Of a stretch of DNA of 64,000 bases, positions 1-64,000 are shown piece after piece. Location of the stretch: contig ONOU01000014.1 of assembly GCA_900319525.1 (NCBI GenBank), forward strand, positions 1 to 64,000, read 5' to 3'. How positions within the stretch are numbered: position 1 is the first letter of the stretch; every line of letters starts with the position of its first letter. A program made the translations under genes and the position numbers. The stretch comes from an uncultured Prevotellaceae bacterium. Its GTDB lineage: Bacteria; Bacteroidota; Bacteroidia; Bacteroidales; Muribaculaceae. The notes under the pieces are model-generated. The model was not told where the DNA came from. It searched no databases and saw only the letters and a program-made list of their open reading frames with translations.

Positions 1-744
1 GTTGCTGTTGGCGTATGGCGTGGTGTTCATCAGCAGCAGGTGGCGGTAGTCGCTCTGCTCCCACAGCGAGAAGTCATAGGCGTAGCCCAGGGCTTCGCAG
101 ATCTTCTTTGTCAGCCACAGCAGGTACGGCTGGAACGAGAGGCCACGGGAGAAGTCCGTGTCCTCATCGTCGTCGGGGTTGACCTTCCACTCGTACTTGC
201 TGGCTGAGGCGTTCCACTTGGCGCAGTTCTGCAGGTTGCCGCTGGAGTTGTTGACCCACGGCAAGGCGGTGTAGTCCTCCGTCCTGCCCCAGAGCTGCGC
301 CGGAGAGGCGTAGGACACTTCTTCCCCGGGTCTAGGTTGGGCCCCGCCGCCGGTAGGCGAATTGTCGGGATAGATGCTGGGCCACTTGCCCAGGTCGAGC
401 TCGTCGATGTAGGTTTCATCGAAGCGGGGGAAGAAGTTCTGGTAGGATCGCTTCTCCAGGAACTGCACCTTGACGGCTTCCTGCGAGATGCCAGTGATGA
501 CGACGGCACCGCGCTTAAAGAAGTTGGTGTCCTGCAGCACCGCATCGAAGAAGATGTCGCCCGTGTCCACGTCCTTTCGGGTAATCATGCCGAAGATGGC
601 GATGTTCTGCGGACAGTCTGCCAGTGGCAGTTCAATCTCCATGCTGTAGTCATCGGCGTCGGTGAAGATGCGGTTCTCCGATACATATTCTATCGAAGAC
701 CCCTTCTTCAGCGCTGCCTGTTTTCCGTTTATCGTCAGTATCAT
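1..744 (-). CDS. Anchor gene Y: hypothetical protein, 3' end beyond window
   Basis: An open frame of 248 codons from the ATG at 744 runs off the left edge without a stop. The protein starts MILTINGKQAALKKGSSIEYVSENRIF and has no signal peptide or membrane segment. I do not recognise the family. Its compact N-terminus with alternating hydrophobic residues and its setting suggest, weakly, a phage-tail-like or mobile-element protein. The first 36 codons and the promoter region are duplicated at about 1308-1480, so this is one of two anchor genes that flank a cassette array. A -7 box (TACCTTTG on the minus strand, 767-774) lies 23 bp upstream of the ATG inside a palindrome. Coding is likely because the frame is long and the duplicated part keeps the frame; function unknown. 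Confidence 0.6.
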   Translation of the reverse strand, partial: MILTINGKQAALKKGSSIEYVSENRIFTDADDYSMEIELPLADCPQNIAIFGMITRKDVDTGDIFFDAVLQDTNFFKRGAVVITGISQEAVKVQFLEKRSYQNFFPRFDETYIDELDLGKWPSIYPDNSPTGGGAQPRPGEEVSYASPAQLWGRTEDYTALPWVNNSSGNLQNCAKWNASASKYEWKVNPDDDEDTDFSRGLSFQPYLLWLTKKICEALGYAYDFSLWEQSDYRHLLLMNTTPYANSN

Positions 745-752
745 AAAAAATA

Positions 753-784
753 GCGGTTGTTTACCACAAAGGTAGAACAACCGC
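753..784 (-). promoter_or_regulatory. Palindrome with promoter -7 box in its loop, possible terminator
   Basis: Arms GCGGTTGTT (753-761) and AACAACCGC (776-784) are perfectly complementary. The loop carries CAAAGGTA, which is TACCTTTG, a Bacteroidetes -7 box, on the minus strand. Read on the minus strand the hairpin is followed by TATTTTTT, so it could also terminate transcription from the upstream cassette. A homologous palindrome at 1430-1462 has compensated base changes in its arms. Confidence 0.6.
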
Positions 785-834
785 GTATGCTGTGAAAAGA
801 CGTGACGAATGGTTTTCTTATTTACTGAATCTTT

Positions 835-1242
835 TCATTGAAAGAATCGAAGTAACCATCCTTCTAAACCATAAGGCTCGACAAAGTATTTATCTACTAA
901 TATACTTGCAACAGCGCCTCCAATCCCAGATAAAAAAACAATTAAAAAAGCGATCACATACAGGGTCAGTTTTGATATATTATCATATTTTTTATTTGAG
1001 ATGAGACTTTGTTTTTGTGGTGCCCTAAAATATGAAAAGAGAAGACAGATTATTAGGTACAGTATAATAGAGACTTTGTTTAGTTTGCAATTGAGTAGAT
1101 CAGCACAAAATCTTACTAAAGGGTAGAACAAAGCCAATCTTATCACCGCCATACACAATATTGACGAGTAATAAGCTTCGGTATCGCTTTCTCCTGACCG
1201 CTTGAATAAAGAACAAAAAAAACGAAATAATTCTCTCATCAT
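835..1242 (-). CDS. Cassette 5: small multi-pass membrane protein, unknown
   Basis: About 135 residues from the double ATG at 1242/1239 (MMRELFRFFCSLF). There are hydrophobic stretches around ALFYPLVRFCADLL, VSIILYLIICLLFSYF and LTLYVIAFLIVFLSGIGGAVASILV, so three or so membrane segments are likely. The frame stays open further upstream, but that part overlaps the promoter, so the ATG pair is preferred. A -7 box (CAAAGGTA on the plus strand, 1267-1274) sits 25 bp upstream. The gene is AT-rich compared with the main chromosome. It is the cassette nearest anchor gene Y. I do not recognise a family; an immunity-type or phage-carried accessory protein is a possibility based only on context. Confidence 0.6.
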   Translation of the reverse strand: MMRELFRFFCSLFKRSGESDTEAYYSSILCMAVIRLALFYPLVRFCADLLNCKLNKVSIILYLIICLLFSYFRAPQKQSLISNKKYDNISKLTLYVIAFLIVFLSGIGGAVASILVDKYFVEPYGLEGWLLRFFQ

Positions 1243-1421
1243 TCTACCTTCATATTGTTTTGATTGCAAAGGTAGCAAAAATCATGCCTAAACACTTCAT
1301 TTTCTCTTAGATTTTCCATGCTGTAGTCGTCGGCATCGGTGAAGATGCGGTTCTCCGATACATACTCTATCGAAGACCCCTTCTTCAGTGCGGCCTGTTT
1401 TCCGTTTATCGTCAGTATCAT
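1239..1421 (-). pseudogene. 5' stub of anchor gene Y fused to 3'-end leader of anchor gene X
   Basis: The ATG at 1421 opens a frame whose first 36 residues (MILTINGKQAALKKGS to DDYSME) equal the start of the complete gene at 744. After that the sequence switches to the AT-rich leader seen downstream of gene X (TCTAAGAGAAAATGAAGTG) and the frame ends after 60 codons. It is a duplicated gene start left behind by recombination rather than an independent gene. Its promoter palindrome at 1430-1462 is intact, so a short peptide might still be made. Confidence 0.75.
1267..1274 (-). promoter_or_regulatory. -7 promoter box of cassette 5
   Basis: CAAAGGTA on plus reads TACCTTTG on minus, matching TAnnTTTG. 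A weak inverted repeat (GCA 1275-1277, TGC 1285-1287) abuts it, in the same position as in the other cassettes. Confidence 0.6.
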
Positions 1422-1429
1422 AAAGAGTA

Positions 1430-1462
1430 GCGGTTGATTTGCCGCAAAGGTAAATCAACCGC
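1430..1462 (-). promoter_or_regulatory. Second copy of promoter palindrome
   Basis: Arms GCGGTTGATTT (1430-1440) and AAATCAACCGC (1452-1462) pair perfectly over 11 bp and enclose the -7 box CAAAGGTA (1445-1452). Compared with the copy at 753-784, the eighth arm base differs on both sides (T/A versus A/T), so pairing is preserved. Confidence 0.6.
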
Positions 1463-1491
1463 GTATACCTCGAAAAGACGACGTTATTTCT

Positions 1492-2223
1492 TTATCTTAT
1501 ATAGTGATATTGCATTAAATCATATCCGTTATATTGATAATAATATGTACTATCAGTACATTTCTGATAAATGACAGATTCAAAGAAACCTTGCTCTCCA
1601 ACATTCCGCTCGAAGATTCTATTATTTTCCATATAGACACTTGCAGAGATATAATCATCTTTTAAGTGATTATAAAAAAGATGCTTTAAATCTTTTACCG
1701 CAGACTGATAGCTATCGTACCCATATATCTGAAATTTTCCAAAAGGATAAATTGATATAGAATCATTAAGATTGTCTCTCACTCCCACAAATGCTTTTGC
1801 TGCATAATTACGACCTTTATCAACTGTTTTATATTCTTTGTTTTCTATCGTTTTTTCCTCAATACAAACAAAAATAAAACACTTTAGGCCATCTTCATTA
1901 TATAATATTGTATCTGTTGACACATTGATGTATTCATTCACAGGGAGAGGCGCTTGTAAAAACTTTTTACTATTATGATAATACACTCCAGCAAAAGGCT
2001 TATAGTAGTAGGCTACATCCATGTTATGAATTACATCCGTGCCATAATTAACCCGAATATATTCGATGTTTCTCATGATGCAATCCGCAACTTGACGCTT
2101 ATCGCGCTCATAGATTTCTGGTGTAATCAATGGGCACTTTGGTTGCTTTATTTGCTTAGGCTTGCAGGAAAAAAGAGACAGCAAAAGAAGAACTATTAGT
2201 GAAACAGACTGCATTCTCATCAT
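1492..2223 (-). CDS. Cassette 4: lipoprotein, unknown
   Basis: 243 residues with an N-terminal hydrophobic stretch ending in the lipobox-like LSLFSCKPK, so a lipoprotein whose mature Cys is about residue 20. Start could be 2223, 2220 or 2214 (MQSVS); all keep the signal. The mature part is charged and rich in Tyr, Asn and Asp with no recognised domain. A -7 box lies at 2248-2255. A copy of the end of gene X (about 2281-2335) sits just upstream and the second Y promoter palindrome just downstream, so the gene is a self-contained cassette. Confidence 0.65.
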   Translation of the reverse strand: MMRMQSVSLIVLLLLSLFSCKPKQIKQPKCPLITPEIYERDKRQVADCIMRNIEYIRVNYGTDVIHNMDVAYYYKPFAGVYYHNSKKFLQAPLPVNEYINVSTDTILYNEDGLKCFIFVCIEEKTIENKEYKTVDKGRNYAAKAFVGVRDNLNDSISIYPFGKFQIYGYDSYQSAVKDLKHLFYNHLKDDYISASVYMENNRIFERNVGEQGFFESVIYQKCTDSTYYYQYNGYDLMQYHYIR

Positions 2224-2247
2224 CAGTAGCTATTAGAGTTTGTACGG

Positions 2248-2269
2248 CAAAAGTAGCGATATTTTCGCT
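2248..2269 (-). promoter_or_regulatory. -7 box and inverted repeat of cassette 4
   Basis: CAAAAGTA (2248-2255) reads TACTTTTG on minus. It is joined to the inverted repeat AGCGA (2255-2259) / TCGCT (2265-2269), the same layout as the other cassette promoters. Confidence 0.55.
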
Positions 2270-2280
2270 TAAACACTTCA

Positions 2281-2335
2281 TTTTCTTTTAGATTTCGGTG
2301 ATTTATTGTTCATGAGGCGCTGGTACTCGCCAGAG
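2281..2335 (-). repeat. Partial copy of the 3' end of gene X
   Basis: The DNA repeats the last ~45 bp of the gene at 4489-4755 (encoding EYQRLMNNKSPKSKRK) plus the AT-rich leader that follows it. Homology stops abruptly upstream at about 2332. Just upstream, 2355-2390 also resembles the flank of the Y promoter palindrome (CAACCGC, then GAAAAGACG). Confidence 0.75.
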
Positions 2336-2420
2336 TTTTATAATTTTGGAAAAGTTGCTCAACCGCTTAAGCCTTGAAAAGACGCGCCGAAAAATTGGAA
2401 TCAACTTTCGATAATCTATG

Positions 2421-2906
2421 TTATTTGATTTTAAGGAACCAAGAAACACCCTTCCATTTTGTATCGTATTCAATTTTGTATTCAAATTCTCTTGGATATG
2501 ACTTTTCTTCAATGATGCTTTTCAGTAAAGAGTCAACAGGTTTAGGGTCATACAATTGCCAAATCATTCTGCAATGGCCATTAGTTGTTTCTCTAGCAAG
2601 GAATAATGCATTAGGATGAACTGGGTCACCAATAATCTGTTTGGAAATACCTTCAAGATACTCTATTACCAATTGGCTTTCATCACTAGTAGGCATCTCA
2701 TTATCAGCCAATTCTTTAAATTCCATCCATAGAGAGCATGTCCACCCAAAAATGTTTTTATGTTTGAATTTCCGAAGAGCAGTATTTAGAACTATAACAG
2801 ATGGTAATCCGTTAAGTGTGCTAGAAGCAATAACGAGATCATCTTTAGGGATAATCAACTTGACATTATTGGCGTCTTTTCTAAAAAAGTCTGTTAAGAA
2901 ACTCAT
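2421..2906 (-). CDS. Cassette 3: DUF695-like protein
   Basis: 161 residues, no signal peptide, so probably cytoplasmic. The order NGLPSVIVLNTAL, then GWTCSLWMEF, then NALFLARETTNGHCRMIWQLY, then FEYKIEYDTKWKG near the C-terminus fits the DUF695 layout (a substrate-free name; function of the family not established). The ATG at 2906 is 33 bp downstream of a -7 box at 2939-2946. Stubs of gene X lie on both sides (2281-2335 and 2974-3030). An immunity or adaptor role would be inference from the cassette context only. Confidence 0.7.
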   Translation of the reverse strand: MSFLTDFFRKDANNVKLIIPKDDLVIASSTLNGLPSVIVLNTALRKFKHKNIFGWTCSLWMEFKELADNEMPTSDESQLVIEYLEGISKQIIGDPVHPNALFLARETTNGHCRMIWQLYDPKPVDSLLKSIIEEKSYPREFEYKIEYDTKWKGVSWFLKIK

Positions 2907-2938
2907 AAATTCCGATTTATCTTTCTGATTATGATGTG

Positions 2939-2961
2939 CAAAGGTAGCAAAATTCTTTGCT
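2939..2961 (-). promoter_or_regulatory. -7 box and inverted repeat of cassette 3
   Basis: CAAAGGTA (2939-2946) reads TACCTTTG on minus. The adjoining inverted repeat is AGCAAA (2946-2951) / TTTGCT (2956-2961), a compensated variant of the AGCGA/TCGCT pair in other cassettes. Confidence 0.6.
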
Positions 2962-2973
2962 AAACACTCATTT

Positions 2974-3030
2974 TCTTTTAGATTTCGGTGATTTATTATT
3001 CATGAGGTGCTGGTACTCGTCCTGCGCCTT
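2974..3030 (-). repeat. Partial copy of the 3' end of gene X
   Basis: Repeats the end of the gene at 4489-4755 (codons for DEYQ.LMNNKSPKSKRK with two base differences) and its stop region. It is too short to be a gene and marks a cassette boundary. Confidence 0.75.
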
Positions 3031-3043
3031 TCATCTAATCATA

Positions 3044-3793
3044 TCAAACAAAATGATGCAAATCAACAATCGATATCAAGGTTTCAGTACCATTCATGCC
3101 AAAAATAATACTATTGATCTTTTGGTCAATCACTTGCAATAACACTACTGAATACCAGAAATCAGAAGCAAAGCTATTATTTTGATCATCGACATAATAC
3201 TTTTTGTACCATATGTCTTCGATTACTTCACAAGACACAATAGCAATATAATTATAACTTAGTTCCTTAGGCAAGTCAATATTTAGCGATGATAAAACTT
3301 CTCTTATTTCTTGACCTTTTTGAAAACCAGCAATGGACAAATCGTAAGAATTAATGTGACCCGCTTGAGGATAGAATAGATTGTTTTCTTTACAGAACTC
3401 TATTGTATCATTATCATTTCTAATAAATGCATAATAAGGTATATCATCATCAAATAGAACTGTGAACTTTCTTCCGTATTTTTTGATTATAGACGTGCTA
3501 TCTATAGGAAATTCCTTAGAATAAAACACATCATCATGAGCAATGAGCACCAAGGTATCACTCATCAAAAAAATAGTTAGAATTTTTTGCGATTGAATCT
3601 TATTTGCGCTAATTGAGTCTCTTGTTTTGGGATAAATGTTATTCCCAACAAAGTAATGATGACTCATAGCCCAACCATATTTAAACGAGTCTAAATCGTC
3701 TCGATTAATTGATGCAACACTTCGATTGCCACATGCATTTACAATTGTCAAAAAGATAAATGCACAAACAAAATAACCAATCTTCTTTTCCAT
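3044..3793 (-). CDS. Cassette 2: lipoprotein, unknown
   Basis: The preferred start is the ATG at 3793 (MEKKIGYFVCAFIFLTIVNACGNRS), which gives a signal peptide with the lipobox VNAC and a 249-residue lipoprotein. The frame is open further upstream to a GTG at 3883, but that would bury the signal. The mature part is acidic and aromatic with no recognised domain. Its -7 box is at 3903-3910, which leaves about a 105-nt leader from the chosen ATG. It follows the cassette-1 gene closely. Confidence 0.6.
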   Translation of the reverse strand: MEKKIGYFVCAFIFLTIVNACGNRSVASINRDDLDSFKYGWAMSHHYFVGNNIYPKTRDSISANKIQSQKILTIFLMSDTLVLIAHDDVFYSKEFPIDSTSIIKKYGRKFTVLFDDDIPYYAFIRNDNDTIEFCKENNLFYPQAGHINSYDLSIAGFQKGQEIREVLSSLNIDLPKELSYNYIAIVSCEVIEDIWYKKYYVDDQNNSFASDFWYSVVLLQVIDQKINSIIFGMNGTETLISIVDLHHFV

Positions 3794-3902
3794 GTTTATT
3801 GCCAGTATTAACAGAGATAGTACGTCGTTGTTTTTGTTAAACAATGCACCAATCCATTTTTTGAATATTTCTTTGAATAACACTTGTACACTTTACTAAA
3901 GG

Positions 3903-3924
3903 CAAAGGTAGCGATTATTTCGCT
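3903..3924 (-). promoter_or_regulatory. -7 box and inverted repeat of cassette 2
   Basis: CAAAGGTA (3903-3910), then AGCGA (3910-3914) / TCGCT (3920-3924). The stop codon of the upstream lipoprotein gene (3915-3917) lies inside this inverted repeat. Confidence 0.6.
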
Positions 3925-4433
3925 TGTAACTTCTTTATAATAACACTTTTAACCAGTTCCCTGTTGTCTTCAAGATAATCTAATATTCCACAAGGGAACT
4001 TGCAATCATCATCAAAAACGTCAAACTGCATTCCTAAATCACGTGCAGGTGCCATATAATCGGACTCATAAAAAAGAATGAAAGCTAAATCTCCTTTTCT
4101 AAGATTTACCTTTTTGGAACAAATATTTTGTGCCAAGTCAGTAGTATCTGAAATACTTTCGGCCACATTCATCAATATTCTACCATCTATTTTTCTATCC
4201 TTGAAGGCTTTGTAATCATCATTCTGTATGAAACAATTATCAAGACAGTTCCAGATGATGTTGAATTGTCCGTATCTGATATTAATCAGTGAGTCATTCA
4301 TAACCATTTCATTATCCGCTTGAGAAATAGCCACATCTTTAACTTCCTTTTGTTCCTTCCCTGAACAAGAAGACAACAAGCAAAAAAATACTAAAGAGAT
4401 AGCTAGGAATTGATGTGATCTGAGATTTTCCAT
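3915..4433 (-). CDS. Cassette 1: lipoprotein, unknown
   Basis: 172 residues. The N-terminus LAISLVFFCLLSSCSGKEQ is a clear lipoprotein signal with Cys at about residue 23. The rest is acidic and contains four further Cys (NCLDNC, NICSK, CKFPC), which could form disulfides outside the cytoplasm. No family recognised. The ATG at 4433 lies 26 bp downstream of the -7 box at 4459-4466. This is the cassette directly behind the intact gene X. Confidence 0.65.
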   Translation of the reverse strand: MENLRSHQFLAISLVFFCLLSSCSGKEQKEVKDVAISQADNEMVMNDSLINIRYGQFNIIWNCLDNCFIQNDDYKAFKDRKIDGRILMNVAESISDTTDLAQNICSKKVNLRKGDLAFILFYESDYMAPARDLGMQFDVFDDDCKFPCGILDYLEDNRELVKSVIIKKLQAK

Positions 4434-4458
4434 AATTCAATATTATTATTGCTAACCG

Positions 4459-4480
4459 CAAAGGTAGCGAAAACTACGCT
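4459..4480 (-). promoter_or_regulatory. -7 box and inverted repeat of cassette 1
   Basis: CAAAGGTA (4459-4466) with AGCG (4466-4469) / CGCT (4477-4480) directly upstream of the -7 box on the minus strand. This is the copy attached to the intact gene X. Confidence 0.6.
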
Positions 4481-4488
4481 TAAACACA

Positions 4489-4755
4489 CTATTTTCTTTT
4501 AGATTTCGGTGATTTATTGTTCATGAGGCGCTGGTACTCGTCCTGCGCCTGCTTGATGCCCTTGTCGCCGGTCACGGTATTGACCGTGACGAAGGGCTCG
4601 TCCAATCGCTCGTTGAGACGGGCGATGATTTCTTTCAAGTCACTTCTATCTTGCTTGATAAACAGCGGCGGATTTTTTTGGGGGGATACAATGTACCCCC
4701 CTTTTGTGGTATAACAGGGGTTTTCGACAATTATTACGGGATGGCGGTCAGTCAT
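4489..4755 (-). CDS. Anchor gene X: small hypothetical protein
   Basis: 88 residues starting MTDRHPVIIVENPCYTTKGGY and ending in the very basic tail NNKSPKSKRK. No signal peptide or membrane helix; the middle (DLKEIIARLNERLDEPF) looks helical. The last ~45-55 bp of this gene occur again at 2281-2335 and 2974-3030, so it is the parent of the stubs in the cassette array. Family not recognised. Higher GC than the cassettes, like gene Y, so X and Y may have been neighbours before cassettes were inserted between them. Confidence 0.55.
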   Translation of the reverse strand: MTDRHPVIIVENPCYTTKGGYIVSPQKNPPLFIKQDRSDLKEIIARLNERLDEPFVTVNTVTGDKGIKQAQDEYQRLMNNKSPKSKRK

Positions 4756-4844
4756 AAATCACAAAATCACAATATTTTAACGTATCATAACGATTCTTAA
4801 AGTACCGTTCGAAAGTCCCAACAGGATCACGCTTCCAAATTTTT

Positions 4845-4882
4845 GAGTCCCCGCAAACCATGTATTTGGTTCGCGGGGACTC
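4845..4882. terminator. Strong hairpin, possible plus-strand terminator
   Basis: Arms GAGTCCCCGC and GCGGGGACTC plus the inner AACCA/TGGTT pair give a long stem. It is followed on plus by TCTCTCTTTG, a weak U-rich tail. Which transcript it serves is unclear. Confidence 0.4.
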
Positions 4883-5157
4883 TCTCTTTGTGTCCAATTA
4901 ATTATCCCGGTTTATCATCAAAGAAGAGGATTCACGGCTCAGCGGAAAATTAGCGGGGGTAAGCATGAGGTCGAAAGACCTCGCCAAGGCCAGCGGCCTT
5001 GCTGTGGCCTTCGACCACACCGCCCCCACCTTTTATCGGGTGAGCCGGATTCACCAGGTCAATGTTCAAGCTGTTTAAAAAAGATTTGAGACTTCTTGCC
5101 TTAGGGCTTGTGGCCTAAACGTGAGGTCAGGAAAAGAACGCGATGCCCCTATGAGCT

Positions 5158-5172
5158 GCTCGCGCAGCGAGC
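5158..5172. repeat. GCTCGC/GCGAGC palindrome after a stop codon
   Basis: GCTCGC-GCA-GCGAGC lies 5 bp beyond the stop of the minus-strand gene at 5178. It is the same palindrome type as at 31449-31463, 34211-34225 and near 37582 and 42712, and probably ends transcripts. Confidence 0.55.
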
Positions 5173-5177
5173 ATTTA

Positions 5178-5774
5178 CTAGAACCTGAAACGCACTCCGG
5201 CCAAGGCAACACCCTGTTCACCCATACCAAGTTCTACAAAACCGCGAACATTCTCGGAACCGCCCTCAACGCCGATAGCCGAAATCTGGAAGTTGAAGAA
5301 CGCCAGATCATCAGTCTCTTTTTTAGCATTGATGCCTTCTTTATCCTTTATACTGCTGTGACGCAGCGACACACCGGCAGCTACCTTGGAATACAAGCCC
5401 CATTTGGAACGGTTCAGCCAATTGAATTTCACCGACGGCATGACGGTGAAATAGGTATTCTTACAGGTTCTAGCGACATCGTTTTGGAACTTTTCCTCTT
5501 CGGTATTCTTTGCGAAAGTAGCGATGGCACCTACGGCAATCAAGTGACTGGTACGATAATGATACTCCAAGCCAATGGGCCCAGCGGCATCACAATTGTC
5601 ATAGGTCGCCCCAAACATTGATGAAAGAACATCGCTTGTGATATCCAACCAAAGACTGTTGGGAACAACACCATAGCTGACGCTGACTTCATGACGTAAT
5701 TCATCCTGAGCCTGAGCAGGCACACACACGAATGCACTGATAGCCAATGCGAACAATAAAGATTTGATTTTCAT
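5178..5774 (-). CDS. Outer membrane beta-barrel protein
   Basis: 198 residues from the ATG at 5774 (MKIKSLLFALAISAFVCVPAQAQ), which gives a clean signal peptide cleaved after AQA. The frame continues 5 codons further upstream, but MKIKS fits better. The mature part has alternating hydrophobic strands (VSVSYGVVPNSLWLDI, YFTVMPSVKFNWL, LYSKVAAGVSLRH, GFVELGMGEQGVALAGVRFRF) and ends in Phe, typical of small outer membrane barrels. Exact family and ligand unknown. Promoter -7 box at 5807-5814; a palindrome follows the stop. Monocistronic. Confidence 0.75.
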   Translation of the reverse strand: MKIKSLLFALAISAFVCVPAQAQDELRHEVSVSYGVVPNSLWLDITSDVLSSMFGATYDNCDAAGPIGLEYHYRTSHLIAVGAIATFAKNTEEEKFQNDVARTCKNTYFTVMPSVKFNWLNRSKWGLYSKVAAGVSLRHSSIKDKEGINAKKETDDLAFFNFQISAIGVEGGSENVRGFVELGMGEQGVALAGVRFRF

Positions 5775-5806
5775 AACACTAAAATACAATTAAACAAATT
5801 TGGGCA

Positions 5807-5814
5807 CAAAATTA
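5807..5814 (-). promoter_or_regulatory. -7 box of the beta-barrel gene
   Basis: CAAAATTA on plus reads TAATTTTG on minus, matching TAnnTTTG, 32 bp upstream of the ATG at 5774. Confidence 0.5.
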
Positions 5815-5945
5815 CGCCATTTTCCGCAATTTACTATGCGCTTTACTGAAAAAAGCACATACTCAATAGCACTGTGTCATAACAGTACGACTGACAGGCT
5901 GTTAAAAACTATTTCGGGTTAAGCTGTACTAATCCAGCCAAGATA

Positions 5946-6527
5946 TCATTCTGCGACTTCTTGTTCTACCAAATCTCTGAGTTCGTCAACATCATCACGA
6001 AAGTCTTCATCAAGAAACCAGTTACCCATCGCCGCACCCAAAATCACACCCAGAACCACTGCGCTATCATTCAAAAGATGTACTGACAGGAAATCTGTTC
6101 CTTTCTTGACTAAAAACCCGCAAATGATCGCAACGGTAATTGGAATCCATTGTCTCAATTTGTGCAGTCTTATTAACTGCTTTACTTCACGATAAAGTTG
6201 TGGAGCAGAACTGGCATTTTTCATTCTCTTGAAATAGCGCCGCATAATCATGACCATGATGCGATCTACAATAAAGCCAGTGACGCCGACGACAACCAAC
6301 CAAGCGTTAAATCCCCAAAGATCATTATTCCGGTAGCTATACACTTCAGCAGCAACAATAACAGCGACCAGAATGGCCAAAACAGCAATGGCAATCCAAC
6401 GGTGCTTCCATAAGGTTGGAAATCCCCTTCTCGTCATTTTCTCGGCCTTGTCGGTGATGCGCTGTAGCAGTTCCTGCAAATGCTGCTCACCGTTCATTGC
6501 CTGACTCATTTCAATCTTTTCATCCAT
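5946..6527 (-). CDS. Membrane protein, unknown
   Basis: 193 residues. A charged, helical N-terminus (about 1-43) is followed by four hydrophobic stretches near WIAIAVLAILVAVIVAAEV, LWGFNAWLVVVGVTGFIV, WIPITVAIICGFLV and DSAVVLGVILGAAMGNWFL, then an acidic C-terminal tail rich in Asp and Glu. This looks like an inner membrane protein with cytoplasmic ends. I do not recognise a family. It stands alone between the beta-barrel gene and the VOC operon. Confidence 0.6.
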   Translation of the reverse strand: MDEKIEMSQAMNGEQHLQELLQRITDKAEKMTRRGFPTLWKHRWIAIAVLAILVAVIVAAEVYSYRNNDLWGFNAWLVVVGVTGFIVDRIMVMIMRRYFKRMKNASSAPQLYREVKQLIRLHKLRQWIPITVAIICGFLVKKGTDFLSVHLLNDSAVVLGVILGAAMGNWFLDEDFRDDVDELRDLVEQEVAE

Positions 6528-6623
6528 AATTAAGCATTCTAATGATTACATATGTCAACAATAGATAACTCGCTCAATGTTACACACTTAACAGCATATC
6601 AACAAACCTGTAACCTATAAACC

Positions 6624-7013
6624 TTACTTCTCGTACAGCTCAAGCGGCTGGTTGTCGGGATCGTAGAAGAAAACGAATTGCTTGCCGGTAGTGGCATCGG
6701 TGCGGATGGCCTCATGGGCGATGTTCATCGACTTGAGTTGGGCCACTGCGCCATGGATGTCATCGACCTCAAAGGCCAGGTGACGCAGACCAGCGGCTTC
6801 GGGATTGGTCACACGTGCTGGAGGGTTATTGAAAGAGAAGAGTTCAATCACATACTCCCCGTTCAAGGCCAGGTCAGTCTTGTAGGACTCGGTCTCGGGG
6901 CGGTAATTCTCGGCCTTCACAGTAAAGCCAAGCAGGCGGGTATAGAAATCGAGACTGCGCTGATAGTCAGAGCAGATGATGGCAATGTGATGTACCTTGT
7001 TAAGTCGCAGCAT
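6624..7013 (-). CDS. VOC-family (glyoxalase-like) protein
   Basis: 129 residues in the usual two-module vicinal-oxygen-chelate layout. The N-terminal module has KVHHIAIICSDYQRSLDFYTRLLGF; the second has GLRHLAFEVDDIHGAVAQL and ends with VFFYDPDNQPLELYEK. Candidate metal ligands are His8/His9, Glu56 (VIELF), His in LRHLAF and the Glu in LELYEK. It resembles the YaeR/SMU1112c-type proteins; the substrate cannot be told from sequence. It is the last gene of a probable operon with 7020-7166 and 7181-8275, with only 6 bp between genes. Confidence 0.85.
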   Translation of the reverse strand: MLRLNKVHHIAIICSDYQRSLDFYTRLLGFTVKAENYRPETESYKTDLALNGEYVIELFSFNNPPARVTNPEAAGLRHLAFEVDDIHGAVAQLKSMNIAHEAIRTDATTGKQFVFFYDPDNQPLELYEK

Positions 7014-7019
7014 GAGTAA

Positions 7020-7166
7020 TCAGCTATTTTTCTTGCTATTCTTGGTGGATTTTTTCTTTTTTATTTCAACGGCCACAGCCATGATGCTGATGATGACGCC
7101 CAGCACACCCACGAGCAGCATGATCAGGTCGTAGTTTTGTTTAAGGAAGGTCGCTGTCGTTTCCAT
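7020..7166 (-). CDS. Small single-pass membrane protein
   Basis: A 48-residue frame: METTATFLKQNYDLIMLLVGVLGVIISIMAVAVEIKKKKS followed by a Lys/Ser/Asn-rich end. One hydrophobic helix (about residues 13-33) and then a strongly basic cytoplasmic tail. It fills the gap between two operon genes with 14 bp to the upstream stop and 6 bp to the downstream start, which supports real coding. Function unknown. Confidence 0.6.
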   Translation of the reverse strand: METTATFLKQNYDLIMLLVGVLGVIISIMAVAVEIKKKKSTKNSKKNS

Positions 7167-7180
7167 ATTCGGGCAAGGGT

Positions 7181-8275
7181 TTAGTCTTTCAGCTCCTTCT
7201 TGAACAGTTCATCGACGGCAGCCTTGAGGTTGGGTGCCAGGGGCGGGATATGGTGGTTCTGCTCCAAGCGCCGCAATTCGTTGATGTCCATCTCCACCTC
7301 ATTCTCCTTGCGGGTCTGCTTGAACTCTTTCTTGTCGATGTAGTCGCGCCCGATGGTGTAGGTCTCCAGCAGAATCACGTAGTCCTGGTCTGTCCTCTCA
7401 AAGTGGCCTGACGCAAGTAACTGTTTCATCACCAGGTCATCGACACGTGATTGACCATTATCATTGATGTTATACACCTCATAGTAGCTATGGTTTATAG
7501 AGTACTCATCTTTTTTCTTTTTGGGTTGTTTGCCGGTTTTTGCAGCCTTGGCTGCGGCTTTGGTCGCCTCAACGTGATCGTCATAGGCCCAGATGTCGAA
7601 ACTGGTAGTGCGCTGGCCCGCTTGCTTATCCTCGTCGATGTATCCCAGAGCCGAGATGGTGTCGCTCACCACATAGCGTCCTAATGTATCCTGGGCGATG
7701 GACAGGGCCCCCTTATCTACCTTCTGCATGATTTTCTTGTAGTATGTCATCGTGTCGATACGGGCCCACTTGTCGACGATGTGGCCAACAAGAGTACTGA
7801 TGATGAAGCGTATCAATCCGTTTTCGCCTTTTGACACACTACGGGTCTTGGCCGATATCTTCTGCTTAGCCAGCTCATAGGTGTTGTCAACCACACCGCC
7901 ACGATAGTAGATGGGACCCTCGTCGCACACATACACCAGGCGATAATACGTCTGCACATAGAGCAGCTCCTTGGGCTTGACTTCCAGCTCGGTCAATTGA
8001 AAAGTCTCATCCTGCATCACCACACAATGGCTGGGGATGGTATCGATATTGACATCAGTGGGCTTGAACGCCACATGCGAGAAGTAAAGGTGCTTCACGC
8101 CCTTGGCATCGTTGAGCCAACCGTCGTTATCGGTCGAACCCACCAAGGCACCTTTCTCGTTGGTCACACACACGGCAGCGATGGGAAGTCCGTCGGTATC
8201 AACGACTTGTATCCGCTGGGCTTGGGCAACCACCGCGATGGCCACCAGCAATGACAGGAGTAATAGTTTTTTCAT
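7181..8275 (-). CDS. Carboxypeptidase-regulatory-like domain protein, secreted
   Basis: 364 residues with signal peptide MKKLLLLSLLVAIAVVAQAQ. Residues 21-100 (IQVVDTDGLPIAAVCVTNEKGALVGSTDNDGWLND ... FHVAFKP-like) have the beta-sandwich pattern of CarboxypepD_reg-like domains that begin many Bacteroidetes outer membrane and periplasmic proteins. The remaining 260 residues are a conserved-looking region of unknown role with a Lys-rich stretch (KTGKQPKKKKDE). It is the first gene of a three-gene operon. Probably periplasmic or surface; not a peptidase. Confidence 0.7.
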   Translation of the reverse strand: MKKLLLLSLLVAIAVVAQAQRIQVVDTDGLPIAAVCVTNEKGALVGSTDNDGWLNDAKGVKHLYFSHVAFKPTDVNIDTIPSHCVVMQDETFQLTELEVKPKELLYVQTYYRLVYVCDEGPIYYRGGVVDNTYELAKQKISAKTRSVSKGENGLIRFIISTLVGHIVDKWARIDTMTYYKKIMQKVDKGALSIAQDTLGRYVVSDTISALGYIDEDKQAGQRTTSFDIWAYDDHVEATKAAAKAAKTGKQPKKKKDEYSINHSYYEVYNINDNGQSRVDDLVMKQLLASGHFERTDQDYVILLETYTIGRDYIDKKEFKQTRKENEVEMDINELRRLEQNHHIPPLAPNLKAAVDELFKKELKD

Positions 8276-8355
8276 AACTGTCTATTTATATGGTTACGGT
8301 AAAAAGAAGAGACGCTTCAACTGTGGATGGTTGTTATTGCGCCTCTGTGATTTCT

Positions 8356-9387
8356 TTACTTGAGTAGCTCACCTATCGAGGTGGTGAGGTTGAACATGAA
8401 GGTTGACGCGCCCGTGTGGGGACGGGCAAAGGCGGCACCGATGCCGAAGGCCCTCACCTTCAAGCCCGCGCCCACCGAGAGGCCAGACATGAAGTCGCGC
8501 TTGTAGGTAGCCATGTCGGTGCGGGTGCGGTAGTTGTAGCCGATGCCCAGATACAGATTGTTGGTGGGCAGGATATCGGCGGCAAACACGAGGTGTCGCA
8601 ACAGGTTGCTGCCGAAGGACTCCTTCTCGATCAGGCCGCTGTTAGGATTATTGACGTCCTCGATCTTATAATAAGGTGATTTCCAGCGGGTGAGCTCATA
8701 GGCCGTCACATGCAGCCTGATGGGCGCATGACCAAGCATCTTGCTCATACCCACCTGGATGTCCCAGGGCAGATTGTCCTTGTACTCGTTAAACTTCTTG
8801 ACCTGACCTCCCAGGTTCTTGCCCACCAGCGATACCGAGAATTCATGATCGGGGTCGTAGTAGTTGATGCCCAGATCGGCGGCCACGGCACCTGCACTGT
8901 AGTCCTCATATTTGGAGTACAGGTACTTGAGCGTGATACCGCCACGCCACCTCTCGCTGATGTCATGACTGTAGGTCAGGCTGAATGCCATGTCGCTGGC
9001 GCTGAAGGTGCCCGTCTTGGTGCCGTCAATGTCAGCGCCCTGGATATTGCCATAGCCAAAGTACTGGATGCCTGCGGCAATCGCGCCGTGTTCGCTCACT
9101 CCCTGGCCGTAACGCAGTCCGGCAAAGTTGGTCTCACCGATGTAGCGCATGTAGTTGATGCCCACCTGATGGTCAAATTCCGGACCCAACAGGGCAGGAT
9201 TCTGCTCCACCAGGTTGATGTCATCATCAATGATGGTCAGGTTGTGGCCGCCCAATCCATACACGTGGCTCGACGAGGGCACGTTCAGGAAGTTATAGGC
9301 AGTGGTTTTGGGGGCGTCGTCGGCAGTGGCAGTTATCGCCATTGCTGCGACAGCCAGCAATATCAGGTGACGCAGGTGAGTTGTCAT
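8356..9387 (-). CDS. porQ: Type IX secretion system protein PorQ
   Basis: 343 residues with signal peptide ending near ITATADD. The start of the mature protein (YNFLNVPSSSHVYGLGGHNLTIIDDDINLVEQNPALLGPE) and the barrel strands throughout match the PorV/PorQ (FadL-like) outer membrane family; the length fits PorQ. In type IX systems PorQ works with PorU/PorV/PorZ at the cell surface during export and attachment of cargo. No other type IX component and no cargo with a recognisable type IX C-terminal domain is in this window. Lies downstream of the DUF2007 gene. Confidence 0.8.
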   Translation of the reverse strand: MTTHLRHLILLAVAAMAITATADDAPKTTAYNFLNVPSSSHVYGLGGHNLTIIDDDINLVEQNPALLGPEFDHQVGINYMRYIGETNFAGLRYGQGVSEHGAIAAGIQYFGYGNIQGADIDGTKTGTFSASDMAFSLTYSHDISERWRGGITLKYLYSKYEDYSAGAVAADLGINYYDPDHEFSVSLVGKNLGGQVKKFNEYKDNLPWDIQVGMSKMLGHAPIRLHVTAYELTRWKSPYYKIEDVNNPNSGLIEKESFGSNLLRHLVFAADILPTNNLYLGIGYNYRTRTDMATYKRDFMSGLSVGAGLKVRAFGIGAAFARPHTGASTFMFNLTTSIGELLK

Positions 9388-9457
9388 ATTGTCGTTATTT
9401 CTCCTTTACTTTTTTTATAACAATAATATAACGTAAAAAAGTCCACTTTAGTATAAA

Positions 9458-9694
9458 TCATTCCTCGCCTGTGCTGCCAAGATCCTCCTCGGTTTCGCTG
9501 ATCACCTTGCGCGCCAGTTCCAAGTCGCGTTCAAAGACCACGACCCGTGCAGGCGACATCCACACGGCGTTTGCCGTGTTGTCAACGATCACGCCAGCAG
9601 GGATGCCACTGGCTTCAAGGGCGCCCTTGACTATGTTGGCATCAACGGGGCTGCTGTATTTGGCCACTACGGCCAGTTTCTCTTCGTTATTCAT
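9458..9694 (-). CDS. DUF2007-type small protein
   Basis: 78 residues: KLAVVAKYSSPVDANIVKGALEASGIPAGVIVDNTANAVW ... VVVFERDLELARKVISETEEDL. The pattern (strand, helix with EA.ANIVKGALE, GI, strand, then VxxxDLExA) fits DUF2007, a small cytoplasmic alpha/beta domain described as a putative signal transducing protein. No catalytic residues are evident. It is followed by porQ and preceded by a repeat-rich intergenic tract. Confidence 0.75.
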   Translation of the reverse strand: MNNEEKLAVVAKYSSPVDANIVKGALEASGIPAGVIVDNTANAVWMSPARVVVFERDLELARKVISETEEDLGSTGEE

Positions 9695-9880
9695 TTTTTT
9701 AGTTTTAAGTTGTAAGTTTTAAGTTGTAAGTTTTTTTTAGTTGTAAGTTGTAAGTTTTAAGTTGTAAGTAAGATTACTATCGCCTAACGTAATAATGCCT
9801 AACTCACTATCGCCTAACGTAATAATGCCTAACGTAATAAAGACTGACGTTCTAATGCCTGACGTACTAAAGACTGACTT
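9695..9880. repeat. 7-bp-period tract, core and 15-bp-period tract
   Basis: About 9700-9770 is a run of heptads (TTTTAAG, TTGTAAG). The core AAGTAAGATTACTATCGCC lies at 9766-9784. Then come 15-bp units of the type GCCTAACGTAATAAT, about five copies with changes. The stop codon of mltG (9879-9881) lies at the end of this tract. Related tracts occur at 11.9, 30.5 and 43.5 kb. Confidence 0.8.
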
Positions 9881-10898
9881 ACTTGATGCCGCGGGAATTG
9901 AGGGCGGCCTGATAGCGGTGTGCATTCTCCAGGTGGCTGGCATAGTCACGGGTAAAGTCGTGATAGCCACTGAAGTCGGCGCGGGCACACATGTACAGGT
10001 AATCGTGCTGAGGGGCATTGAGAACGGCATCGATGGTCGATTTCTCGGGCAGACGGATCGGGCCTGGGGGCAGTCCGTTAACACGATAGGTGTTGTAAGG
10101 CGAGTTGATCTGCGTCATGGGCACGGTAATGCGCTTGATCGAGAAGTCGCCGATGGCAAACTTCACCGTGGGGTCGGCCTGCAGGCGCATTCCCTGCTGA
10201 TAACGGTTCAGGTACAGGCGGGCCACCTTACCGCGCTCGTCGGCCTTGCTGGTCTCTTCCTCGACAATCGAGGCCACGGTAGCCACCTCATCGGGAGTGA
10301 GGCCCAGGCGCTGGGCCTTTGCCTTGCGCTCATTGGTCCAGAAGTCGTTGTAATAGTCAAACATGCGGTCGAGCATCTTCTCGGGTGTGATGTTCCAGTA
10401 GAACTCGTAGGTGTCGGGCATCAGCAGGCAGGCGATGGTCTGCGGCGTCTTGCCATACTTGGCACACAGGGCACTATCCTTCAGCGCTTTGCGCATGCCG
10501 TCGGGGCCATCCATGAAGGTATCGCCCCAGCGCTGGGTCCACTCGTCGAGGGTGCGCACGTTATTGAAGGTGAAGCGCACTCCGCTCTGCGCACCGTTCT
10601 TGATGTAACGGGCTGCGGTAAAGGGCGACATGCCCCGGGTGATGCGGAACGCCCCTTCGTGATTTTCCACTTGGGCTCCCATGAGCGAGAGCATCGTTCC
10701 CACACGCTTGCCGTAGTTCACCTCTACGATAGCCTGCACACTGTCGGTAATCGACTCGATGGTACTACCCTTGCGCATCTTGATCAAGCCCTCGGCCGGG
10801 GCACCGGTAAACACGTAGGGTGCGGCACAGGCCACCATGATAACCACTATTGCGGCAATGATGCCGATAATCCATTTCTTTTTTGCTGTCATATTCAT
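9879..10898 (-). CDS. mltG: Endolytic transglycosylase MltG
   Basis: 339 residues. An N-terminal membrane anchor (WIIGIIAAIVVIMVACAAPYVF, residues 9-30) is followed by a LysM-like region and the YceG/MltG catalytic domain. The conserved ASIVEEET segment (residues 209-216) carries the catalytic Glu, and PDTYEFYWN, LYLNRYQQGMRLQADPT and GLPPGPI are further family signatures. The enzyme cuts nascent peptidoglycan strands at the inner membrane. ATG at 10898 or 10892 (MTAKKK) are both possible. It follows manA with 15 bp between, so probably cotranscribed. Confidence 0.92.
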   Translation of the reverse strand: MNMTAKKKWIIGIIAAIVVIMVACAAPYVFTGAPAEGLIKMRKGSTIESITDSVQAIVEVNYGKRVGTMLSLMGAQVENHEGAFRITRGMSPFTAARYIKNGAQSGVRFTFNNVRTLDEWTQRWGDTFMDGPDGMRKALKDSALCAKYGKTPQTIACLLMPDTYEFYWNITPEKMLDRMFDYYNDFWTNERKAKAQRLGLTPDEVATVASIVEEETSKADERGKVARLYLNRYQQGMRLQADPTVKFAIGDFSIKRITVPMTQINSPYNTYRVNGLPPGPIRLPEKSTIDAVLNAPQHDYLYMCARADFSGYHDFTRDYASHLENAHRYQAALNSRGIK

Positions 10899-10913
10899 GT
10901 TCTCATGTAGTTA

Positions 10914-11888
10914 TTATCTTGTACTAGGTACTGTAGCAGCCAGTAATTGGGCCGTTCCAGTAAATTTGATTCCACCAGCAGAGGCAGGAATCAGCGCAGT
11001 CTCTCCCCGTTGGATGCTTGTCGGAGCCAGGCCATCGGCATGTACGGCGGCATTGCCGTCGATACATACCAGAGCCACAAACGAGTGCGGGCCTCGTAAT
11101 GCCAGATGGCAGCAGCCGTCAACATCGATGCGGTCCACGACGAAATTCTGGCACTGAACCAGACCTGTAACGCCATCCCCCTTTTGGGTGAACTCTGTCA
11201 CACGGCCATCGGCGGCTTTAAAACAAAGCGCTTCGCGAGCCTCGTCGATGTGCAGTTGGCGCAGGTTGCCCTCGGCATCACGGCGGTTATAGTCCCACAC
11301 GCGGTAGGTAATATCGCTAGACTGCTGAATCTCGACGAGCACATTGCCGGCACCGATGCAGTGAATCTGCCCGGCAGGAATGTAAAACACTTGTCCCGTC
11401 CGTGCGGGCACAGCATTGATGACGTCAAGAATCTTTCCGCCTGTCAAGAGGTCGTCAAACTCCTGCACAGTGAGATTGCGGTTGAATCCAGTCCTGATAA
11501 CAGCTCCCTCGTCACCCTCGAGAATGTACCACATCTCATTCTTTCCGCTGCTGTCGTGGCGACGGCGAGCCATCTGATCATCGGGGTGCACTTGTATCGA
11601 GAGGTCGCGCTGCGCGTCAATGAGCTTGATGAGCAGGGGAAACTTGTCGCCATAGCGGCGATAAACTTCCTGTCCCACCAGATCGGCCCCGTGACGTTGA
11701 ACGAGCTGGGTGAGGGTCAGTCCCTGTTCGTCCCCCTCGGCTACCACCGACTCATGTCCCGGAATGCCTGACAGTTCCCACACTTCGCCGATAGGCTCAG
11801 CCATGGGAGGCTGCCCCAAGAACTTCACCAACCGGTCTCCGCCCCACAAAACGGGCTTGAATATGCTATTGAATTTATAAATCTCCAT
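10914..11888 (-). CDS. manA: Mannose-6-phosphate isomerase, type I
   Basis: 324 residues from the ATG at 11888 (MEIYKFNSIFKPVLWGGDRL); a TTG two codons upstream is less likely. Zinc-site motifs of type I phosphomannose isomerases are visible: LSIQVHPDDQMA (Gln/His), KNEMWYILEG (Glu) and IPAGQIHCIGAG (His). It interconverts mannose-6-phosphate and fructose-6-phosphate in the cytoplasm. The -7 box at 11909-11916 is 20 bp upstream. Its place next to a putative N-glycan utilisation locus would suit mannose catabolism, but this is inference because the gene is separated from the locus by its own promoter and a repeat tract. Confidence 0.92.
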   Translation of the reverse strand: MEIYKFNSIFKPVLWGGDRLVKFLGQPPMAEPIGEVWELSGIPGHESVVAEGDEQGLTLTQLVQRHGADLVGQEVYRRYGDKFPLLIKLIDAQRDLSIQVHPDDQMARRRHDSSGKNEMWYILEGDEGAVIRTGFNRNLTVQEFDDLLTGGKILDVINAVPARTGQVFYIPAGQIHCIGAGNVLVEIQQSSDITYRVWDYNRRDAEGNLRQLHIDEAREALCFKAADGRVTEFTQKGDGVTGLVQCQNFVVDRIDVDGCCHLALRGPHSFVALVCIDGNAAVHADGLAPTSIQRGETALIPASAGGIKFTGTAQLLAATVPSTR

Positions 11889-11908
11889 TATCAAATCAAA
11901 TTAATCGA

Positions 11909-11916
11909 CAAAGGTA
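11909..11916 (-). promoter_or_regulatory. -7 box of manA
   Basis: CAAAGGTA on plus reads TACCTTTG on minus, 20 bp upstream of the manA ATG. Confidence 0.55.
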
Positions 11917-12040
11917 GTAAATAGTTTTTAGTTTTTAAGTTTTTTAGTTGCCCAGTTGTTAAGAACCAGGCGATAGTAATCATACTTAAAACTTACAACT
12001 TAAAACTTAAAACTTACAACTAACAACTAAACAACTTAAG
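11917..12040. repeat. 7-bp-period tract with inverted core
   Basis: Heptads ACTTAAA/ACTTACA at about 11985-12035 and a shorter TTTTTAG run at 11920-11950. Between them, 11969-11987 is the reverse complement of the core seen at 9766-9784 (here AAGTATGATTACTATCGCC). The element is thus inserted in the opposite orientation. Confidence 0.8.
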
Positions 12041-12042
12041 CC

Positions 12043-13263
12043 TCATTGCGCCACCTTGTTGTTGTCGTCCTTGATCCAGCGGATGTACTGGCTGTAGTCG
12101 TGGGCGACGAGCACGCCGTTCTCGCGGTCGTCACGCCACGTGTCGGTCCAGTCCATATCATAGCCGTGGCCCGTGGCGTCGTGGAAGATGTGTCCCTCGC
12201 CCTCGTTCATCTTCCAGTAGGCCACCAGGCCGTCGCTGTGGGCGTTCACGCCCGCAAAGCCGGTGGAAATCTCGCTGGCGGTGAGGGCACGGTTCCACAC
12301 GCGCACCTCGCACAGGCGCCCCTGGAAGAACTGACTCGTGCGGTAATTGCCCCACGACATGCCCAACTCAAAGCGCTGGAAAGGCGTTGACTTGCCGCTG
12401 CCGCTCGTTTGCGCATCCTCAACGCCATCGACATACATCTTGAAGGTCTGTCCGTCATAGGTGCACGATACCAGATACCAGCGGTTGGTCTTGAAGTGGG
12501 TGCTCGAGAAACAGCGTCCTCCGGGCAGCACCCATTGCAGGATGTCGCCGCCTGCCGACCCGTTCTCGCCGAAGCGGAACATGTTGGCCTCTTCCTCGTT
12601 CTTGCCCTCGATGGCCAGCACACGCTTGATGTTGCCCACGTTGCCAAACTTATAGGAATAGACCTTGAACTCGATGGTATAGTTCGTCAAGTTGACCATC
12701 TTGTCATCAGGGAAGATGTAGTTGGACGAGGCGGCCTGGTTATTCTCCAGGGAGTAGAACGAGATGATGCGCGAGATCTGCAAGAAAATCGTGCGGCTGC
12801 TCTCGATGACTTCCCCACCCTGCCCCGTGACCTGCTCGATGGTCACAGGGATAACGTATGTCGCTCCCTCGATAAAGTCGTCGGTGCTGACGACCTTGAC
12901 CAGGGCCGAGGTGGACAGAGCCTCCCCTTGCGGGATGGTGACCTCGCTGTTCTCGAGCGTGACACTGGAGGCAGGCACGGGATAATAGGCCGTGCCATGC
13001 TTGGCGTTATAAGCCCTCACCAGGGCCGTGTCGATGGCCAGTCGCACAGTGACAGGCGACTGACAGCGGCGCGTGGCCTTGACGGTCACGGCATAGGCCG
13101 CAGGCAGTCCATCCACGGTGAAGCGCTGCACCGGCACCTGCTCGGTACCCGAGATGAGCAGCCCCACCTTCTGGTAATCAAATCTGTCGCCCTCGCTGTC
13201 ACAGGCGGCAAAAGTCAGCGCCATCAGTGCTACAATAATAATATATTTTACCATTCTCGTCAT
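12043..13263 (-). CDS. DUF1735/LamG surface lipoprotein of the PUL
   Basis: 406 residues; lipoprotein signal with Cys21 (LTFAACDSEG). Residues about 30-165 have the DUF1735 pattern (VTVKATRRCQSPVTVRLAIDTALVRAYNAKHGTAYYPVPASSVTL), a beta-sandwich found in Sus-type loci. Residues about 190-390 form a LamG/concanavalin-like module (YTIEFKVYSYKFG, RWYLVSCTYDGQTFKMYVDGVED, CEVRVWNRALTASEI, GLVAYWKMNEGEGHIFHDATGHG). Probably a surface glycan-binding protein. Fourth gene of susC-susD-GH18-this gene, 7 bp after the GH18 stop. Confidence 0.88.
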   Translation of the reverse strand: MTRMVKYIIIVALMALTFAACDSEGDRFDYQKVGLLISGTEQVPVQRFTVDGLPAAYAVTVKATRRCQSPVTVRLAIDTALVRAYNAKHGTAYYPVPASSVTLENSEVTIPQGEALSTSALVKVVSTDDFIEGATYVIPVTIEQVTGQGGEVIESSRTIFLQISRIISFYSLENNQAASSNYIFPDDKMVNLTNYTIEFKVYSYKFGNVGNIKRVLAIEGKNEEEANMFRFGENGSAGGDILQWVLPGGRCFSSTHFKTNRWYLVSCTYDGQTFKMYVDGVEDAQTSGSGKSTPFQRFELGMSWGNYRTSQFFQGRLCEVRVWNRALTASEISTGFAGVNAHSDGLVAYWKMNEGEGHIFHDATGHGYDMDWTDTWRDDRENGVLVAHDYSQYIRWIKDDNNKVAQ

Positions 13264-13270
13264 TCAATTC

Positions 13271-14200
13271 TTAAAAAACCTTGGCCGGATTCATCATCTG
13301 GATCGCGCGGCGAATGGCACCATAGGGCACGCCGTCGCTCGTGTTGTAGTAGTTGCGCTCCACGTAGAACGCGCCACAGCCTCCCTTGTGGCCTGTTGCG
13401 GGCTCCCAAGCGGCATAGTTGAAGATTTCGCCTCCTGTGGGCTTTTGACCGAACGACTCACAGTAGATGGTCTTCTCGTCGCGATGTCCCATCGCGCCCA
13501 CGCCTGCGCCTTGCTGGCTGTAGGCCTGCTTGACGTAGTAATCAACATAGGGGTCACATGCCACGGGCGGAGAAACAGAGAAATAGTCAACGATCACCAG
13601 TTTCTCGGGGTAAGAGCCACTGGAACCGAAGATTTTATCGCATTCCTCGATAGCCCAGGTCAGGTGCTGGCCATTCCAGCCCTCATAGTCAAAATCCACA
13701 CCATCGAGGCCCGTCTTGACAACGGTGTCACACACCCAGCGGGCATAGGCGCGGATGGCCTCCTCGCTGCGATCGCTAGACAGGTCATACACTGTATTGC
13801 CTACCGTGAACTTGTGGTAATAGTTCGATGCGTCGGCATGGAAGACAAAGCGGGTGCCTTTCTTTTCACGTGTCTCGATCATATCCTGATAGGCAACGGG
13901 ATGCGCCTCGGGCGTGGGAATGCCCATCCACAGGTTCACAATGTCGATGCTGTCGGGCAAGCCGATGATGCGCTCACCCCAGGAGGCGGGATCCTTGTAG
14001 CCGCTGGCCCCCTCGATAGGTGCCCAGTCGGCATAATAGACATAGCATATCTCATGTTCGCTGGCTTTGTAGTCGCGTAGCGCCTGATAATATTCCTCGC
14101 TGTACTCCTTCAAGGGTTGCAGGTCAAGCGCCTCGGGCTCGGTGTCACACGCCACCAGAACCAGCAAGGCCATCATAGGGATATATTTAGAGAATTTCAT
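13271..14200 (-). CDS. Glycoside hydrolase family 18 lipoprotein
   Basis: 309 residues from the ATG at 14200 (MKFSKYIPMMALLVLVACDTE), giving a lipoprotein with Cys18. The GH18 catalytic signature DxxDxDxE is intact as DGVDFDYE (about residues 166-173), so Glu173 is the likely acid. In this kind of locus such proteins are endo-beta-N-acetylglucosaminidases acting on N-glycan chitobiose cores, though related proteins serve as binding proteins; the intact motif favours an enzyme. Two earlier ATGs or TTG exist in frame but would spoil the signal. Starts 26 bp after the susD stop. Confidence 0.88.
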   Translation of the reverse strand: MKFSKYIPMMALLVLVACDTEPEALDLQPLKEYSEEYYQALRDYKASEHEICYVYYADWAPIEGASGYKDPASWGERIIGLPDSIDIVNLWMGIPTPEAHPVAYQDMIETREKKGTRFVFHADASNYYHKFTVGNTVYDLSSDRSEEAIRAYARWVCDTVVKTGLDGVDFDYEGWNGQHLTWAIEECDKIFGSSGSYPEKLVIVDYFSVSPPVACDPYVDYYVKQAYSQQGAGVGAMGHRDEKTIYCESFGQKPTGGEIFNYAAWEPATGHKGGCGAFYVERNYYNTSDGVPYGAIRRAIQMMNPAKVF

Positions 14201-14226
14201 AACTGTAAACTTCATAATTTCTAACT

Positions 14227-15840
14227 TCAAAACTCATTACGGTCCCACCACAATCGGGTGCCTCCATTGTCCTGACCGCCGCCCAGCGCTTCGCCGTCCA
14301 GCAGCTGGATGGCGGCCTGCACAGCGGCCTCGTTGGTGTTGTATTCCTGTACCGGGAAGGGGCAACGACGCACCTGAATCCGGGTATCAATCAGCCCCTG
14401 GCTATCGTTGTTCACGACGGGCAGCAGGCGGGGATAGCCCGTGCGGCGGAACTCTGCCCAGCCCTCACAGCCGTCAGGATACATGGCAATCCACTTCTGG
14501 GTAATGATGCGCTCCAGATTGGTCTCGAAATCGGCATCGTCGTCCCATGCGATGGTGATACTGCTGGGAGCAGTAGTACCGTTACCGCCATTGGTACGGT
14601 CCACATATCGCGAGGGCACAGCACTGGCATTAGCGATATACGCGTCCTCGCCACCCACACCATTCTCACTGAACGAGGCGCGGATTCCAGCCTCATAGAA
14701 TGCCCTGGCTGTGCCGCCCATGTTCCAGCCGCGCAGGGCTGCCTCGGCACGCAGGAAGAAGCCTTCGGCCGCTGTCATCCACACGATGGGCGTGGTGGCT
14801 CGGTCGATGTTCAGGTTGGATACATACACGCCGGCATAGCGTGTGGGATTCATGTTGTGGACGCCCAGGCGCACGCCATGATACTTATTGTCACTGCTGG
14901 CGGGGACAAAATAGGCGGCCAGTCGCGGGTCGCTGTAACCATTCATGTAGCAGTCCATCGTGGCGCCCATGCGCACCTCGCCCGCATTGAAGTTGTAGGC
15001 CATGTCATAGTTCGGGTGGAAATAGGTCAGGCGGCCGTGAAGCAGCTGAGCACGCTCGGCAGCGGTCTCGATAAAGCCCAGCGAACAGGCAGCCGACTTC
15101 TCAGCCTCGCGCTGTGCCAGTGCGGGGTCGGCATACGCCACACGCAGGGCCAGACGCAGGCGCAGCGTGTTGGCAAACTTCACCCAGCGGGCCACATTAC
15201 CCTCATACACGTTGTCATAGTCGGGCAAGAGCGTTCCTCCCGACTCGGCCAGCGGCGTGAGCACGTCGATCGCGCTGTCCAGCTCGGCAAAGAAACGGTT
15301 ATATACCTCCTGCTGGCGGTCATAGGCCGTTCCCAGCGTTCCGCTGCCAAAGTGGATGTAGGGTATCGGCCCGTACATGTCGGTCACACGGTGCAGGGCC
15401 TCGACCTTGACGATAGTGGCCAGGGCGGCAACGGCGGGCTGCCCCATCTGGCCTGCTACGGTGGTCACGCGCTGCCAGGCGGGCATCACCTCGCTGAAGG
15501 CGCGCGTGAACAGCTGGTCATACCAGCCGCTCACAAAGCTGTAGGAGCCATTGTGCACACCGTTGCGCCAGGTTCCCGTCAGCGCGAGATAACCCGAGAA
15601 CGCATCGGCACTCAGGCCCTGGGCCACCTGGTAGTCCGACGACAGGCAGTTGCCCGACCCGTCATCAAACAGGACCACGCGGTTGACCATCTGGGAGAAG
15701 AAGGCGCCCACGTTCTGGTAGTCGGCCTGCAACTCCTCGTCGGTGAGCTGATGCTGATTGGTATTGATATCGTCAAACGACTTGGTGCATCCTGCAAATA
15801 GCATGGCGGCACACATGTATATCAGAATTCTTGTTTTCAT
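14227..15840 (-). CDS. SusD/RagB-like nutrient-binding lipoprotein
   Basis: 537 residues with lipobox LFAGCTKSF (Cys18) followed by DDINTNQHQ, the typical start of SusD-like_2 proteins. TPR-like helices follow (LATIVKVEALHRVTDMYGPIPYIHFG is a hallmark segment) and NGVARWVKFANTLRLRLALR-type helices are present. It would form the lid on the SusC barrel encoded immediately upstream (7 bp gap) and bind the glycan on the cell surface. Second gene of the PUL operon. Confidence 0.93.
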   Translation of the reverse strand: MKTRILIYMCAAMLFAGCTKSFDDINTNQHQLTDEELQADYQNVGAFFSQMVNRVVLFDDGSGNCLSSDYQVAQGLSADAFSGYLALTGTWRNGVHNGSYSFVSGWYDQLFTRAFSEVMPAWQRVTTVAGQMGQPAVAALATIVKVEALHRVTDMYGPIPYIHFGSGTLGTAYDRQQEVYNRFFAELDSAIDVLTPLAESGGTLLPDYDNVYEGNVARWVKFANTLRLRLALRVAYADPALAQREAEKSAACSLGFIETAAERAQLLHGRLTYFHPNYDMAYNFNAGEVRMGATMDCYMNGYSDPRLAAYFVPASSDNKYHGVRLGVHNMNPTRYAGVYVSNLNIDRATTPIVWMTAAEGFFLRAEAALRGWNMGGTARAFYEAGIRASFSENGVGGEDAYIANASAVPSRYVDRTNGGNGTTAPSSITIAWDDDADFETNLERIITQKWIAMYPDGCEGWAEFRRTGYPRLLPVVNNDSQGLIDTRIQVRRCPFPVQEYNTNEAAVQAAIQLLDGEALGGGQDNGGTRLWWDRNEF

Positions 15841-15847
15841 TGCCGTA

Positions 15848-18800
15848 TCAGAATTTGAGTTTCACATTAAATCCCATCGACCGCAGGCTGGGCTGCATGA
15901 AGTAGTCGATGCCCTGATAATAGGTGCCCGTGTTGGAAGTGGCCTCGGGATCGTATGGGGCCTTGTTGTAGAGCATGCACAGGTTGTGGGCCACAAAGGC
16001 CACATTCAGCCCCTTGATCCACTTAACCCAGCGGTGAATCGGCACATCATAGGCCAGGCTCAACTCGGCCAGGCGCAGGTTGGTCGCGCTATAGACGTAG
16101 CGGGCATCGACGGTGCCGTTGGGGTTGCCCACGGTCTGGTAGAAGCCCTGGGCATTGACCATCTTGCCGTTAACGAGCACACCGCCCGCATTGCGGGCAT
16201 CCTGAGTGGCCTGGGAGGCACCGTAATAGTCCAGGATGGCCTGCGTCTCGCTCACGACGATGCCGCCGTTGCGATAGGTGAACAGGGCCGATAGGGTCAC
16301 GCCCTTGAAGTTGAACGAGTTGCCCCACGATAGGTTGTAGCGTGGTGCGGCCTGTCCGGCATAGATGTAGTAGGCGTTGTTGTTGGGGTTTGCCTCCACG
16401 TTCTGGCGCTCGGGGTTGACGTAGATGGCGCCGTGCTCGTCGGTCTTGAGTGTCGAGACATACACGTCGCTCAGCGTTCCGCCCTCGGTCAGGCGTATCT
16501 GGTAACCTGACGTGCCGCCCATATAGAGTTCGTCCAGGTTGTAAATCTCTCCGTCGATGGGGTTGCGCCAGTCCTTGAGCAGTTCCTTGACCTTGTTGCG
16601 GTTAAGCGTCCAGGTCAGATAGGTTTCCCAAGTGAGGGCGCCCAAGGGCTGAGTGTAACGTGCGGTAAGTTCCACGCCCTTGTTATCCACACGGCCGCCA
16701 TTGACGACAGCGCTCGTGTAGCCCGACGAGGCGGGCAACGTGGGATAGAAGAACTGGTTGCGCGTGCTCGACTGGTAGAGCGTCGCATTCACGCGCAGGC
16801 GGTTGCGGAACATGACCAGGTCGATACCGGCCTCCCACGAGTTGGTGCGCTCGGGTTTGAGGTCGGTGAGCATACGCGTCGAGGTCTCGGCCAGACCCGT
16901 CGAGGGGTTGATGGCATAGGTCTCACGCGTCAGGAACGGCTCGTTGGGCTCATTACCCACCTGGGAATAGCCTATGCGCATCTTGAAGTAATCAAGCCAA
17001 CCAATTTTAATGCCTAGTTCACGCAACACTTCGGTCCAGATGATGCTCGAGCCTACCGACCAGTAGAAGTAACTCTTCTCGAGTTTGCTCGACCAGTCGT
17101 TGCGGGCTGTAAAATCAAGGTAGATCATACTGTTAGCACCCACTTGGGCAGTGGCATACACGCTCTGCAACTGGGTACGGTAACCGCTCTGCACGGGCTT
17201 GAAAGTCGAATTGGACGTCTCCACGTTGGCCAGGGTGAACTTGTTGGCGGTACCCTTCAAGTGGCCACTGAAACCCTCGATGCTGTTGTCGCGCTGGTCA
17301 AAGCTCGTGCCCAGCACACCACTCAAACTCAAGTAGTCATCGGCAAAGTACTTGTCGAACTTGGCAAAAGCCTCGGCATACAGCTGGCGGTTGCTCACGT
17401 TGCGCAGTCCGTAATGGCCGTATTTGGAGGCATAGAGCGTGTTGGTCGAGGCAAAGAATTTCTCCTCGTACTTGTCGCTGCTCTTGTCATATTTCACGCG
17501 GCCCGTGATGTCGAGCCACGGGGTGATGCGCCAGTTGAGCGAGACGGTCGCCTGGTGACGCTCCTTGTGGTTGATGAAGCGCTCGCGCTCGGTCTCCCAA
17601 TAGGGGTTCTCCATCGAGATGTCGTAGTTGTAGGGCCAATATTGCACGGGGAAGTTGCGGCCCGTGTCGTAGCGCTCGTAGTAGCCCAACTTGGAGAAGT
17701 TGTCGCCTGCGGGAAACAGATAGACAGGCACCAGCGGATTGTGGTACTGGCCTTGGCTGATCATGTTCTGCTCCTTGACGGCACTGAGCATATAGCCCAG
17801 GTCGAGCGTCATGCGGTTGTCGAGGAACTTGGTCGTATTGCGCACGCTCACGTTATAGCGGTCATAGTTATTGCTGTGGATGATGCCCTGCGAGTTGGTG
17901 GCGCCGAGCGACAGGTAGGTCTGGTTCTTGTCGGTTCCAGTGCTCAGGCTCACCGAGTTGGCGATATTGGTGCCCGTCTGGAAGAAGTCGGCGGGACGAT
18001 AGTCGCTGGGCGTTGCCAGTTTCTCACCCCAGCTGAAGTAACTGCCCGTCTCACTAGGGCCGTACTGGTTCTGGAATCGGGGCAGGACAAAGGGTCGCGA
18101 GAACTGGAAACTGCCGTTGTAGGTCACATCCACCCTACCCGCGCGGCCGTGCTTGGTCGTGATGAGGATGACACCGTTGGCGGCATTGGCGCCGTAGAGG
18201 GCGGCTGCCGTCGGGCCCGTTAGGGCGCTGATGCTCTCGATGTCATCGGGATTGATATTTGCCGTGGCGTCACCCGTCTGGCCCGCACCGGCAAAGATGC
18301 CTTCAGGCTGCTCGCTACCGAGGGTCTGCATGGGAATGCCATCAACAACGTAGAGCACGTTATTGTTACCGTTGATACTCTTGGCGCCGCGCATGACCAC
18401 GCGACTGCTGCCGCCCGCGCCCGTCGCGCTGGCATTGATGGTCACACCCGCCACCTTGCCCGAGAGCGAATTGACGAAGTTGGCATCCTGCACGGTCATC
18501 AAGGCATCGCTCGACACCTGCTGCACGTTGTAGGACAGCGACTTGGCCTCCTTCTTGATACCGAGAGCCGTGACAACGACCTCACTGAGGTCACAAGCAG
18601 CAGACGGCTCCATCGTAATCGTCAGGTTGGTGCCATCTACCCGCACATTGCGGGTGCCGTAGCCCACATAACTCACGGCCAGGGTTGCCCCCTGGGCGGC
18701 ACTGATGCTGAAGCGGCCGTCAAAATCGGTGGCCGTGCCCACACTAGTGCCCTTGACACTGACGGTCGCCCCAATCATGGGCTCGCCGTTCTCGTCAAGC

Positions 18801-18949
18801 ACCTGTCCCGTCACCGTCGCGGCCTGCACCGCTCCACTTTGCGCTTGCGCCGAGGGCATTGCCAGCACCATGCCGCCGCCCATAGCAAGCGTCGCCACTG
18901 CCAGCAGCCTAAGAAGGTGAGGGAATTTCAATCCAAGTTTTTTCATCAT
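15848..18949 (-). CDS. SusC/RagA-family TonB-dependent transporter
   Basis: 1033 residues. Signal peptide to about residue 37, then a CarboxypepD_reg domain (TVTGQVLDENGEPMIGATVSVKGTSVGTATDFDGRFSI), a TonB-interacting/plug region (SEVVVTALGIKKEAKSLSYNVQQV ... VVDGIPM) and a 22-strand-type barrel ending in Phe. It imports glycan fragments through the outer membrane using TonB energy, with the SusD lid. First gene of the operon; a -7 box is at 18977-18984. No PUL-type sensor/regulator gene (hybrid two-component, SusR or ECF pair) is adjacent. Confidence 0.95.
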   Translation of the reverse strand: MMKKLGLKFPHLLRLLAVATLAMGGGMVLAMPSAQAQSGAVQAATVTGQVLDENGEPMIGATVSVKGTSVGTATDFDGRFSISAAQGATLAVSYVGYGTRNVRVDGTNLTITMEPSAACDLSEVVVTALGIKKEAKSLSYNVQQVSSDALMTVQDANFVNSLSGKVAGVTINASATGAGGSSRVVMRGAKSINGNNNVLYVVDGIPMQTLGSEQPEGIFAGAGQTGDATANINPDDIESISALTGPTAAALYGANAANGVILITTKHGRAGRVDVTYNGSFQFSRPFVLPRFQNQYGPSETGSYFSWGEKLATPSDYRPADFFQTGTNIANSVSLSTGTDKNQTYLSLGATNSQGIIHSNNYDRYNVSVRNTTKFLDNRMTLDLGYMLSAVKEQNMISQGQYHNPLVPVYLFPAGDNFSKLGYYERYDTGRNFPVQYWPYNYDISMENPYWETERERFINHKERHQATVSLNWRITPWLDITGRVKYDKSSDKYEEKFFASTNTLYASKYGHYGLRNVSNRQLYAEAFAKFDKYFADDYLSLSGVLGTSFDQRDNSIEGFSGHLKGTANKFTLANVETSNSTFKPVQSGYRTQLQSVYATAQVGANSMIYLDFTARNDWSSKLEKSYFYWSVGSSIIWTEVLRELGIKIGWLDYFKMRIGYSQVGNEPNEPFLTRETYAINPSTGLAETSTRMLTDLKPERTNSWEAGIDLVMFRNRLRVNATLYQSSTRNQFFYPTLPASSGYTSAVVNGGRVDNKGVELTARYTQPLGALTWETYLTWTLNRNKVKELLKDWRNPIDGEIYNLDELYMGGTSGYQIRLTEGGTLSDVYVSTLKTDEHGAIYVNPERQNVEANPNNNAYYIYAGQAAPRYNLSWGNSFNFKGVTLSALFTYRNGGIVVSETQAILDYYGASQATQDARNAGGVLVNGKMVNAQGFYQTVGNPNGTVDARYVYSATNLRLAELSLAYDVPIHRWVKWIKGLNVAFVAHNLCMLYNKAPYDPEATSNTGTYYQGIDYFMQPSLRSMGFNVKLKF

Positions 18950-18976
18950 AATTCTCGCAATACTTAGTTGATGTCA

Positions 18977-18984
18977 CAAAGGTA
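18977..18984 (-). promoter_or_regulatory. -7 box of the susC-susD-GH18 operon
   Basis: CAAAGGTA on plus reads TACCTTTG on minus, 27 bp upstream of the susC ATG. Confidence 0.55.
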
Positions 18985-19070
18985 ATAAATAATTGCGTTC
19001 CAACGAAAGAACTCAAGACAATCTGTTACAAACAAAATGATCATACCAGGAGGGCTGTGACATAAAAGCG

Positions 19071-19110
19071 ACCGCAACATGAGTCTCATGGGACTGATGC
19101 TGCGGTTTTG
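19071..19110. terminator. Probable terminator after the calcium ATPase gene
   Basis: ACCGCA (19071-19076) pairs with TGCGGT (19101-19106), with CATGAG/CTCATG nested inside. TTTT-type tails occur on both sides, so it may work in both directions. It lies just beyond the ATPase stop on the minus strand. Confidence 0.5.
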
Positions 19111-19131
19111 AATTGATGATGTGAATTGAGT

Positions 19132-21822
19132 TTATTCGTTCTTGACCCTGGCGACGACTTGGCCCAAAAGGAATACGGGTGAGGTGCCGAGGATGATGTA
19201 CAGCCAAGTGGTGGCATCGAGCGGCGCACTGTTAAAGAATGGCGAGAAGAATTGGACCAGGACAATCTGCCCGACAAAAATCACAGCCGCTACCGCCCAA
19301 AAGACCTTGCTGTCCTCCATATTGTTAAATGCCCATTTGCCTGTCGCGAACGCCCTCGCGTTCAACAGATTCCAGAACTGCAGGAACACAAATACGCTGA
19401 AGAAGATGCCCATCTCGTGCGGGTTGATGTTGGGATTGATGCCGCGGACAAACACCGGTCCGCCATTGGCCTCGCGCACGAAATAATAGTACAGACCTAT
19501 CATCAGCACCGCAAAGATGGCTCCGCTCCACATGATGAACTTCTTCATCGTGGGCGTGATGATGCTGGCCCGCGAGTCGCGTGGCCGTTGACGCATGAGC
19601 ACACTGTTGGGCGGCAGCGAGGCCAGTGCCAGGGCTGCAAAGGTGTCCATGATCAAGTTCACCCACAGCATCTGGGTCACGGTGAGCGCCGGCTGCTTGC
19701 TGAAGAACGAGCACACGGCAACCACCAGGCAGGCACACACGTTGACCGCCAGCTGGAAGAGGATAAAGCGCTGAATGTTGCTGTACAGCGAGCGTCCCCA
19801 CAACACGGCCTTGTTGATGCTGGCAAAAGAGTTATCGAGGATGGTGATGTCGCTGGCCTCCTTGGCCACGGCGGTGCCGTCGCCCATCGACAAGCCTACC
19901 TGAGCGGCATTGAGCGCGGGAGCGTCGTTGGTGCCGTCGCCCGTGACGGCGACCACTTCACCCTGCTGTTGCAGCAGCCTCACCAGGCGTGCCTTGTCGT
20001 CGGGACGCGCACGCGACATGATCTTGATGCCGGCGGCTCGCTTGGCGGCCTCGCCGTCGTCAAGGGCGGCAAAGTCCGGGCCGGTGATGATGGCCTCGTC
20101 GTTGTCGGCATCGGTCCACAAGCCCACCTGCCTGCCTATCTCGCGCGCTGTGGCGCTGGTGTCTCCAGTGACGATTTTCACCGTCACGCCGGCATTGTGG
20201 CAGTCCTGGATGGCTGCGGGCACATCGGGGCGCACGGGGTCGCTGATGGCAACGATGCCCACGAGGGTCAACGGCGGCTGGTTCCCGGCCTTGAGGCGGG
20301 CCAGGACGGCATCGGCACTCTCGCTGGCGTCGAGTTCAGCGTAGGCAAACGCCAGGGTGCGCATCGCCTTGGACTGGTAATCGAGCAGTTCGGCGGTGAC
20401 CTGATCGGCATTCACGCCGCCCGCAATGCTGTCGCTCATGCGCATGACCACCTCGGGAGCGCCCTTGACCAGCAGCAGGCGCTCGCCCGTGGCGCTGTCG
20501 ATGACGGTGGCCATATACTTGGTCATCGTCGAGAAGGCCATCTGTGCCAGCGGCTCGCTGTTGTCACGCACGGCCATGTAGTCGATACCGGCGTCAAGCA
20601 GCCACAGCAGCAGGGCGCCCTCGGTGGGGTTGCCCAGGGCCACGACATGATCGGGGTCGCTCTCGTCGATAAAGGCGGTGCTGTTGCAGGCAATGCCCTC
20701 GGTGACGATGATGCTCATCGGGTCATCGCCCTTCGGGGAGTCGCCTTCAAGGCCGTAGAAACGGGCGTCATGCACCTGCATCTTGTTCTGGGTGAGTGTG
20801 CCGGTCTTGTCGGTGCAGATGACCGTGGCGGCACCCATGGTCTCACAGGCGTGCATGCGGCGCACCAGGTTGTTGTGCTTCAACATCTTGCGCATGCTCA
20901 GTGCCAGCGACAGCGTCACGCTCATGGGCAGCCCCTCGGGCACCGACACGACAATCAGCGTGACGGCCAGCATGATAGTCTCGATAAAGTACTGGGCATC
21001 GGCCAGCACGCCCTCGCTGCCTGCCAGCAGGTATTCCACGACGCGCCCGAGCACCAGCAGGCCTGCCATGATGTAGCTGCCCCGGGCAATCGTGTGCCCC
21101 AGGCGGTCAAGCTGCTGGGTGAGCGGCGTCTGGATGTTATTGTCAATCTGGGAATCGTGATAGACCTTGCCATACTCGGTCATGTCTCCCACGCGCTCGA
21201 CACGCATCACCGCATTGCCCTCGATGATCGAGCTGGCACGCAGCAGCAGCGTGGGTGGATAAGTGGCCTCGGTGGCACTGGCGGCAGCCTGCACGTCGTG
21301 GGTCTTCCAGGCCGAGGGTTCGCCGGTGAACGAGCTCTCATCGACCCTGAGGCTGAAGCTCTCGAGGATGGTGCCGTCGGCAGGCACTTTCTCGCCTGTC
21401 TCCAGGATGACGATGTCGCCCACGACGATGTCGCAACGCGGCACCTGGGTAACGTGACCGTCACGCACCACCTTCACGCCCACGTTGTCGTCGGTCTGGT
21501 TGAGCAAGCGGAATTTCTTGTTGGCGTTCACCTCGACAAGGAAGCCCACCAGGGTCGCCAGCACGACGGCGATAAAGATGCCCAACGGCTCAAACAGCAC
21601 ACTCGCGCCCGCATCCAGCCCAAAGTACTCATAGGCCGACAGACCCACCGACAGCACAAGGGCCACCAGCAGTATCTTGATCAACGGGTCATCAAATTTT
21701 TCCAGAAATTGCTTCCACAGGGGGGAAGGCTCGGGAGTGGTGAGCACGTTATCACCATGCAATTGCCGGCTCGCAATCACTTGCTCGGCGGTCAATCCTC
21801 TGTCATGCTGTCGTTTTGCCAT
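19132..21822 (-). CDS. Calcium-translocating P-type ATPase
   Basis: 896 residues, the length of PMCA/SERCA-like bacterial calcium pumps. Seen in order: cation ATPase N-terminal domain, first membrane pair, actuator domain with the FTGEP loop (SSFTGEPSAW; TGES in many pumps), membrane segment with VSVPEGLPMSVTLSLALS (calcium-type PEGL), phosphorylation motif CTDKTGTLTQ, nucleotide-binding domain with KGAPE, hinge VTGDGTNDAPAL, and C-terminal membrane helices (NLIMDTFAALALA). It pumps calcium, possibly with other divalent ions, out of the cytoplasm. Stands alone. Confidence 0.92.
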   Translation of the reverse strand: MAKRQHDRGLTAEQVIASRQLHGDNVLTTPEPSPLWKQFLEKFDDPLIKILLVALVLSVGLSAYEYFGLDAGASVLFEPLGIFIAVVLATLVGFLVEVNANKKFRLLNQTDDNVGVKVVRDGHVTQVPRCDIVVGDIVILETGEKVPADGTILESFSLRVDESSFTGEPSAWKTHDVQAAASATEATYPPTLLLRASSIIEGNAVMRVERVGDMTEYGKVYHDSQIDNNIQTPLTQQLDRLGHTIARGSYIMAGLLVLGRVVEYLLAGSEGVLADAQYFIETIMLAVTLIVVSVPEGLPMSVTLSLALSMRKMLKHNNLVRRMHACETMGAATVICTDKTGTLTQNKMQVHDARFYGLEGDSPKGDDPMSIIVTEGIACNSTAFIDESDPDHVVALGNPTEGALLLWLLDAGIDYMAVRDNSEPLAQMAFSTMTKYMATVIDSATGERLLLVKGAPEVVMRMSDSIAGGVNADQVTAELLDYQSKAMRTLAFAYAELDASESADAVLARLKAGNQPPLTLVGIVAISDPVRPDVPAAIQDCHNAGVTVKIVTGDTSATAREIGRQVGLWTDADNDEAIITGPDFAALDDGEAAKRAAGIKIMSRARPDDKARLVRLLQQQGEVVAVTGDGTNDAPALNAAQVGLSMGDGTAVAKEASDITILDNSFASINKAVLWGRSLYSNIQRFILFQLAVNVCACLVVAVCSFFSKQPALTVTQMLWVNLIMDTFAALALASLPPNSVLMRQRPRDSRASIITPTMKKFIMWSGAIFAVLMIGLYYYFVREANGGPVFVRGINPNINPHEMGIFFSVFVFLQFWNLLNARAFATGKWAFNNMEDSKVFWAVAAVIFVGQIVLVQFFSPFFNSAPLDATTWLYIILGTSPVFLLGQVVARVKNE

Positions 21823-21944
21823 TCTTCATTCTTTTTCTAAAAAAACACTGTACAGATAACGCAAGAACCATGCCAAGCGGTCATAATCCCGCCCAGCGGC
21901 AATAAATGCATTAAAATTGTAATCAACAGCAGCGGCAGTGAGCC

Positions 21945-22715
21945 TCAAGCGGTAATCCTGGGCGGCAGGGTCTGGCGCACAAACCGGGACTTGTTGAAGA
22001 TCGAGTCCCAACGCAGCTTGATCACGCCCCACAACGCCTCAAAGAAGATGCTGCTGTTCATCTTGCTCGTGCCCAGCACACGGTTCACAAACACGATGGG
22101 CACCTCCTTGATCTTGAAGCCCATGCGGTGGGCCGTGAACTTCATCTCGATCTGGAAGGCATAGCCCTTGAACTGGATAGCGTCCAGGTTGATGGATTGC
22201 AGCACCTCGCGCCGGTAGCACACATAGCCCGCCGTGGCGTCACGCACCTGCATGCCCGTGACCAGGCGGACGTAGGCCGACGCATAGTAACTCATCAGCA
22301 TCCTGCCCATGGGCCAGTTCACCACATTCACCCCCGAGATATAGCGCGAACCCACACTCACGTCGGCTCCGCCCGCGGCACATGCGGCCTGCAGGTCGGG
22401 CAGCTTGCCCACAGGATGGGAGAAGTCGGCATCCATCTCGATGATGTACTCATAGCCATGGTCCAGCGCCCACTTGAAGCCAGCGATATAGGCCGTGCCC
22501 AGCCCCTGCTTGCCCGCACGCTTCAGGATATTGACACGCCCGGGATGACGGGCGATCATCTCCTCGACCAGCCGGGCGGTGCCGTCGGGCGAGTTGTCGT
22601 CAACAATGAGCACATCAAACTGGTGCGCGGCGATGTCCATCACCGCCGTGATGATGGCCTGGATGTTCTCCTTCTCGTTATAGGTGGGAATGATTACTAA
22701 ACTGTCTGAGTTCAT
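21945..22715 (-). CDS. Polyprenol-phosphate mannose synthase-like GT2
   Basis: 256 residues. GT2 fold with VIIPTYNEKENIQAII, VLIVDDNSPDGTARLV, the metal-binding EMDADFSHP, and later the SRYISG/VNWP region, typical of the dolichyl/polyprenyl-phosphate mannosyltransferase family. There are no C-terminal membrane helices, so it resembles the soluble type (DPM1-like). It would transfer a sugar, probably mannose, from a nucleotide donor to a polyprenyl phosphate at the inner membrane, for use in cell-surface glycosylation. -7 box at 22757-22764. Confidence 0.85.
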   Translation of the reverse strand: MNSDSLVIIPTYNEKENIQAIITAVMDIAAHQFDVLIVDDNSPDGTARLVEEMIARHPGRVNILKRAGKQGLGTAYIAGFKWALDHGYEYIIEMDADFSHPVGKLPDLQAACAAGGADVSVGSRYISGVNVVNWPMGRMLMSYYASAYVRLVTGMQVRDATAGYVCYRREVLQSINLDAIQFKGYAFQIEMKFTAHRMGFKIKEVPIVFVNRVLGTSKMNSSIFFEALWGVIKLRWDSIFNKSRFVRQTLPPRITA

Positions 22716-22756
22716 TTTGCGCTGATTTGTTTGCCTTGATTACCCCAATGGGAGCA

Positions 22757-22764
22757 CAAAGGTA
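22757..22764 (-). promoter_or_regulatory. -7 box of the GT2 gene
   Basis: CAAAGGTA on plus reads TACCTTTG on minus, 41 bp upstream of the GT2 ATG. Confidence 0.5.
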
Positions 22765-23249
22765 GGCATTTTTTGTCAAAACGGAAAGCCCTATGTTTTT
22801 ATTTGTACTTTTTAGCACCTTTTTAATACTTTCACACCCTTTAACGCCGCACCCACCCGCAACCATCCAACCGCCCCACCCACCGAGCACCCCACGCCGA
22901 GCCGCCAAGGCCGTGGGTCGCCTTGGCTATTTCACCCAGTCACCGTTCAAGCTCTTAAAAGAATGGCCATGATCCAGATGCTGGCCCGAACCCTGCGGGG
23001 CCAATGCCAACCACACGAAATCAAACCAATTGAATGCGAAATATTTAATGATTTTCGTGCAATCAGCCCTATTTCCTTGCGAAATCAGCATTCAAAAAAA
23101 CTTTTCAGGGTCAGCTGCTATATCGTTCCTTTAAAAATCGTGGCGGCGTGAGGCCTTATACGTGAGACCCAGTGCGCCATCACATCATCGGGGACACTGG
23201 CTTTTTTTATTTTTTAGATAAAAACGCTTGGCGCACGGGCAATTTGTCC
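22765..23249 (+). other. Gene-free stretch with hairpins and a terminator, possible ncRNA
   Basis: No convincing gene. GCCAAGGC (22904-22911) pairs with GCCTTGGC (22920-22927). Segments 22931-22962 and 23147-23170 resemble parts of the 4.9-5.1 kb stretch in the same order. The stretch ends in an intrinsic terminator (23169-23214) that points rightward and lies before the promoter of the next gene, so a separate small plus-strand RNA is plausible. Short frames here lack any coding signal. Confidence 0.4.
23169..23214 (+). terminator. Intrinsic terminator
   Basis: CCAGTG (23169-23174) pairs with CACTGG (23195-23200) and is followed by C and seven T (23201-23208), then more T. No protein-coding gene ends upstream on this strand. 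Confidence 0.65.
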
Positions 23250-23257
23250 TACCTTTG
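23228..23257 (+). promoter_or_regulatory. Promoter of the C10 protease gene
   Basis: -33 element TTGG at 23228-23231 and -7 box TACCTTTG at 23250-23257, spaced as in Bacteroidetes promoters. It leaves a leader of about 100 nt before the ATG at 23361. Confidence 0.6.
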
Positions 23258-23360
23258 CGCCACCATTCCGTGTCACAGCGATGTGAGGCGGCGACGGTAC
23301 TACCATCACATGATTGCTTAATCGTCTTTATAAACCATTAATTATTAACCATTAACCACA

Positions 23361-26300
23361 ATGATGAAGTTAACTACTCAACTGAGGGCATTGCCTGCGT
23401 TGCTGATGCTGGCATTGACCGCCCTGGGCATGACCGCTGGCAATGTGGACAGCCGTGATGCCCAAGCACGCGCTATCCGGTTCATGAACAGCCTGTCAGG
23501 CTCCAGGATGATGGCGTCGAGCGCCAACATGAAGCTGTCGCATGCCGAGCCGTCGGCCGTCAGCGTTAAGGCCAATGACTACTACGTGTTCAACTACGAC
23601 GGCGGTGGCTATGTCATCGTCAGCGGCGATGACCGTGCCGAGGAAATCCTGGGCTACGGCAGCGGCAACATGGACGTGAACAACCTGCCCGAGAACGTCG
23701 CCTGGTGGCTGAACCAGTACAAGCAGCAGATGGAATGGCTGATCGCCAATCCCGATGCGCAGGTCGAGACCACTACCCAGTTCATGTCCACCATGCGCAC
23801 CGCCACCACGGTGCCCATGCTGATGAGCAGCACGTGGGACCAGGAAGCGCCCTACTACAACCAGTGCCCCAAGTATAACGGCCAGTATTGCATGACGGGT
23901 TGTGTGGCCACGGCAATGGCTCAGGTGATGTACTACTGGAAATATCCAGCCGAACTGCCCGCCCTGTCGTCCTACACGACGGCCGAGTCACCCCGCTTCA
24001 ATGTGCCCGCCCTACCGGGCATCACGCTGGACTGGGCCAACATGCTTGACGACTACAGCAGCGTGAACTACAACACCACCCAGGCCAACGCCGTGGCTTG
24101 GCTGATGCGCTACTGCGGACAGGCCGTGAAGATGATGTATTCACCCGACGGCAGTGGTGCCTACACCGAGGACGAGCGCGACGCGATGGTGTTGTTTGGC
24201 TATAACTCGGATGCCACGGTCAAGTACCGTGACGACCACAGCGCCACCAACTGGAACGCCATGATGCAGGCCGAACTCGAGGCTGGCCGTCCCATCCTGT
24301 ACGGCGGCAACGACTACTCTGCAGGCGGACACGCCTTTGTCGTTGACGGCTACAACGCCAGCACGAGCAAGTATCACGTGAACTTCGGCTGGAGTGGCTA
24401 CGACGACAACTACTATGCCCTGGATGCCTTCAAGGGCAGCGGGTACACCTTCAATTACTATCAGGATATGATCATTGGCGTTTATCCCGAGGGTAGCCAG
24501 CTCGAGACCTATGCTCCTGTGATGGCCCAGGCCAGCAACGTGGGCACCACCTCGTTCAGGGCTGTGTGGACCGACCAGACACCCACTGGCAATGTCCAGG
24601 ACTATACCCTGTATGTTCAAGCCTACAATGCCGACAGCGAGACGCTGCTGAGCGAAACTTTTGCTGGAGTGACCGTGACCAACGACGGCAGTGCCAACAT
24701 CGGCAATTCGCTCGATGATTACTGTGACAATGCCGGCTGGACGGGCAGCTACGTCTATCATGGCGTCGGTGGCACCATGAAATTGGGCAGCAGCAAGAAT
24801 GCCGGCTCACTGACCACGCCGGCCCTTGACCTGAGCACCAGCGGCGGCACCATCACCGTGAAGTTCAACGCTAAGTATTATAACAATGACAATAGCTCTG
24901 TCGTGGTATCTTGCGGTAACGTCAGCCAGACGGTGACCCTTACTAGTAGCGCCGCAGACTATACCGTCACCCTCAATGGCATCGACGAGACTGCGGGCCA
25001 GACGGTGACCTTTGCCTGCACGGCCAAGAGTAAACGCTTCTACATCGACAATATCGAGATTGCCACCGGCGATGCCGGCGCCTTGCTCAAGGCTACCGAG
25101 ACTGGCGACGCTAACCGTCGCGTGATTACCGGCATTACCAGCAAGAGCTACACCGTGAACGGCCTGAACGAGGGCGGCAGCTACAAGTTCTATGTCGAGG
25201 CCAATTACACCGACGGCAGCAAGAAGCAGTCCAACGTGCAGACCGTCACCCTAGGCGGCACCGTCGCTCCTGTGCCCGAGGTAATCGTTGACCCCGAGAC
25301 CTTGACGATGAGTACCGGAGTGGGCGAGACCGTAACAGCCACCTTCGGTTTGCTGGCTGCCGATCTCACTGGCGACGTGACCATCACCCTGAATGACGAG
25401 AACGGTGTTTACAGCATCAATCCCACGACCGTGAGCATCGCCGATGCCCAGGAGGGTGCTACCGTCACGGTGACCTATGCTCCCACCGCGACAGGTACCC
25501 ACAACGCCACCATCACCGTGGCCAGTGAGGGCGCCGAGGCCGCTACCGTGACTGTCACCGGCACCGCGACCATGGACACGCTGGCTCCCGAGATGCAGCC
25601 TGCCGACGAGCAGTATGTGACCAGCAGCTCCTTCCGTGCCGACTGGCTCGACATCACTCCCGAGCGTTATGTAAAGGATTACACCCTGTATGTCAACATC
25701 AAGCAGGACCAGCCCGCTACTGGCAGCCTGTTGCTCAACGAGACCTTCTATAGCGAGAATGTGCCCTCCAGCGACAGCAATATCGACCTGGGCGCCAGTG
25801 GCGAGCTCGACGAGAACTGCGATAATGCTGGCTGGACGGGATATGCCGTCTATCTGGCTGGTGGCGGTGGCATGAAGCTGGGGGCAGGCGCCAAGACCGG
25901 CTACCTGACCACTCCCGTCCTGGACCTGACCGGTTGTGGTGGCACCGTGACTGTCAAGTTCAATGCCAAGAGCTATGGCAGCGATGGCAGCTCGATCATC
26001 ATCTCCTGCGGTGACGTGAGCGAGACCGTGGCCCTGACTGACGAGGCTGCTGACTATGCCGTCACCCTCACTGGCGTGACCGAGGCCCAGAATCAGAATG
26101 TCACCCTGTCTTGCACCGCTAACAAGAAGCGCATCTATCTCTATGGTGTGCAGGTTTACAGCGGCGAGGCCGTAGCCAAGACAGTGAGCGAGACTGGCGA
26201 CGAAAACAGCCGCATCATCACCGGCATCACCGACCAGTACTATGTTGTAGAGAATCTGACTCCTGGTGCAACCTACACCTATTATGTAGAGGCTAACTAC

Positions 26301-26549
26301 ATCGACGGCAGCAAGGCCGCCAGCAACGTCGAGACTGTCACGCTGCTCGAGGAGCAGGGCCACGGCTATGAGGCCGGTGACGTGAACCACGACCACAGCA
26401 TCAACATTGCCGACGTGACAACGCTCATCGACATGCTCCTGGGCAGCGGCAATGGCTGTGAGATCTGTGCCGACGTCAACGGTGACGGCAATGTGAACAT
26501 CGCCGACGTGACCACGCTCATCGACAAACTGCTTGGAGGGGCCAATTGA
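23361..26549 (+). CDS. Secreted C10 (streptopain-like) cysteine protease with dockerin
   Basis: 1062 residues. Signal peptide to about residue 27, then an inhibitory prodomain of the Spi type (DYYVFNYDGGGYVIVSGDDRAEEILGYG, about 73-100), then the C10 domain with catalytic Cys181 (MTGCVATAMAQVMYYW) and His324 (AGGHAFVVDGY). Two copies of an Fn3-like plus carbohydrate-binding-like module follow (each with DNAGWTG.YVYH/YAVYLAGG, GGTITVKFNAK and YTVNGL-type segments), separated by a beta-sandwich of the CARDB/choice-of-anchor kind. The C-terminus has two dockerin-like repeats (GDVNHDHSINIADVTTLIDMLL and ADVNGDGNVNIADVTTLIDKLL). An extracellular protease. No type IX C-terminal domain was recognised. 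Confidence 0.9.
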   Translation: MMKLTTQLRALPALLMLALTALGMTAGNVDSRDAQARAIRFMNSLSGSRMMASSANMKLSHAEPSAVSVKANDYYVFNYDGGGYVIVSGDDRAEEILGYGSGNMDVNNLPENVAWWLNQYKQQMEWLIANPDAQVETTTQFMSTMRTATTVPMLMSSTWDQEAPYYNQCPKYNGQYCMTGCVATAMAQVMYYWKYPAELPALSSYTTAESPRFNVPALPGITLDWANMLDDYSSVNYNTTQANAVAWLMRYCGQAVKMMYSPDGSGAYTEDERDAMVLFGYNSDATVKYRDDHSATNWNAMMQAELEAGRPILYGGNDYSAGGHAFVVDGYNASTSKYHVNFGWSGYDDNYYALDAFKGSGYTFNYYQDMIIGVYPEGSQLETYAPVMAQASNVGTTSFRAVWTDQTPTGNVQDYTLYVQAYNADSETLLSETFAGVTVTNDGSANIGNSLDDYCDNAGWTGSYVYHGVGGTMKLGSSKNAGSLTTPALDLSTSGGTITVKFNAKYYNNDNSSVVVSCGNVSQTVTLTSSAADYTVTLNGIDETAGQTVTFACTAKSKRFYIDNIEIATGDAGALLKATETGDANRRVITGITSKSYTVNGLNEGGSYKFYVEANYTDGSKKQSNVQTVTLGGTVAPVPEVIVDPETLTMSTGVGETVTATFGLLAADLTGDVTITLNDENGVYSINPTTVSIADAQEGATVTVTYAPTATGTHNATITVASEGAEAATVTVTGTATMDTLAPEMQPADEQYVTSSSFRADWLDITPERYVKDYTLYVNIKQDQPATGSLLLNETFYSENVPSSDSNIDLGASGELDENCDNAGWTGYAVYLAGGGGMKLGAGAKTGYLTTPVLDLTGCGGTVTVKFNAKSYGSDGSSIIISCGDVSETVALTDEAADYAVTLTGVTEAQNQNVTLSCTANKKRIYLYGVQVYSGEAVAKTVSETGDENSRIITGITDQYYVVENLTPGATYTYYVEANYIDGSKAASNVETVTLLEEQGHGYEAGDVNHDHSINIADVTTLIDMLLGSGNGCEICADVNGDGNVNIADVTTLIDKLLGGAN

Positions 26550-26585
26550 TAGCGTTCACATTTTAACCGACAATCCTTAAATGAT

Positions 26586-26616
26586 GAGGGCACGCCAAAC
26601 TCGCTGGCGTGCCCTC
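26586..26616 (+). terminator. Hairpin after the C10 protease gene
   Basis: GAGGGCACGCCA (26586-26597) pairs perfectly with TGGCGTGCCCTC (26605-26616). The tail is only GTTGTT. Located 37 bp past the stop. Confidence 0.6.
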
Positions 26617-26657
26617 GTTGTTAAGGCGATGATAGGATGTGATGTGGTGACGGCGGC

Positions 26658-27074
26658 CTAGTGGTCGGCGACTTCTTCAAGCCGTGCCAGGAAGCTGACG
26701 CGTGCACTGCGCAGCAGCGCCAGGGCGCGCGGCACGATGTCGCTGAGCTCTGGTGTGGTGTCGGCCAGAATTTCAAAGGCGACCCACACGCTGGTCTCCT
26801 CCTTGCCCTGCTCGTCCTCGAGGTTCATCGTGTACAGTTTCACGACCTTGATGCTGCCGTTCACGTCGTTCATCACGCGCATGATGGTTTCCTCGTTGTC
26901 CTCGGTAACGACAAAGATGGCAGGCATCATCAGCCTGAAGTACTGCTCGTCGTCAGCGTCCTTGAAGTAGAGGAAATTCAAGCCTTCGCTCTTGAAGGCG
27001 ATGCCAAATTCTGTTTCATGTGGACGGAACTCTTCCTCGGCAAGGAATTCCATCATGAGTTTGTTCAAGTCCAT
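26658..27074 (-). CDS. YbjN-like protein
   Basis: 138 residues, acidic, no signal peptide. Layout MDLNKLMMEFLAEEEFRPHETEFGIAFKSEGLNFLYF, then FRLMMPAIFVV, then VMNDVNGSIKVVKLYTMN and a C-terminal helical region fits the YbjN / type III secretion chaperone-like fold. Such proteins are small binding proteins without catalytic activity. It lies downstream of the kinase/AAA+ gene on the same strand with a 91-bp gap filled by 7-bp repeats, so the two may be transcribed together and act together; that is inference. Confidence 0.7.
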   Translation of the reverse strand: MDLNKLMMEFLAEEEFRPHETEFGIAFKSEGLNFLYFKDADDEQYFRLMMPAIFVVTEDNEETIMRVMNDVNGSIKVVKLYTMNLEDEQGKEETSVWVAFEILADTTPELSDIVPRALALLRSARVSFLARLEEVADH

Positions 27075-27160
27075 ATATTCTTTAGTTGTTAGTTTTAAGT
27101 TTTTAGTTTTAAGTTTTAAGTTGTAAGTTGTAAGTTTTAAGTTTTAAGAGACTAACGACC
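27075..27160. repeat. 7-bp-period intergenic tract
   Basis: On the minus strand nine or more heptads such as ACTTAAA, ACTTACA, ACTAAAA run without interruption between the kinase/AAA+ gene and the YbjN gene. Stop codons fall in every frame. Confidence 0.8.
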
Positions 27161-27165
27161 AGTGA

Positions 27166-29025
27166 CTAAACGTAGCCCACCTTGGGCAGGGCGTTGCTGC
27201 GGTTGATGCCTTCCATCTTGTCGCGCATCTCCTCATATTCCTTCAACAAGTCGCTGCTGATGCTGGGCTTGATTCCCTCGATGGTCCTGGCCATCAGCTC
27301 TTGGGTGATGTTCTCGCGATTGAAGGCGGCAATCGTGGCGGCCTCGTTGACGACATAGGCGATATCGCTGGCCACATAGCCGTCGGCAAGACGCGCCAGG
27401 GCCTCGCTGTCGATGTCCTCACAGGGACGGTCCTTCAAGTACAGCTCGAACATCAGGCGACGCGCCGTCAGGTCGGGCATGGGCACATACACCTGTTTGT
27501 CGATGCGGCCGGTGCGCAGCACGGCGGGATCGACCTTGTCCGGGCGGTTGCTCGTGGCGATGACAAAGATGCCGCGCTTGGAGCAGTTGTTGAGCTGCGA
27601 GAGGAACTCGTTCACCTCGCCGGCCTGGTTACCGGTGTTGTCACTCGACCGGTTGGGCACAAAGGCGTCAAACTCGTCAAAGCACAGCACCGTGGGGGCG
27701 TTCTGCTCGGCCTTCTTGAACAGGTCGGCGATCTTGCCCTGCGAGCCGTGAACATAGATTGACCCCAAGTCGCTGGCTTTGACCAGAATGAAGTTGAAGC
27801 CCGTTTCCTCGGCAAACTTCTCGGCAAAGAAGCTCTTGCCACATCCCGGCGGGCCATACAGGAGCATGCCGTTGGGCGGGGTGAGTTTGTACTTTTGTGC
27901 CAGTTCCTTGTCCTTGAGGATGAGGATAACTCGCTTGTGCAGCATCTCCTTGAGGTCGTCCATACCGGCAATGTCGGCAAATCCGTTGCCACCGCCGCGT
28001 TTGATCTCGACGTCGGCGCTGGTCTCTACGGCATGACGGCTGGCGGTGTCGCTGCCGCTGTCGCTGTTCCAGCTGTCGCTGTCTATCGAGGCAAGGGCGT
28101 CATCATCCTCACCGGCTCTCTTGTGTCGCGTGGCCAGCTTGCTCTGCACCTCGCGGGCGATGCTGCTGTCGTCGTCCTCCACGAGGTCGGCCAGCAACTC
28201 CTCGACGGTGCCGTAGCGGTCGTTGTAGCCCAGTGCCAGTCCCGTCCTGATGATGTCCCTCAGCTTGGCGTCGTTGATGTCATCGACGTTGATCTCGCCC
28301 TGCTCGCTGCGGGCCTTCTGCACGAGCTTGATCTTCGCCTTGCGGGGCATCTCGGGGGTGAACTCCACGCCCCAGGGGGCCTTGCCCGTGAGCATAGTGT
28401 AAAATACTCCCGTGGCGGCAAAGATGTCGTTGCGCTCGTCATATTTGCCCAGGAACGACTGCCCGCTGGCATAGCGCGGGTCCAGGTCGGCCAGGTCAAA
28501 CGGCGCGTTGCCCATGAAACACGGCGACATATGCCCCATGTCGATGAGTTCGGCTGTGCCGCCGGTCTTGCGGCTCAGCATCACGTTGGTGGGGTTGATG
28601 TCGTTGTGCAGCATCACGCCGGGCAGCTCATGCAGGTATTGCAGACCCTCGAGCATCTCAATAAAGATCCTTGTGGCTACAGTCTTGTTGAGCTTCTTGC
28701 CGCGCTTGCGCTGCAGCAGTTCGCTCAGCAGCTCGCCGCTGAAGTAGGTGGCCACCAGATAGTGGCATTCGCCGGCGTCATCGTTATAGACGCCGTCCTC
28801 GACGTAGCTGACGATGTTCTTGTGGTTCAACTGGCGGCTATAGGCGATCTCGGCAACCTCTCCGTCGCTGATGAGCTTCTCGGGCGTGTTCTTGAGGCGG
28901 TAAACCTTCATGAAATAGGGGTTGCCGCTCTCGTCCTCAACGCGATAGCTCTCGGCATAGGGGTTTTCCTTGATCAGGTAAACCACATGCCACTTGCCCA
29001 CTGGTTGTCCTTCCTTGAGTATCAT
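27166..29025 (-). CDS. Protein kinase-like / AAA+ ATPase fusion protein
   Basis: 619 residues, cytoplasmic. Residues about 10-285 are a Ser/Thr-kinase-like domain: beta3 Lys40 (YFMKVYRL), catalytic loop HNDINPTN (140-147, with Asp142 and Asn147; HND in place of HRD) and DMG (162-164, in place of DFG). A low-complexity acidic linker (about 285-340, DSDSWNSDSGSD) follows. Residues 345-600 are a classical AAA domain of the FtsH/CDC48 type: Walker A GPPGCGKS (391-398), Walker B VLCFDEFDA (446-454), sensor ATSN, Arg fingers in RTGRID. All core catalytic residues seem present in both halves. Followed by a YbjN-like gene. Function not known. Confidence 0.88.
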   Translation of the reverse strand: MILKEGQPVGKWHVVYLIKENPYAESYRVEDESGNPYFMKVYRLKNTPEKLISDGEVAEIAYSRQLNHKNIVSYVEDGVYNDDAGECHYLVATYFSGELLSELLQRKRGKKLNKTVATRIFIEMLEGLQYLHELPGVMLHNDINPTNVMLSRKTGGTAELIDMGHMSPCFMGNAPFDLADLDPRYASGQSFLGKYDERNDIFAATGVFYTMLTGKAPWGVEFTPEMPRKAKIKLVQKARSEQGEINVDDINDAKLRDIIRTGLALGYNDRYGTVEELLADLVEDDDSSIAREVQSKLATRHKRAGEDDDALASIDSDSWNSDSGSDTASRHAVETSADVEIKRGGGNGFADIAGMDDLKEMLHKRVILILKDKELAQKYKLTPPNGMLLYGPPGCGKSFFAEKFAEETGFNFILVKASDLGSIYVHGSQGKIADLFKKAEQNAPTVLCFDEFDAFVPNRSSDNTGNQAGEVNEFLSQLNNCSKRGIFVIATSNRPDKVDPAVLRTGRIDKQVYVPMPDLTARRLMFELYLKDRPCEDIDSEALARLADGYVASDIAYVVNEAATIAAFNRENITQELMARTIEGIKPSISSDLLKEYEEMRDKMEGINRSNALPKVGYV

Positions 29026-29125
29026 ATATTTAGTTCTTAGTTTTTAGTTTTTAGTTCTTTGTTTTTTGTTCTTTGTTTTTTGTCGCTCGTCTTTTGTTCT
29101 TAGTTGTTAGCCACCACTAGCGACT
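29026..29125. repeat. 7-bp-period intergenic tract
   Basis: About twelve heptads on plus (TTAGTTC, TTAGTTT, TTTGTTT, TTTGTTC) lie between the DoxX gene and the kinase/AAA+ gene. Confidence 0.8.
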
Positions 29126-29130
29126 GACAA

Positions 29131-30453
29131 TTAGCGACTGGCCCGCCTCTTCTTGAAGAAGATGAACCTGAGCAGCAGGTGGGTGCGGTTAACCGCCAGG
29201 ATAACGGCCAGCACGGCCAGATAGGCAAGCATCAGCCGCCCCATGATCGCGTCGGCGTCATAGTCGTCGCTCAGGGCGCTCAGCTCGATGGGCTGTTCCA
29301 CGCTGTCGAGCGACGAGAGGGTACGTTTCCAGCGGATAACACCGTCCTCTAGATAGACCACGGCAGGATTGCCCCGTGCCACCATCTTGAGCTCGCTGTC
29401 GTCCATATAGTAGATGGGATAGCTGGCCATCGACACGTCCTGCCAGTGCTCGACCTCGCGGGGGGATGCGGGTGTCAGTCCCACCACTTGGGCATCTGCC
29501 ACGAGGGCCGCGTCGTTGAGCTCGTTGAGGTTAAAGGAGTTGACGACGCCCACATCGGGCAGGTCGGGGAAGAGCAGCAGCACCATGCGGCGGCTGTCGG
29601 TCAGCACGTCGGTCGTGACGTCACTGCCGTCGCCGTCCATGATGGCGATGCTATGGTCGCTGTTGCCGTTCTGCATGATGACCTTGCCGTGAGGCCGGCG
29701 GGCATGGTAGCGGGTCACATACTCCCAGCCGTCCTCCTCGTCGGGCAGGCTGTCGATGGTGAACTCGTGCTCCTGGCCGTCCTTGCTGTAGATAAAGATG
29801 AAGTCGTCCTCGCCGCTGTTGTCGCCCTGACCGCCGTCGAGCAGTGACGATGGCCCCAGGCGCGTGCCCACAGGGTAAGGGCGGTAGTCGATGAGCGGCT
29901 GCACGAAGTAGCCGTAATAGGCCACAGCCATCATCAGCCCAAACGAGGCCGCCATCACCATCCATTGCACGGCGGGACCGTAGATGCTGCGCACCGACGT
30001 GTTGAACAGCAGCAGGTAGCCCACGCCCAGCAGCAGTAGCAGGTTCTTCCCGAAGGTGGCCCAGTTGCTCAGGTGCAACGCGTCGCCAAAGCAGCCGCAG
30101 TCAGGCACGGCTCCTGTCACGGCAAGCCACAGCGAGACTGGCGTCATCACCAGCATCACCACCAGGGCCAACCATGGCGCGCTGCGCCGATAGGCGCCCA
30201 CGGCGATGGCCACGCCCAGCATGAACTCCAGCGCGGCAAGGCCCACGGCAAGCAGCAGCGCGGCACCAGTCCACCCTCCCAGGTCCATGGCAGTGAGGTA
30301 GTCGGTGATCTTGTAGCGCGTGCCCCAGGGGTCAACTCCCTTGACAAAGCCCGAGAAGATGAACACGCCACCCACGACGAGCCGCATGAGCACCGTCAAC
30401 AGGCGGCACCATTTCTCGTACTTGACAGCATTGACGACAGCTCTGATTGTCAT
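29131..30453 (-). CDS. DoxX/MauE-like membrane protein (BT_3928-type)
   Basis: 440 residues. Four N-terminal membrane helices (from about LLTVLMRLVVGGVFIFSGFVKG to LLLLLGVGYLLLF) carry the DoxX/MauE pattern, including PDCGCFGDAL with a CxC pair. A periplasmic domain of about 200 residues follows, with a thioredoxin-like feel (MVLLLFPDLPDVGVVNSFNLNEL), and a last membrane helix near the C-terminus. In Bacteroidales it regularly sits downstream of a DUF1599 gene, as here. Role probably in membrane redox chemistry, by family; not proven. Confidence 0.82.
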   Translation of the reverse strand: MTIRAVVNAVKYEKWCRLLTVLMRLVVGGVFIFSGFVKGVDPWGTRYKITDYLTAMDLGGWTGAALLLAVGLAALEFMLGVAIAVGAYRRSAPWLALVVMLVMTPVSLWLAVTGAVPDCGCFGDALHLSNWATFGKNLLLLLGVGYLLLFNTSVRSIYGPAVQWMVMAASFGLMMAVAYYGYFVQPLIDYRPYPVGTRLGPSSLLDGGQGDNSGEDDFIFIYSKDGQEHEFTIDSLPDEEDGWEYVTRYHARRPHGKVIMQNGNSDHSIAIMDGDGSDVTTDVLTDSRRMVLLLFPDLPDVGVVNSFNLNELNDAALVADAQVVGLTPASPREVEHWQDVSMASYPIYYMDDSELKMVARGNPAVVYLEDGVIRWKRTLSSLDSVEQPIELSALSDDYDADAIMGRLMLAYLAVLAVILAVNRTHLLLRFIFFKKRRASR

Positions 30454-30549
30454 TTATTAGAGTTGTTAGTTTTTAGTTTTAAGTTGTAAGTTTTAAGTAA
30501 GATTACTATCGCCTAACGACCTGAAGCCTATCGGCTAACGACCTGAAGG
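30454..30549. repeat. 7-bp-period tract, core and 15-bp units
   Basis: Heptads TTGTTAG/TTTTAAG at about 30465-30495, core AAGTAAGATTACTATCGCC at 30495-30513 (identical to 9766-9784), then 15-bp units GCCTAACGACCTGAA. It fills the gap between DUF1599 and DoxX genes. Confidence 0.8.
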
Positions 30550-31104
30550 CTAAAGGTTATCGCCCTCCTCGCTATGCTTGATCAGGGCAAACACGCTGTA
30601 GTTGATCATGTCCTGATAGTTGGCGTCGATGCCCTCGCTCACGATTGTCGCGCCACCATGGTTCTCGATCTCCTTGGTGCGCTGGATCTTGGTCAATATC
30701 AAGTCGGTATAGCTCGAGATGCGCATGTCGCGCCACGCCTCGCCATAGTCGGTGTTCTTGGCTATCATCAGCTCCTTGGTCGCCTGGATCAGCTCGTCAT
30801 ACAGGCGCAGCGCCTCCTCGGCGCTGATATCCACCGTGTCGCTGTAACCCAGGCGCAGCTGGATCAGCCCGATGATGCCGTAGTTGATGATGCCGACAAA
30901 CTCGGGCCAGATGCCCTCGCCCACCTTGGTCTCGCCGTTGAGCTCCAGCGTGCGGATGCGCTTGGCCTTGATAAAGATCTGGTCGGTCACCGAGCGGGGA
31001 CGCAGGATGCGCCACGACGGGCCGTAGTCCTTCATCTTGTTGATGAACAACTCACGGCACCGGGCGATCACCTCGTCATATTGTTTGCTTGTCTCGTTGT
31101 GCAT
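30550..31104 (-). CDS. DUF1599 protein (two tandem domains)
   Basis: 184 residues. The protein has two related halves: CRELFINKMKDYGPSWRILRPRSVTDQIFIKAKRIRTLE and TKELMIAKNTDYGEAWRDMRISSYTDLILTKIQRTKEIE, each followed by an INYG/INYS helix. This is the DUF1599 (nucleotide-modification-associated) pattern, resembling MazG-like all-helical proteins. Cytoplasmic. Function uncertain. It precedes the DoxX-like gene, a common Bacteroidales arrangement. -7 box at 31141-31148. Confidence 0.85.
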   Translation of the reverse strand: MHNETSKQYDEVIARCRELFINKMKDYGPSWRILRPRSVTDQIFIKAKRIRTLELNGETKVGEGIWPEFVGIINYGIIGLIQLRLGYSDTVDISAEEALRLYDELIQATKELMIAKNTDYGEAWRDMRISSYTDLILTKIQRTKEIENHGGATIVSEGIDANYQDMINYSVFALIKHSEEGDNL

Positions 31105-31140
31105 GATGCTAATTATCTTGAGTCAAATGGATTGAACTTG

Positions 31141-31148
31141 CAAATTTA
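31141..31148 (-). promoter_or_regulatory. -7 box of the DUF1599 gene
   Basis: CAAATTTA on plus reads TAAATTTG on minus, 36 bp upstream of the ATG. Confidence 0.5.
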
Positions 31149-31410
31149 CCACTTTTTCCATGACACCCCCTAACATTCACCCGCATTTTTTAAAAACCAC
31201 CCCCAAAAAAGCTGTCACCTCTACTTTTTTCACACATCATCTATCGGCCGTTTTCCTGCATCGGTTTGGATTTCTTGCAACCCTTGTACATTCAATACGA
31301 TTACGGTAAAAAATAATTTCAAGTTTCTAAAGCAGCTCCGCCACTCTAAAAACTTGAATTATTTTAAAAAACTTAGCGACTTAACGCGAGCCCAAAAAGC
31401 TCACAAGCCC
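31149..31410. other. Gene-free stretch with a long inverted repeat
   Basis: No gene seen. AATAATTTCAAGTTT (31312-31326) and AAAACTTGAATTATTT (31349-31364) form an imperfect inverted repeat with one bulge around a 22-nt GC-richer loop. T-rich runs lie on both sides. It could end transcription of an unseen RNA or mark a former mobile sequence. Confidence 0.4.
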
Positions 31411-31463
31411 CTAAACTCTAAACTCTAGACCCCTCGCGAAGCGAGCCCGCTCGCTACGCGAGC
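31411..31463. repeat. CTAAACT-type heptads plus GCTCGC palindromes
   Basis: Heptads CCTAAAC/TCTAAAC/TCTAGAC lead into CTCGCGAAGCGAG (31433-31445) and GCTCGC-TAC-GCGAGC (31449-31463). The stop codon of the C10/LRR gene (31454-31456) lies inside the last palindrome. Confidence 0.75.
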
Positions 31464-33979
31464 AAAATCATGTCTATGACGGCATTGACATCGGCAATGT
31501 TCACCTCGCCGTCGCCATTTACGTCATGAGCAGTGCCGCGCTCGCCAGTCAGGATGGCGTCGATGATGGCATTGACGTCGGCAATATTCACCTCGCCGTC
31601 CTCGTTCACGTCGCCATAGGGGAAATCGACGTTGATGCCCACCATGTTAGTGAACCAGGGCCAGATACCCGTACGCTTGTACAGGGCGAGTGCGCTGGCA
31701 GGCACCATCAGGCGGGCCGTGCTGTAGATGCTGCGCACAAAGCAGTCGGGATTGGCCACAGCGGGCGGCACGTTGCCGCGGCAGGTGATCGCGGCAAGGC
31801 CTGCACAGCCGTCAAAGGCCTTGAGAGCAATGGTCTCGAGCTGCTTGCCCAGCGTGAGCTCACGCAACCTGCTACAGCGGTAGAAGGTCTGCCCCCCAAT
31901 CGCGCGCACCCCGTCGGGTATCGTGACGGCAGCAAGCGAGCTGCATGAGTGGAAAGCGCCCTCTCCAATGGCGGTAAGCGTGGTGGGCAAGCTGGCAGCG
32001 GCCAGACGCGAGCAACCCTTCAGGGCATTGGCTCCGATGGTCGTCACGCCCTCGGGAACCGCGATAGCGGTGAGGCTCGAGCAACCGTTAAACACCGCGT
32101 TGCCGATGCTTGTGAGTCCGTCAGGCAGGCTGACGCCCGTCAGGCTCGCGCAGCCGTTGAACAGGTCGTTCTCGAGCCGCTCGATGCCGCTGGGCACAGC
32201 CAGGCCGGTGAGTGCCGTGCAGCCGTAGAAGGCGCGCGCTCCCAGCGACGACATCGCCGCCGGCATCGTCACGGTCGTGAGTGCCGTGCAGCCCTCCAGG
32301 GCCGAGGTACCCACGGTCGTCACGCCGTCGTGCATAGCGACCGACCGCAACGTTGTGCAATCGACAAGGGCATAGGGCGACAGCGACGTGACCGCCTGGG
32401 GCACCGTGAGGTGTTCCAGCTCCTGTCCTGCGACCAGCAGACGGTGGGACAGGGACACGGGGTTGGCGTTGCGGTCGGCAAAACGTATCGACAGCCAGGC
32501 CTCCTGGCTGGGCGTGTACACGGCCGTCAGCGACGTACACTCGACAAAGGCGCGGGCATCGACCTGGCGCAGCGTCGAGGGCAAGGCAATGGAATCGAGC
32601 TCCAGGCACACGCCAAAGGCCTGCTGGCCGATGCGGGTCACGCCTTCTGGCAGGTCAACACCCGTGAGCGTGTAGCAGCTGTAGAAAGCCAGATCACCGA
32701 CGGCGGTCACGGCCAGTTCCCGGCCATCATGGGTGACGGTGGCAGGGATGGTAACGTGGCCGCTGTAGCTGCCGTAGCGCGAGTCGCGCGGCGCGACTGT
32801 CACCTCGCCATCCACATCGCCGTAGCGGTAATAGATGCCATCGGCAACAAAGTCGTGCAGGTCCCTGACCTCATGCTCGCTGTCGCGGGGATAAAGGTCG
32901 GCGAGAATCTGCTGGGACGACAAGAAGCTGTAGTTGCGCACGTTGAAAGCTCCCAGGGCAAAATAGCCGTTATTGTTGCCGTTCCAGCCCCAGTTGATGT
33001 GGAACTTGCCGTCGTAGTAGCCATCCACGACAAAGGCGTGGCCGCCAGCGGCCGGGTCGTTGGCCGAGTACAGCAGCGGACGGCCCGCACGCAGCTCTGC
33101 CAGCAGGATCTCGCGCCACTCGTCATAGGGGGTCGTTCCCTTGCCCACGACGGTGGCGACTGGGTTGTAGCCAAAGGTCTTCATGGCGCTGAGCTGCTGG
33201 TCAACATAGGCGCCACTGCCCTCGGGAGAGTAGTCCATCCTGACGGCCTGGCCGCAATAGCGCATGAGCGTGGCAACGGCATTGGCCTGAGCGTCGCTGT
33301 AGGGGGTTGCTCCGTAGTTGTTGAGCATATTGTCCCAGTTCACGTCGGTGCCTGGCAGGGGCGAGACATAGATGTGGTGGCTGCGGGTGTTGTAGCCGCC
33401 CAGGGCGGGCAGGCGGGCGGGATAACGCCAGTAGTTCATCACCTGGGCCATCGCCGTAGCCACACAACCCGTGACACTGCGCTCACCCTGGTACATCGGG
33501 CACTGGTTGTAGAAGGGGGCTTGCTGGCCCCAGTCGCTGGTGATCATCGGGATGATATTCTCGTTATCGGCAGGAGCCGAAAGCTCGACCTGGACGTCGG
33601 GATGAGCGTGAAGATACTCCATCTGCTCGGTGTAGCTGTCCAGCAGCCAGCGCAGGTTGCAGGGCAATACGGCCATGTCCAGCGAACCCTCGCCATAGCC
33701 CAGAACGGCCTCGGCGCGGTCGTCACCGGCAACGATGACAAAGGCGGACCCGTCACTGGTGTTGAACACATAGTAGTCGGCATGGCCAGGAGCGGCCAGC
33801 GATGCCTGGGTGTGTTGCAGCACGGGCGACGATGAGCCGCGCATCATTCTGGCGGTCGTTGACGATTGCATCAGGCGGGACGCCACAAGCCGCGCAGCGC
33901 CCTCATCGACGGGGGACGCAGCAATATGGATGGCCACGAGAGCCATCAGCAGCAATACTAGGATTGAACGCTTTTCCAT
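31454..33979 (-). CDS. C10 cysteine protease fused to BspA-type LRRs and dockerin
   Basis: 841 residues. Signal peptide to about residue 21; Spi-like prodomain (DYYVFNTSDGSAFVIVAGDDRAEAVLGYG); C10 catalytic domain with Cys172 (VTGCVATAMAQVMNYW) and His314 (AGGHAFVVDGYY). Residues about 400-770 are LRR_5/BspA repeats (for example LPEGVTRIGQQAFGVCLELDSIALPSTLRQV). Two dockerin-like repeats close the protein (GDVNEDGEVNIADVNAIIDAIL and HDVNGDGEVNIADVNAVIDMIL). It looks like a surface or secreted protease whose repeats may bind a target. Same strand as the M6 protease gene upstream, but 236 bp apart. Confidence 0.9.
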   Translation of the reverse strand: MEKRSILVLLLMALVAIHIAASPVDEGAARLVASRLMQSSTTARMMRGSSSPVLQHTQASLAAPGHADYYVFNTSDGSAFVIVAGDDRAEAVLGYGEGSLDMAVLPCNLRWLLDSYTEQMEYLHAHPDVQVELSAPADNENIIPMITSDWGQQAPFYNQCPMYQGERSVTGCVATAMAQVMNYWRYPARLPALGGYNTRSHHIYVSPLPGTDVNWDNMLNNYGATPYSDAQANAVATLMRYCGQAVRMDYSPEGSGAYVDQQLSAMKTFGYNPVATVVGKGTTPYDEWREILLAELRAGRPLLYSANDPAAGGHAFVVDGYYDGKFHINWGWNGNNNGYFALGAFNVRNYSFLSSQQILADLYPRDSEHEVRDLHDFVADGIYYRYGDVDGEVTVAPRDSRYGSYSGHVTIPATVTHDGRELAVTAVGDLAFYSCYTLTGVDLPEGVTRIGQQAFGVCLELDSIALPSTLRQVDARAFVECTSLTAVYTPSQEAWLSIRFADRNANPVSLSHRLLVAGQELEHLTVPQAVTSLSPYALVDCTTLRSVAMHDGVTTVGTSALEGCTALTTVTMPAAMSSLGARAFYGCTALTGLAVPSGIERLENDLFNGCASLTGVSLPDGLTSIGNAVFNGCSSLTAIAVPEGVTTIGANALKGCSRLAAASLPTTLTAIGEGAFHSCSSLAAVTIPDGVRAIGGQTFYRCSRLRELTLGKQLETIALKAFDGCAGLAAITCRGNVPPAVANPDCFVRSIYSTARLMVPASALALYKRTGIWPWFTNMVGINVDFPYGDVNEDGEVNIADVNAIIDAILTGERGTAHDVNGDGEVNIADVNAVIDMILLA

Positions 33980-34117
33980 TATATTCTATTTATTAATTAT
34001 TTACCAAATCTCCAATCATTGACAATCAACATCTCTATAATCCCAAAAATCCGCCGACAAAAACACATCGACTTGTCAACGTCGTCAACAATGATTGTCA
34101 GTGTCGTCCGAGAAAAA

Positions 34118-34225
34118 ACCCCTAAGCCCTAAACTCTAAACCCTAGACTCTAGACCCCTCGCGAAGCGAGCTCTAAACTCTAAACCCTAGACCTTTCGCG
34201 AAGCGAGCCCGCTCGCTAAGCGAGC
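34118..34225. repeat. CCCTAAA-type heptads plus GCTCGC palindromes
   Basis: Uninterrupted heptads CCCTAAA, CTCTAAA, CCCTAGA, CTCTAGA, then CTCGCGAAGCGAG (34158-34170), heptads again, a diverged copy, and GCTCGC-TAA-GCGAGC (34211-34225). The stop codon of the M6 gene (34216-34218) lies within the last palindrome. Organisation matches 31411-31463. Confidence 0.8.
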
Positions 34226-35925
34226 AAAATCATGTCTATCACGGCATTGACGTCGGCAATATTCACCTCGCCGTCGCCGTTTACGTCATCTTCCTCGTCC
34301 ACGTTTCCCGTCAAGATGGCGTCGATCACGGCGTTGACGTCGGCGATATTCACCTCACCGTCGCCATTCACGTCGCCACGCAGCTCGCGCATGTACCAGA
34401 GGCTCGCAATTCCCTGCTGGGCATCGACACGCATCCCGGTAATGGGCTTGTTCATGAATCCACCGGTATAGACCTGGGCAGCGGGTGTGGAATAGTTGGT
34501 CAACGCGTCATTGTCGCCCTGGGGCCACGGGTCGGTGTTGTTGGTTCCGGTCGAGAGCTTGCCGTCGGCGGGGATGATGGTCATGCGCTGGTGGGACTTC
34601 ACGTTGTTGGGCGTGTTGGCGTCCCAGATGTCCTTGTCGTAATCGACGTGCAGCACCAGGATGCCCTCGCCGGGCAGATAGCTGTCCCAGCCGCTGCGGG
34701 TGCGGTACTCGAGCAGGTAATATTCGTTGGGGTTGGCGTCGTTGGTCACCTTGACAGCATTGCCGCCGTCGCTATTCAGCGGCGCGAGCTCATACTGCGT
34801 GTTCCCGACAGGGTCGATGAGGTCCATCCACCCCATGAAGTGACGCTCATAGGATGAGTAGCCCGCGGGCGTGCGCCCACCGTCCAGGTAGCAGCCGTTG
34901 TCCATGATGTCCCAGTTGCTCATGCCGTAGTTGTAGGCCCCGTTGGTGGCATAGAAGTCGGGCAATCCCAGGCAATGGCCAAACTCGTGGCAAAAGGTGC
35001 CGATGCCGTCGATCGTGGTGCTCAGGTTGCTGTTGCCCTCCAGCTCGTTGAACACGGCATACCTGTTGACGGTCACGCCATCGAGCTGAAACGGGCCCGT
35101 GACGCTGCATCCCCAGTCATAGGACTCCTGCATGTCCCACTGGCAGGGCCACACGCTCTCGGGGACGGTGCGATAGGCCTGGGCCTCGCCTACGCCGGCA
35201 TAGAGCACGACCACGACATCGACCACGCCGTCGCCGTCGTTGTCATAGCGCGAGAAGTCCACGTCGGGCAGCGCGCTGCACGCATCATAGATCATCGTTC
35301 CCAGGCGCTGGTCCACTTCCTGGCCATTGACGCGCTTGTTGCCGCCATAGTAGGTGCGGTCGTGAGGCAGCGGCACGGGGCCCAGGATGTCGAACTGGGG
35401 GGAGAACTGCCCGTGTGACTGCGACTCGAAATAATGCAGGCAGCTCTTGTCCATCTCGTTGAATTGGTTCTGGAACGTGGCCACGGGATCCTCGTCGATG
35501 AATTGCACATCGGTATAGTTGGCCAGGATGATGGGAATGCGCGGCGAGCCCATCGTGGGCACCTGCGGATGTTCATTCTCACCGGCACGGCGCGGCAAGT
35601 GGCGGACACCCGCCTCTAGGGTCATCTGGTCCCGATAGGCAATGACAAAGGCCTGCTCCTCGATGCCGCGGCTGTCCTGATCGTGGGCCACCACATCGCT
35701 CATCGCGCCACCGGCCACGTAGCAGTAGTCGCCGCCAGCGCCCTGGGCCACCGTCAACCCATCGAGCGTCATCAGCGAATGGTTGAACTCACCACCTTGC
35801 ATGACCAGCGTCACGGTAGTGCCGTCGCTCTGCACGTGGGTAAACGGTACGGGCTTGGCAGGTACAGCCATCGCCATCAGGCAGGCAGTGGCGGCTATGA
35901 TTATCGCAAGTAGTATTCTTTTCAT
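34216..35925 (-). CDS. M6-family metalloprotease with dockerin
   Basis: 569 residues. Signal peptide to about residue 22. The M6 (immune inhibitor A-like) domain begins near MGSPRIPIILANYTDVQF and carries the zinc motif HEFGHCLGLPD (313-323; His313, Glu314, His317). RYDNDGDGVVDVVVVLYAG is a family-typical segment before it. The C-terminus has two dockerin-like repeats (GDVNGDGEVNIADVNAVIDAIL, DDVNGDGEVNIADVNAVIDMIL) nearly identical to those of the C10/LRR protein. Extracellular endopeptidase by family. Its ATG overlaps the stop of the upstream lipoprotein gene (ATGA), so the two are translated from one mRNA. Confidence 0.92.
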   Translation of the reverse strand: MKRILLAIIIAATACLMAMAVPAKPVPFTHVQSDGTTVTLVMQGGEFNHSLMTLDGLTVAQGAGGDYCYVAGGAMSDVVAHDQDSRGIEEQAFVIAYRDQMTLEAGVRHLPRRAGENEHPQVPTMGSPRIPIILANYTDVQFIDEDPVATFQNQFNEMDKSCLHYFESQSHGQFSPQFDILGPVPLPHDRTYYGGNKRVNGQEVDQRLGTMIYDACSALPDVDFSRYDNDGDGVVDVVVVLYAGVGEAQAYRTVPESVWPCQWDMQESYDWGCSVTGPFQLDGVTVNRYAVFNELEGNSNLSTTIDGIGTFCHEFGHCLGLPDFYATNGAYNYGMSNWDIMDNGCYLDGGRTPAGYSSYERHFMGWMDLIDPVGNTQYELAPLNSDGGNAVKVTNDANPNEYYLLEYRTRSGWDSYLPGEGILVLHVDYDKDIWDANTPNNVKSHQRMTIIPADGKLSTGTNNTDPWPQGDNDALTNYSTPAAQVYTGGFMNKPITGMRVDAQQGIASLWYMRELRGDVNGDGEVNIADVNAVIDAILTGNVDEEDDVNGDGEVNIADVNAVIDMILLA

Positions 35926-36524
35926 TTTTTCTTGGCTTCGGCGGTCTCGTTGGCGATATACTCCTTCATTTCTTCTTTGAGGCCGGCACCGGTCTCAAGG
36001 AGCGCAAAATCGTCGATGCGCCATGTGCCGTCTTCCAGCTTCATCGTCAGGCACAGCGGGGTGACCTTGTCAAAATTGTGCAGCTTCAAATCGACTTCCG
36101 CCCAGGGGCCGATCCTCTCGACAAACTTCACGTCGCTGATCGACAACTTGTGCCAGTCCTGGCCCATAATCCAGTAGTCGAAGTCCCAGAAGCCCAGTTC
36201 ACCTTGATGATTCAGGCTGTCGATCTCATCAATCTGGTGCAAGAGGCTATCCCACTCGGTGCTGCAATAATTCTTGCTGAACTCATAGCGATAGGCATGA
36301 GCACCATCGCCTTCGAGCTTATCCAGATTGCGCAGCGAATCTTCCAGGTTATACTCTTTAAACACCGCCTGATAAATCTCCTGAACCCGATTCACTATAG
36401 CATTAGAGTCAGACACTTGATTTTCAACGGTTTCGATGGCAGTCTTTTCACTCTTTGACACTTGATTATGACATCCGCACAGGGCAAATGCCACCAGCAT
36501 AAACATGATGATTTTCCTTTTCAT
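35922..36524 (-). CDS. DUF3828-like lipoprotein
   Basis: 200 residues, lipobox ALCGCHNQ (Cys18). The middle (VQEIYQAVFKEYN, KNYCSTEWDSLLHQID, FDYWIMGQDWHKLSISDVKFVERIGPWAEVDLKLHN, LEDGTWRIDDF) matches the pattern of DUF3828, an NTF2-like periplasmic domain. It is the first gene of a two-gene unit with the M6 protease; their ATGA overlap suggests coupled translation and perhaps a chaperone or immunity-like partnership, which is inference. -7 box at 36549-36556. Confidence 0.7.
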   Translation of the reverse strand: MKRKIIMFMLVAFALCGCHNQVSKSEKTAIETVENQVSDSNAIVNRVQEIYQAVFKEYNLEDSLRNLDKLEGDGAHAYRYEFSKNYCSTEWDSLLHQIDEIDSLNHQGELGFWDFDYWIMGQDWHKLSISDVKFVERIGPWAEVDLKLHNFDKVTPLCLTMKLEDGTWRIDDFALLETGAGLKEEMKEYIANETAEAKKK

Positions 36525-36548
36525 ATCTTTTTTTAGTTACCAAACCCG

Positions 36549-36556
36549 CAAAGATA
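36549..36556 (-). promoter_or_regulatory. -7 box of the lipoprotein/M6 operon
   Basis: CAAAGATA on plus reads TATCTTTG on minus, 24 bp upstream of the ATG at 36524. Confidence 0.55.
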
Positions 36557-36643
36557 CACCATATTTTACAATCACACAACACTTTTCTCATCCACCCGGC
36601 CATATAGAGTAATTATCATACTCAAAAACTGAAAACTAATTCG

Positions 36644-36651
36644 TATCTTTG
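36644..36651 (+). promoter_or_regulatory. -7 box of the lysO operon
   Basis: TATCTTTG lies only 8 bp before the ATG at 36660, so the transcript would have almost no leader. Confidence 0.55.
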
Positions 36652-36659
36652 CAGGCGAG

Positions 36660-36941
36660 ATGCTCAAGATTGTCGCCATCATGCTCAGCGGAATGGCTGT
36701 CGGCTTCCTGCTCAGGAAACGGCGGCTGCGGGTGGTGCCTCACCTGGTGACGGCGCTCATCTGGGCCTTGCTGTTCCTGCTGGGTGCCGAGGTGGGCAGC
36801 AACCCGCAGGTCGTGGGCGGCATCACCACCCTAGGGCTCGAGGCGCTGTGGCTCTCGCTCGCGGGGATGGCCGGCACGCTGCTGTGCTCCTGGCTGTTGT
36901 GGCGATGGGTCAGCCGTCACAGGAAAGGAGGCCGCCGATGA
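36660..36941 (+). CDS. LysO family, N-terminal half
   Basis: 93 residues with three hydrophobic helices (IVAIMLSGMAVGFLL, HLVTALIWALLFLLGAEVG, LGLEALWLSLAGMAGTLLCSWLLW). It corresponds to the N-terminal DUF340 part of LysO exporters, which in Bacteroidales is a separate gene. It overlaps the next gene by ATGA, so the two halves are very probably made together and assemble in the inner membrane. Confidence 0.75.
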   Translation: MLKIVAIMLSGMAVGFLLRKRRLRVVPHLVTALIWALLFLLGAEVGSNPQVVGGITTLGLEALWLSLAGMAGTLLCSWLLWRWVSRHRKGGRR

Positions 36942-37531
36942 AGGGCAGCCTCATCATTGTCGCCTTCTTTGTCCTGGGCATCGTCTGCGGGCTCATGCGG
37001 TGGGTTCCCCAGCCCGACGGCAACGTGAGCTTCGTGACGCTGTGCGCCCTGCTCTTCTGCGTGGGCGTCACCGTGGGCAATAACACCGAACTGCTGAAGA
37101 GCTTCAAAAAGCTGGACCCGCGCCTGATGCTGTTGCCGCTGATGACCGTCACCGGCACACTGGCAGCCACGGCCATCGCCTCCATTGGCCTGCCGGGCCG
37201 CTCGTTGACCGACTGCCTTGCAGTGGGCTCCGGATTCGGCTATTACTCCCTGTCGAGCATTCTCATCACCCAGTACCGCGGTCCCGACCTGGGCACCGTT
37301 GCGCTGCTCGCCAATATCATCCGCGAGGTCTTCACCCTGCTGGGCGCGCCGCTCATGGTCAGGTTCTTCGGACCCCTGGCGCCCATCAGTGCAGGCGGAG
37401 CCACCACCATGGACACCACCCTACCCATCATCACGCGCACCAGCGGCCAGGACTTCGTCATCCTCTCCCTGTTCCACGGCTTCCTCGTCGACTTCTCCGT
37501 CCCCTTCCTCGTCACTTACTTCTGCAACTGA
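36938..37531 (+). CDS. lysO: LysO family lysine exporter, C-terminal half
   Basis: 197 residues from the ATG at 36938. Membrane helices throughout; the segment DCLAVGSGFGYYSLSSILI and the late GGATTMDTTLPIITRTSGQDFVILSLFHGFLVDFSVPFLV are signatures of the LysO/YbjE family that exports lysine and its analogues. An upstream GTG frame exists but would overlap the first half needlessly. Translationally coupled to 36660-36941. Confidence 0.85.
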   Translation: MKGSLIIVAFFVLGIVCGLMRWVPQPDGNVSFVTLCALLFCVGVTVGNNTELLKSFKKLDPRLMLLPLMTVTGTLAATAIASIGLPGRSLTDCLAVGSGFGYYSLSSILITQYRGPDLGTVALLANIIREVFTLLGAPLMVRFFGPLAPISAGGATTMDTTLPIITRTSGQDFVILSLFHGFLVDFSVPFLVTYFCN

Positions 37532-37564
37532 AACACCCCAAGCACAACGTGGATGCGGATGCCC

Positions 37565-37594
37565 CTCTAAGCCCTAGACCCCTCGCGAAGCGAG
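37565..37594. repeat. Short heptad plus GCGAAGCGAG palindrome at gene end
   Basis: CTCTAAG/CCCTAGA heptads and CTCGCGAAGCGAG (37582-37594). The stop codon (37574-37576) sits in the CCCTAGA heptad and the palindrome is read as the last residues (LASRGV) of the giant protein. Confidence 0.7.
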
Positions 37595-40500
37595 CATAAT
37601 CACGTCTATGATGGCGTTCACGTCGGCAATGTTGACCTCGCCGTCATCGTTGATGTCATGGGCTATGCTCTCCTTGCCCGTGAGTATGGCATCGATGACG
37701 GCGTTGACGTCGGCGATGTTAACCTCACCGTCGCCGTTGACATCGGCAGGGTTCTCAGGCTCAATGTCGATGCCAATAATGGTCTCAAAACGTTTCCACT
37801 CGTTAGCTGTCTTATAGGCTTCGACCGAGCCATTGGGGACATAGAGCGTAGCCTGGACATACCCACGAGGATTAAAGGCGTTGCTGTACAGCACAGGCGG
37901 TACCGCCGCTCGACAGATGACCTCTTCAAGACTGTTACACTGGTCAAAAGTAATCTGGAAGTTGGCAGATGCAATGGTATCAACACCGCTGCCGATAGTC
38001 ACCCGCTTCAAGCTATAGCAATAATTGAATGAGCCAGGGCCGATGTAACTGACCCGATCAGGGATAACCACCTCACACAAGCTCTCGCAGGACCCAAACG
38101 TGCTGGCGTTAACCCGTTTCAGATCATGTGGCAGCTTCACGCTCTTCATTCCCTTGCACCACAGGAAAGCCGCTTCCTGTAGGTCGGTCACCGAATTGGG
38201 TATCACGATATTATCCAGCGAAAAGCATTCGCGGAAGGCTGCGCCTCCTATGGTCTTAAGCGTATGGCCAAAGTCCACCGTCTCAAGGCCATAACACTGG
38301 TAGAATGCATGTTCCCCAATCTTTTCCACGCCGCTATCCAGTTTCACGCTCTTCAAACCAGTGAAGCCTGCAAATGCATATTTAGGTATCTCACGTAACG
38401 ACGACGGAATGACCAAATTGGTCACCAACTTATCATTGACAAACAAATCGCAATTAGTTCCTTCATATTGATAAAGCATGCGGGCGGAGCTCATGAACGG
38501 ATAAGAATCATAATCCTTGAAATCTATCCCGCACCATGCTACCACATCACTGATGTAGAGGCGTTGCAAATAATAACAACCATAAAAAGCATCGATGCCG
38601 ATAGCCTTGACCGACGGAGGAATAGAGATATAGGACAAGCCATAGCAGCCATAGAAGGCGTAATCGTTGATGGCCGACACCGTGTCGGGAATCTCCAACA
38701 TATATACCCACTCCCCACGGCTGTACATCAGCGCTTGCCCCTCGCAGAACGGGTTGGCCCCAGAGTCGGCAAACCGGATCAGCGCCCACATGGCTGGATC
38801 ATCGACATTGATTCGCCGCAACCCGCGACACCCGCCGAAGGCTTTTCCCCCGATCTCGCGCACAGCACGGCCAACACTCAGGCTGTCCATATACAAGCAC
38901 GACACAAAGGCTCCTGCACCGATATTCCTCACCCCATTGCCCAGACTGACAGTCTTGAGGCCATAACAGGAGGAGAACGCATAGTTACCGACGCGAGTGA
39001 TGGTATCGGGCAAGATGACCTCGGTCACTTCCTTACCATCAAGATAGAGGTGATGGGAACACGACAAGGGGCTGGCCGAAGTCCCCGCGATGTCCATCTG
39101 GCTCCATGCCACCACATCATGGATGTTGACCTGTCGCAGGCTGTCACAACCATAAAAAGCGTCTTGACCGATTGTGTTTACTGTCGATGGTATATCGATG
39201 CTGACAATGTCTTTGCGGTTCTTGAATGCTCGTGGGCCGATACCAGCGACGGTGTATTGAACGCCGTCACGGATAATTGTTGCTGGGATAACCACACCAC
39301 GGCCAGTCGATGTCGCAGCGACATACGACAGAGACACCCGCCTGTCGTCTATCAACGAGTAAAACATGCCATCCTGCTCAATGTCGTTAGCGATGGTCTC
39401 CTTCACTCTGAACCGTTTCCAGATGTCATGGTTTTGGTAAGCCTCCAGAGCACTCTCCAGCACATACAAGGTGGCATTATAGTAGTTAGTGAAAGCGTTG
39501 GAGTTTTTCACTACAGGCGGTTCTGCTGATATGCAGATTACGTTATACAGGCTGATATTGGCAAAGGCGCGGCTACCTATGCTGGCCATCGATGCGGGCA
39601 AATACACATCACGCAACTGGTTACAGCGGTCAAAGGCACGGTCGTTTACTGCCGTTACACCGTCGGGGATAATCAGGGAGGTGACTCTCACACCATCTAC
39701 AGTCATGTCGCTTGCCACCGTAACGGGATTGGAGTATTCGTTAGCCAGCTCGACGCTGCACCAGGCGCCAATGTCGTGCAGGTTGACCCTCTGGAGGTGT
39801 GTGCATTCTTTAAAGGCGTCCTCTCCAATCGAGCGGATGGTGGCGGGAATATCCACCTCGACAATCATATTGCGGCCGTAGAACACACCAGCGCCTATGC
39901 TGGTGACTGTATATTGGACATCCTTGTAAGTGATCGTGTCCGGTATCACCATCAGCGAGTCAAGGATTGCTGGCTTCACGTAGGAGATCTCCACACAATT
40001 GTCCTCAAGGTGGGCATAGGTGAAGCCATCCACCTCAAAATCGGGCTTGACGGGCAGAATGTTTGCAAACTGTCCCCATCGCTCGTCACTGCGATAGCGC
40101 TCACGAGATGTGCCGGGCACACGCAGGAATGCGTTCTGATATTCTGATGCGCTGAAGGCTTGAGATCCATTCATCTCTGGAGGCGTGGACGCCAAGCAGA
40201 ATATTTCGTCCATCGCCGTCCCGTAAAACGCCCGCTTACCTATCGTCTGCGCTGTCGAGGGAATGCTCACACTGATTAACGAGGTGGCCCGATTAAAGGC
40301 GTAGTCACCAATGGACGTCACTCCCTCTGGGATCTCCAGTTCGGTAACTTCCTGACCACCAACACATAGGTGTTTAACAATACATAAGGGATTTGCAAGT
40401 GTATCGACAAACTGGATTCGGCACCAGCTTCCCACGTCGGCAGCATTGACGCGCGCCAAGTTGTCACAGCCGGCAAAAGCCGACTGGCCAACTTTGGTCA

Positions 40501-42502
40501 ATGATTTGGGAAACGTCACACTAGTAAACGACGAACCGCCGTAAAAAGCATAGCTGCTGATAGTGGTCAGCCCTTCAGGGATAACAAGTTCTGTCACCAG
40601 CGTGTCATCAACGTGGAGCCTAGCGGCCGTGCTCAATGGATTGGCGCATCCGTTAGCGAAATAGGTGCCGCACCATGCAGCCAGTGTAGCTGCATCAACC
40701 CGCTCTAGAGATGTGCACCCCATGAAGGCATCCTCTCCAATCGCGATAGCGCTGCCGGGAAACGTGATCTGGCTCATGCCGGAACAATCCATGAATGCTT
40801 TCGGCCCCAAGCTGGTAACGGCCTCGGGAAGCGAGATTCCCATTAACGATGTGCAGCCGGCAAAAGCGCCTTCTCCAATGGCTGTCACCCCTACAGGGAG
40901 TGTAATGGTGGACAAGCCTGTACAGCCAGCAAAAGCACTGGCACCGATGCTGGTGAGTGACAGCGGTAAGGACAAGTCAGTCAACGAGCTGCAGTCCTTG
41001 AACATGCTCGAATTTAACTGCGTGAGTCCATCAGGCAAGATAACACTGGTCAGCGACGAGCAGCCATTAAAAAGGTGCGAACCCAGGTTAGTCACATTCT
41101 GGGGCAGTACGACCCGCTGTAACCCTGTGCACCCCTCAAAGGCGCCTGAGCCGATCTTCTTCACGCCTGGCTCAATCACCACCTCACGCAGCAATGGGCT
41201 GCCTGCAAAGGCCATCGCGCCAATCTCTCCCACCTCATATCTTACGCCCATATATTCTATAGCGGCAGGTATGGTGATATCACCCTGGTAATCATTGTCG
41301 CCAGTCGAGGCTCGTGTCACCTTCACCGTACTGAAGGAAACCTTACTGTAATGGACACCGTCAACCGTGAATTCAAAGCCTTGAACCACTTCAGGACGAA
41401 CACCGATGATCATCACCTGCGCATCATTATAGACACTGAAGGAGCCCAACCTGAAATAGCCGTTATTGTATCCGTCCCATCCCCAGTTGATGCTGTATTT
41501 GTCTCCATCATATCCGTCAACAACGAAGTTATGGCTCCCGTTGCTGCCCGACCCGTCATAGATGATGGGGCACCCTAGGGAGAGTTGATCGCGCATCATT
41601 GTTTCCCATTCCTCGTCGTTGTAACCGCTGTGATACACACTATCGGCATCGCTGTAGCCAAACAGTTTTAGGGCATCCAACTCGTTTCCCACCCATGATG
41701 AGCTGCTGGCAATGCCGTAATTCATTTTTGTAGCCTGCCCGCAATAGCGCATGAGCCGGGCGACAGCGGCACCCTGTTGCTCGGAATACTGACCCTCATG
41801 GTACTCGTCAAGCATATTGTCCCAGTCCAGGGTGGCGCTGGGCAAAGCAGGGACCTGAATATGGGTTCCATTTGTCTTGTAAGCAGGCAATTCTGGCACA
41901 TCCAGTGGATATTTCCAGTAATACATGACCTGAGCCATAGCTGTTGCCACACAGCCGGTAACGCAATTCTTTCCGTCAATGGTAGGGCACTGGTCACGAT
42001 AGGGAGTGCGTTGACCCCACTTGCTCGACAACAGGGGACCGGCGCTGCCATCCGCCTTCAGGTCCGTTCGGCGAGCAGGGACATAGTCGGGGTGGGTATG
42101 CAGGTATTCTGACTGCTGGCGATACTGGTCAAGCAACCACAGCAAGCCGTCAGGGGCATTCCCGGGATCAAGAGCGCCATTTCCCCACCCAAGGATGACA
42201 CCATCGCGGTCATCTCCAGCAACGATGATAAAAGCACTTGCATCGCTGGCATTGAACACATAGTAATCAACGAGGCGGCTGTCGTAACGCGATGCCGCGG
42301 TGTGGGCGAGCTGCCAGGTGACCGTGCCGGCGCACAGCTTAGAGCCTTGATCAGCACTGACAAACATGTCCACTGCCGCCTTGGCACGAATAGGATCGAC
42401 CGGGGCAGCGGTAATTGCCATAGGTAGCAGCAGGACCCACATCAGTAGGAGTAGTCTATTGCAACAGCGGCATACGCTTAACGTTAACATTGTCTGTTTC
42501 AT
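37574..42502 (-). CDS. Giant C10 protease with many BspA LRRs and dockerin
   Basis: 1642 residues from the ATG at 42502 (MKQTMLTLSV), preferred over an open frame extending to 42670 because it gives a signal peptide (LLLLMWVLLLPMAITAA) and follows a -7 box at 42533-42540. Spi-like prodomain (DYYVFNASDASAFIIVAGDDRDGVILGWG), C10 domain with Cys184 (VTGCVATAMAQVMYYW) and His324 (NGSHNFVVDGY). From about residue 420 to 1560 come dozens of LRR_5 repeats of the IPEGVTSIGDYAFNRATSLISVSIPS type in several blocks. Two dockerin-like repeats end it (ADVNGDGEVNIADVNAVIDAIL, HDINDDGEVNIADVNAIIDVIM). Extracellular. Confidence 0.9.
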   Translation of the reverse strand: MKQTMLTLSVCRCCNRLLLLMWVLLLPMAITAAPVDPIRAKAAVDMFVSADQGSKLCAGTVTWQLAHTAASRYDSRLVDYYVFNASDASAFIIVAGDDRDGVILGWGNGALDPGNAPDGLLWLLDQYRQQSEYLHTHPDYVPARRTDLKADGSAGPLLSSKWGQRTPYRDQCPTIDGKNCVTGCVATAMAQVMYYWKYPLDVPELPAYKTNGTHIQVPALPSATLDWDNMLDEYHEGQYSEQQGAAVARLMRYCGQATKMNYGIASSSSWVGNELDALKLFGYSDADSVYHSGYNDEEWETMMRDQLSLGCPIIYDGSGSNGSHNFVVDGYDGDKYSINWGWDGYNNGYFRLGSFSVYNDAQVMIIGVRPEVVQGFEFTVDGVHYSKVSFSTVKVTRASTGDNDYQGDITIPAAIEYMGVRYEVGEIGAMAFAGSPLLREVVIEPGVKKIGSGAFEGCTGLQRVVLPQNVTNLGSHLFNGCSSLTSVILPDGLTQLNSSMFKDCSSLTDLSLPLSLTSIGASAFAGCTGLSTITLPVGVTAIGEGAFAGCTSLMGISLPEAVTSLGPKAFMDCSGMSQITFPGSAIAIGEDAFMGCTSLERVDAATLAAWCGTYFANGCANPLSTAARLHVDDTLVTELVIPEGLTTISSYAFYGGSSFTSVTFPKSLTKVGQSAFAGCDNLARVNAADVGSWCRIQFVDTLANPLCIVKHLCVGGQEVTELEIPEGVTSIGDYAFNRATSLISVSIPSTAQTIGKRAFYGTAMDEIFCLASTPPEMNGSQAFSASEYQNAFLRVPGTSRERYRSDERWGQFANILPVKPDFEVDGFTYAHLEDNCVEISYVKPAILDSLMVIPDTITYKDVQYTVTSIGAGVFYGRNMIVEVDIPATIRSIGEDAFKECTHLQRVNLHDIGAWCSVELANEYSNPVTVASDMTVDGVRVTSLIIPDGVTAVNDRAFDRCNQLRDVYLPASMASIGSRAFANISLYNVICISAEPPVVKNSNAFTNYYNATLYVLESALEAYQNHDIWKRFRVKETIANDIEQDGMFYSLIDDRRVSLSYVAATSTGRGVVIPATIIRDGVQYTVAGIGPRAFKNRKDIVSIDIPSTVNTIGQDAFYGCDSLRQVNIHDVVAWSQMDIAGTSASPLSCSHHLYLDGKEVTEVILPDTITRVGNYAFSSCYGLKTVSLGNGVRNIGAGAFVSCLYMDSLSVGRAVREIGGKAFGGCRGLRRINVDDPAMWALIRFADSGANPFCEGQALMYSRGEWVYMLEIPDTVSAINDYAFYGCYGLSYISIPPSVKAIGIDAFYGCYYLQRLYISDVVAWCGIDFKDYDSYPFMSSARMLYQYEGTNCDLFVNDKLVTNLVIPSSLREIPKYAFAGFTGLKSVKLDSGVEKIGEHAFYQCYGLETVDFGHTLKTIGGAAFRECFSLDNIVIPNSVTDLQEAAFLWCKGMKSVKLPHDLKRVNASTFGSCESLCEVVIPDRVSYIGPGSFNYCYSLKRVTIGSGVDTIASANFQITFDQCNSLEEVICRAAVPPVLYSNAFNPRGYVQATLYVPNGSVEAYKTANEWKRFETIIGIDIEPENPADVNGDGEVNIADVNAVIDAILTGKESIAHDINDDGEVNIADVNAIIDVIMLASRGV

Positions 42503-42532
42503 GCAGCTAAATATCAAATTGCATTTCGAGCA

Positions 42533-42540
42533 CAAAAATA
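42533..42540 (-). promoter_or_regulatory. -7 box of the giant C10/LRR gene
   Basis: CAAAAATA on plus reads TATTTTTG on minus, 30 bp upstream of the ATG chosen for the gene. Confidence 0.5.
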
Positions 42541-42659
42541 GGCAATCGTGTAAAACCCCGCAATACCCAATCGGGTATTTTTTCCTGGCCCACCAATCAG
42601 TGGATTGCGCTGCGGCCGTTTTTTTAAAAAAAACTGCGTCGAGTTTTGTAACAGCCGGC

Positions 42660-42726
42660 CTAAGCCCCACGCGAAGCGAACCCTAAGCTCTAAGCTCTAA
42701 GCCCTAAGCCGCTCGCTTCGCGAGCT
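42660..42726. repeat. CTCTAAG-type heptads flanked by palindromes
   Basis: Heptads CCCTAAG/CTCTAAG between a degenerate palindrome (ACGCGAAGCGA, near 42670) and CGCTCGCTTCGCGAGC (about 42711-42726). It follows directly after the mtgA stop on the minus strand. Confidence 0.75.
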
Positions 42727-43419
42727 TTACTGCGCACAGGCGTCGCGGGGGAAGGTGTCGATTTGCTTCATGCGCTTGAGGATGGTCTTGTGCATTTTGC
42801 GCATGCGGGCCGTGGGATGGGCGCTGTCACGCTCGCGGGGGTTAGGGAGCGAGACGGCGATGTAGGCACACTGTTCGCGGGTCAATTTGTCGGGGGTGGT
42901 GCCGAAGTTGATGCGCGCCACGGCGTCGGCACCATAGATGCCCTGCCCCATCTCGATGGAATTGAGATAGACCTCCATGATGCGCTCCTTGCCCCAAACG
43001 GCCTCTATCAGGAAGGTGAAATAGGCCTCGAGGCCCTTGCGCAGCCAGCTGCGGTGCTGCCACAGGAAGACGTTGCGGGCCGTCTGCTGACTGATGGTGC
43101 TGGCGCCCCGCTGCCGCTTGCCTTGCTGGGCCTCGATCTGGGCCTTCTGGATCTGCTCCAGGTCAAAGCCCTTGTGCTTGAGGAACAGGTTGTCCTCGCT
43201 GGCCATGACGGCCTGGGGCAGATTGTGGCTGATGTGATCGAGCGGCACCCATCGGTGGCTGATAGCGGGCGTCTCGCCGTCGATCACGGCCTCGACACAG
43301 CGGATCAACATCAACGGTGTGACATAGACAGGGATATACTTGAGTATCACCACGGCCAGAATGGTCGAGGTGAAGAAGAATATCAATATGTTGCGTATCC
43401 AACGGCTAACAGTCTTCAT
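42727..43419 (-). CDS. mtgA: Monofunctional peptidoglycan glycosyltransferase MtgA
   Basis: 230 residues. One N-terminal membrane helix (NILIFFFTSTILAVVIL) and a GT51 domain: motif 1 ASEDNLFLKHKGFD with catalytic Glu75, motif 2 QRGASTISQQTARNVFLW, then GKERIMEVYLNSIEMGQGIYG and LPNPRERDS. No transpeptidase domain. It polymerises lipid II into glycan strands at the inner membrane. Downstream of fur on the same strand but separated by a repeat tract. Confidence 0.92.
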   Translation of the reverse strand: MKTVSRWIRNILIFFFTSTILAVVILKYIPVYVTPLMLIRCVEAVIDGETPAISHRWVPLDHISHNLPQAVMASEDNLFLKHKGFDLEQIQKAQIEAQQGKRQRGASTISQQTARNVFLWQHRSWLRKGLEAYFTFLIEAVWGKERIMEVYLNSIEMGQGIYGADAVARINFGTTPDKLTREQCAYIAVSLPNPRERDSAHPTARMRKMHKTILKRMKQIDTFPRDACAQ

Positions 43420-43581
43420 TGAGTTTTTTTTTAGTTTTTAGTTTTTAGTTTTAAGTTTTAAGTATGATTACCTTTGCCTTGCGTCCTAAAGCCTAAAACC
43501 TTGCGTCTTGATGCCTTGCGTTCTAAGGCCTATCGTTCTAAAGCCTTACGTTCTGATGCCTGATGCCTGGCGTTTTGGAGG
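43420..43581. repeat. 7-bp tract, core variant and 15-bp-period units
   Basis: Heptads TTTTTAG and TTTTAAG (43430-43460), core variant AAGTATGATTACCTTTGCC (43460-43478), then several 15-bp units of the type GCCTTGCGTTCTAAG. Lies between fur and mtgA. Confidence 0.8.
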
Positions 43582-44022
43582 CTAGATAGGGATGTTGCAG
43601 TCGGGGCAGAGGCCCTTGAGGACGTAGTTGATGCTGTGGACCTGGAAGTTGCCGGGCAGGGCGACGAGGGGCACCTGTGTCGTTTGCAGGCAGAAGGTGC
43701 GTCCGCACTTCTCGCAGTTGAAGTGGGCATGCATGTGGTCGATAGCGCCGTCATCCTCACCGCAGTGGCAGTCGGGACTGCACACGGCATACTTGAACAT
43801 GCCCGTACCGTCGTCGATGGCATGAACCAGATGATGGGTCAGGAACAGGGTGATGGTGCGGTAGATTGTCGATTTGTCCACCGTGTCCAACTCGTCCTCA
43901 AGGCTCTGGAGCGAGAACGCGTCGTCATGGGCCATCATGGTGCGCAACAGCAGGATGCGCATCGCCGTGGGCTTCACCTCGTGGGCTTCGAGCCGTTCAA
44001 TGTATTTCGTTTCGTCTTTCAT
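43582..44022 (-). CDS. Fur-family metal-dependent repressor
   Basis: 146 residues from the ATG at 44022. N-terminal winged helix (KPTAMRILLLRTMMAHDDAFSLQSLEDELDTVDKSTIYRTITLFLTHHLVHAI), then HMHAHFNCEKCGRTFC and a C-terminal CPDC, which give two CxxC pairs for structural zinc. Whether it senses iron, zinc or peroxide cannot be told. Its ATG shares a base with the stop of the upstream susD (TGATG), so it is the last gene of the rsmD-susC-susD-fur operon. Confidence 0.88.
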   Translation of the reverse strand: MKDETKYIERLEAHEVKPTAMRILLLRTMMAHDDAFSLQSLEDELDTVDKSTIYRTITLFLTHHLVHAIDDGTGMFKYAVCSPDCHCGEDDGAIDHMHAHFNCEKCGRTFCLQTTQVPLVALPGNFQVHSINYVLKGLCPDCNIPI

Positions 44023-45656
44023 CAATATCCGGGATTTTGGGCACTGCCACTAGCAGTCAAGGTCTCGCCTGGAATGGGGAACACAAGGGTATATCCATTC
44101 ACATCGGCACTCAACTGCGGACGGTCGGTATAACTGCGTGTGAACTGTCCAAAACGTATCAGGTCATTGCGGCGCCATCCCTCCCATGCGAGTTCAAGAA
44201 TCCTCTCTTCCAGCACATTATCAAGCGTGGCCGTGCGGTCACCCATTCCCACACGGGAACGCACCGCATTGAGCAGGCCGTCGGCATCGGCACCTGCCCT
44301 GCCATCACGCAAGAGCGCCTCACACTGCATTAACAGAACGTCGGCATAACGGAACAGCACGATGTCGTTACGGCGCAACTGGCCATCGCTCATGGCCGCC
44401 AAATCGATCTCATACTTGCGCATTCGTGCGCCCGCGGTCTTCTCATAAGCGGTGTTAGACACATCAAGCCTTACCTCCTGCGGGTAATAGACCAGCGGCG
44501 TCCCGTCGTCAAGCGTGACCACTGCGTCGGTCTTGTCATGCAGAACCTCATCATAGTAGTAAGTCCACGGCAATCGACTGTCAGGATTGTCGGTGCCATA
44601 TCCAAACGCTTTCATGGCCTCGACCGTCGCACATGGCCCATTCTCACCGTTCAGGCCCAAAGCCGAGGCATGATTGTAATGCAGGGAACGGAACTGTTGG
44701 GTAAAACGGTTAGAGTAGTTGAAGATATCCATGGGAATCGTAAAAATCAATTCGGGCGACTCCTCATTGTTGATGGTGAAGTTGTCGATAAAAACAGGCG
44801 CTAAAGTAAACCCGAAACTACTGATTTTCTCACAATAGGCAATGACGGCCTGCCATGTGTTCATCGTGGAGCCATCAACAGTCCATGTGAGGGTCGAGCC
44901 GACGGGGTGGGTACTGTCGGTCCAATCGTCATCGGCATACACTTCGGCATTCAGCAAAAGTTTCGCCAGCAGGAACCACGCCACAGGGCGCGTCATGCGG
45001 CCATAGTATTCACCCAGTCGCGGACTGCGGGCAATGGGCAATTCCCACTCCGCATCCTGCAACTCGTCCACAATGTGGCGGAATGCCGTTGAGCGTTCCT
45101 GAAGTTTCAATTCCTGGGCCGTGGGATTGGTGTTTTTGAACAATGGCACGCGCCCATACAGGTCCATGGCATAGAAAAGGAACATCGCCCTCAGTGTCCT
45201 TGCCTCGGCTAGCATAGCAGCGACATCCACATCGGGATTCTTCGCCGCGAATGCGTCGATGCGTTCCAGGGCCCTATTGCACGCAAGCACCTGCTTGAAC
45301 AGATAATTCCACGTGTCGCCCGTGAAATCGACGTTGCCAAACCGATGCAGGAACAGGTTCTGCCAGATGCCTCCGTCATACCAGTCGGCTCCTCGTGTGG
45401 GGATGATGGCCTCGTCGGTCGAGAAGGTGTTCAAGTCCCACACGCCACGAGCGGTGCCCTGCAAGCCTTGAGAGGCAGTGCTGCCTCCAATATTGTTGTA
45501 GATACTTCCCAGAGCATTGAGCCACAACTCATTGACTGTCTTGTAGGCTTCATCGGCGGGAATGCGGTCGGTAGGCTCGTCCTCAAGAAACTTGTTGCAC
45601 GACCCAAGGGCCACTATCGTAGTTACCAGCAGGATATATTTGATAATTCGCTTCAT
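44022..45656 (-). CDS. SusD/RagB-family lipoprotein
   Basis: 544 residues; lipobox ALGSCNKFLEDEPTDRIPADEAYKT, the classical SusD start (Cys20). Later NRALERIDAF, EARTLRAMFLFYAMDLYGRVPLFKNT and the C-terminal WRRNDLIRFGQFTRS are RagB/SusD signatures. A surface lid for the SusC barrel encoded 12 bp upstream. Substrate not evident; association with fur in one operon would fit uptake of a metal complex or peptide as well as a glycan. Confidence 0.93.
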   Translation of the reverse strand: MKRIIKYILLVTTIVALGSCNKFLEDEPTDRIPADEAYKTVNELWLNALGSIYNNIGGSTASQGLQGTARGVWDLNTFSTDEAIIPTRGADWYDGGIWQNLFLHRFGNVDFTGDTWNYLFKQVLACNRALERIDAFAAKNPDVDVAAMLAEARTLRAMFLFYAMDLYGRVPLFKNTNPTAQELKLQERSTAFRHIVDELQDAEWELPIARSPRLGEYYGRMTRPVAWFLLAKLLLNAEVYADDDWTDSTHPVGSTLTWTVDGSTMNTWQAVIAYCEKISSFGFTLAPVFIDNFTINNEESPELIFTIPMDIFNYSNRFTQQFRSLHYNHASALGLNGENGPCATVEAMKAFGYGTDNPDSRLPWTYYYDEVLHDKTDAVVTLDDGTPLVYYPQEVRLDVSNTAYEKTAGARMRKYEIDLAAMSDGQLRRNDIVLFRYADVLLMQCEALLRDGRAGADADGLLNAVRSRVGMGDRTATLDNVLEERILELAWEGWRRNDLIRFGQFTRSYTDRPQLSADVNGYTLVFPIPGETLTASGSAQNPGY

Positions 45657-45668
45657 AGCTGTTTTTTA

Positions 45669-48371
45669 TTAGAACGTGACGGTAACTCCAAGATAATAGG
45701 AACGGGTAACAGGATAGACGTTCTTGTCATCGACACCCAGCGTGCTGCCAGCCGATGAACTGTTGATCATGGGTGTTGACCCTGAATAGCCTGTAATTGT
45801 ACCTAAATCGTTGATGGTAAGCGCCAAGCGCAAACTTGTGATGACGCGTTGCACCTTTTGGCGCAACGGTACATTCCAGCCTAACGTCAAGTAGTCGAAG
45901 TGCACGTAATCACCGCGCTCAAGCCAATAGTCGGTGGCCGTCTGGTCCTTGATATTACGCTCGGGCGCATCGGCCAGGACATTGTAGCCCGGCAAACTGT
46001 TCATGTTCATGTAAGTGAGTGCGGTGCCATTGTAGATCTTATGGCCAAAGGCACCATTGACCTGCAGCGCCACGTCCCATTGCTTATAGCGAAAGTTGAT
46101 GTTACTGCCCAGCAGCACCTTGGGCATCGCTTGTCCGCAGATGCGACGGTCTTTGCCATTGGCGATATCTATGTCGCCCGAGCCGTCCAGATCGGCGATC
46201 TCATACACCTGTGCTCCCGCCCCGTCGCTCTTGAGGCCCGTGCAATGCGGCAGATAGAATACGCCCAACGGCTGTCCCACAATCTGATAGACGATGTGGT
46301 TATTTCCACCGTGAAATCCCGCTCCGTTGAGGTTGACCATGTCCACCTCACCTGGGGCTTCCAGCCAGTAGTCATTATAGTAACCGCTCAGCGACAGCAA
46401 CTTATTGTACTGGTAGGCAATATTGGCATTGAGGTTCAGTTCCATGTCACGCGTGTTCAACGGCGTCACACCCAAGGCCAGCTCGACACCACTGTTGCGC
46501 ATCGAACCCAAGTTGTCGAGCAACTTGTTGTAAACAAATGGCGGCACGCCCACATTATACAGATAGAGCATGTCGGTCGTCTTAGACGTGTAGAAGTCGA
46601 GTGAAGCGATGATGTGGTTGCCCAGGAATGCGGCACTCACACCCGTATTGAAGCTGCGTTTCACTTCCCACTTGAGATCGGGATTGGCGTTGCGCAACTC
46701 GTCAAAAGTGACGACGAGGCGCTCTCCCACTGGCGCGATGCCTGCCGGAGAGAGCAGATTGTGCGTCATATAACTGTCCACACCGCCCAGGTTGCCGGCT
46801 AAACCGTAGCCGATGTTCCACTTCAGGTCATCCAACCATTGGCAACTGTTCAGGAAGGCCTCGTTGCCCAAGTTCCATGAAGCTGAAACCGAGGGGAAAA
46901 ATCCCCACTTATTATTGCTGCTGAATTTACTCGTGCCGTCGGCTCGCGCCGTCACCGTCAGCGAATAACGGCTATCATAGTCATAGGTAATCCTGGCCAT
47001 GAACGAGGCCAGTGACGGGGCGTTGCGGTAACTGCCCGTGCCATCCCACAGGGTCACCGCCCCCGACTGGATGGCATCGATACCGATAGCATTGGTCGAA
47101 AAACCTGTTGTGGTGGTATAAAAACCGGTATGGATGTCTTGCTCAACCTCGGCCAGTCCCATCATGTTGAGATGGTGTTTGTCCAGGGTTTTATCCCATG
47201 TGGTCGTTGCCATTCCCAGCCACGACTCGGTCTTGTCGCTGCTGCGATAACCCCTGCCTCCGCTCCAAATACTGGTAGGCAGGAACTGGGCTGATTCCAC
47301 CTCGTTGTGGCTATAGGCGCCGAACAAAGCCAACGTCCACTCCTTAGAAAGGCGGAACGTGAGCTTGGCATGAGTGCTCAGGTGGGTCGTCTTGTCGTGT
47401 GTGCGGCTATCCATGAGGGCCAGCGGGTGATTGATCTGGTTGGCGTCAGTAAAACCATCCCAGCCACCGCTGGCGTTGCGCGATGTCCCGAAGGTGGGAT
47501 TGAACGCTTGGGCCGAATAGAAAGTCTTCTGCACGTCATACACGGCAGTTTGGTTCTTCTGCACGTTTCCAAACATCCCCACTTCGATGGTCAGCAGGTC
47601 ACCGAACATCCGTTGGTGCATGTTCATGTTGCTGGTCAGGTTGTTCAATTTGTCGTGCAGGATAACGCCGGCATGATCCATGTAACCCAGAGAGACTCGA
47701 TAACCCGAACGGTCGCCGCCACCCATGAAGGCAACGTGATGGTCCTGCAGAAATGCGGTCTGCTCGATAGCCTCCTGCCAGTTGGTACTGTAGCCCTTAT
47801 TGATAGGCACAAGGCCCATGGCACGCACTGCGCCAACGTAGCCATTGGCATCTAACATCTTCAGGTTTTTAGTCACATGAGATAATCCGATGCTGCCGTT
47901 ATAGGTGACTGTGGTTCGGTGGGCCGACCCTTTCTTGGTGGTCACCTCGATGACGCCCGAGGCGCCACGGGAGCCATATTGGGCAGTCTCACTGGCATCC
48001 TTCAACACGGTGAAGCTCTCAATGTCCGACGGATATATCGACGACAGGGTGCTCAGGTCACCAAACACGCCATCGATGATGATCAACGGGTCGTTGCCGC
48101 CCGTGACTGAAGTCGTGCCGCGCACACGCACCGCGTTCATCGCAGCGGCGCCGTTGTTGCTTTTCTGGATTGTCACACCGGCAACACGGCCGTTAATGGC
48201 TTCCAGCGGATTTGTCACTTGACGCTGGCTCACCTGGTCGGCAGTGACGACATCTTGCGAAGCATAGCGAGATGTCGTATCGGCCGGAATTGTTAGCTGG
48301 GCCGATACGGACTGCGCCAAAACAGCCAACGCCACAGCCATGACCATGCGCAAGGATTGTAATCTATTCAT
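45669..48371 (-). CDS. SusC/RagA-family transporter without N-terminal CarboxypepD domain
   Basis: 900 residues from the ATG at 48371 (MNRLQSLRMVMAVALAVLAQSVSAQ). After the signal peptide there is only about 20 residues before the plug (VVTADQVSQRQVTNPLEAINGRVAGVTIQKSNNGAAAMNAVRVRGTTSVTGGNDPLIIIDGVFGD), so the usual CarboxypepD_reg domain is missing. The barrel follows and ends VTF. The start lies inside the end of rsmD (8-bp overlap); a longer upstream frame is antisense-like and unlikely. TonB-dependent import through the outer membrane. Confidence 0.93.
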   Translation of the reverse strand: MNRLQSLRMVMAVALAVLAQSVSAQLTIPADTTSRYASQDVVTADQVSQRQVTNPLEAINGRVAGVTIQKSNNGAAAMNAVRVRGTTSVTGGNDPLIIIDGVFGDLSTLSSIYPSDIESFTVLKDASETAQYGSRGASGVIEVTTKKGSAHRTTVTYNGSIGLSHVTKNLKMLDANGYVGAVRAMGLVPINKGYSTNWQEAIEQTAFLQDHHVAFMGGGDRSGYRVSLGYMDHAGVILHDKLNNLTSNMNMHQRMFGDLLTIEVGMFGNVQKNQTAVYDVQKTFYSAQAFNPTFGTSRNASGGWDGFTDANQINHPLALMDSRTHDKTTHLSTHAKLTFRLSKEWTLALFGAYSHNEVESAQFLPTSIWSGGRGYRSSDKTESWLGMATTTWDKTLDKHHLNMMGLAEVEQDIHTGFYTTTTGFSTNAIGIDAIQSGAVTLWDGTGSYRNAPSLASFMARITYDYDSRYSLTVTARADGTSKFSSNNKWGFFPSVSASWNLGNEAFLNSCQWLDDLKWNIGYGLAGNLGGVDSYMTHNLLSPAGIAPVGERLVVTFDELRNANPDLKWEVKRSFNTGVSAAFLGNHIIASLDFYTSKTTDMLYLYNVGVPPFVYNKLLDNLGSMRNSGVELALGVTPLNTRDMELNLNANIAYQYNKLLSLSGYYNDYWLEAPGEVDMVNLNGAGFHGGNNHIVYQIVGQPLGVFYLPHCTGLKSDGAGAQVYEIADLDGSGDIDIANGKDRRICGQAMPKVLLGSNINFRYKQWDVALQVNGAFGHKIYNGTALTYMNMNSLPGYNVLADAPERNIKDQTATDYWLERGDYVHFDYLTLGWNVPLRQKVQRVITSLRLALTINDLGTITGYSGSTPMINSSSAGSTLGVDDKNVYPVTRSYYLGVTVTF

Positions 48372-48921
48372 TATCGTCACGGGAGTTGTTGATTTCAAAC
48401 AACGAGAAATTGACCTTGCCATAGACGCGCTGCTGGGCGAAGTGGGGCAAAGCGCTGAAGTCGTGCTCGCGCGGGTGCTCCATGATGAAGAGCGTGCCGT
48501 CGTGCACCAGTGGCGAGTCGAGCACCAGCCGGGGAACGTCGGCAAAGCGCGGCATGTCGTAGGGCGGGTCGGCAAAGATCACGTCATACGACTGGCGGCA
48601 CGAGGACACAAACTTGAACACGTCGCCACGCACGAGCGTCAGGTTGGGGTCGCCCAGCTGCCCTTGCACTCGCTTGATGAAATCGGCCTGTACACGGGCT
48701 TTCTCGACAGCGGTGACATGGGCTGCCCCGCGCGAGAGGAATTCAAAACTCATCGCTCCCGTGCCGGCAAACAGGTCGAGCACTGTCAGACCCTCCAAGT
48801 CGATAACGCCAGCCAGGACATTGAACAGGTTCTCACGCGCCATGTCGGTAGTGGGACGGGCGGTGATGCTGGTGGGCACGTCAAAGCGGCGACGGCCATA
48901 TTTTCCACTGATGATTCTCAT
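48364..48921 (-). CDS. rsmD: 16S rRNA (guanine966-N2)-methyltransferase RsmD
   Basis: 185 residues. MRIISGKYGRRRFDVP start, TARPTTDMARENLFNVL, SAM-binding VLDLFAGTGAMSFEFLSRGA and the catalytic DVIFADPPYD are diagnostic for RsmD. It methylates 16S rRNA in the 30S assembly pathway. It overlaps DUF3822 upstream by ATGA and the susC start downstream by 8 bp, an unusual setting for a susC/susD pair. Confidence 0.93.
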   Translation of the reverse strand: MRIISGKYGRRRFDVPTSITARPTTDMARENLFNVLAGVIDLEGLTVLDLFAGTGAMSFEFLSRGAAHVTAVEKARVQADFIKRVQGQLGDPNLTLVRGDVFKFVSSCRQSYDVIFADPPYDMPRFADVPRLVLDSPLVHDGTLFIMEHPREHDFSALPHFAQQRVYGKVNFSLFEINNSRDDNE

Positions 48922-49721
48922 AGGGCAAGCAATATCAGTTCTAGCGGAGCCTGCATCGCGTTGCGGCCCAGCTGCATCGCGGCAGCGGGATAGACGGCAG
49001 GCATCACATATTTCACAAATTCACGCAGCATGGGCGTCATGGCGGCACGCATCGGGCCGTCACCGGTGAGCTGCAGCTCGTCGGTGAGCTGATCCAGGCC
49101 GTGGGAGCGCCAGGCGTTCAGGGCATAGTAGGTGGCGTCCTGGGCATTGGTGAACCGGTAGCTGTTGGCACACTGCAAGGCGCCCTGGCGATAGATGGCC
49201 AGGTCCATGCTCTCGGCTTTCAGGTTGAGGAACATGCGCGAGACGTCATCGCTGCGGTTCAGGCCCTTGAAGTGCTCACACATGGGGTGCAGGTGATGAT
49301 ACAGCTCGGGATAGTTGAGCGTGCGGCCCAAGAAGGCCTGCATCCCGCGCGGCATCAGGTAAGCGATCTTGACGCCGTTAAGCGGCAGCTGGCACACTGC
49401 GGGGTCCCCGTCATCGTGGGGAAAGGCCGCCAGCAACAGGCGGGCGCAGTCGTCGTCATGGGTGTCACCGGGCAGGATCACGAAGTGGGGGGAGCGCACC
49501 ACCACCCTCACCCGCTTGTACTCGGCCAGCAGCCGCGGCGTGTCATAGAAGGCGTCTTCCAGGGCCCGTAACGTGTCGTCGGTCCTCGAGACATGGCCCA
49601 TGAGCAGCGATCCGGCCACCGCTGGCGTGTACAGGATGTAATCCACGCGCCGGTCGTCGATGGCGACGAGCAGCTCCCATGCTTCGGGATGCTGTATGTC
49701 GGTTTCTTGTTTTTTCTCCAT
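48918..49721 (-). CDS. DUF3822 family protein
   Basis: 267 residues from the ATG at 49721 (MEKKQETDIQHPEAWELLVAIDD). The layout with two similar halves (DYILYTPAVAGSLLMGHVSRTDDTLRALEDAFYDTPRLLAEYKRV and DLAIYRQGALQCANSYRFTNAQDATYYALNAW) fits DUF3822, which has an actin-like ATPase fold without clear activity. In Bacteroidales it regularly precedes rsmD, as here. First gene of a five-gene overlapping operon. -7 box at 49730-49737. Confidence 0.85.
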   Translation of the reverse strand: MEKKQETDIQHPEAWELLVAIDDRRVDYILYTPAVAGSLLMGHVSRTDDTLRALEDAFYDTPRLLAEYKRVRVVVRSPHFVILPGDTHDDDCARLLLAAFPHDDGDPAVCQLPLNGVKIAYLMPRGMQAFLGRTLNYPELYHHLHPMCEHFKGLNRSDDVSRMFLNLKAESMDLAIYRQGALQCANSYRFTNAQDATYYALNAWRSHGLDQLTDELQLTGDGPMRAAMTPMLREFVKYVMPAVYPAAAMQLGRNAMQAPLELILLAL

Positions 49722-49729
49722 ATATCCTG

Positions 49730-49737
49730 CAAAATTA
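49730..49737 (-). promoter_or_regulatory. -7 box of the DUF3822-rsmD-susC-susD-fur operon
   Basis: CAAAATTA on plus reads TAATTTTG on minus, 8 bp before the ATG, implying a very short leader. Confidence 0.5.
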
Positions 49738-49868
49738 GTGCAAGCCGAGCGAAATGCCAAATATTTTTGAGCATTTCCGAAGCGCTGCCTAATTTATCTA
49801 AAATTACAAAAAACTGCCCATCTGCCCTAAAATACGTCTTTTTTTTCATCCTTATCAATTATTCTGCC

Positions 49869-49876
49869 TATATTTG
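49869..49876 (+). promoter_or_regulatory. -7 box of the lipoprotein pair
   Basis: TATATTTG matches TAnnTTTG and lies 33 bp before the ATG at 49910. Confidence 0.5.
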
Positions 49877-49909
49877 CGCCAATTTAGAATCGTTTCCTTA
49901 GTTAGTATT

Positions 49910-50956
49910 ATGAAATCCTGCTTTATCAGTTTCACCATCATACTCGCCACCCTGCTCGCCGCCTGCTCGGGTGGCGGCAAGGCAGCAGGCAGCCAGTTCG
50001 GGTTCATGGACAGCGTGGGCATCTCCATCGATAAGGACTTGCTGCTGGGCGACACCCTCACCCTACCCGACATCTATTGCAGTGACCCCTCACAACGGGA
50101 TGCCAGCATCCAGGGCAAGCGCATAAACCACGACCAGTACCTGGCCCTTATCGTGCCCGCGGGCGACGTGTTCCATGACGAGATGGGCAACTGGCGGCTG
50201 CTGGGAGTGCGGGACATGGGAGACGGCATCACGCTGGCGGCATACTATGACGGCAGCGGACTGGGTTACAGCGTGGACCTGATCACCTATGACCGCCAGG
50301 GACACGCGCTCGACGCCATCAATGCGCGCGAGCTGCACCTGCTGTGGCGCTGCGACCCCTCCAATATCCAGGACAACAGCGTTTTCACGCTCGACGGTTT
50401 CCTGACCTTTGACGCTGCTGGCAAGATGACACTGCACCGCACCATGGGCATGTGCATGATGGACTTTGAAGACGACCTCAAGGGTGATCCCCAGTGGCAG
50501 CAACAATGGGAGCAGACTTACGTCATCGATGCCAAGGGGCAGTTTGTCCTGCAAGGACAGCAAGTGGTCAAGCAGCAGGGACAGGTCGATAACTATGCGG
50601 CCATGGATTTCAGGACTTGGGACATGCTGGTGTGCTCGCTCCATGACCCCGCCATCATGGACACCTGGAATGAATACTGCAACGTGGTCGAGAGCAGCTA
50701 TGACCCTGAGTATGAATACAGCCCGTTCCCGCTCGACGTGAACGAGCTCTACAGGATGAACCCGCAGCGGTTTCTCTCGTGGCTCTCCATGCCTGCCAAC
50801 AGGAATTGCCGGCTGTTGAAGTACTTCAAGTTGAGGAAAAAGGACCATCCCGCCATGCTCAGTGAGATTGCCAGCATCGCCGATGCCGACGCCCGCCAGT
50901 GGCTCACGGCGCTGGTAGGCTCCTGGGACGACAAGCCTCTGACCAAACACCTATAA
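49910..50956 (+). CDS. Lipoprotein, unknown, member of a local paralogue family
   Basis: 348 residues from the ATG at 49910 (MKSCFISFTIILATLLAACSGG; Cys19). The mature part has a section on appraising a value (LLGVRDMGDGITLAAYYDGSGLGYSVDLITYDRQGHALDAINARELHLLWR) that resembles parts of 50961-51665 and 60222-61205, so these three form a paralogue family. No recognised domain. The last 60 residues are helical. It is followed 4 bp later by a paralogue, so the two are one operon. Probably anchored in a membrane facing the periplasm or surface. Confidence 0.7.
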   Translation: MKSCFISFTIILATLLAACSGGGKAAGSQFGFMDSVGISIDKDLLLGDTLTLPDIYCSDPSQRDASIQGKRINHDQYLALIVPAGDVFHDEMGNWRLLGVRDMGDGITLAAYYDGSGLGYSVDLITYDRQGHALDAINARELHLLWRCDPSNIQDNSVFTLDGFLTFDAAGKMTLHRTMGMCMMDFEDDLKGDPQWQQQWEQTYVIDAKGQFVLQGQQVVKQQGQVDNYAAMDFRTWDMLVCSLHDPAIMDTWNEYCNVVESSYDPEYEYSPFPLDVNELYRMNPQRFLSWLSMPANRNCRLLKYFKLRKKDHPAMLSEIASIADADARQWLTALVGSWDDKPLTKHL

Positions 50957-50960
50957 GCAA

Positions 50961-51665
50961 ATGAAAACAATCCTAACCCTCACTGCCACACTCTTGATCA
51001 TGGCCTGCAGCAACATCCACACCAATAGCCAGATCAGTACCCTGCCCGACACCCTGCAAGTGGGGCACAGCATTCTGAGCCGTGACACGGCACAAGCCGC
51101 TTCATTCCCGGTTCTCACGGCCGCGCAATGCCGTGAACTCGCCGCACAAACAGGCCTCGTCGTGCCCGACAGTTCACGTCTGATCGGCATGCGCCCTTTC
51201 AATGACGAAATCACGATAGCCGCCTACCAGATACCCACAGGCGAGAATCCCAACCAGTTCAAGGTCTGTCTGGTGGCCCATGTGGGCAACGCCGCCGATG
51301 TCAGCAAGGGACACCTGGGCCGTGACGTTCATTTCTGGGACTTTCTCGACCTGGGCGAGTTCCACACCTGCGAGTATCAAGGCCAGCCACGCTTTGGCGG
51401 CAACCGCTACTATACCACCGACGCCGAGTTGCGCTTCGACGGCAATGACCGCTTTACCGTTCACCGTGTGATGACCCTCACCAGCCTCTACCTCAAGGAC
51501 CACCGCTTGACCGAGCTGTGGCGCGTCGAGTGGGACAGCCACTACGGCATCAGCGAGGAGGGCCGTTTCTACTTCATCGACCAACAGGAAACCCTGCGCA
51601 CTCCTGCCGACCTCATCGACCCCGTCATCGAGCAATACCAATCCCGCGACCACCAGACCAACTAA
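50961..51665 (+). CDS. Lipoprotein, unknown, paralogue of the upstream gene
   Basis: 234 residues; lipobox LLIMACSNI (Cys16). The core (RPFNDEITIAAYQIPTGENPNQFKVCLVAHVGNAADVSKGHLGRDVHFWDFLDLGEFHTCEY) has the same order of strands as the middle of 49910-50956, followed by AELRFDGNDRFTVHRVMTL comparable with the upstream FLTFDAAGKMTLHRTMGM. Lacks the helical C-terminal extension of the upstream protein. Function unknown. Confidence 0.7.
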   Translation: MKTILTLTATLLIMACSNIHTNSQISTLPDTLQVGHSILSRDTAQAASFPVLTAAQCRELAAQTGLVVPDSSRLIGMRPFNDEITIAAYQIPTGENPNQFKVCLVAHVGNAADVSKGHLGRDVHFWDFLDLGEFHTCEYQGQPRFGGNRYYTTDAELRFDGNDRFTVHRVMTLTSLYLKDHRLTELWRVEWDSHYGISEEGRFYFIDQQETLRTPADLIDPVIEQYQSRDHQTN

Positions 51666-51684
51666 ATAACAATCCCAAGAGGCC

Positions 51685-52335
51685 ATGTTACTCAACCATA
51701 TAGCATTGATGATTCTCGCCGTTATTGGTTTTTGGGGCGAAGAGCGCTCAGCACAGTTTGTAGAGGGGCAGTTTCTTTACAGCAACTGGGATTCTCCATG
51801 GGTCACCCTGGACAGTTGCATCGACCGCAATGTCGAGCATCTTGTCATCCCAGAGGGCATAAACCATAATGGCCGATATTATCCCATCGCTGAGATTGGT
51901 CACGATGCCTTGCGAAGCATGTACAGCCTCACTGACGTGACTATTGGAAAGGGTTGCAGTTTTATGAAGGGAGCTTTCAAGGATTGTCCCAGACTCAGCG
52001 TGATCAAAATCAATGACACCGTTCCACCAGTCATCGGCCAGCACCCTTTCTATGGAGGCGAATTGACTGACGTGTTTGAGCCTTACCACCTCGAGGGCAC
52101 CATCATTGTCGTCCCACCAGGGGCAGAAGAAATCTACCGCAATGCACCGGGATGGTGTGAATTCAAGTATATCCAGTCCACATGGCCCACCCCTGAGGAA
52201 TACCATCTTGATGCACTGGATGTGCGCATCAATACCATCGAGCAAGAGCTCGAGCTTGCTAAAAGCACTGTCGAGCGACTGCAACAAGAGCTCGATGCCC
52301 TGCGCCAATTCCGGGAAGTGAAGGCAAATAATTAG
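51685..52335 (+). CDS. Small BspA/LRR-like protein with coiled-coil tail
   Basis: 216 residues. A hydrophobic N-terminus (LLNHIALMILAVIGFW) is a possible signal or anchor. Residues 30-150 resemble LRR_5 repeats (EHLVIPEGINHNGRYYPIAEIGHDALRSMYSLTDVTIGKG and the closing GTIIVVPPGAEEIYRNAPGW seen in BspA-type ends). Residues 170-215 (INTIEQELELAKSTVERLQQELDALRQF) are a coiled coil. No dockerin. Third gene after the lipoprotein pair, 19 bp downstream. Confidence 0.65.
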   Translation: MLLNHIALMILAVIGFWGEERSAQFVEGQFLYSNWDSPWVTLDSCIDRNVEHLVIPEGINHNGRYYPIAEIGHDALRSMYSLTDVTIGKGCSFMKGAFKDCPRLSVIKINDTVPPVIGQHPFYGGELTDVFEPYHLEGTIIVVPPGAEEIYRNAPGWCEFKYIQSTWPTPEEYHLDALDVRINTIEQELELAKSTVERLQQELDALRQFREVKANN

Positions 52336-52343
52336 GGTACATG

Positions 52344-53681
52344 TTAAGGAGGCGGAGGAGAACCGCCGATGGCCGTGACCTTTTTTATCATCGCTGCTTC
52401 ATAGCGGTTGCAGTGCTCATAGACTGCATATTCGATTTCGGCCATTTCCTTAATGTCAAACTGGTTGTGAATGTCTTGCAGGTAGTTGTTTGCCGCCACA
52501 CGTCCTTGCCTGCTCAATGAGCGCCAGTCCACCCACATATAGACTATTCTTGAGACCGTGTCAAGGTGTTCCTTGAGATGTGTTTGTGCATTGGCGGCAT
52601 CAACGCGGCGAATGCCCTCGGCGATGGCGGCATCCACCTTGCTCTGGCGTGCAGCGCGGTTTTCCTTTTCTTGCTGGAGTTGCTGGTGGCTGGTGGCGAG
52701 CATTGACAGGCTGTCCTTAAGGGTGGTCAACCGTTCCCGCATTGAGGCTTCTATCTGTTGCTGAGCATCATTGTTAGCCTTGAGGCGCTCGTTGTTAACC
52801 GTCAACTCGTGACGCAACGAGTCCACAAGTCGGCCATTGTCGGTGGCAGGAATCGGCTTGGATAGCAGCCACAGGGTGATGAGACCCGCTATAACAGGTA
52901 TTGTTATAGCTCCTTTTTTAACCCACTTCAGGATGGTGCTCATCCGCTGCAAGTCATTTTGGAGGTCAGCAACGCTCTGGTACCGCTCGTCTATGGGGCG
53001 CAGGCAGCGCTTGCACGCACGGTCATAAATACCGCCCACATCCATCTTCCGAATGATCACGCCCAGGGAATAGATGTCGTTGCGCACATCAGGCACATTG
53101 CTCGATGCTTGTTCGGGGGCCATATATTGTCTGGTGCCGGCGGGTTGCTTGAATACGGCATGAGTATCGGTATCGGCAAGTCCAAAGTCAATCACCTTGA
53201 CCTGCTTGCCATTATGGGTAATCATGATATTGCTAGGCTTGAGGTCACGATGAGCTATTCCCAAGGCATGCAGGTAGGCTATGGTATCCAGCAACTGGTT
53301 GACAACACGGAGACGCTCGTCACGGGTAGTGCCACCGTCGAGCCACTGACTCAAGTCCTGTCCCTCGACCCACTCCATGACGATGCAGCTTCCCAACGTC
53401 GGCACTTGTTCCATACCGATGGCCTGCACCACACCAGGGTGTTGGGCACGCATGGTGAGTTCAAACTCCTTGGTGAGCATTTCCTGATAGACGGCTTGAC
53501 CCGCCACTTCGGCATTAAGCGATTTCAACAGGTACCAGCGGCCATAGCGTTTGCCCTTGGTGAGCGTGTTGTGGTCGCGAACGGTGACAGTCGTCAACTG
53601 CGTGAACCGCTCGCTCACCCCCTCAAAGCCGTCAGTCAGATAGCCCGATGCCGATGATGTGTCTTGAGGATCAGTCTTCAT
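52344..53681 (-). CDS. Membrane-anchored Ser/Thr protein kinase with coiled coil
   Basis: 445 residues. Kinase domain about 45-270: beta3 Lys53 (YGRWYLLKSL), Glu in KEFEL, catalytic loop HRDLKPSN (144-151), DFG (165-167) and APE (GTRQYMAPEQA). The Gly-rich loop is not obvious, as in related Bacteroidales kinases. One membrane helix (ITIPVIAGLITLWLL, about 283-297), then a coiled coil (NNERLKANNDAQQQIEASMRERL ... QLQQEKENRA) and a C-terminal domain outside. A Hanks-type kinase that may sense an external signal through its C-terminus. Its start overlaps the upstream HTH gene by 11 bp. Confidence 0.88.
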   Translation of the reverse strand: MKTDPQDTSSASGYLTDGFEGVSERFTQLTTVTVRDHNTLTKGKRYGRWYLLKSLNAEVAGQAVYQEMLTKEFELTMRAQHPGVVQAIGMEQVPTLGSCIVMEWVEGQDLSQWLDGGTTRDERLRVVNQLLDTIAYLHALGIAHRDLKPSNIMITHNGKQVKVIDFGLADTDTHAVFKQPAGTRQYMAPEQASSNVPDVRNDIYSLGVIIRKMDVGGIYDRACKRCLRPIDERYQSVADLQNDLQRMSTILKWVKKGAITIPVIAGLITLWLLSKPIPATDNGRLVDSLRHELTVNNERLKANNDAQQQIEASMRERLTTLKDSLSMLATSHQQLQQEKENRAARQSKVDAAIAEGIRRVDAANAQTHLKEHLDTVSRIVYMWVDWRSLSRQGRVAANNYLQDIHNQFDIKEMAEIEYAVYEHCNRYEAAMIKKVTAIGGSPPPP

Positions 53682-54288
53682 CAGTCAGATATGTTCCTTT
53701 TTCTACCTTGAAGACCTCAAAATGAATACCGCCATCGTTGCCGCACACGTAACCCACCGGTGGCCGTCCTTGCTGAATCAGATTATCAAGGTAGAGCGGC
53801 TCATTTTCCATCATCAGTCCGCATGTGAACGTGTTGCCGGCTTGGAGTCTCGTACGCTCCGCAGTCTCGACGACAAACTGACTGCCGCCCAAGTACCTGA
53901 CGGTGCATTGCCGTCCTGGTTTCCATGACAGCATTACGCGGTCACGAACAGCCAGCTCCCGCACCACGTCAAGGCGTTTGCTCACGACCACATTGCTGGG
54001 CACCTCTCCTTCCTTATCTTGCTCATGGTCACAAAAGTGGCCATAATCACGGTAGCCCAGATAGCGTGCCAGGCAGTCCAATGTGTATTGCCGCGGACGT
54101 GTGGTGCCCGGCAGATAGCCCCACAGGCGCTTTAGTGTCATTGTGCTGACTTTCAGGCCAGGCAAAGTGCTTAACTCGGCACTTAGCCATTCAAAGTCAC
54201 GCGGTGTATTCATTTTCCGCTGACACGACTGTTCTATCCGCGACAATAAGGCAGACTGCAAACGGATGTCATCTTCAGTAATTCCCAT
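53671..54288 (-). CDS. HTH-type protein paired with a kinase
   Basis: 205 residues. The N-terminal 80 residues (DFEWLSAELSTLPGLKVSTMTLKRLWGYLPGTTRPRQYTLDCLARYLGYRDYGHFC) form a helical, winged-helix-like DNA-binding region seen widely in Bacteroidales. The C-terminal half (VRDRVMLSWKPGRQCTVRYLGGSQFVVETAERTRLQAGNTFTC) is beta-rich and may bind a ligand. It overlaps the kinase gene by 11 bp, so it is probably made with it and may be its target. Family name not known to me. -7 box at 54305-54312. Confidence 0.75.
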   Translation of the reverse strand: MGITEDDIRLQSALLSRIEQSCQRKMNTPRDFEWLSAELSTLPGLKVSTMTLKRLWGYLPGTTRPRQYTLDCLARYLGYRDYGHFCDHEQDKEGEVPSNVVVSKRLDVVRELAVRDRVMLSWKPGRQCTVRYLGGSQFVVETAERTRLQAGNTFTCGLMMENEPLYLDNLIQQGRPPVGYVCGNDGGIHFEVFKVEKGTYLTDED

Positions 54289-54304
54289 ACTGTTGTTTTT
54301 TCGG

Positions 54305-54312
54305 CAAAGTTA
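54305..54312 (-). promoter_or_regulatory. -7 box of the HTH/kinase operon
   Basis: CAAAGTTA on plus reads TAACTTTG on minus, 16 bp before the ATG. Confidence 0.5.
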
Positions 54313-54431
54313 TATCAAAAAACCACGCAAATCCAAACACAAATCTTTGATTTTTCACTCATCCGTCATTTTATTCACAATCCACCCCAATTTGTACCAA
54401 AATGAGCAGAAATGAACCCCAAAATCCACAG

Positions 54432-54439
54432 TAACTTTG
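54432..54439 (+). promoter_or_regulatory. -7 box of the repeat/dockerin gene
   Basis: TAACTTTG matches TAnnTTTG, 44 bp before the ATG at 54484. Confidence 0.5.
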
Positions 54440-54483
54440 CCCCGAGAATTAACTAATTATTCACTCAAATTAAACCAACAACG

Positions 54484-55950
54484 ATGAAAAAATTACTCCT
54501 ATTTACAACATTTGTGCTCATGTCAATGGCTTCGATAGCCTTTGCTCAAGAGACCATGACTGTCGAAATCGGCAATGGAACTGTGTATAACGAAGTCTTG
54601 CCTATTCACAACTGGTGGCAGCGTTCCTATACGGGAAACGAAACACTGTACTTGAAAGAGGAACTCGGGATGCAGCCAGGCGATCAGATTACATCATTGT
54701 CCTACCACTGCATTTCCAATTCTGCTTATGGCGGCAATTATAATGTGCGTATCATCAATACCACATTAAATAGAATGATAGAAGACCCCATTGAAAACAC
54801 GTCTGATGATACCAGGCTCCTACAAGTCCCATACGAGTCCACTATCTATGGGAGAGTCCATTTGGATCCATATTCAGCAGACTGCTGGATTACATTTGAA
54901 TTGGACACACCGTTTGAATACACTGGAGAAAACATAATCATTGACATCCGCAACTCTGAGCCTTGCACGAGAAAAGGTTGGGTATATTTTGCTTCGACAG
55001 ATTGTGACCAATGCATGAGCATCGCTTGGAGAAACGCAGCCGATGAAGCCGTCACGGGCTTCGTGGAGGCTTATGATCCTTACGGCGATTATGACTCAGG
55101 TTTCTATGGAGCGAACCCCGATGAAGGAAACCGTGCCAACATCCGCATCACCTACATTCCCAACGAACATAAACCTAAAATCAAAGATTTCGGCAATAAC
55201 GATTTAATAGGGGAAGGTGGACCCATTACCAACTGGTGGATGGACACATATCAAGGAACAGAAAACCTCTATCTCAAAGATGAATTAGGTCTTGAAAAAG
55301 GTGATACCATCTCGGTTCTAGCTTATCATTGTGTTTTAAATCATGCATACAGCGGCAATTTCAATGTTAGAATCATCAATACTGAACTCGATGAACTGCA
55401 TCAGGGAGTTGAAGACCGAAGAGATTTATCACTGGCTAAAGTCAACTATGAAGACACAGTATATGGCAATGTCCATCTCGATAGCTACTCTGCTGAAAAC
55501 TGGATCTATTTCAAGTTATCTAAGCCCTTTATCTATGAGGGCAACAATATCATCATTGATATCAGGAACACAGAGCCAGGACAGAAAGCTTTTTATTGCT
55601 GTTTCCCTTATACAAAAACCGACAAATTCCGTTATTTAGCTTGGTGGCGGGCTGAAGGAGAAAACATCACAGGATTCCTTAACTATAGTGATGCTGGGTT
55701 TGCAGGAGCCAGTCCTTCCGCTGATTATGATATCTTAGCAGACATCCGCATCTTTGCAAATGGCTTCTTGGGTGATGTGAATGACGATGGGAAAATCAGT
55801 ATAGCCGACGTGACGGCCTTGATCGACCATCTGTTGGGCACTGAAGCTAGCACTATCAATAAGAGAAACGCTGATGTTGACGTAAGCGGCAATGTCAGTA
55901 TCGCCGACGTGACCACCTTGATTGATTTCTTGTTGTCCAATGGCAATTAA
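54484..55950 (+). CDS. Secreted protein with two tandem ~190-residue repeats and dockerin
   Basis: 488 residues, signal peptide cleaved near AFAQE. Two copies of one domain: residues about 30-225 (LPIHNWWQRSYTGNETLYLKEELGMQPGDQITSLSYHCISNSAYGGNYNVRIINT ... NIIIDIRNSEP) and 235-420 (GPITNWWMDTYQGTENLYLKDELGLEKGDTISVLAYHCVLNHAYSGNFNVRIINT ... NIIIDIRNTEP). The pattern resembles beta-sandwich domains attached to Bacteroidales surface proteins. Two dockerin-like repeats follow (GDVNDDGKISIADVTALIDHLL, VDVSGNVSIADVTTLIDFLL). More AT-rich than its neighbours. Probably an operon with the next gene (23 bp gap). Confidence 0.8.
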   Translation: MKKLLLFTTFVLMSMASIAFAQETMTVEIGNGTVYNEVLPIHNWWQRSYTGNETLYLKEELGMQPGDQITSLSYHCISNSAYGGNYNVRIINTTLNRMIEDPIENTSDDTRLLQVPYESTIYGRVHLDPYSADCWITFELDTPFEYTGENIIIDIRNSEPCTRKGWVYFASTDCDQCMSIAWRNAADEAVTGFVEAYDPYGDYDSGFYGANPDEGNRANIRITYIPNEHKPKIKDFGNNDLIGEGGPITNWWMDTYQGTENLYLKDELGLEKGDTISVLAYHCVLNHAYSGNFNVRIINTELDELHQGVEDRRDLSLAKVNYEDTVYGNVHLDSYSAENWIYFKLSKPFIYEGNNIIIDIRNTEPGQKAFYCCFPYTKTDKFRYLAWWRAEGENITGFLNYSDAGFAGASPSADYDILADIRIFANGFLGDVNDDGKISIADVTALIDHLLGTEASTINKRNADVDVSGNVSIADVTTLIDFLLSNGN

Positions 55951-55973
55951 GCAGTAATTTGTCTTATAGAATT

Positions 55974-56906
55974 ATGAAACATTTATTGATTGTACTATTC
56001 TCACTTTTTCCAGTAAGTGCTTTTGCGCAGGATTTCATCTATGATTTTGAATGGCTGGAACCTGATAACAGAGTGGAAGTCGTGGTGGGAGAGCCTCATC
56101 AGTTACAATACAGTTGTTCAAACCCTAGCCTTGCGTTTACGGCAGCCTATTCCGGTTCATGGGTTCATTACGATTTCGAGCCGTTCCAGCACGTCGTTGA
56201 CTCTCCGACAGGGTACAGTATCGATGAGCATGGCGTCATCACCGGCTTGATTCCGGGTTCGTATGCCATCAAGTTTACGGGCTGGATTCTGGCAAGCAAT
56301 GGTGCGAACAAATGGCTCTACATCACCGTGGTATCAGAGAGGAAGGAGTCAGAGTCGAACAATTCGTTTGACACGGCCAATGAGGTTTATTCCAAGATCC
56401 GTTTTGGCTTGTACAACATCACCGATGTCGATTACTTTAGATTCGAACATGACAAGCTGAAAAGCGGCGATGAGGTGACGTTCAAGATTCACTATTATGG
56501 GCCACGGGACAACCCATTCGGCTACAGGTGGTCCATGTTTACCGGCACCGACATGACCGGCGGCGGCCTGCTCATGCAAGACCAGCAGTGCAGCACGTAC
56601 GCCATTGCAGGCAAACCGGTTTACTTTGAAGTCTATTATAACCAAAACTACTCACAGTACTTCAATTACGGAGAGGAGTTTGTTGCTGAAGTCTATATCA
56701 ATGGCATTCCGGCTATTGATTACGGGAAAGAAAACGTGTTTGACGTGAATGGTGACGGTGAGGTGAATATTGCTGATATCAATGCCGTAATCGATTATAT
56801 TCTGGGTCGGTCATCGCTTGATGCAAGCAAAGCCGACGTGAATCATGACGGAGAGGTGAATATCGCTGATATCAATGCCATAATCGATAAGATACTTGGC
56901 AGTTGA
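55974..56906 (+). CDS. Secreted dockerin protein with Ig-like N-terminus
   Basis: 310 residues from the ATG at 55974 (MKHLLIVLFSLFPVSAFAQ); a TTG five codons upstream is less likely. Residues 30-125 look like a Big/Ig-like bacterial domain (VVVGEPHQLQYSCSNPS ... GVITGLIPGSYAIKFTGW). The middle (ESESNNSFDTANEVYSKIRFGLYNITDVDYFRFEHDKLKSGDEVTFKI) resembles pre-peptidase C-terminal (PPC) domains. Two dockerin-like repeats end it (FDVNGDGEVNIADINAVIDYIL, ADVNHDGEVNIADINAIIDKIL). No catalytic motif, so likely a binding or structural partner. Confidence 0.8.
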   Translation: MKHLLIVLFSLFPVSAFAQDFIYDFEWLEPDNRVEVVVGEPHQLQYSCSNPSLAFTAAYSGSWVHYDFEPFQHVVDSPTGYSIDEHGVITGLIPGSYAIKFTGWILASNGANKWLYITVVSERKESESNNSFDTANEVYSKIRFGLYNITDVDYFRFEHDKLKSGDEVTFKIHYYGPRDNPFGYRWSMFTGTDMTGGGLLMQDQQCSTYAIAGKPVYFEVYYNQNYSQYFNYGEEFVAEVYINGIPAIDYGKENVFDVNGDGEVNIADINAVIDYILGRSSLDASKADVNHDGEVNIADINAIIDKILGS

Positions 56907-56964
56907 AATGCTAGAATTGCCTGTCTGAATGATAGGATGAGTAAGATTTTTCATATCCTCAGAG

Positions 56965-56996
56965 ACCTCGGAGCGTTCGACGTTCCGAGGTTTTTT
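56965..56996 (+). terminator. Intrinsic terminator after the dockerin gene pair
   Basis: ACCTCGGA (56965-56972) pairs with TCCGAGGT (56984-56991), with CGT/ACG nested, followed by TTTTTT. Confidence 0.8.
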
Positions 56997-57062
56997 GAAA
57001 AAAGCATTGTCAAGTAAAGTTATTGCAGTATGTTTGCGATATGAAACAACCGTTGATGCATC

Positions 57063-57337
57063 ATGTGTGATTCTAATAAGAATTTCCTGCCACAGCGGGG
57101 GATTATGAGAACTTGGCGGTTTATAAGCTGGCGACATGCATCTATGCCGTCACCTACTATTTCGCAAATACCTATTTCCCTAAAGGTGACCGCACGATTG
57201 ACCAGATGGTGCAGGCCGCTCGCAGCGGAAAACAAAATATCGCCGAGGGCAGTGTTGATGGCATTACCTCAACCGGGCCGGTAGGGGCAATGCAAGGTAG
57301 CGACTTGCACTCTTCTGGGGTTTTGTTGGTGGAGTGA
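57063..57337 (+). pseudogene. Broken four-helix-bundle protein gene
   Basis: The fragment DYENLAVYKLATCIYAVTYYFANTYFPKGDRTIDQMVQAARSGKQNIAEGS matches the four-helix-bundle (23S rRNA intervening-sequence) protein family. In this frame no start exists: TAA lies just upstream. A start with sensible N-terminus (MCDSNKNFLPQRG) is in another frame, so a one-base loss in the G run at 57097-57101 best explains the break. After NIAEGSVDG the match ends and unrelated sequence follows at the edge of the RAYT element, so the C-terminal half is lost. Confidence 0.75.
57291..57309. repeat. Left REP-like palindrome of the RAYT gene
   Basis: TGCAAG (57291-57296) and CTTGCA (57304-57309) around a 7-nt loop, 50 bp upstream of the transposase ATG. 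It resembles the palindrome at 58406-58421 in the shared AATGCAAGG...CTTG pattern. Confidence 0.5.
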
Positions 57338-57356
57338 CGAGAATTGGGTAACTTTG
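57326..57356 (+). promoter_or_regulatory. Promoter of the RAYT gene
   Basis: -33 element TTGG (57326-57329) and -7 box TAACTTTG (57349-57356), with 19 bp between. The ATG is only 4 bp after the -7 box, so the mRNA would be leaderless. Confidence 0.55.
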
Positions 57357-57360
57357 TGGC

Positions 57361-58392
57361 ATGGAGGATAAACGCGGTGAACAACGCAAACGGTGGTGGC
57401 AACGACATCATGCCGAGCAAGTAGTAAGGCGGTCGATGAAGCGGCGCAACGGGTTTCATGATTACCGCAGCCGCTGCATCTACATGATCACGCTTGCCGT
57501 GGAAGGGCGCCGGCCAGTGTTGGGCGAGCTTCGTGGTCCTGACAAGAGCCACGTGGAGACATGGATAAAGCCGACTCCCCTGAGTGAGCAGGTACTGCGA
57601 TGCTGGCGTGAAATCCCAACACATTATCCTAAGGTGAAGGCGATGGAAATCCAGTTAATGCCCGACCATATTCACGGCATCCTTTTTGTCACCGAGCAGG
57701 TGCCTTATCACCTGGGGCAAGTGGTGAATGGTTTCAAGATCGGATGTAATGCAGCAGCTCGTGAGCTATCGGGTATCACCCTGTGGGAAGAAGGTTACCA
57801 TGACCGCATCCTGTCCCATGAGGGACAACTGGTAACGATGGTGCGTTACCTGCATGACAATCCTCGACGGTTGTGGCTCAAGCGTCACCACCCGGAGTTT
57901 TTCACTGTGCAGCATGAGGTAAGAATCGGGAACACTCGTGTGGCCGTGGCTGGGAACCGCTTTCTACTGGATTATCCCATCAAGGTGGCCGTGCAGTGCT
58001 CTCGCAGCATCAATAGCGAGGAGGCCATTGCACGTGAAGTGAGTCGCTACCTTGCCCTGGCTCGTGATGGAGCCATGCTGGTATCTGCCTGCATCAGCCC
58101 TTGTGAGAAAGCGGTGATGAGAGCGGCATTTGATGCAGAAGTAAAGGAAATCGTGCTATTAGAGAATGGTTTCTCACCGATGTGGAAGCCTGGAGGAAAG
58201 CAGTTTGATGCCTGTGCACGAGTACAGTCACTTTTCGTAGCCCCATGGTCCTATCACAGTGATTGCAAAACCATTACCCGCACCCAGTGCCTACAACTCA
58301 ACGAGCTGGCCAAAGAAATAGCAACGATACTACCGCAGCATGACAGTCCCGTACAGGCCAATGGCCTACATAACAGGGACCATGCTGGTTAA
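57361..58392 (+). CDS. RAYT-type (REP-associated Y1) transposase with C-terminal extra domain
   Basis: 343 residues. N-terminal 190 residues are a Y1/HUH transposase: CIYMITLAVEGRRPVLGEL, the HUH motif MPDHIHGILFV, and candidate tyrosines in EEGYHDRIL and MVRYLHDNPRRLW. Residues about 190-330 are an additional alpha/beta domain (INSEEAIAREVSRYLALARDGAMLVSACISPCEKAVMRAAFDAEVKEIVLLENGFSPMWKPGGKQFDACARVQSLFVAPW) with a Rossmann-like, DprA-like appearance, conserved in Bacteroidales RAYTs as I know them. Palindromes flank the gene (57291-57309, 58406-58421). It lies next to a broken four-helix-bundle gene. Confidence 0.85.
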   Translation: MEDKRGEQRKRWWQRHHAEQVVRRSMKRRNGFHDYRSRCIYMITLAVEGRRPVLGELRGPDKSHVETWIKPTPLSEQVLRCWREIPTHYPKVKAMEIQLMPDHIHGILFVTEQVPYHLGQVVNGFKIGCNAAARELSGITLWEEGYHDRILSHEGQLVTMVRYLHDNPRRLWLKRHHPEFFTVQHEVRIGNTRVAVAGNRFLLDYPIKVAVQCSRSINSEEAIAREVSRYLALARDGAMLVSACISPCEKAVMRAAFDAEVKEIVLLENGFSPMWKPGGKQFDACARVQSLFVAPWSYHSDCKTITRTQCLQLNELAKEIATILPQHDSPVQANGLHNRDHAG

Positions 58393-58405
58393 TGGTTCAA
58401 GTAAT

Positions 58406-58421
58406 GCAAGGCAAAGCCTTG
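58406..58421. repeat. Right REP-like palindrome of the RAYT gene
   Basis: CAAGGC (58407-58412) and GCCTTG (58416-58421) with loop AAA, 14 bp after the stop codon of the RAYT gene. It may also end its transcript. Confidence 0.5.
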
Positions 58422-58441
58422 TACAAGTGGAAAAGATTCAC

Positions 58442-58449
58442 TACCTTTG
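58442..58449 (+). promoter_or_regulatory. -7 box of ettA
   Basis: TACCTTTG matches TAnnTTTG, 30 bp before the ATG at 58480. Confidence 0.55.
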
Positions 58450-58479
58450 CAAGCAGTAACTAAATCGACAAGAAATCTT

Positions 58480-60174
<1,695 letters not shown>

Positions 60175-60208
60175 GCTTTAGATTTTAGGCTTTAGGTTTT
60201 AGGAAGTA
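60175..60208. repeat. Short 7-bp-period tract after ettA
   Basis: Heptads GGCTTTA, GATTTTA, GGCTTTA, GGTTTTA directly after the ettA stop, a shorter version of the tracts elsewhere. Confidence 0.7.
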
Positions 60209-60221
60209 AAAGAATCTTGAT

Positions 60222-61205
60222 ATGAAAATGATGAGAACAATAGCAATGTTGATGGTGGCGCTGGCCATTGTATCGTGCACGGGCAAGTGGAGCCACGGCG
60301 ACCAGATCAACAATGGCCACGACTTCCTGTGCAGTGCCGGCATCTGTGATGACTCGCTCATGTCCAGGGACAAGGAATTCCGCTATGACAACGACGGCGA
60401 GAAACTGCCTCACCGCATCCTCGACCTGGCCACCTGCCAGGCCATCGGGCTCGACCGGGTAATGCATGTGGACACCAACACGACCATCGTGCGTGTGTGG
60501 AACGTGCTTGATTATCCCGACAAGGGCATCACCCTGCTCATGGGACAGACCAGCTACAGCGACACGCGCACCTGCTGGCTGGCAACCTACGGCAAGGACG
60601 GCATGATTGACTTCATGCGGCTGGGCGAGTGTGGAGGCATGAACCTCTCCTACTGGGACGACATCGACGAGCACACCCGCGACAAGTGGGGCAAGCCCAT
60701 CAACGTGAGCCGCTGGATCTCCTACAACCAGCAGCACGATGGTATGGAGACCGATTCGACACTGTGGTTTATCGACAACGAGCTGCCCGTTACCGTCGGC
60801 AATGACGGCCGATTCTCCATCGGTAAAATCGGCACCGTCTATAGCGCCGACACCACCCTGCTCACCAATTACTGGCGCTATAAACGCCAGCTTGAAGTGC
60901 TGTCGTGGACGCCGTTGAGCGACACCACCTTCTGCGACCGGCTGGAGGCCGTACTCGACGAGGCAGAGGGACATATCACCGAACCGTCACAGCTGCTGGG
61001 CGACTTCCACATGCTGGTGATGGGTCGCCTGTACAGCGACACCCAAGGCATGATGCAATGGTGTCTAGACCACCCCGACGCCCAGTTGACCCAGGGTCTG
61101 AAAAAGATCTTCAAGGACATTAGCCCCGAGTGGACACTCAACGAACTAAAGAAAATCAAGGACCCTGCCATCCAGCAACGTGCCAAACGACTACTCGGAC
61201 TATAA
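60222..61205 (+). CDS. Lipoprotein, unknown, related to the 49.9-51.7 kb pair
   Basis: 327 residues; lipobox AIVSCTGKW (Cys19). The middle (TIVRVWNVLDYPDKGITLLMGQTSYSDTRTCWLATYGKDGMIDFMRLGECGGMNLSYW) and the helical end (LDHPDAQLTQGLKKIFKDISPEWTLNELKKIKDPAIQQRAKRLL) have the same architecture as the lipoprotein at 49910-50956, though identity is low. Start could also be one of the later Met codons (MMRTIAML). Function unknown. Followed by a strong convergent-type hairpin. Confidence 0.7.
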   Translation: MKMMRTIAMLMVALAIVSCTGKWSHGDQINNGHDFLCSAGICDDSLMSRDKEFRYDNDGEKLPHRILDLATCQAIGLDRVMHVDTNTTIVRVWNVLDYPDKGITLLMGQTSYSDTRTCWLATYGKDGMIDFMRLGECGGMNLSYWDDIDEHTRDKWGKPINVSRWISYNQQHDGMETDSTLWFIDNELPVTVGNDGRFSIGKIGTVYSADTTLLTNYWRYKRQLEVLSWTPLSDTTFCDRLEAVLDEAEGHITEPSQLLGDFHMLVMGRLYSDTQGMMQWCLDHPDAQLTQGLKKIFKDISPEWTLNELKKIKDPAIQQRAKRLLGL

Positions 61206-61242
61206 ACGAATTAGGGACGCGATTTTGCGTCCCTAATTCGTT
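61205..61242. terminator. Perfect 16-bp hairpin between convergent genes
   Basis: AACGAATTAGGGACGC (61205-61220) and its exact reverse complement (61227-61242) around GATTTT. It begins at the last base of one stop codon and ends 11 bp before the next gene's stop, so it probably serves both. Its tails are only partly U-rich. Confidence 0.7.
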
Positions 61243-61252
61243 ATATCAAGGA

Positions 61253-61534
61253 TTATAAGTTGTCCGGGGTAGTGAAATCAGGCACCTCGGGCAATTCGAC
61301 GGGTACAGGCCTTACGACCACGCCATCACCATAAGCAGCAGCATAGGTAGCAGCCTCACCTGCGATTCTTACATTCACAACAGCGTTACAACCCTGTTTT
61401 TCAGCCTCTTTCTTTAACTCTTTAATGGCGCCTTTGACGCCGTTAAAGATTGCCTCACCAAAAATAAAGCCTTTTGATTCAACAATTTCATAGCCCACTA
61501 CGTTAGGCAAAGTCGTTACAAATTTTGTATCCAT
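61253..61534 (-). CDS. YbjQ-like (DUF74/heavy-metal-binding) protein
   Basis: 93 residues. VTTLPNVVGYEIVESKGFIFGEAIFNGVKGAIKELKKEAEKQGCNAVVNVRIAGEAATYAA fits the YbjQ-type small domain (TTLxxIxGY start, helix with EAxxxGxNAVVxVR); the usual tail is changed. These form pentameric rings; the name reflects a presumed metal role. Cytoplasmic. It ends at a hairpin shared with the convergent lipoprotein gene. Confidence 0.7.
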   Translation of the reverse strand: MDTKFVTTLPNVVGYEIVESKGFIFGEAIFNGVKGAIKELKKEAEKQGCNAVVNVRIAGEAATYAAAYGDGVVVRPVPVELPEVPDFTTPDNL

Positions 61535-61594
61535 AATCCACGAATATTATAAGTTGTTCTTCAACAGAAATTTGCAAAAACCATGCCATTTAAT

Positions 61595-61608
61595 CTGTCA
61601 ATTGACAG
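61595..61608. promoter_or_regulatory. Perfect palindrome CTGTCAATTGACAG
   Basis: 14-bp perfect dyad between the YbjQ-like gene and the insertion sequence. It has the look of an operator; no regulator is known for it. Confidence 0.35.
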
Positions 61609-61626
61609 AAAAATGCGGACGCCATT

Positions 61627-61640
61627 AGTTCAATTCGTTT
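61627..61640. repeat. Left 14-bp target site duplication
   Basis: AGTTCAATTCGTTT directly abuts the left inverted repeat and is repeated exactly at 63303-63316. Confidence 0.85.
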
Positions 61641-61742
61641 CCTGACTTCGTCACATTTGTTTCGTTGATTTTTCAAACTACTGATTTTCAGTCGATCAGA
61701 AAAATTTTGTTGTAAAAATGGGTGTCCCGCGTTTAGATTTAT

Positions 61743-61750
61743 TAACTTTG
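61743..61750 (+). promoter_or_regulatory. -7 box of the IS transposase gene
   Basis: TAACTTTG matches TAnnTTTG and ends 4 bp before the ATG, the same layout as the RAYT gene. Confidence 0.5.
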
Positions 61751-61754
61751 CGGC

Positions 61755-63275
61755 ATGTTTGTGCGCAGAAAACGCAACGCCAGTGGCACCAGCAGCGTCC
61801 AGGTCGTGATGAAGGAACGTGGTCGCTATGTGGTCGTGCGCTCGTTCGGCGCCTCTTCCGATGAGCAGGAGCTTTTGCGCCTCGAAGCCGCAGCGAGGGA
61901 CTTCATACGCACCTATGGCGGGCAGCGTGTGATTGACTTTGATGCCCGCACAGCTGCAGAAGAGACCCGTCACCTGGTGAGCAGTGTCCAATCGGTGACC
62001 ATGAACGGCCAGCACCTGATCCTGGACCGCATCTATGACGGCGTGGGCTTTGGGGTATTGGGTGAAGACCTATTGCGGGACTTGGTCGTATCACGTGTGT
62101 GCTGCCCAAGAAGCAAGCTGGCGACAGTGGATTACCTGCGCCGTTACAAGGGGACGGCGGTTGACATCAATGCTGTCTACCGTATGATGGACAAGATGGA
62201 TGAGCCGTTCCGCCAGCGTGTCCAGCGCATCAGTGTCGAGCATACGCGCCAACTGCTGGGCGGGCAAATCGGCATCGTGTTCTATGACGTGACCACACTC
62301 TACTTCGAGACCGCCCGCGAGGATGTGCTGCGCAAACCGGGCTTTTCCAAGGACGGCAAGACGGCAGAGTCCCAGATTGTCCTCGGGCTGCTGGTGAGCA
62401 GGCAGGGCTATCCCTTGTCCTACTCGGTGTTCAACGGGTCACAGTATGAGGGACGGACGATGATACCAATCATTGACGACTTCGTGAGCCGTTTCAATCT
62501 GACCGACTTCATTGTGGTGGCCGACTCGGGCCTGCTGTCCCGCAAGAACATCGCAATGCTCAAGTCCGCGGGCTACAAGTTCATCCTGGCGGGCCGCATC
62601 AAGAAAGAGAGCGAGGCCGTCCGTGACTGGGTCCTGTCTCTGCCCAAGGTGCCCGGCCTGCTGCATGAGACGGCGATCAACGGGGACGAGCGCATCATCG
62701 TAAGCTACTCCGAGTCCCGCGCCGCCAAGGACGCCCACAACCGAGCCAAGGGCATCAAGCGCCTGCGGGACGCCTATGCTTCGGGAAAGATCACGAAGAA
62801 GAACATCAACCAGCGAGGGTACAACAAGTTCCTGGTCGTGGAGAACGAGGTCCACGTCAGCATTGACGAGGGCAGGATTGCCCAGGACGGCCAATGGGAC
62901 GGGCTGAAAAGCTATGTGACCAACACCGACCTTGACCCAAATCAGGTCATCGAGAAATACCATGAACTGTGGGGTGTCGAGCGGGCCTTTAGGGTGGTCA
63001 AGGGCAACTTGGAGACGCGCCCCGTTTTCCACTTCTCGGAACGGCGCATTGATGCGCATGTCTGCATCTGCTTCATGGCCTACAAAGTCTATAAGGAGAT
63101 GGAGAGGCTTCTCAAGACACTGGACATCGGCCTAAGCGTCGATAAGGTCATGGACATCGCCAAGACCGTCCCCACTGTCACATTCTCACTATCCAATGGC
63201 TCGACGACCTCTCAGACCCTGCTCACCACTCCCGAGCAACGCTTGCTCGCCCCGCTGATACCAGCGGCCGACTGA
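61755..63275 (+). CDS. IS1634-family DDE transposase
   Basis: 506 residues. N-terminal SSVQVVMKERGRYVVVRSFG is typical for IS1634/IS1549-like transposases. RNase-H-like core with Asp in IGIVFYDVTTLYFE, Asp in FIVVADSGLLSRKNI, and Glu in YHELWGVERAFRVVKGNLETRPVFHFSERRIDAHVCICFMAY (the DDE triad with the long insertion usual for IS4-like enzymes). ATG at 61755 lies 4 bp after a -7 box TAACTTTG (61743-61750), so the mRNA may be leaderless. The frame is undamaged. Confidence 0.93.
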   Translation: MFVRRKRNASGTSSVQVVMKERGRYVVVRSFGASSDEQELLRLEAAARDFIRTYGGQRVIDFDARTAAEETRHLVSSVQSVTMNGQHLILDRIYDGVGFGVLGEDLLRDLVVSRVCCPRSKLATVDYLRRYKGTAVDINAVYRMMDKMDEPFRQRVQRISVEHTRQLLGGQIGIVFYDVTTLYFETAREDVLRKPGFSKDGKTAESQIVLGLLVSRQGYPLSYSVFNGSQYEGRTMIPIIDDFVSRFNLTDFIVVADSGLLSRKNIAMLKSAGYKFILAGRIKKESEAVRDWVLSLPKVPGLLHETAINGDERIIVSYSESRAAKDAHNRAKGIKRLRDAYASGKITKKNINQRGYNKFLVVENEVHVSIDEGRIAQDGQWDGLKSYVTNTDLDPNQVIEKYHELWGVERAFRVVKGNLETRPVFHFSERRIDAHVCICFMAYKVYKEMERLLKTLDIGLSVDKVMDIAKTVPTVTFSLSNGSTTSQTLLTTPEQRLLAPLIPAAD

Positions 63276-63302
63276 TTTGGGTGTCCCGTTGACGAAGTCA
63301 GG

Positions 63303-63316
63303 AGTTCAATTCGTTT
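63303..63316. repeat. Right 14-bp target site duplication
   Basis: Second exact copy of AGTTCAATTCGTTT, abutting the right inverted repeat. Confidence 0.85.
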
Positions 63317-63366
63317 AATTCGCAGACAGAGAAAGGTCTAGCGAGTGCTGTTGTCCAAGGGGCGGC

Positions 63367-63684
63367 TTACACGTCGGCGGCATGGAGCAGCGAGGTGACG
63401 GTCTGCCACAAGACGGTAAGGGTCACAGCCCCCATCATCATGTTATACAGGATGTCGCGCACGGTGACAGCGCCCCAGTCCTGGCCGCGCCACATCATCA
63501 GCCAACACACGACACAGGCCACCAGGGCGATGGCATAGAGCACCGTCGTGGCCCACGACCCGCGCGGCTGTTTCTCGGGCAGTTTGTTGAGCACACGGCG
63601 GGTGAACCAGGGATTGTCCCCGGGGTCATGCGCGCCCTGCTTGAGCATCTGCGCCAGTTTCTTATCTTCTTCGTTGGCATTCAT
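63367..63684 (-). CDS. DUF5056-like membrane protein, probable sigma partner
   Basis: 105 residues. Soluble N-terminus (NANEEDKKLAQMLKQGAHDPGDNPWFTRRVLNKLPEKQ) followed by two hydrophobic helices (ATTVLYAIALVACVVCWLMMW and ILYNMMMGAVTLTVLWQTV). The DNPWFTRRVLNKLPEK stretch is typical of DUF5056 proteins found directly after ECF sigma genes in Bacteroidales. An anti-sigma-like or membrane-tethering role is plausible but not shown. Starts 14 bp after the sigma factor stop. Confidence 0.75.
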   Translation of the reverse strand: MNANEEDKKLAQMLKQGAHDPGDNPWFTRRVLNKLPEKQPRGSWATTVLYAIALVACVVCWLMMWRGQDWGAVTVRDILYNMMMGAVTLTVLWQTVTSLLHAADV

Positions 63685-63698
63685 ATCATTATAACGGT

Positions 63699-64000
63699 TT
63701 AATTGTCGATAAATTGTTTCATCTTGTCCCTGCCGCGGTAGATGAGCGACTTGACCGAACCTTCAGGCATCTGCATGATCTTGGACACCTGCTTGATGGG
63801 CTGGTCCTCGATATAGTATAGGGTGACAGCCACGCGCTCGTTGTCGTTCAACGCCTCGAGCGCACGCTTCACCGTCATCGACGCGTCAACGGCATCGCCG
63901 GCAGCGGTGCTCGCCCCGGCCAGGCGTGTGATGTCCTCGACATGCTCTTCCTGATGGCGACGGGTGTGGTTGTAGAACTCGTTGTAGGCAATGCGGTACA
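63699..64000 (-). CDS. ECF sigma factor, 5' part beyond window
   Basis: The last 100 codons of a sigma-70 family protein; the start lies past the right edge. Visible: end of region 2 (YRIAYNEFYNHTRRHQEEHVED) and region 4 (AVDASMTVKRALEALNDNERVAVTLYYIEDQPIKQVSKIMQMPEGSVKSLIYRGRDKMKQFIDN), with the helix-turn-helix QVSKIMQMPEGSVKSLIYRGR. It would direct RNA polymerase to a specific promoter set. Followed by a DUF5056 gene in a two-gene operon. Confidence 0.9.
   Translation of the reverse strand, partial: YRIAYNEFYNHTRRHQEEHVEDITRLAGASTAAGDAVDASMTVKRALEALNDNERVAVTLYYIEDQPIKQVSKIMQMPEGSVKSLIYRGRDKMKQFIDN

Follow-up and report, generated by a model that had tools for sequence, protein, structure and literature searches.

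Layout of the array

At the start of the analysed window (the whole stretch of 64,000 nt) two genes, X (4489-4755) and Y (1-744, cut by the window edge), bracket five AT-rich ORFs with pieces of X and Y repeated between them, and this repeat layout, as described in the initial annotation, proved to be real. The five ORFs have a G+C content of 31-34%, versus 57% for Y and a median of 54.9% in 89 background ORFs. The features are listed below, the labels 'lipoprotein' and 'membrane' being taken from a reading of the sequence.

1..744, minus strand: Y, N-terminal 248 aa of a gene of about 653 aa that follows the tape measure; the rest is on contig C23
740..802, minus strand: Y leader, -7 box within a hairpin (z -4.3), then a T run
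835..1278, minus strand: cassette 5, 147-aa membrane protein (family of 3)
1257..1327, minus strand: X-type leader joined to the end of a Y-start stub (sequence match)
1315..1480, minus strand: Y-start stub including promoter hairpin (repeat match, hairpin)
1492..2223, minus strand: cassette 4, 243-aa lipoprotein (100% nucleotide identity to the G070 prophage copy)
2244..2335, minus strand: X-end stub and cassette promoter (repeat match)
2342..2384, minus strand: Y-promoter remnant adjoining the X stub (65% match, 43 nt)
2421..2906, minus strand: cassette 3, DUF695 protein of 161 aa (shared with G070, G017 and G041)
2934..3030, minus strand: X-end stub and cassette promoter (repeat match)
3044..3883, minus strand: cassette 2, ORF of 279 aa that, read from an internal ATG, probably encodes a lipoprotein (ORF list)
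3893..3925, minus strand: short leader with -7 box, without X end (33-nt leader-like match)
3915..4433, minus strand: cassette 1, 172-aa lipoprotein (99.2% nucleotide identity to the G070 prophage copy)
4489..4755, minus strand: X', last ~60 codons of the tape measure gene (TMP) fused to phage right-end sequence (ORF of 88 aa)
4766..4836, minus strand: phage right end (sequence match)
4822..4837, plus strand: attR, 16-bp copy of the tRNA-Arg 3' end (other copy at C23:68314-68329)

The X end is present in three copies of 86 nt, i.e. at 2244-2329 (the reference), 4455-4540 (90%) and 2934-3019 (72%). The Y start and its promoter are repeated at 1315-1439 (94% over 125 nt), fused to the X-type leader at 1257-1314, and the same type of leader/Y-stub fusion recurs in L103/L157 of genome G037. 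The Y-promoter remnant at 2342-2384 had previously been overlooked. The -7 box TANNTTTG lies upstream of all five cassettes, as had been claimed; the X-end leader, also attributed to every cassette, precedes four of them, the 279-aa gene having only the 33-nt leader-like match. Recognition of cassette 3 as DUF695-like was confirmed by a match above the cut-off (PF05117, E 8.4e-7), the single such match in Pfam and PHROGs searches of Y and the cassettes. Cassette 2 has no relative within the analysed set.

The tape measure-Y junction and the mini-prophage

The parent of X is a phage tape measure gene (PF10145, 2.2e-17; PHROG tape measure, 1.2e-31), and on contig C50 this gene is followed by one AT-rich ORF and then by Y. 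Y is the gene behind TMP in a tRNA-integrated prophage family of this genus, with full-length copies in other genomes of up to 97% identity. No family match was obtained for Y, PDB sequence searches with Y (as a profile) and DUF695 gave no match, and the structure predicted for Y from 12 aligned sequences, with a mean pLDDT of 42, was too poor for a fold search.

Loci were classified as intact-type (n = 26) when TMP was at least 900 aa or contig-cut and Y at least 600 aa, a rule that drops some loci with a full Y (e.g. L108, L110 and L113), and cargo ORFs were called mechanically (at least 60 aa, forward strand). Of these loci, five are empty and 20 hold forward cargo between a full or contig-cut TMP and a full Y. 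In the empty slots the TMP stop overlaps the Y start (three loci) or lies at most 19 nt away (two loci), and cargo in filled slots is variable, mostly AT-rich and preceded by its own promoter box. The 26 loci, which are not phylogenetically independent, hold 25 cargo families, only two of them in more than one slot; four of the 88 cargo families were X/Y pieces or spurious and were dropped from the functional and slot counts. Gene turnover between these two conserved phage genes is high, as in a hotspot, and, as with morons, cargo is inserted between genes that are adjacent in related phages and both intact. The prediction that X and Y would flank different genes in related genomes was borne out.

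The cargo appears to bring its own promoter, again as morons do, judging from the -7 box: 79 of the 94 X leaders have it, 70 with the same spacing, compared with 3.5% of shuffles and none of the five empty slots. All five leaders that were correctly placed have a hairpin ahead of Y (z -4.1 to -6.1), and a terminator scan of the window gave no excess, with three sites, including one at the Y leader, against 2.7 expected. Scanning for consensus sigma-70 promoters was uninformative, with 20 sites versus 18.0 expected, as is to be expected for Bacteroidetes promoters.

The window holds one end of a mini-prophage of ~7.8 kb at tRNA-Arg, comprising integrase, Y, five cassettes and X, in the order attR-X'-five cassettes-Y-integrase-attL. 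The 16-bp att repeat occurs exactly twice in the genome, and the control zero times. Contigs C22 and C23 were joined on a 64-bp overlap and the matching att repeats; contig C50 also ends on those 64 bp of C23 used by C22, a point against the reading favoured below. The phage right end was found at ten places in the analysed loci, the window copy included, beside arrays or remnants. The tape-measure origin of X, the position of Y behind it, the mini-prophage with integrase and tRNA att sites, and the genus-wide occurrence of the arrangement all lay beyond what a sequence-only reading could reveal.

Sharing of cassettes between genomes

Three cassettes of the window are 99.2, 99.2 and 100% identical in nucleotide sequence to cassettes of a prophage in another species (G070), where their order differs, and three blocks of the window match this prophage at 96.8-99.4%. 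The single gene of 688 codons used as host yardstick is 86.6% identical between these genomes. Gene labels such as 'tilS', 'cobalamin-type' and 'host' are our own presumed assignments. Five of the six edges of the reordered blocks fall inside X/Y stubs. The G070 prophage has a full-length Y and an integrase; its TMP frame is interrupted near the end, so that its activity is doubtful. Since similar stubs and fusions recur in other assemblies, and G070 matches three window blocks, chance or an assembly artefact is an unlikely source of the stubs.

Extra X or Y pieces are present in 32 of the 83 loci, and 57 of the 83 are not intact-type, some of these being prophages cut by contig ends; the genomes are mostly metagenome assemblies, in which contigs break at the X/Y repeats. 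Together with the stops and deletions in Y stubs, the high number of incomplete loci would suit ordinary decay, i.e. a dead prophage with a few leftover morons, stubs from local duplication and no continuing exchange. We nevertheless judge decay to be unlikely, as it is at odds with the nearly identical, reordered cassettes in a prophage of another species that has a full-length Y and an integrase, and with one chromosomal site (site A) at which 12 genomes have scars in common yet carry different cargo. The window's own genome has the scars at this site, and the cargo is absent.

Those common scars, and a 143-aa gene that is as similar between G059 and G037 (89.8%) as the host gene (89.2%), would also be compatible with a large ancestral array from which each lineage lost different genes. 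Such inheritance is very improbable, however, as the site A cargo of G059 and G072 is 93.5-100% identical in nucleotide sequence to copies at other loci in G000, G032, G036 and G081, whereas the host gene is 85.7-87.6% identical, and cargo is more alike than host genes in most site A comparisons. Also, the DUF695 cassette of G041 is 96.4% identical to that of the window. Some shared cargo is not recent: family 17 is 85.4% identical versus 89.5% for the host gene, and the 147-aa gene of the window is 67-69% identical to its relatives.

We therefore favour, with considerable confidence, the reading that the array is an expanded moron slot of a mini-prophage, with cassettes traded among phages and chromosomal remnants via the X/Y stubs. 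In this genus of rumen Bacteroidales, temperate phages integrate at tRNA genes with the order TMP-slot-Y-integrase-tRNA. An empty slot, its two genes overlapping or nearly touching, would represent the older state. A filled slot holds cargo with its own promoter box and is closed by the hairpin that also carries the -7 box of Y. In the window, a deletion left the present element at tRNA-Arg. We propose that the TMP-end and Y-start stubs between cassettes supply homology, so that cassettes can change place and partner between phages, mini-elements and old remnants in the chromosome holding only X/Y pieces. Repeated insertion of interchangeable cargo at an X/Y junction, as put forward in the initial annotation, is thus retained; homologous recombination, the route named there, would fit the observed pattern of block edges. 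Other rearrangement must also act, since no X stub accompanies cassette 2, and elsewhere several cassettes adjoin without a stub between them. The carried genes would probably alter the lysogen, part of them by immunity or phage exclusion.

Cargo functions and related systems

In a functional survey of 84 cargo representatives, which covered the first 25 families of the 61 matched in Pfam and of the 106 matched in NCBIfam, single members gave immunity- or defence-type matches (CdiI_3, SUFU, YafQ, PD-T4-3 and candidate PDC models), and others matched CrcB, GDSL lipase, dockerin, redoxin and an ATP-grasp RiPP maturase. With PADLOC, 19 models were each matched by one of the 84, strong matches being PD-T4-3 (1.2e-41) and candidate PDC-M64 (3.3e-72). 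The 84 representatives are not rich in known antiviral systems, and cargo matching no known model may be defensive. Regarding orphan T6SS immunity, the array holds DUF695 and lipoproteins of no assigned function, and the whole cargo set one member each for CdiI_3 and SUFU. The immunity or defence role originally suggested for the cargo is weakly supported, and for a few genes only, other cargo matching unrelated families. By a crude rule, envelope proteins are weakly enriched (45 of 88 cargo families versus 38 of 89 background ORFs); the difference is larger against short background ORFs only (11 of 43).

Moron loci of temperate phages are lysogenic-conversion genes with their own promoter. 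The slot resembles them in that an extra gene with its own promoter box separates two late genes which abut in relatives, in the hairpin ahead of the next gene and in a base composition unlike that of the phage. It differs in that prophages throughout the genus use a single junction, several cassettes can accumulate with fragments of the flanking genes in between, and the slot persists in chromosomal remnants.

Tandem accretion at tRNA genes is known for cis-mobilizable elements, which have att ends, lack an integrase and are stacked at one att core. L174 and L170, the only loci with both phage ends around one unit, share these properties; they differ in being phage-derived, 1.5-1.6 kb long and limited to essentially one cargo gene, and their two contigs showed no tRNA gene. 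L162 and L180 had also been considered as att-flanked minimal elements and were withdrawn, as the hairpin there resembles, by eye, a host tRNA terminator. A more speculative extension, which we put forward tentatively, is that the tail-gene stubs serve as portable homology arms, giving an integron-like economy that needs no integron. Cargo would then circulate among live phages, mini-elements of ~1.5 kb that have att ends but no integrase and are stacked at an att core of the tRNA-Arg type, and fixed landing pads in the chromosome, kept by the host as a gene bank.

Recombinase-associated interbacterial defence (rAID) arrays, the orphan-immunity arrays of gut Bacteroidales, are defined (PMC12247911) by a tyrosine recombinase upstream of at least two co-directional genes of <41% G+C. 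The array shares with this description a nearby tyrosine integrase, short co-oriented AT-rich genes (all five qualify) and conserved intergenic sequence, which might suggest a rAID island, or else an integron-like array whose cassettes entered through site-specific recombination at the repeats between genes. This seems highly unlikely to us: the integrase is neither upstream nor co-oriented but convergent beyond Y, relatives of it lie convergently between Y and a tRNA in 14 of 19 prophage loci, the repeats are pieces of phage tail genes, and the cargo is mixed. Moreover, the fixed recombination sites of an integron are absent, internal stub edges being variable (15 start positions for 41 X stubs and 14 end positions for 34 Y stubs, some of which recur).

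The antiviral hotspots of P2-like and P4-like phages described by Rousset et al. (2022, PMC9122126) are likewise small and flanked by two conserved phage genes; their content turns over fast, and homologous exchange was proposed for them. There they lie beside cos, whereas the slot described here lies between the tape measure and the next gene; here, known-defence matches are a minority, stubs record the exchanges and chromosomal copies take part. The array appears to be a variant of the known prophage moron or hotspot, distinguished by its stubs, pile-up, genus-wide junction and chromosomal remnants. For the exchange of cargo in prophage hotspots, Rousset et al. propose routes and call for experiments. 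The stubs left by exchanges make such events readable from sequence and testable, and the slot provides an address for finding new cargo genes in rumen Bacteroidales.

Repeat layout and a mini-prophage at the start of contig C22

The layout proposed in the initial annotation, with five AT-rich ORFs between two anchor genes X and Y and pieces of both anchors recurring between them, is present at the beginning of contig C22 of this 3.28-Mb genome (54 contigs), together with an additional, weaker Y-promoter remnant:

1-744, anchor gene Y
1315-1480, Y start with its promoter, joined to an X-type leader
2244-2335, copy of the X end
2342-2384, weaker Y-promoter remnant
2934-3030, copy of the X end
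4489-4755, anchor gene X
4822-4837, 16-bp repeat of a tRNA-Arg 3' end

The order is X-172-279-X-DUF695-X-243-Y/X-147-Y, in which 172 and 243 are lipoproteins, 279 is an ORF and 147 is a membrane protein (lengths in residues). Every cassette was also said to start with the same X-end leader and its own -7 box; the box (TANNTTTG) indeed precedes all five genes, but the leader only four. An intergenic sequence of about 110 nt at 4930-5050 has about 20 whole or partial copies in the genome (85–99% identity); this dispersed repeat seems to have no relation to the array.

The final 64 bp of contig C23 are the first 64 bp of C22. C23 carries Y on for 426 residues, followed by a small ORF, a convergent 412-residue tyrosine integrase and a tRNA-Arg gene, of which 16 bp from the 3' end are repeated at 4822-4837 (two copies in the whole genome, control 0). 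By the contig overlap and this repeat pair, the array is part of an element of about 7.8 kb with the order attL-integrase-Y-five cassettes-X'-attR, where X' is phage right-end sequence fused to the end of a tape-measure gene. This fusion is also seen in L174 (twice), L162, L170, L161/L101, L165 and own-genome contig C18 (L018), and therefore looks like a lineage rather than a single accident. The end of another contig, C50, likewise falls on these 64 bp shared by C23 and C22 (window 1-64; C23:71291-71354), the matching att repeat being found only in C22.

All 19 Y loci examined have a tRNA gene (Arg, Ser, Gly, Pro or Val) downstream of Y, and in 14 of them a relative of the window integrase (59–72% identical) is located convergently between Y and the tRNA. 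No such relative was found in the other five (L105, L109, L111, L117, L132), all with tRNA-Ser; in the two of these that were inspected, L105 and L111, the integrase position holds an ORF comparable in size and direction.

The tape-measure–Y junction as a cargo slot

X shares its C-terminal 62 residues with the end of a 1500-residue ORF on C50, identified as a tape-measure protein (PF10145, 2.2e-17; PHROG tape measure, 1.2e-31). C50, which to judge from its length and match is present as a viral contig in IMG/VR, also encodes an amidase, gives a weak match to a portal protein, and has the gene order tape measure, 150-residue AT-rich ORF, Y. Three consecutive co-directional ORFs (409, 319 and 346 residues; L011:6180-9383), tyrosine-recombinase-like by eye, lie in or beside this prophage. 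Y itself has no match at E 0.01 in family profile searches. Its relatives were found in 61 of 150 searched genomes, including this one, all within the same genus (one of 60 genera); the named ones among them are metagenome assemblies, most of rumen origin, and carry the labels Muribaculaceae, Prevotellaceae, Porphyromonadaceae or Bacteroidales. In several Y stubs (L013, L172, L181, L210) a short insertion splits the sequence near position 86 of the model.

The 83 non-redundant loci in which pieces of X or Y occur yielded 142 cargo ORFs in 88 families, with a median G+C of 38.9% versus 54.9% in 89 background ORFs. Intact-type loci, having a tape-measure gene of at least 900 residues or cut by the contig end and a Y of at least 600, number 26: 20 contain forward cargo, five are empty and one has a reverse ORF only. 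The 20 cargo-bearing slots hold 25 families, two of which occur in more than one slot. In three of the empty slots the stop codon of the tape-measure gene and the start codon of Y overlap (ATGA), and in two they are at most 19 nt apart; L238, a viral contig that is more distant (Y 41% identical), likewise has an empty slot, and the overlap there is 4 nt. The -7 box was identified in 79 of 94 X leaders, 70 times at one distance (shuffles 3.5%; empty slots 0/5), and in 84 of 91 Y leaders, within exact inverted arms of at least 8 nt in 64 of the 84. All five Y leaders that were folded form a strong hairpin. In its sequence features this layout, with a putative promoter box of its own and a predicted hairpin between adjoining genes, is the anatomy of a moron.

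A chromosomal DUF5714-type gene with an X-type leader (C12, L014:8783-9472) is also the slot cargo of a G033 prophage (L105:315-1004), judged by the start of its sequence. On C13 (L015, 11600-18400) several ordinary-looking genes have X-type or Y-type leaders, perhaps a further decayed array, and an ORF inside the slot array of L162 (5634-6560) resembles an IS1595-type transposase found among the cargo.

Apparent exchange of cassettes between genomes and sites

Of the 83 loci, 32 have X or Y pieces in excess of one. Cassettes appear to be exchanged between genomes. Window cassettes 172, DUF695 and 243 are 99.2, 99.2 and 100% identical in DNA to those of a prophage in G070 (L108), versus 86.6% for the host gene compared. 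This prophage has a full-length Y, an integrase and a tRNA-Gly, but its tape-measure frame, as assembled, is broken close to the end. Its cassette order, X-209-Y/X-DUF695-X-172-243-Y, is not that of the window. The three shared blocks cover window positions 3901-4540, 2247-3029 and 1315-2270; five of their six edges fall within X or Y stubs, the sixth being in a short leader, just past a gene. Copies of the DUF695 cassette are also found in G017 (97.2%) and, at a chromosomal site, in G041 (96.4%), and a trio common to G032, G081 and G059 is 93.5–100% identical (host gene 87–93%). For some other cargo families the sharing is not recent: the 243-residue lipoprotein of G007 is 73.8% identical, the 147-residue gene of the window 67–69% identical to its relatives, and a 135/118-residue family 85.4% versus 89.5% for the host gene. 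Just three families are common to intact-type and remaining loci. These comparisons show a pattern of exchange, from which its mechanism and benefit are inferred.

Some elements have no integrase. L174:7937-9462 has both phage ends, X', a single 179-residue gene and a Y stub, and is followed by another right end; L170:8652-10251 has X' and a 311-residue gene; in L175 a left end is joined to a right end. The three have the tRNA-Arg att core in common, with mismatches in the left copy of L170 and in L175, and no tRNA gene was found on their contigs. A phage integrase could move such mini-elements in trans. The 179-residue cargo (L174:8381-8920) resembles by eye the 193-residue gene immediately to the right of attR (window 5946-6527), a hint of possible host gene capture.

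Pieces of X and Y also occur at a fixed chromosomal site (site A), between a 688-residue gene and a gene which we take to be of cobalamin type, found in 46 of 101 genomes of the genus. Of 40 site A stretches 28 are empty, eight have X or Y pieces, two have a longer spacer lacking them (L207 of this genome, and L214) and two are uninformative; the slot-locus set added three occupied cases (L085, L089, L092), with G008, G064 and G088 left out. Among the collected loci the left and right scars are confined to site A (13 and 27 records, from six and 12 genomes as mapped here, this one in both; the right scar at the allowed mismatch limit in two), and therefore one old insertion seems common to these genomes. 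As read from the loci, nine readable cases have eight different cargo sets, overlapping in a dockerin-type family (three cases) and a lipoprotein family (two). In the present genome the scars remain but the cargo is gone.

Cargo function and relation to known loci

Matches listed for 84 cargo representatives (Pfam, PADLOC and NCBIfam, with 25 of 61 Pfam and 25 of 106 NCBIfam families listed) include dockerin, redoxin, CrcB, GDSL lipase, DUF5714, peptidase M50, an ATP-grasp RiPP maturase and candidate PDC models; CdiI_3, SUFU, YafQ and PD-T4-3 each match one representative among those listed. The initial annotation raised defence or immunity as an inference; as judged from these matches, a general carrier slot fits the cargo better than a defence island, and superinfection exclusion by the cassette lipoproteins is possible.

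Hotspots between two conserved genes, with homologous exchange proposed, have been described in P2 and P4 (Rousset et al. 2022, PMC9122126), and descriptions are also available for morons (PMC6469090, PMC6379469) and rAID (PMC12247911). Among the titles listed by literature searches, with subscription papers mostly outside them, none concerns this slot or tail-gene-stub arrays. The slot is a real and well-supported variation on already known prophage cargo loci.
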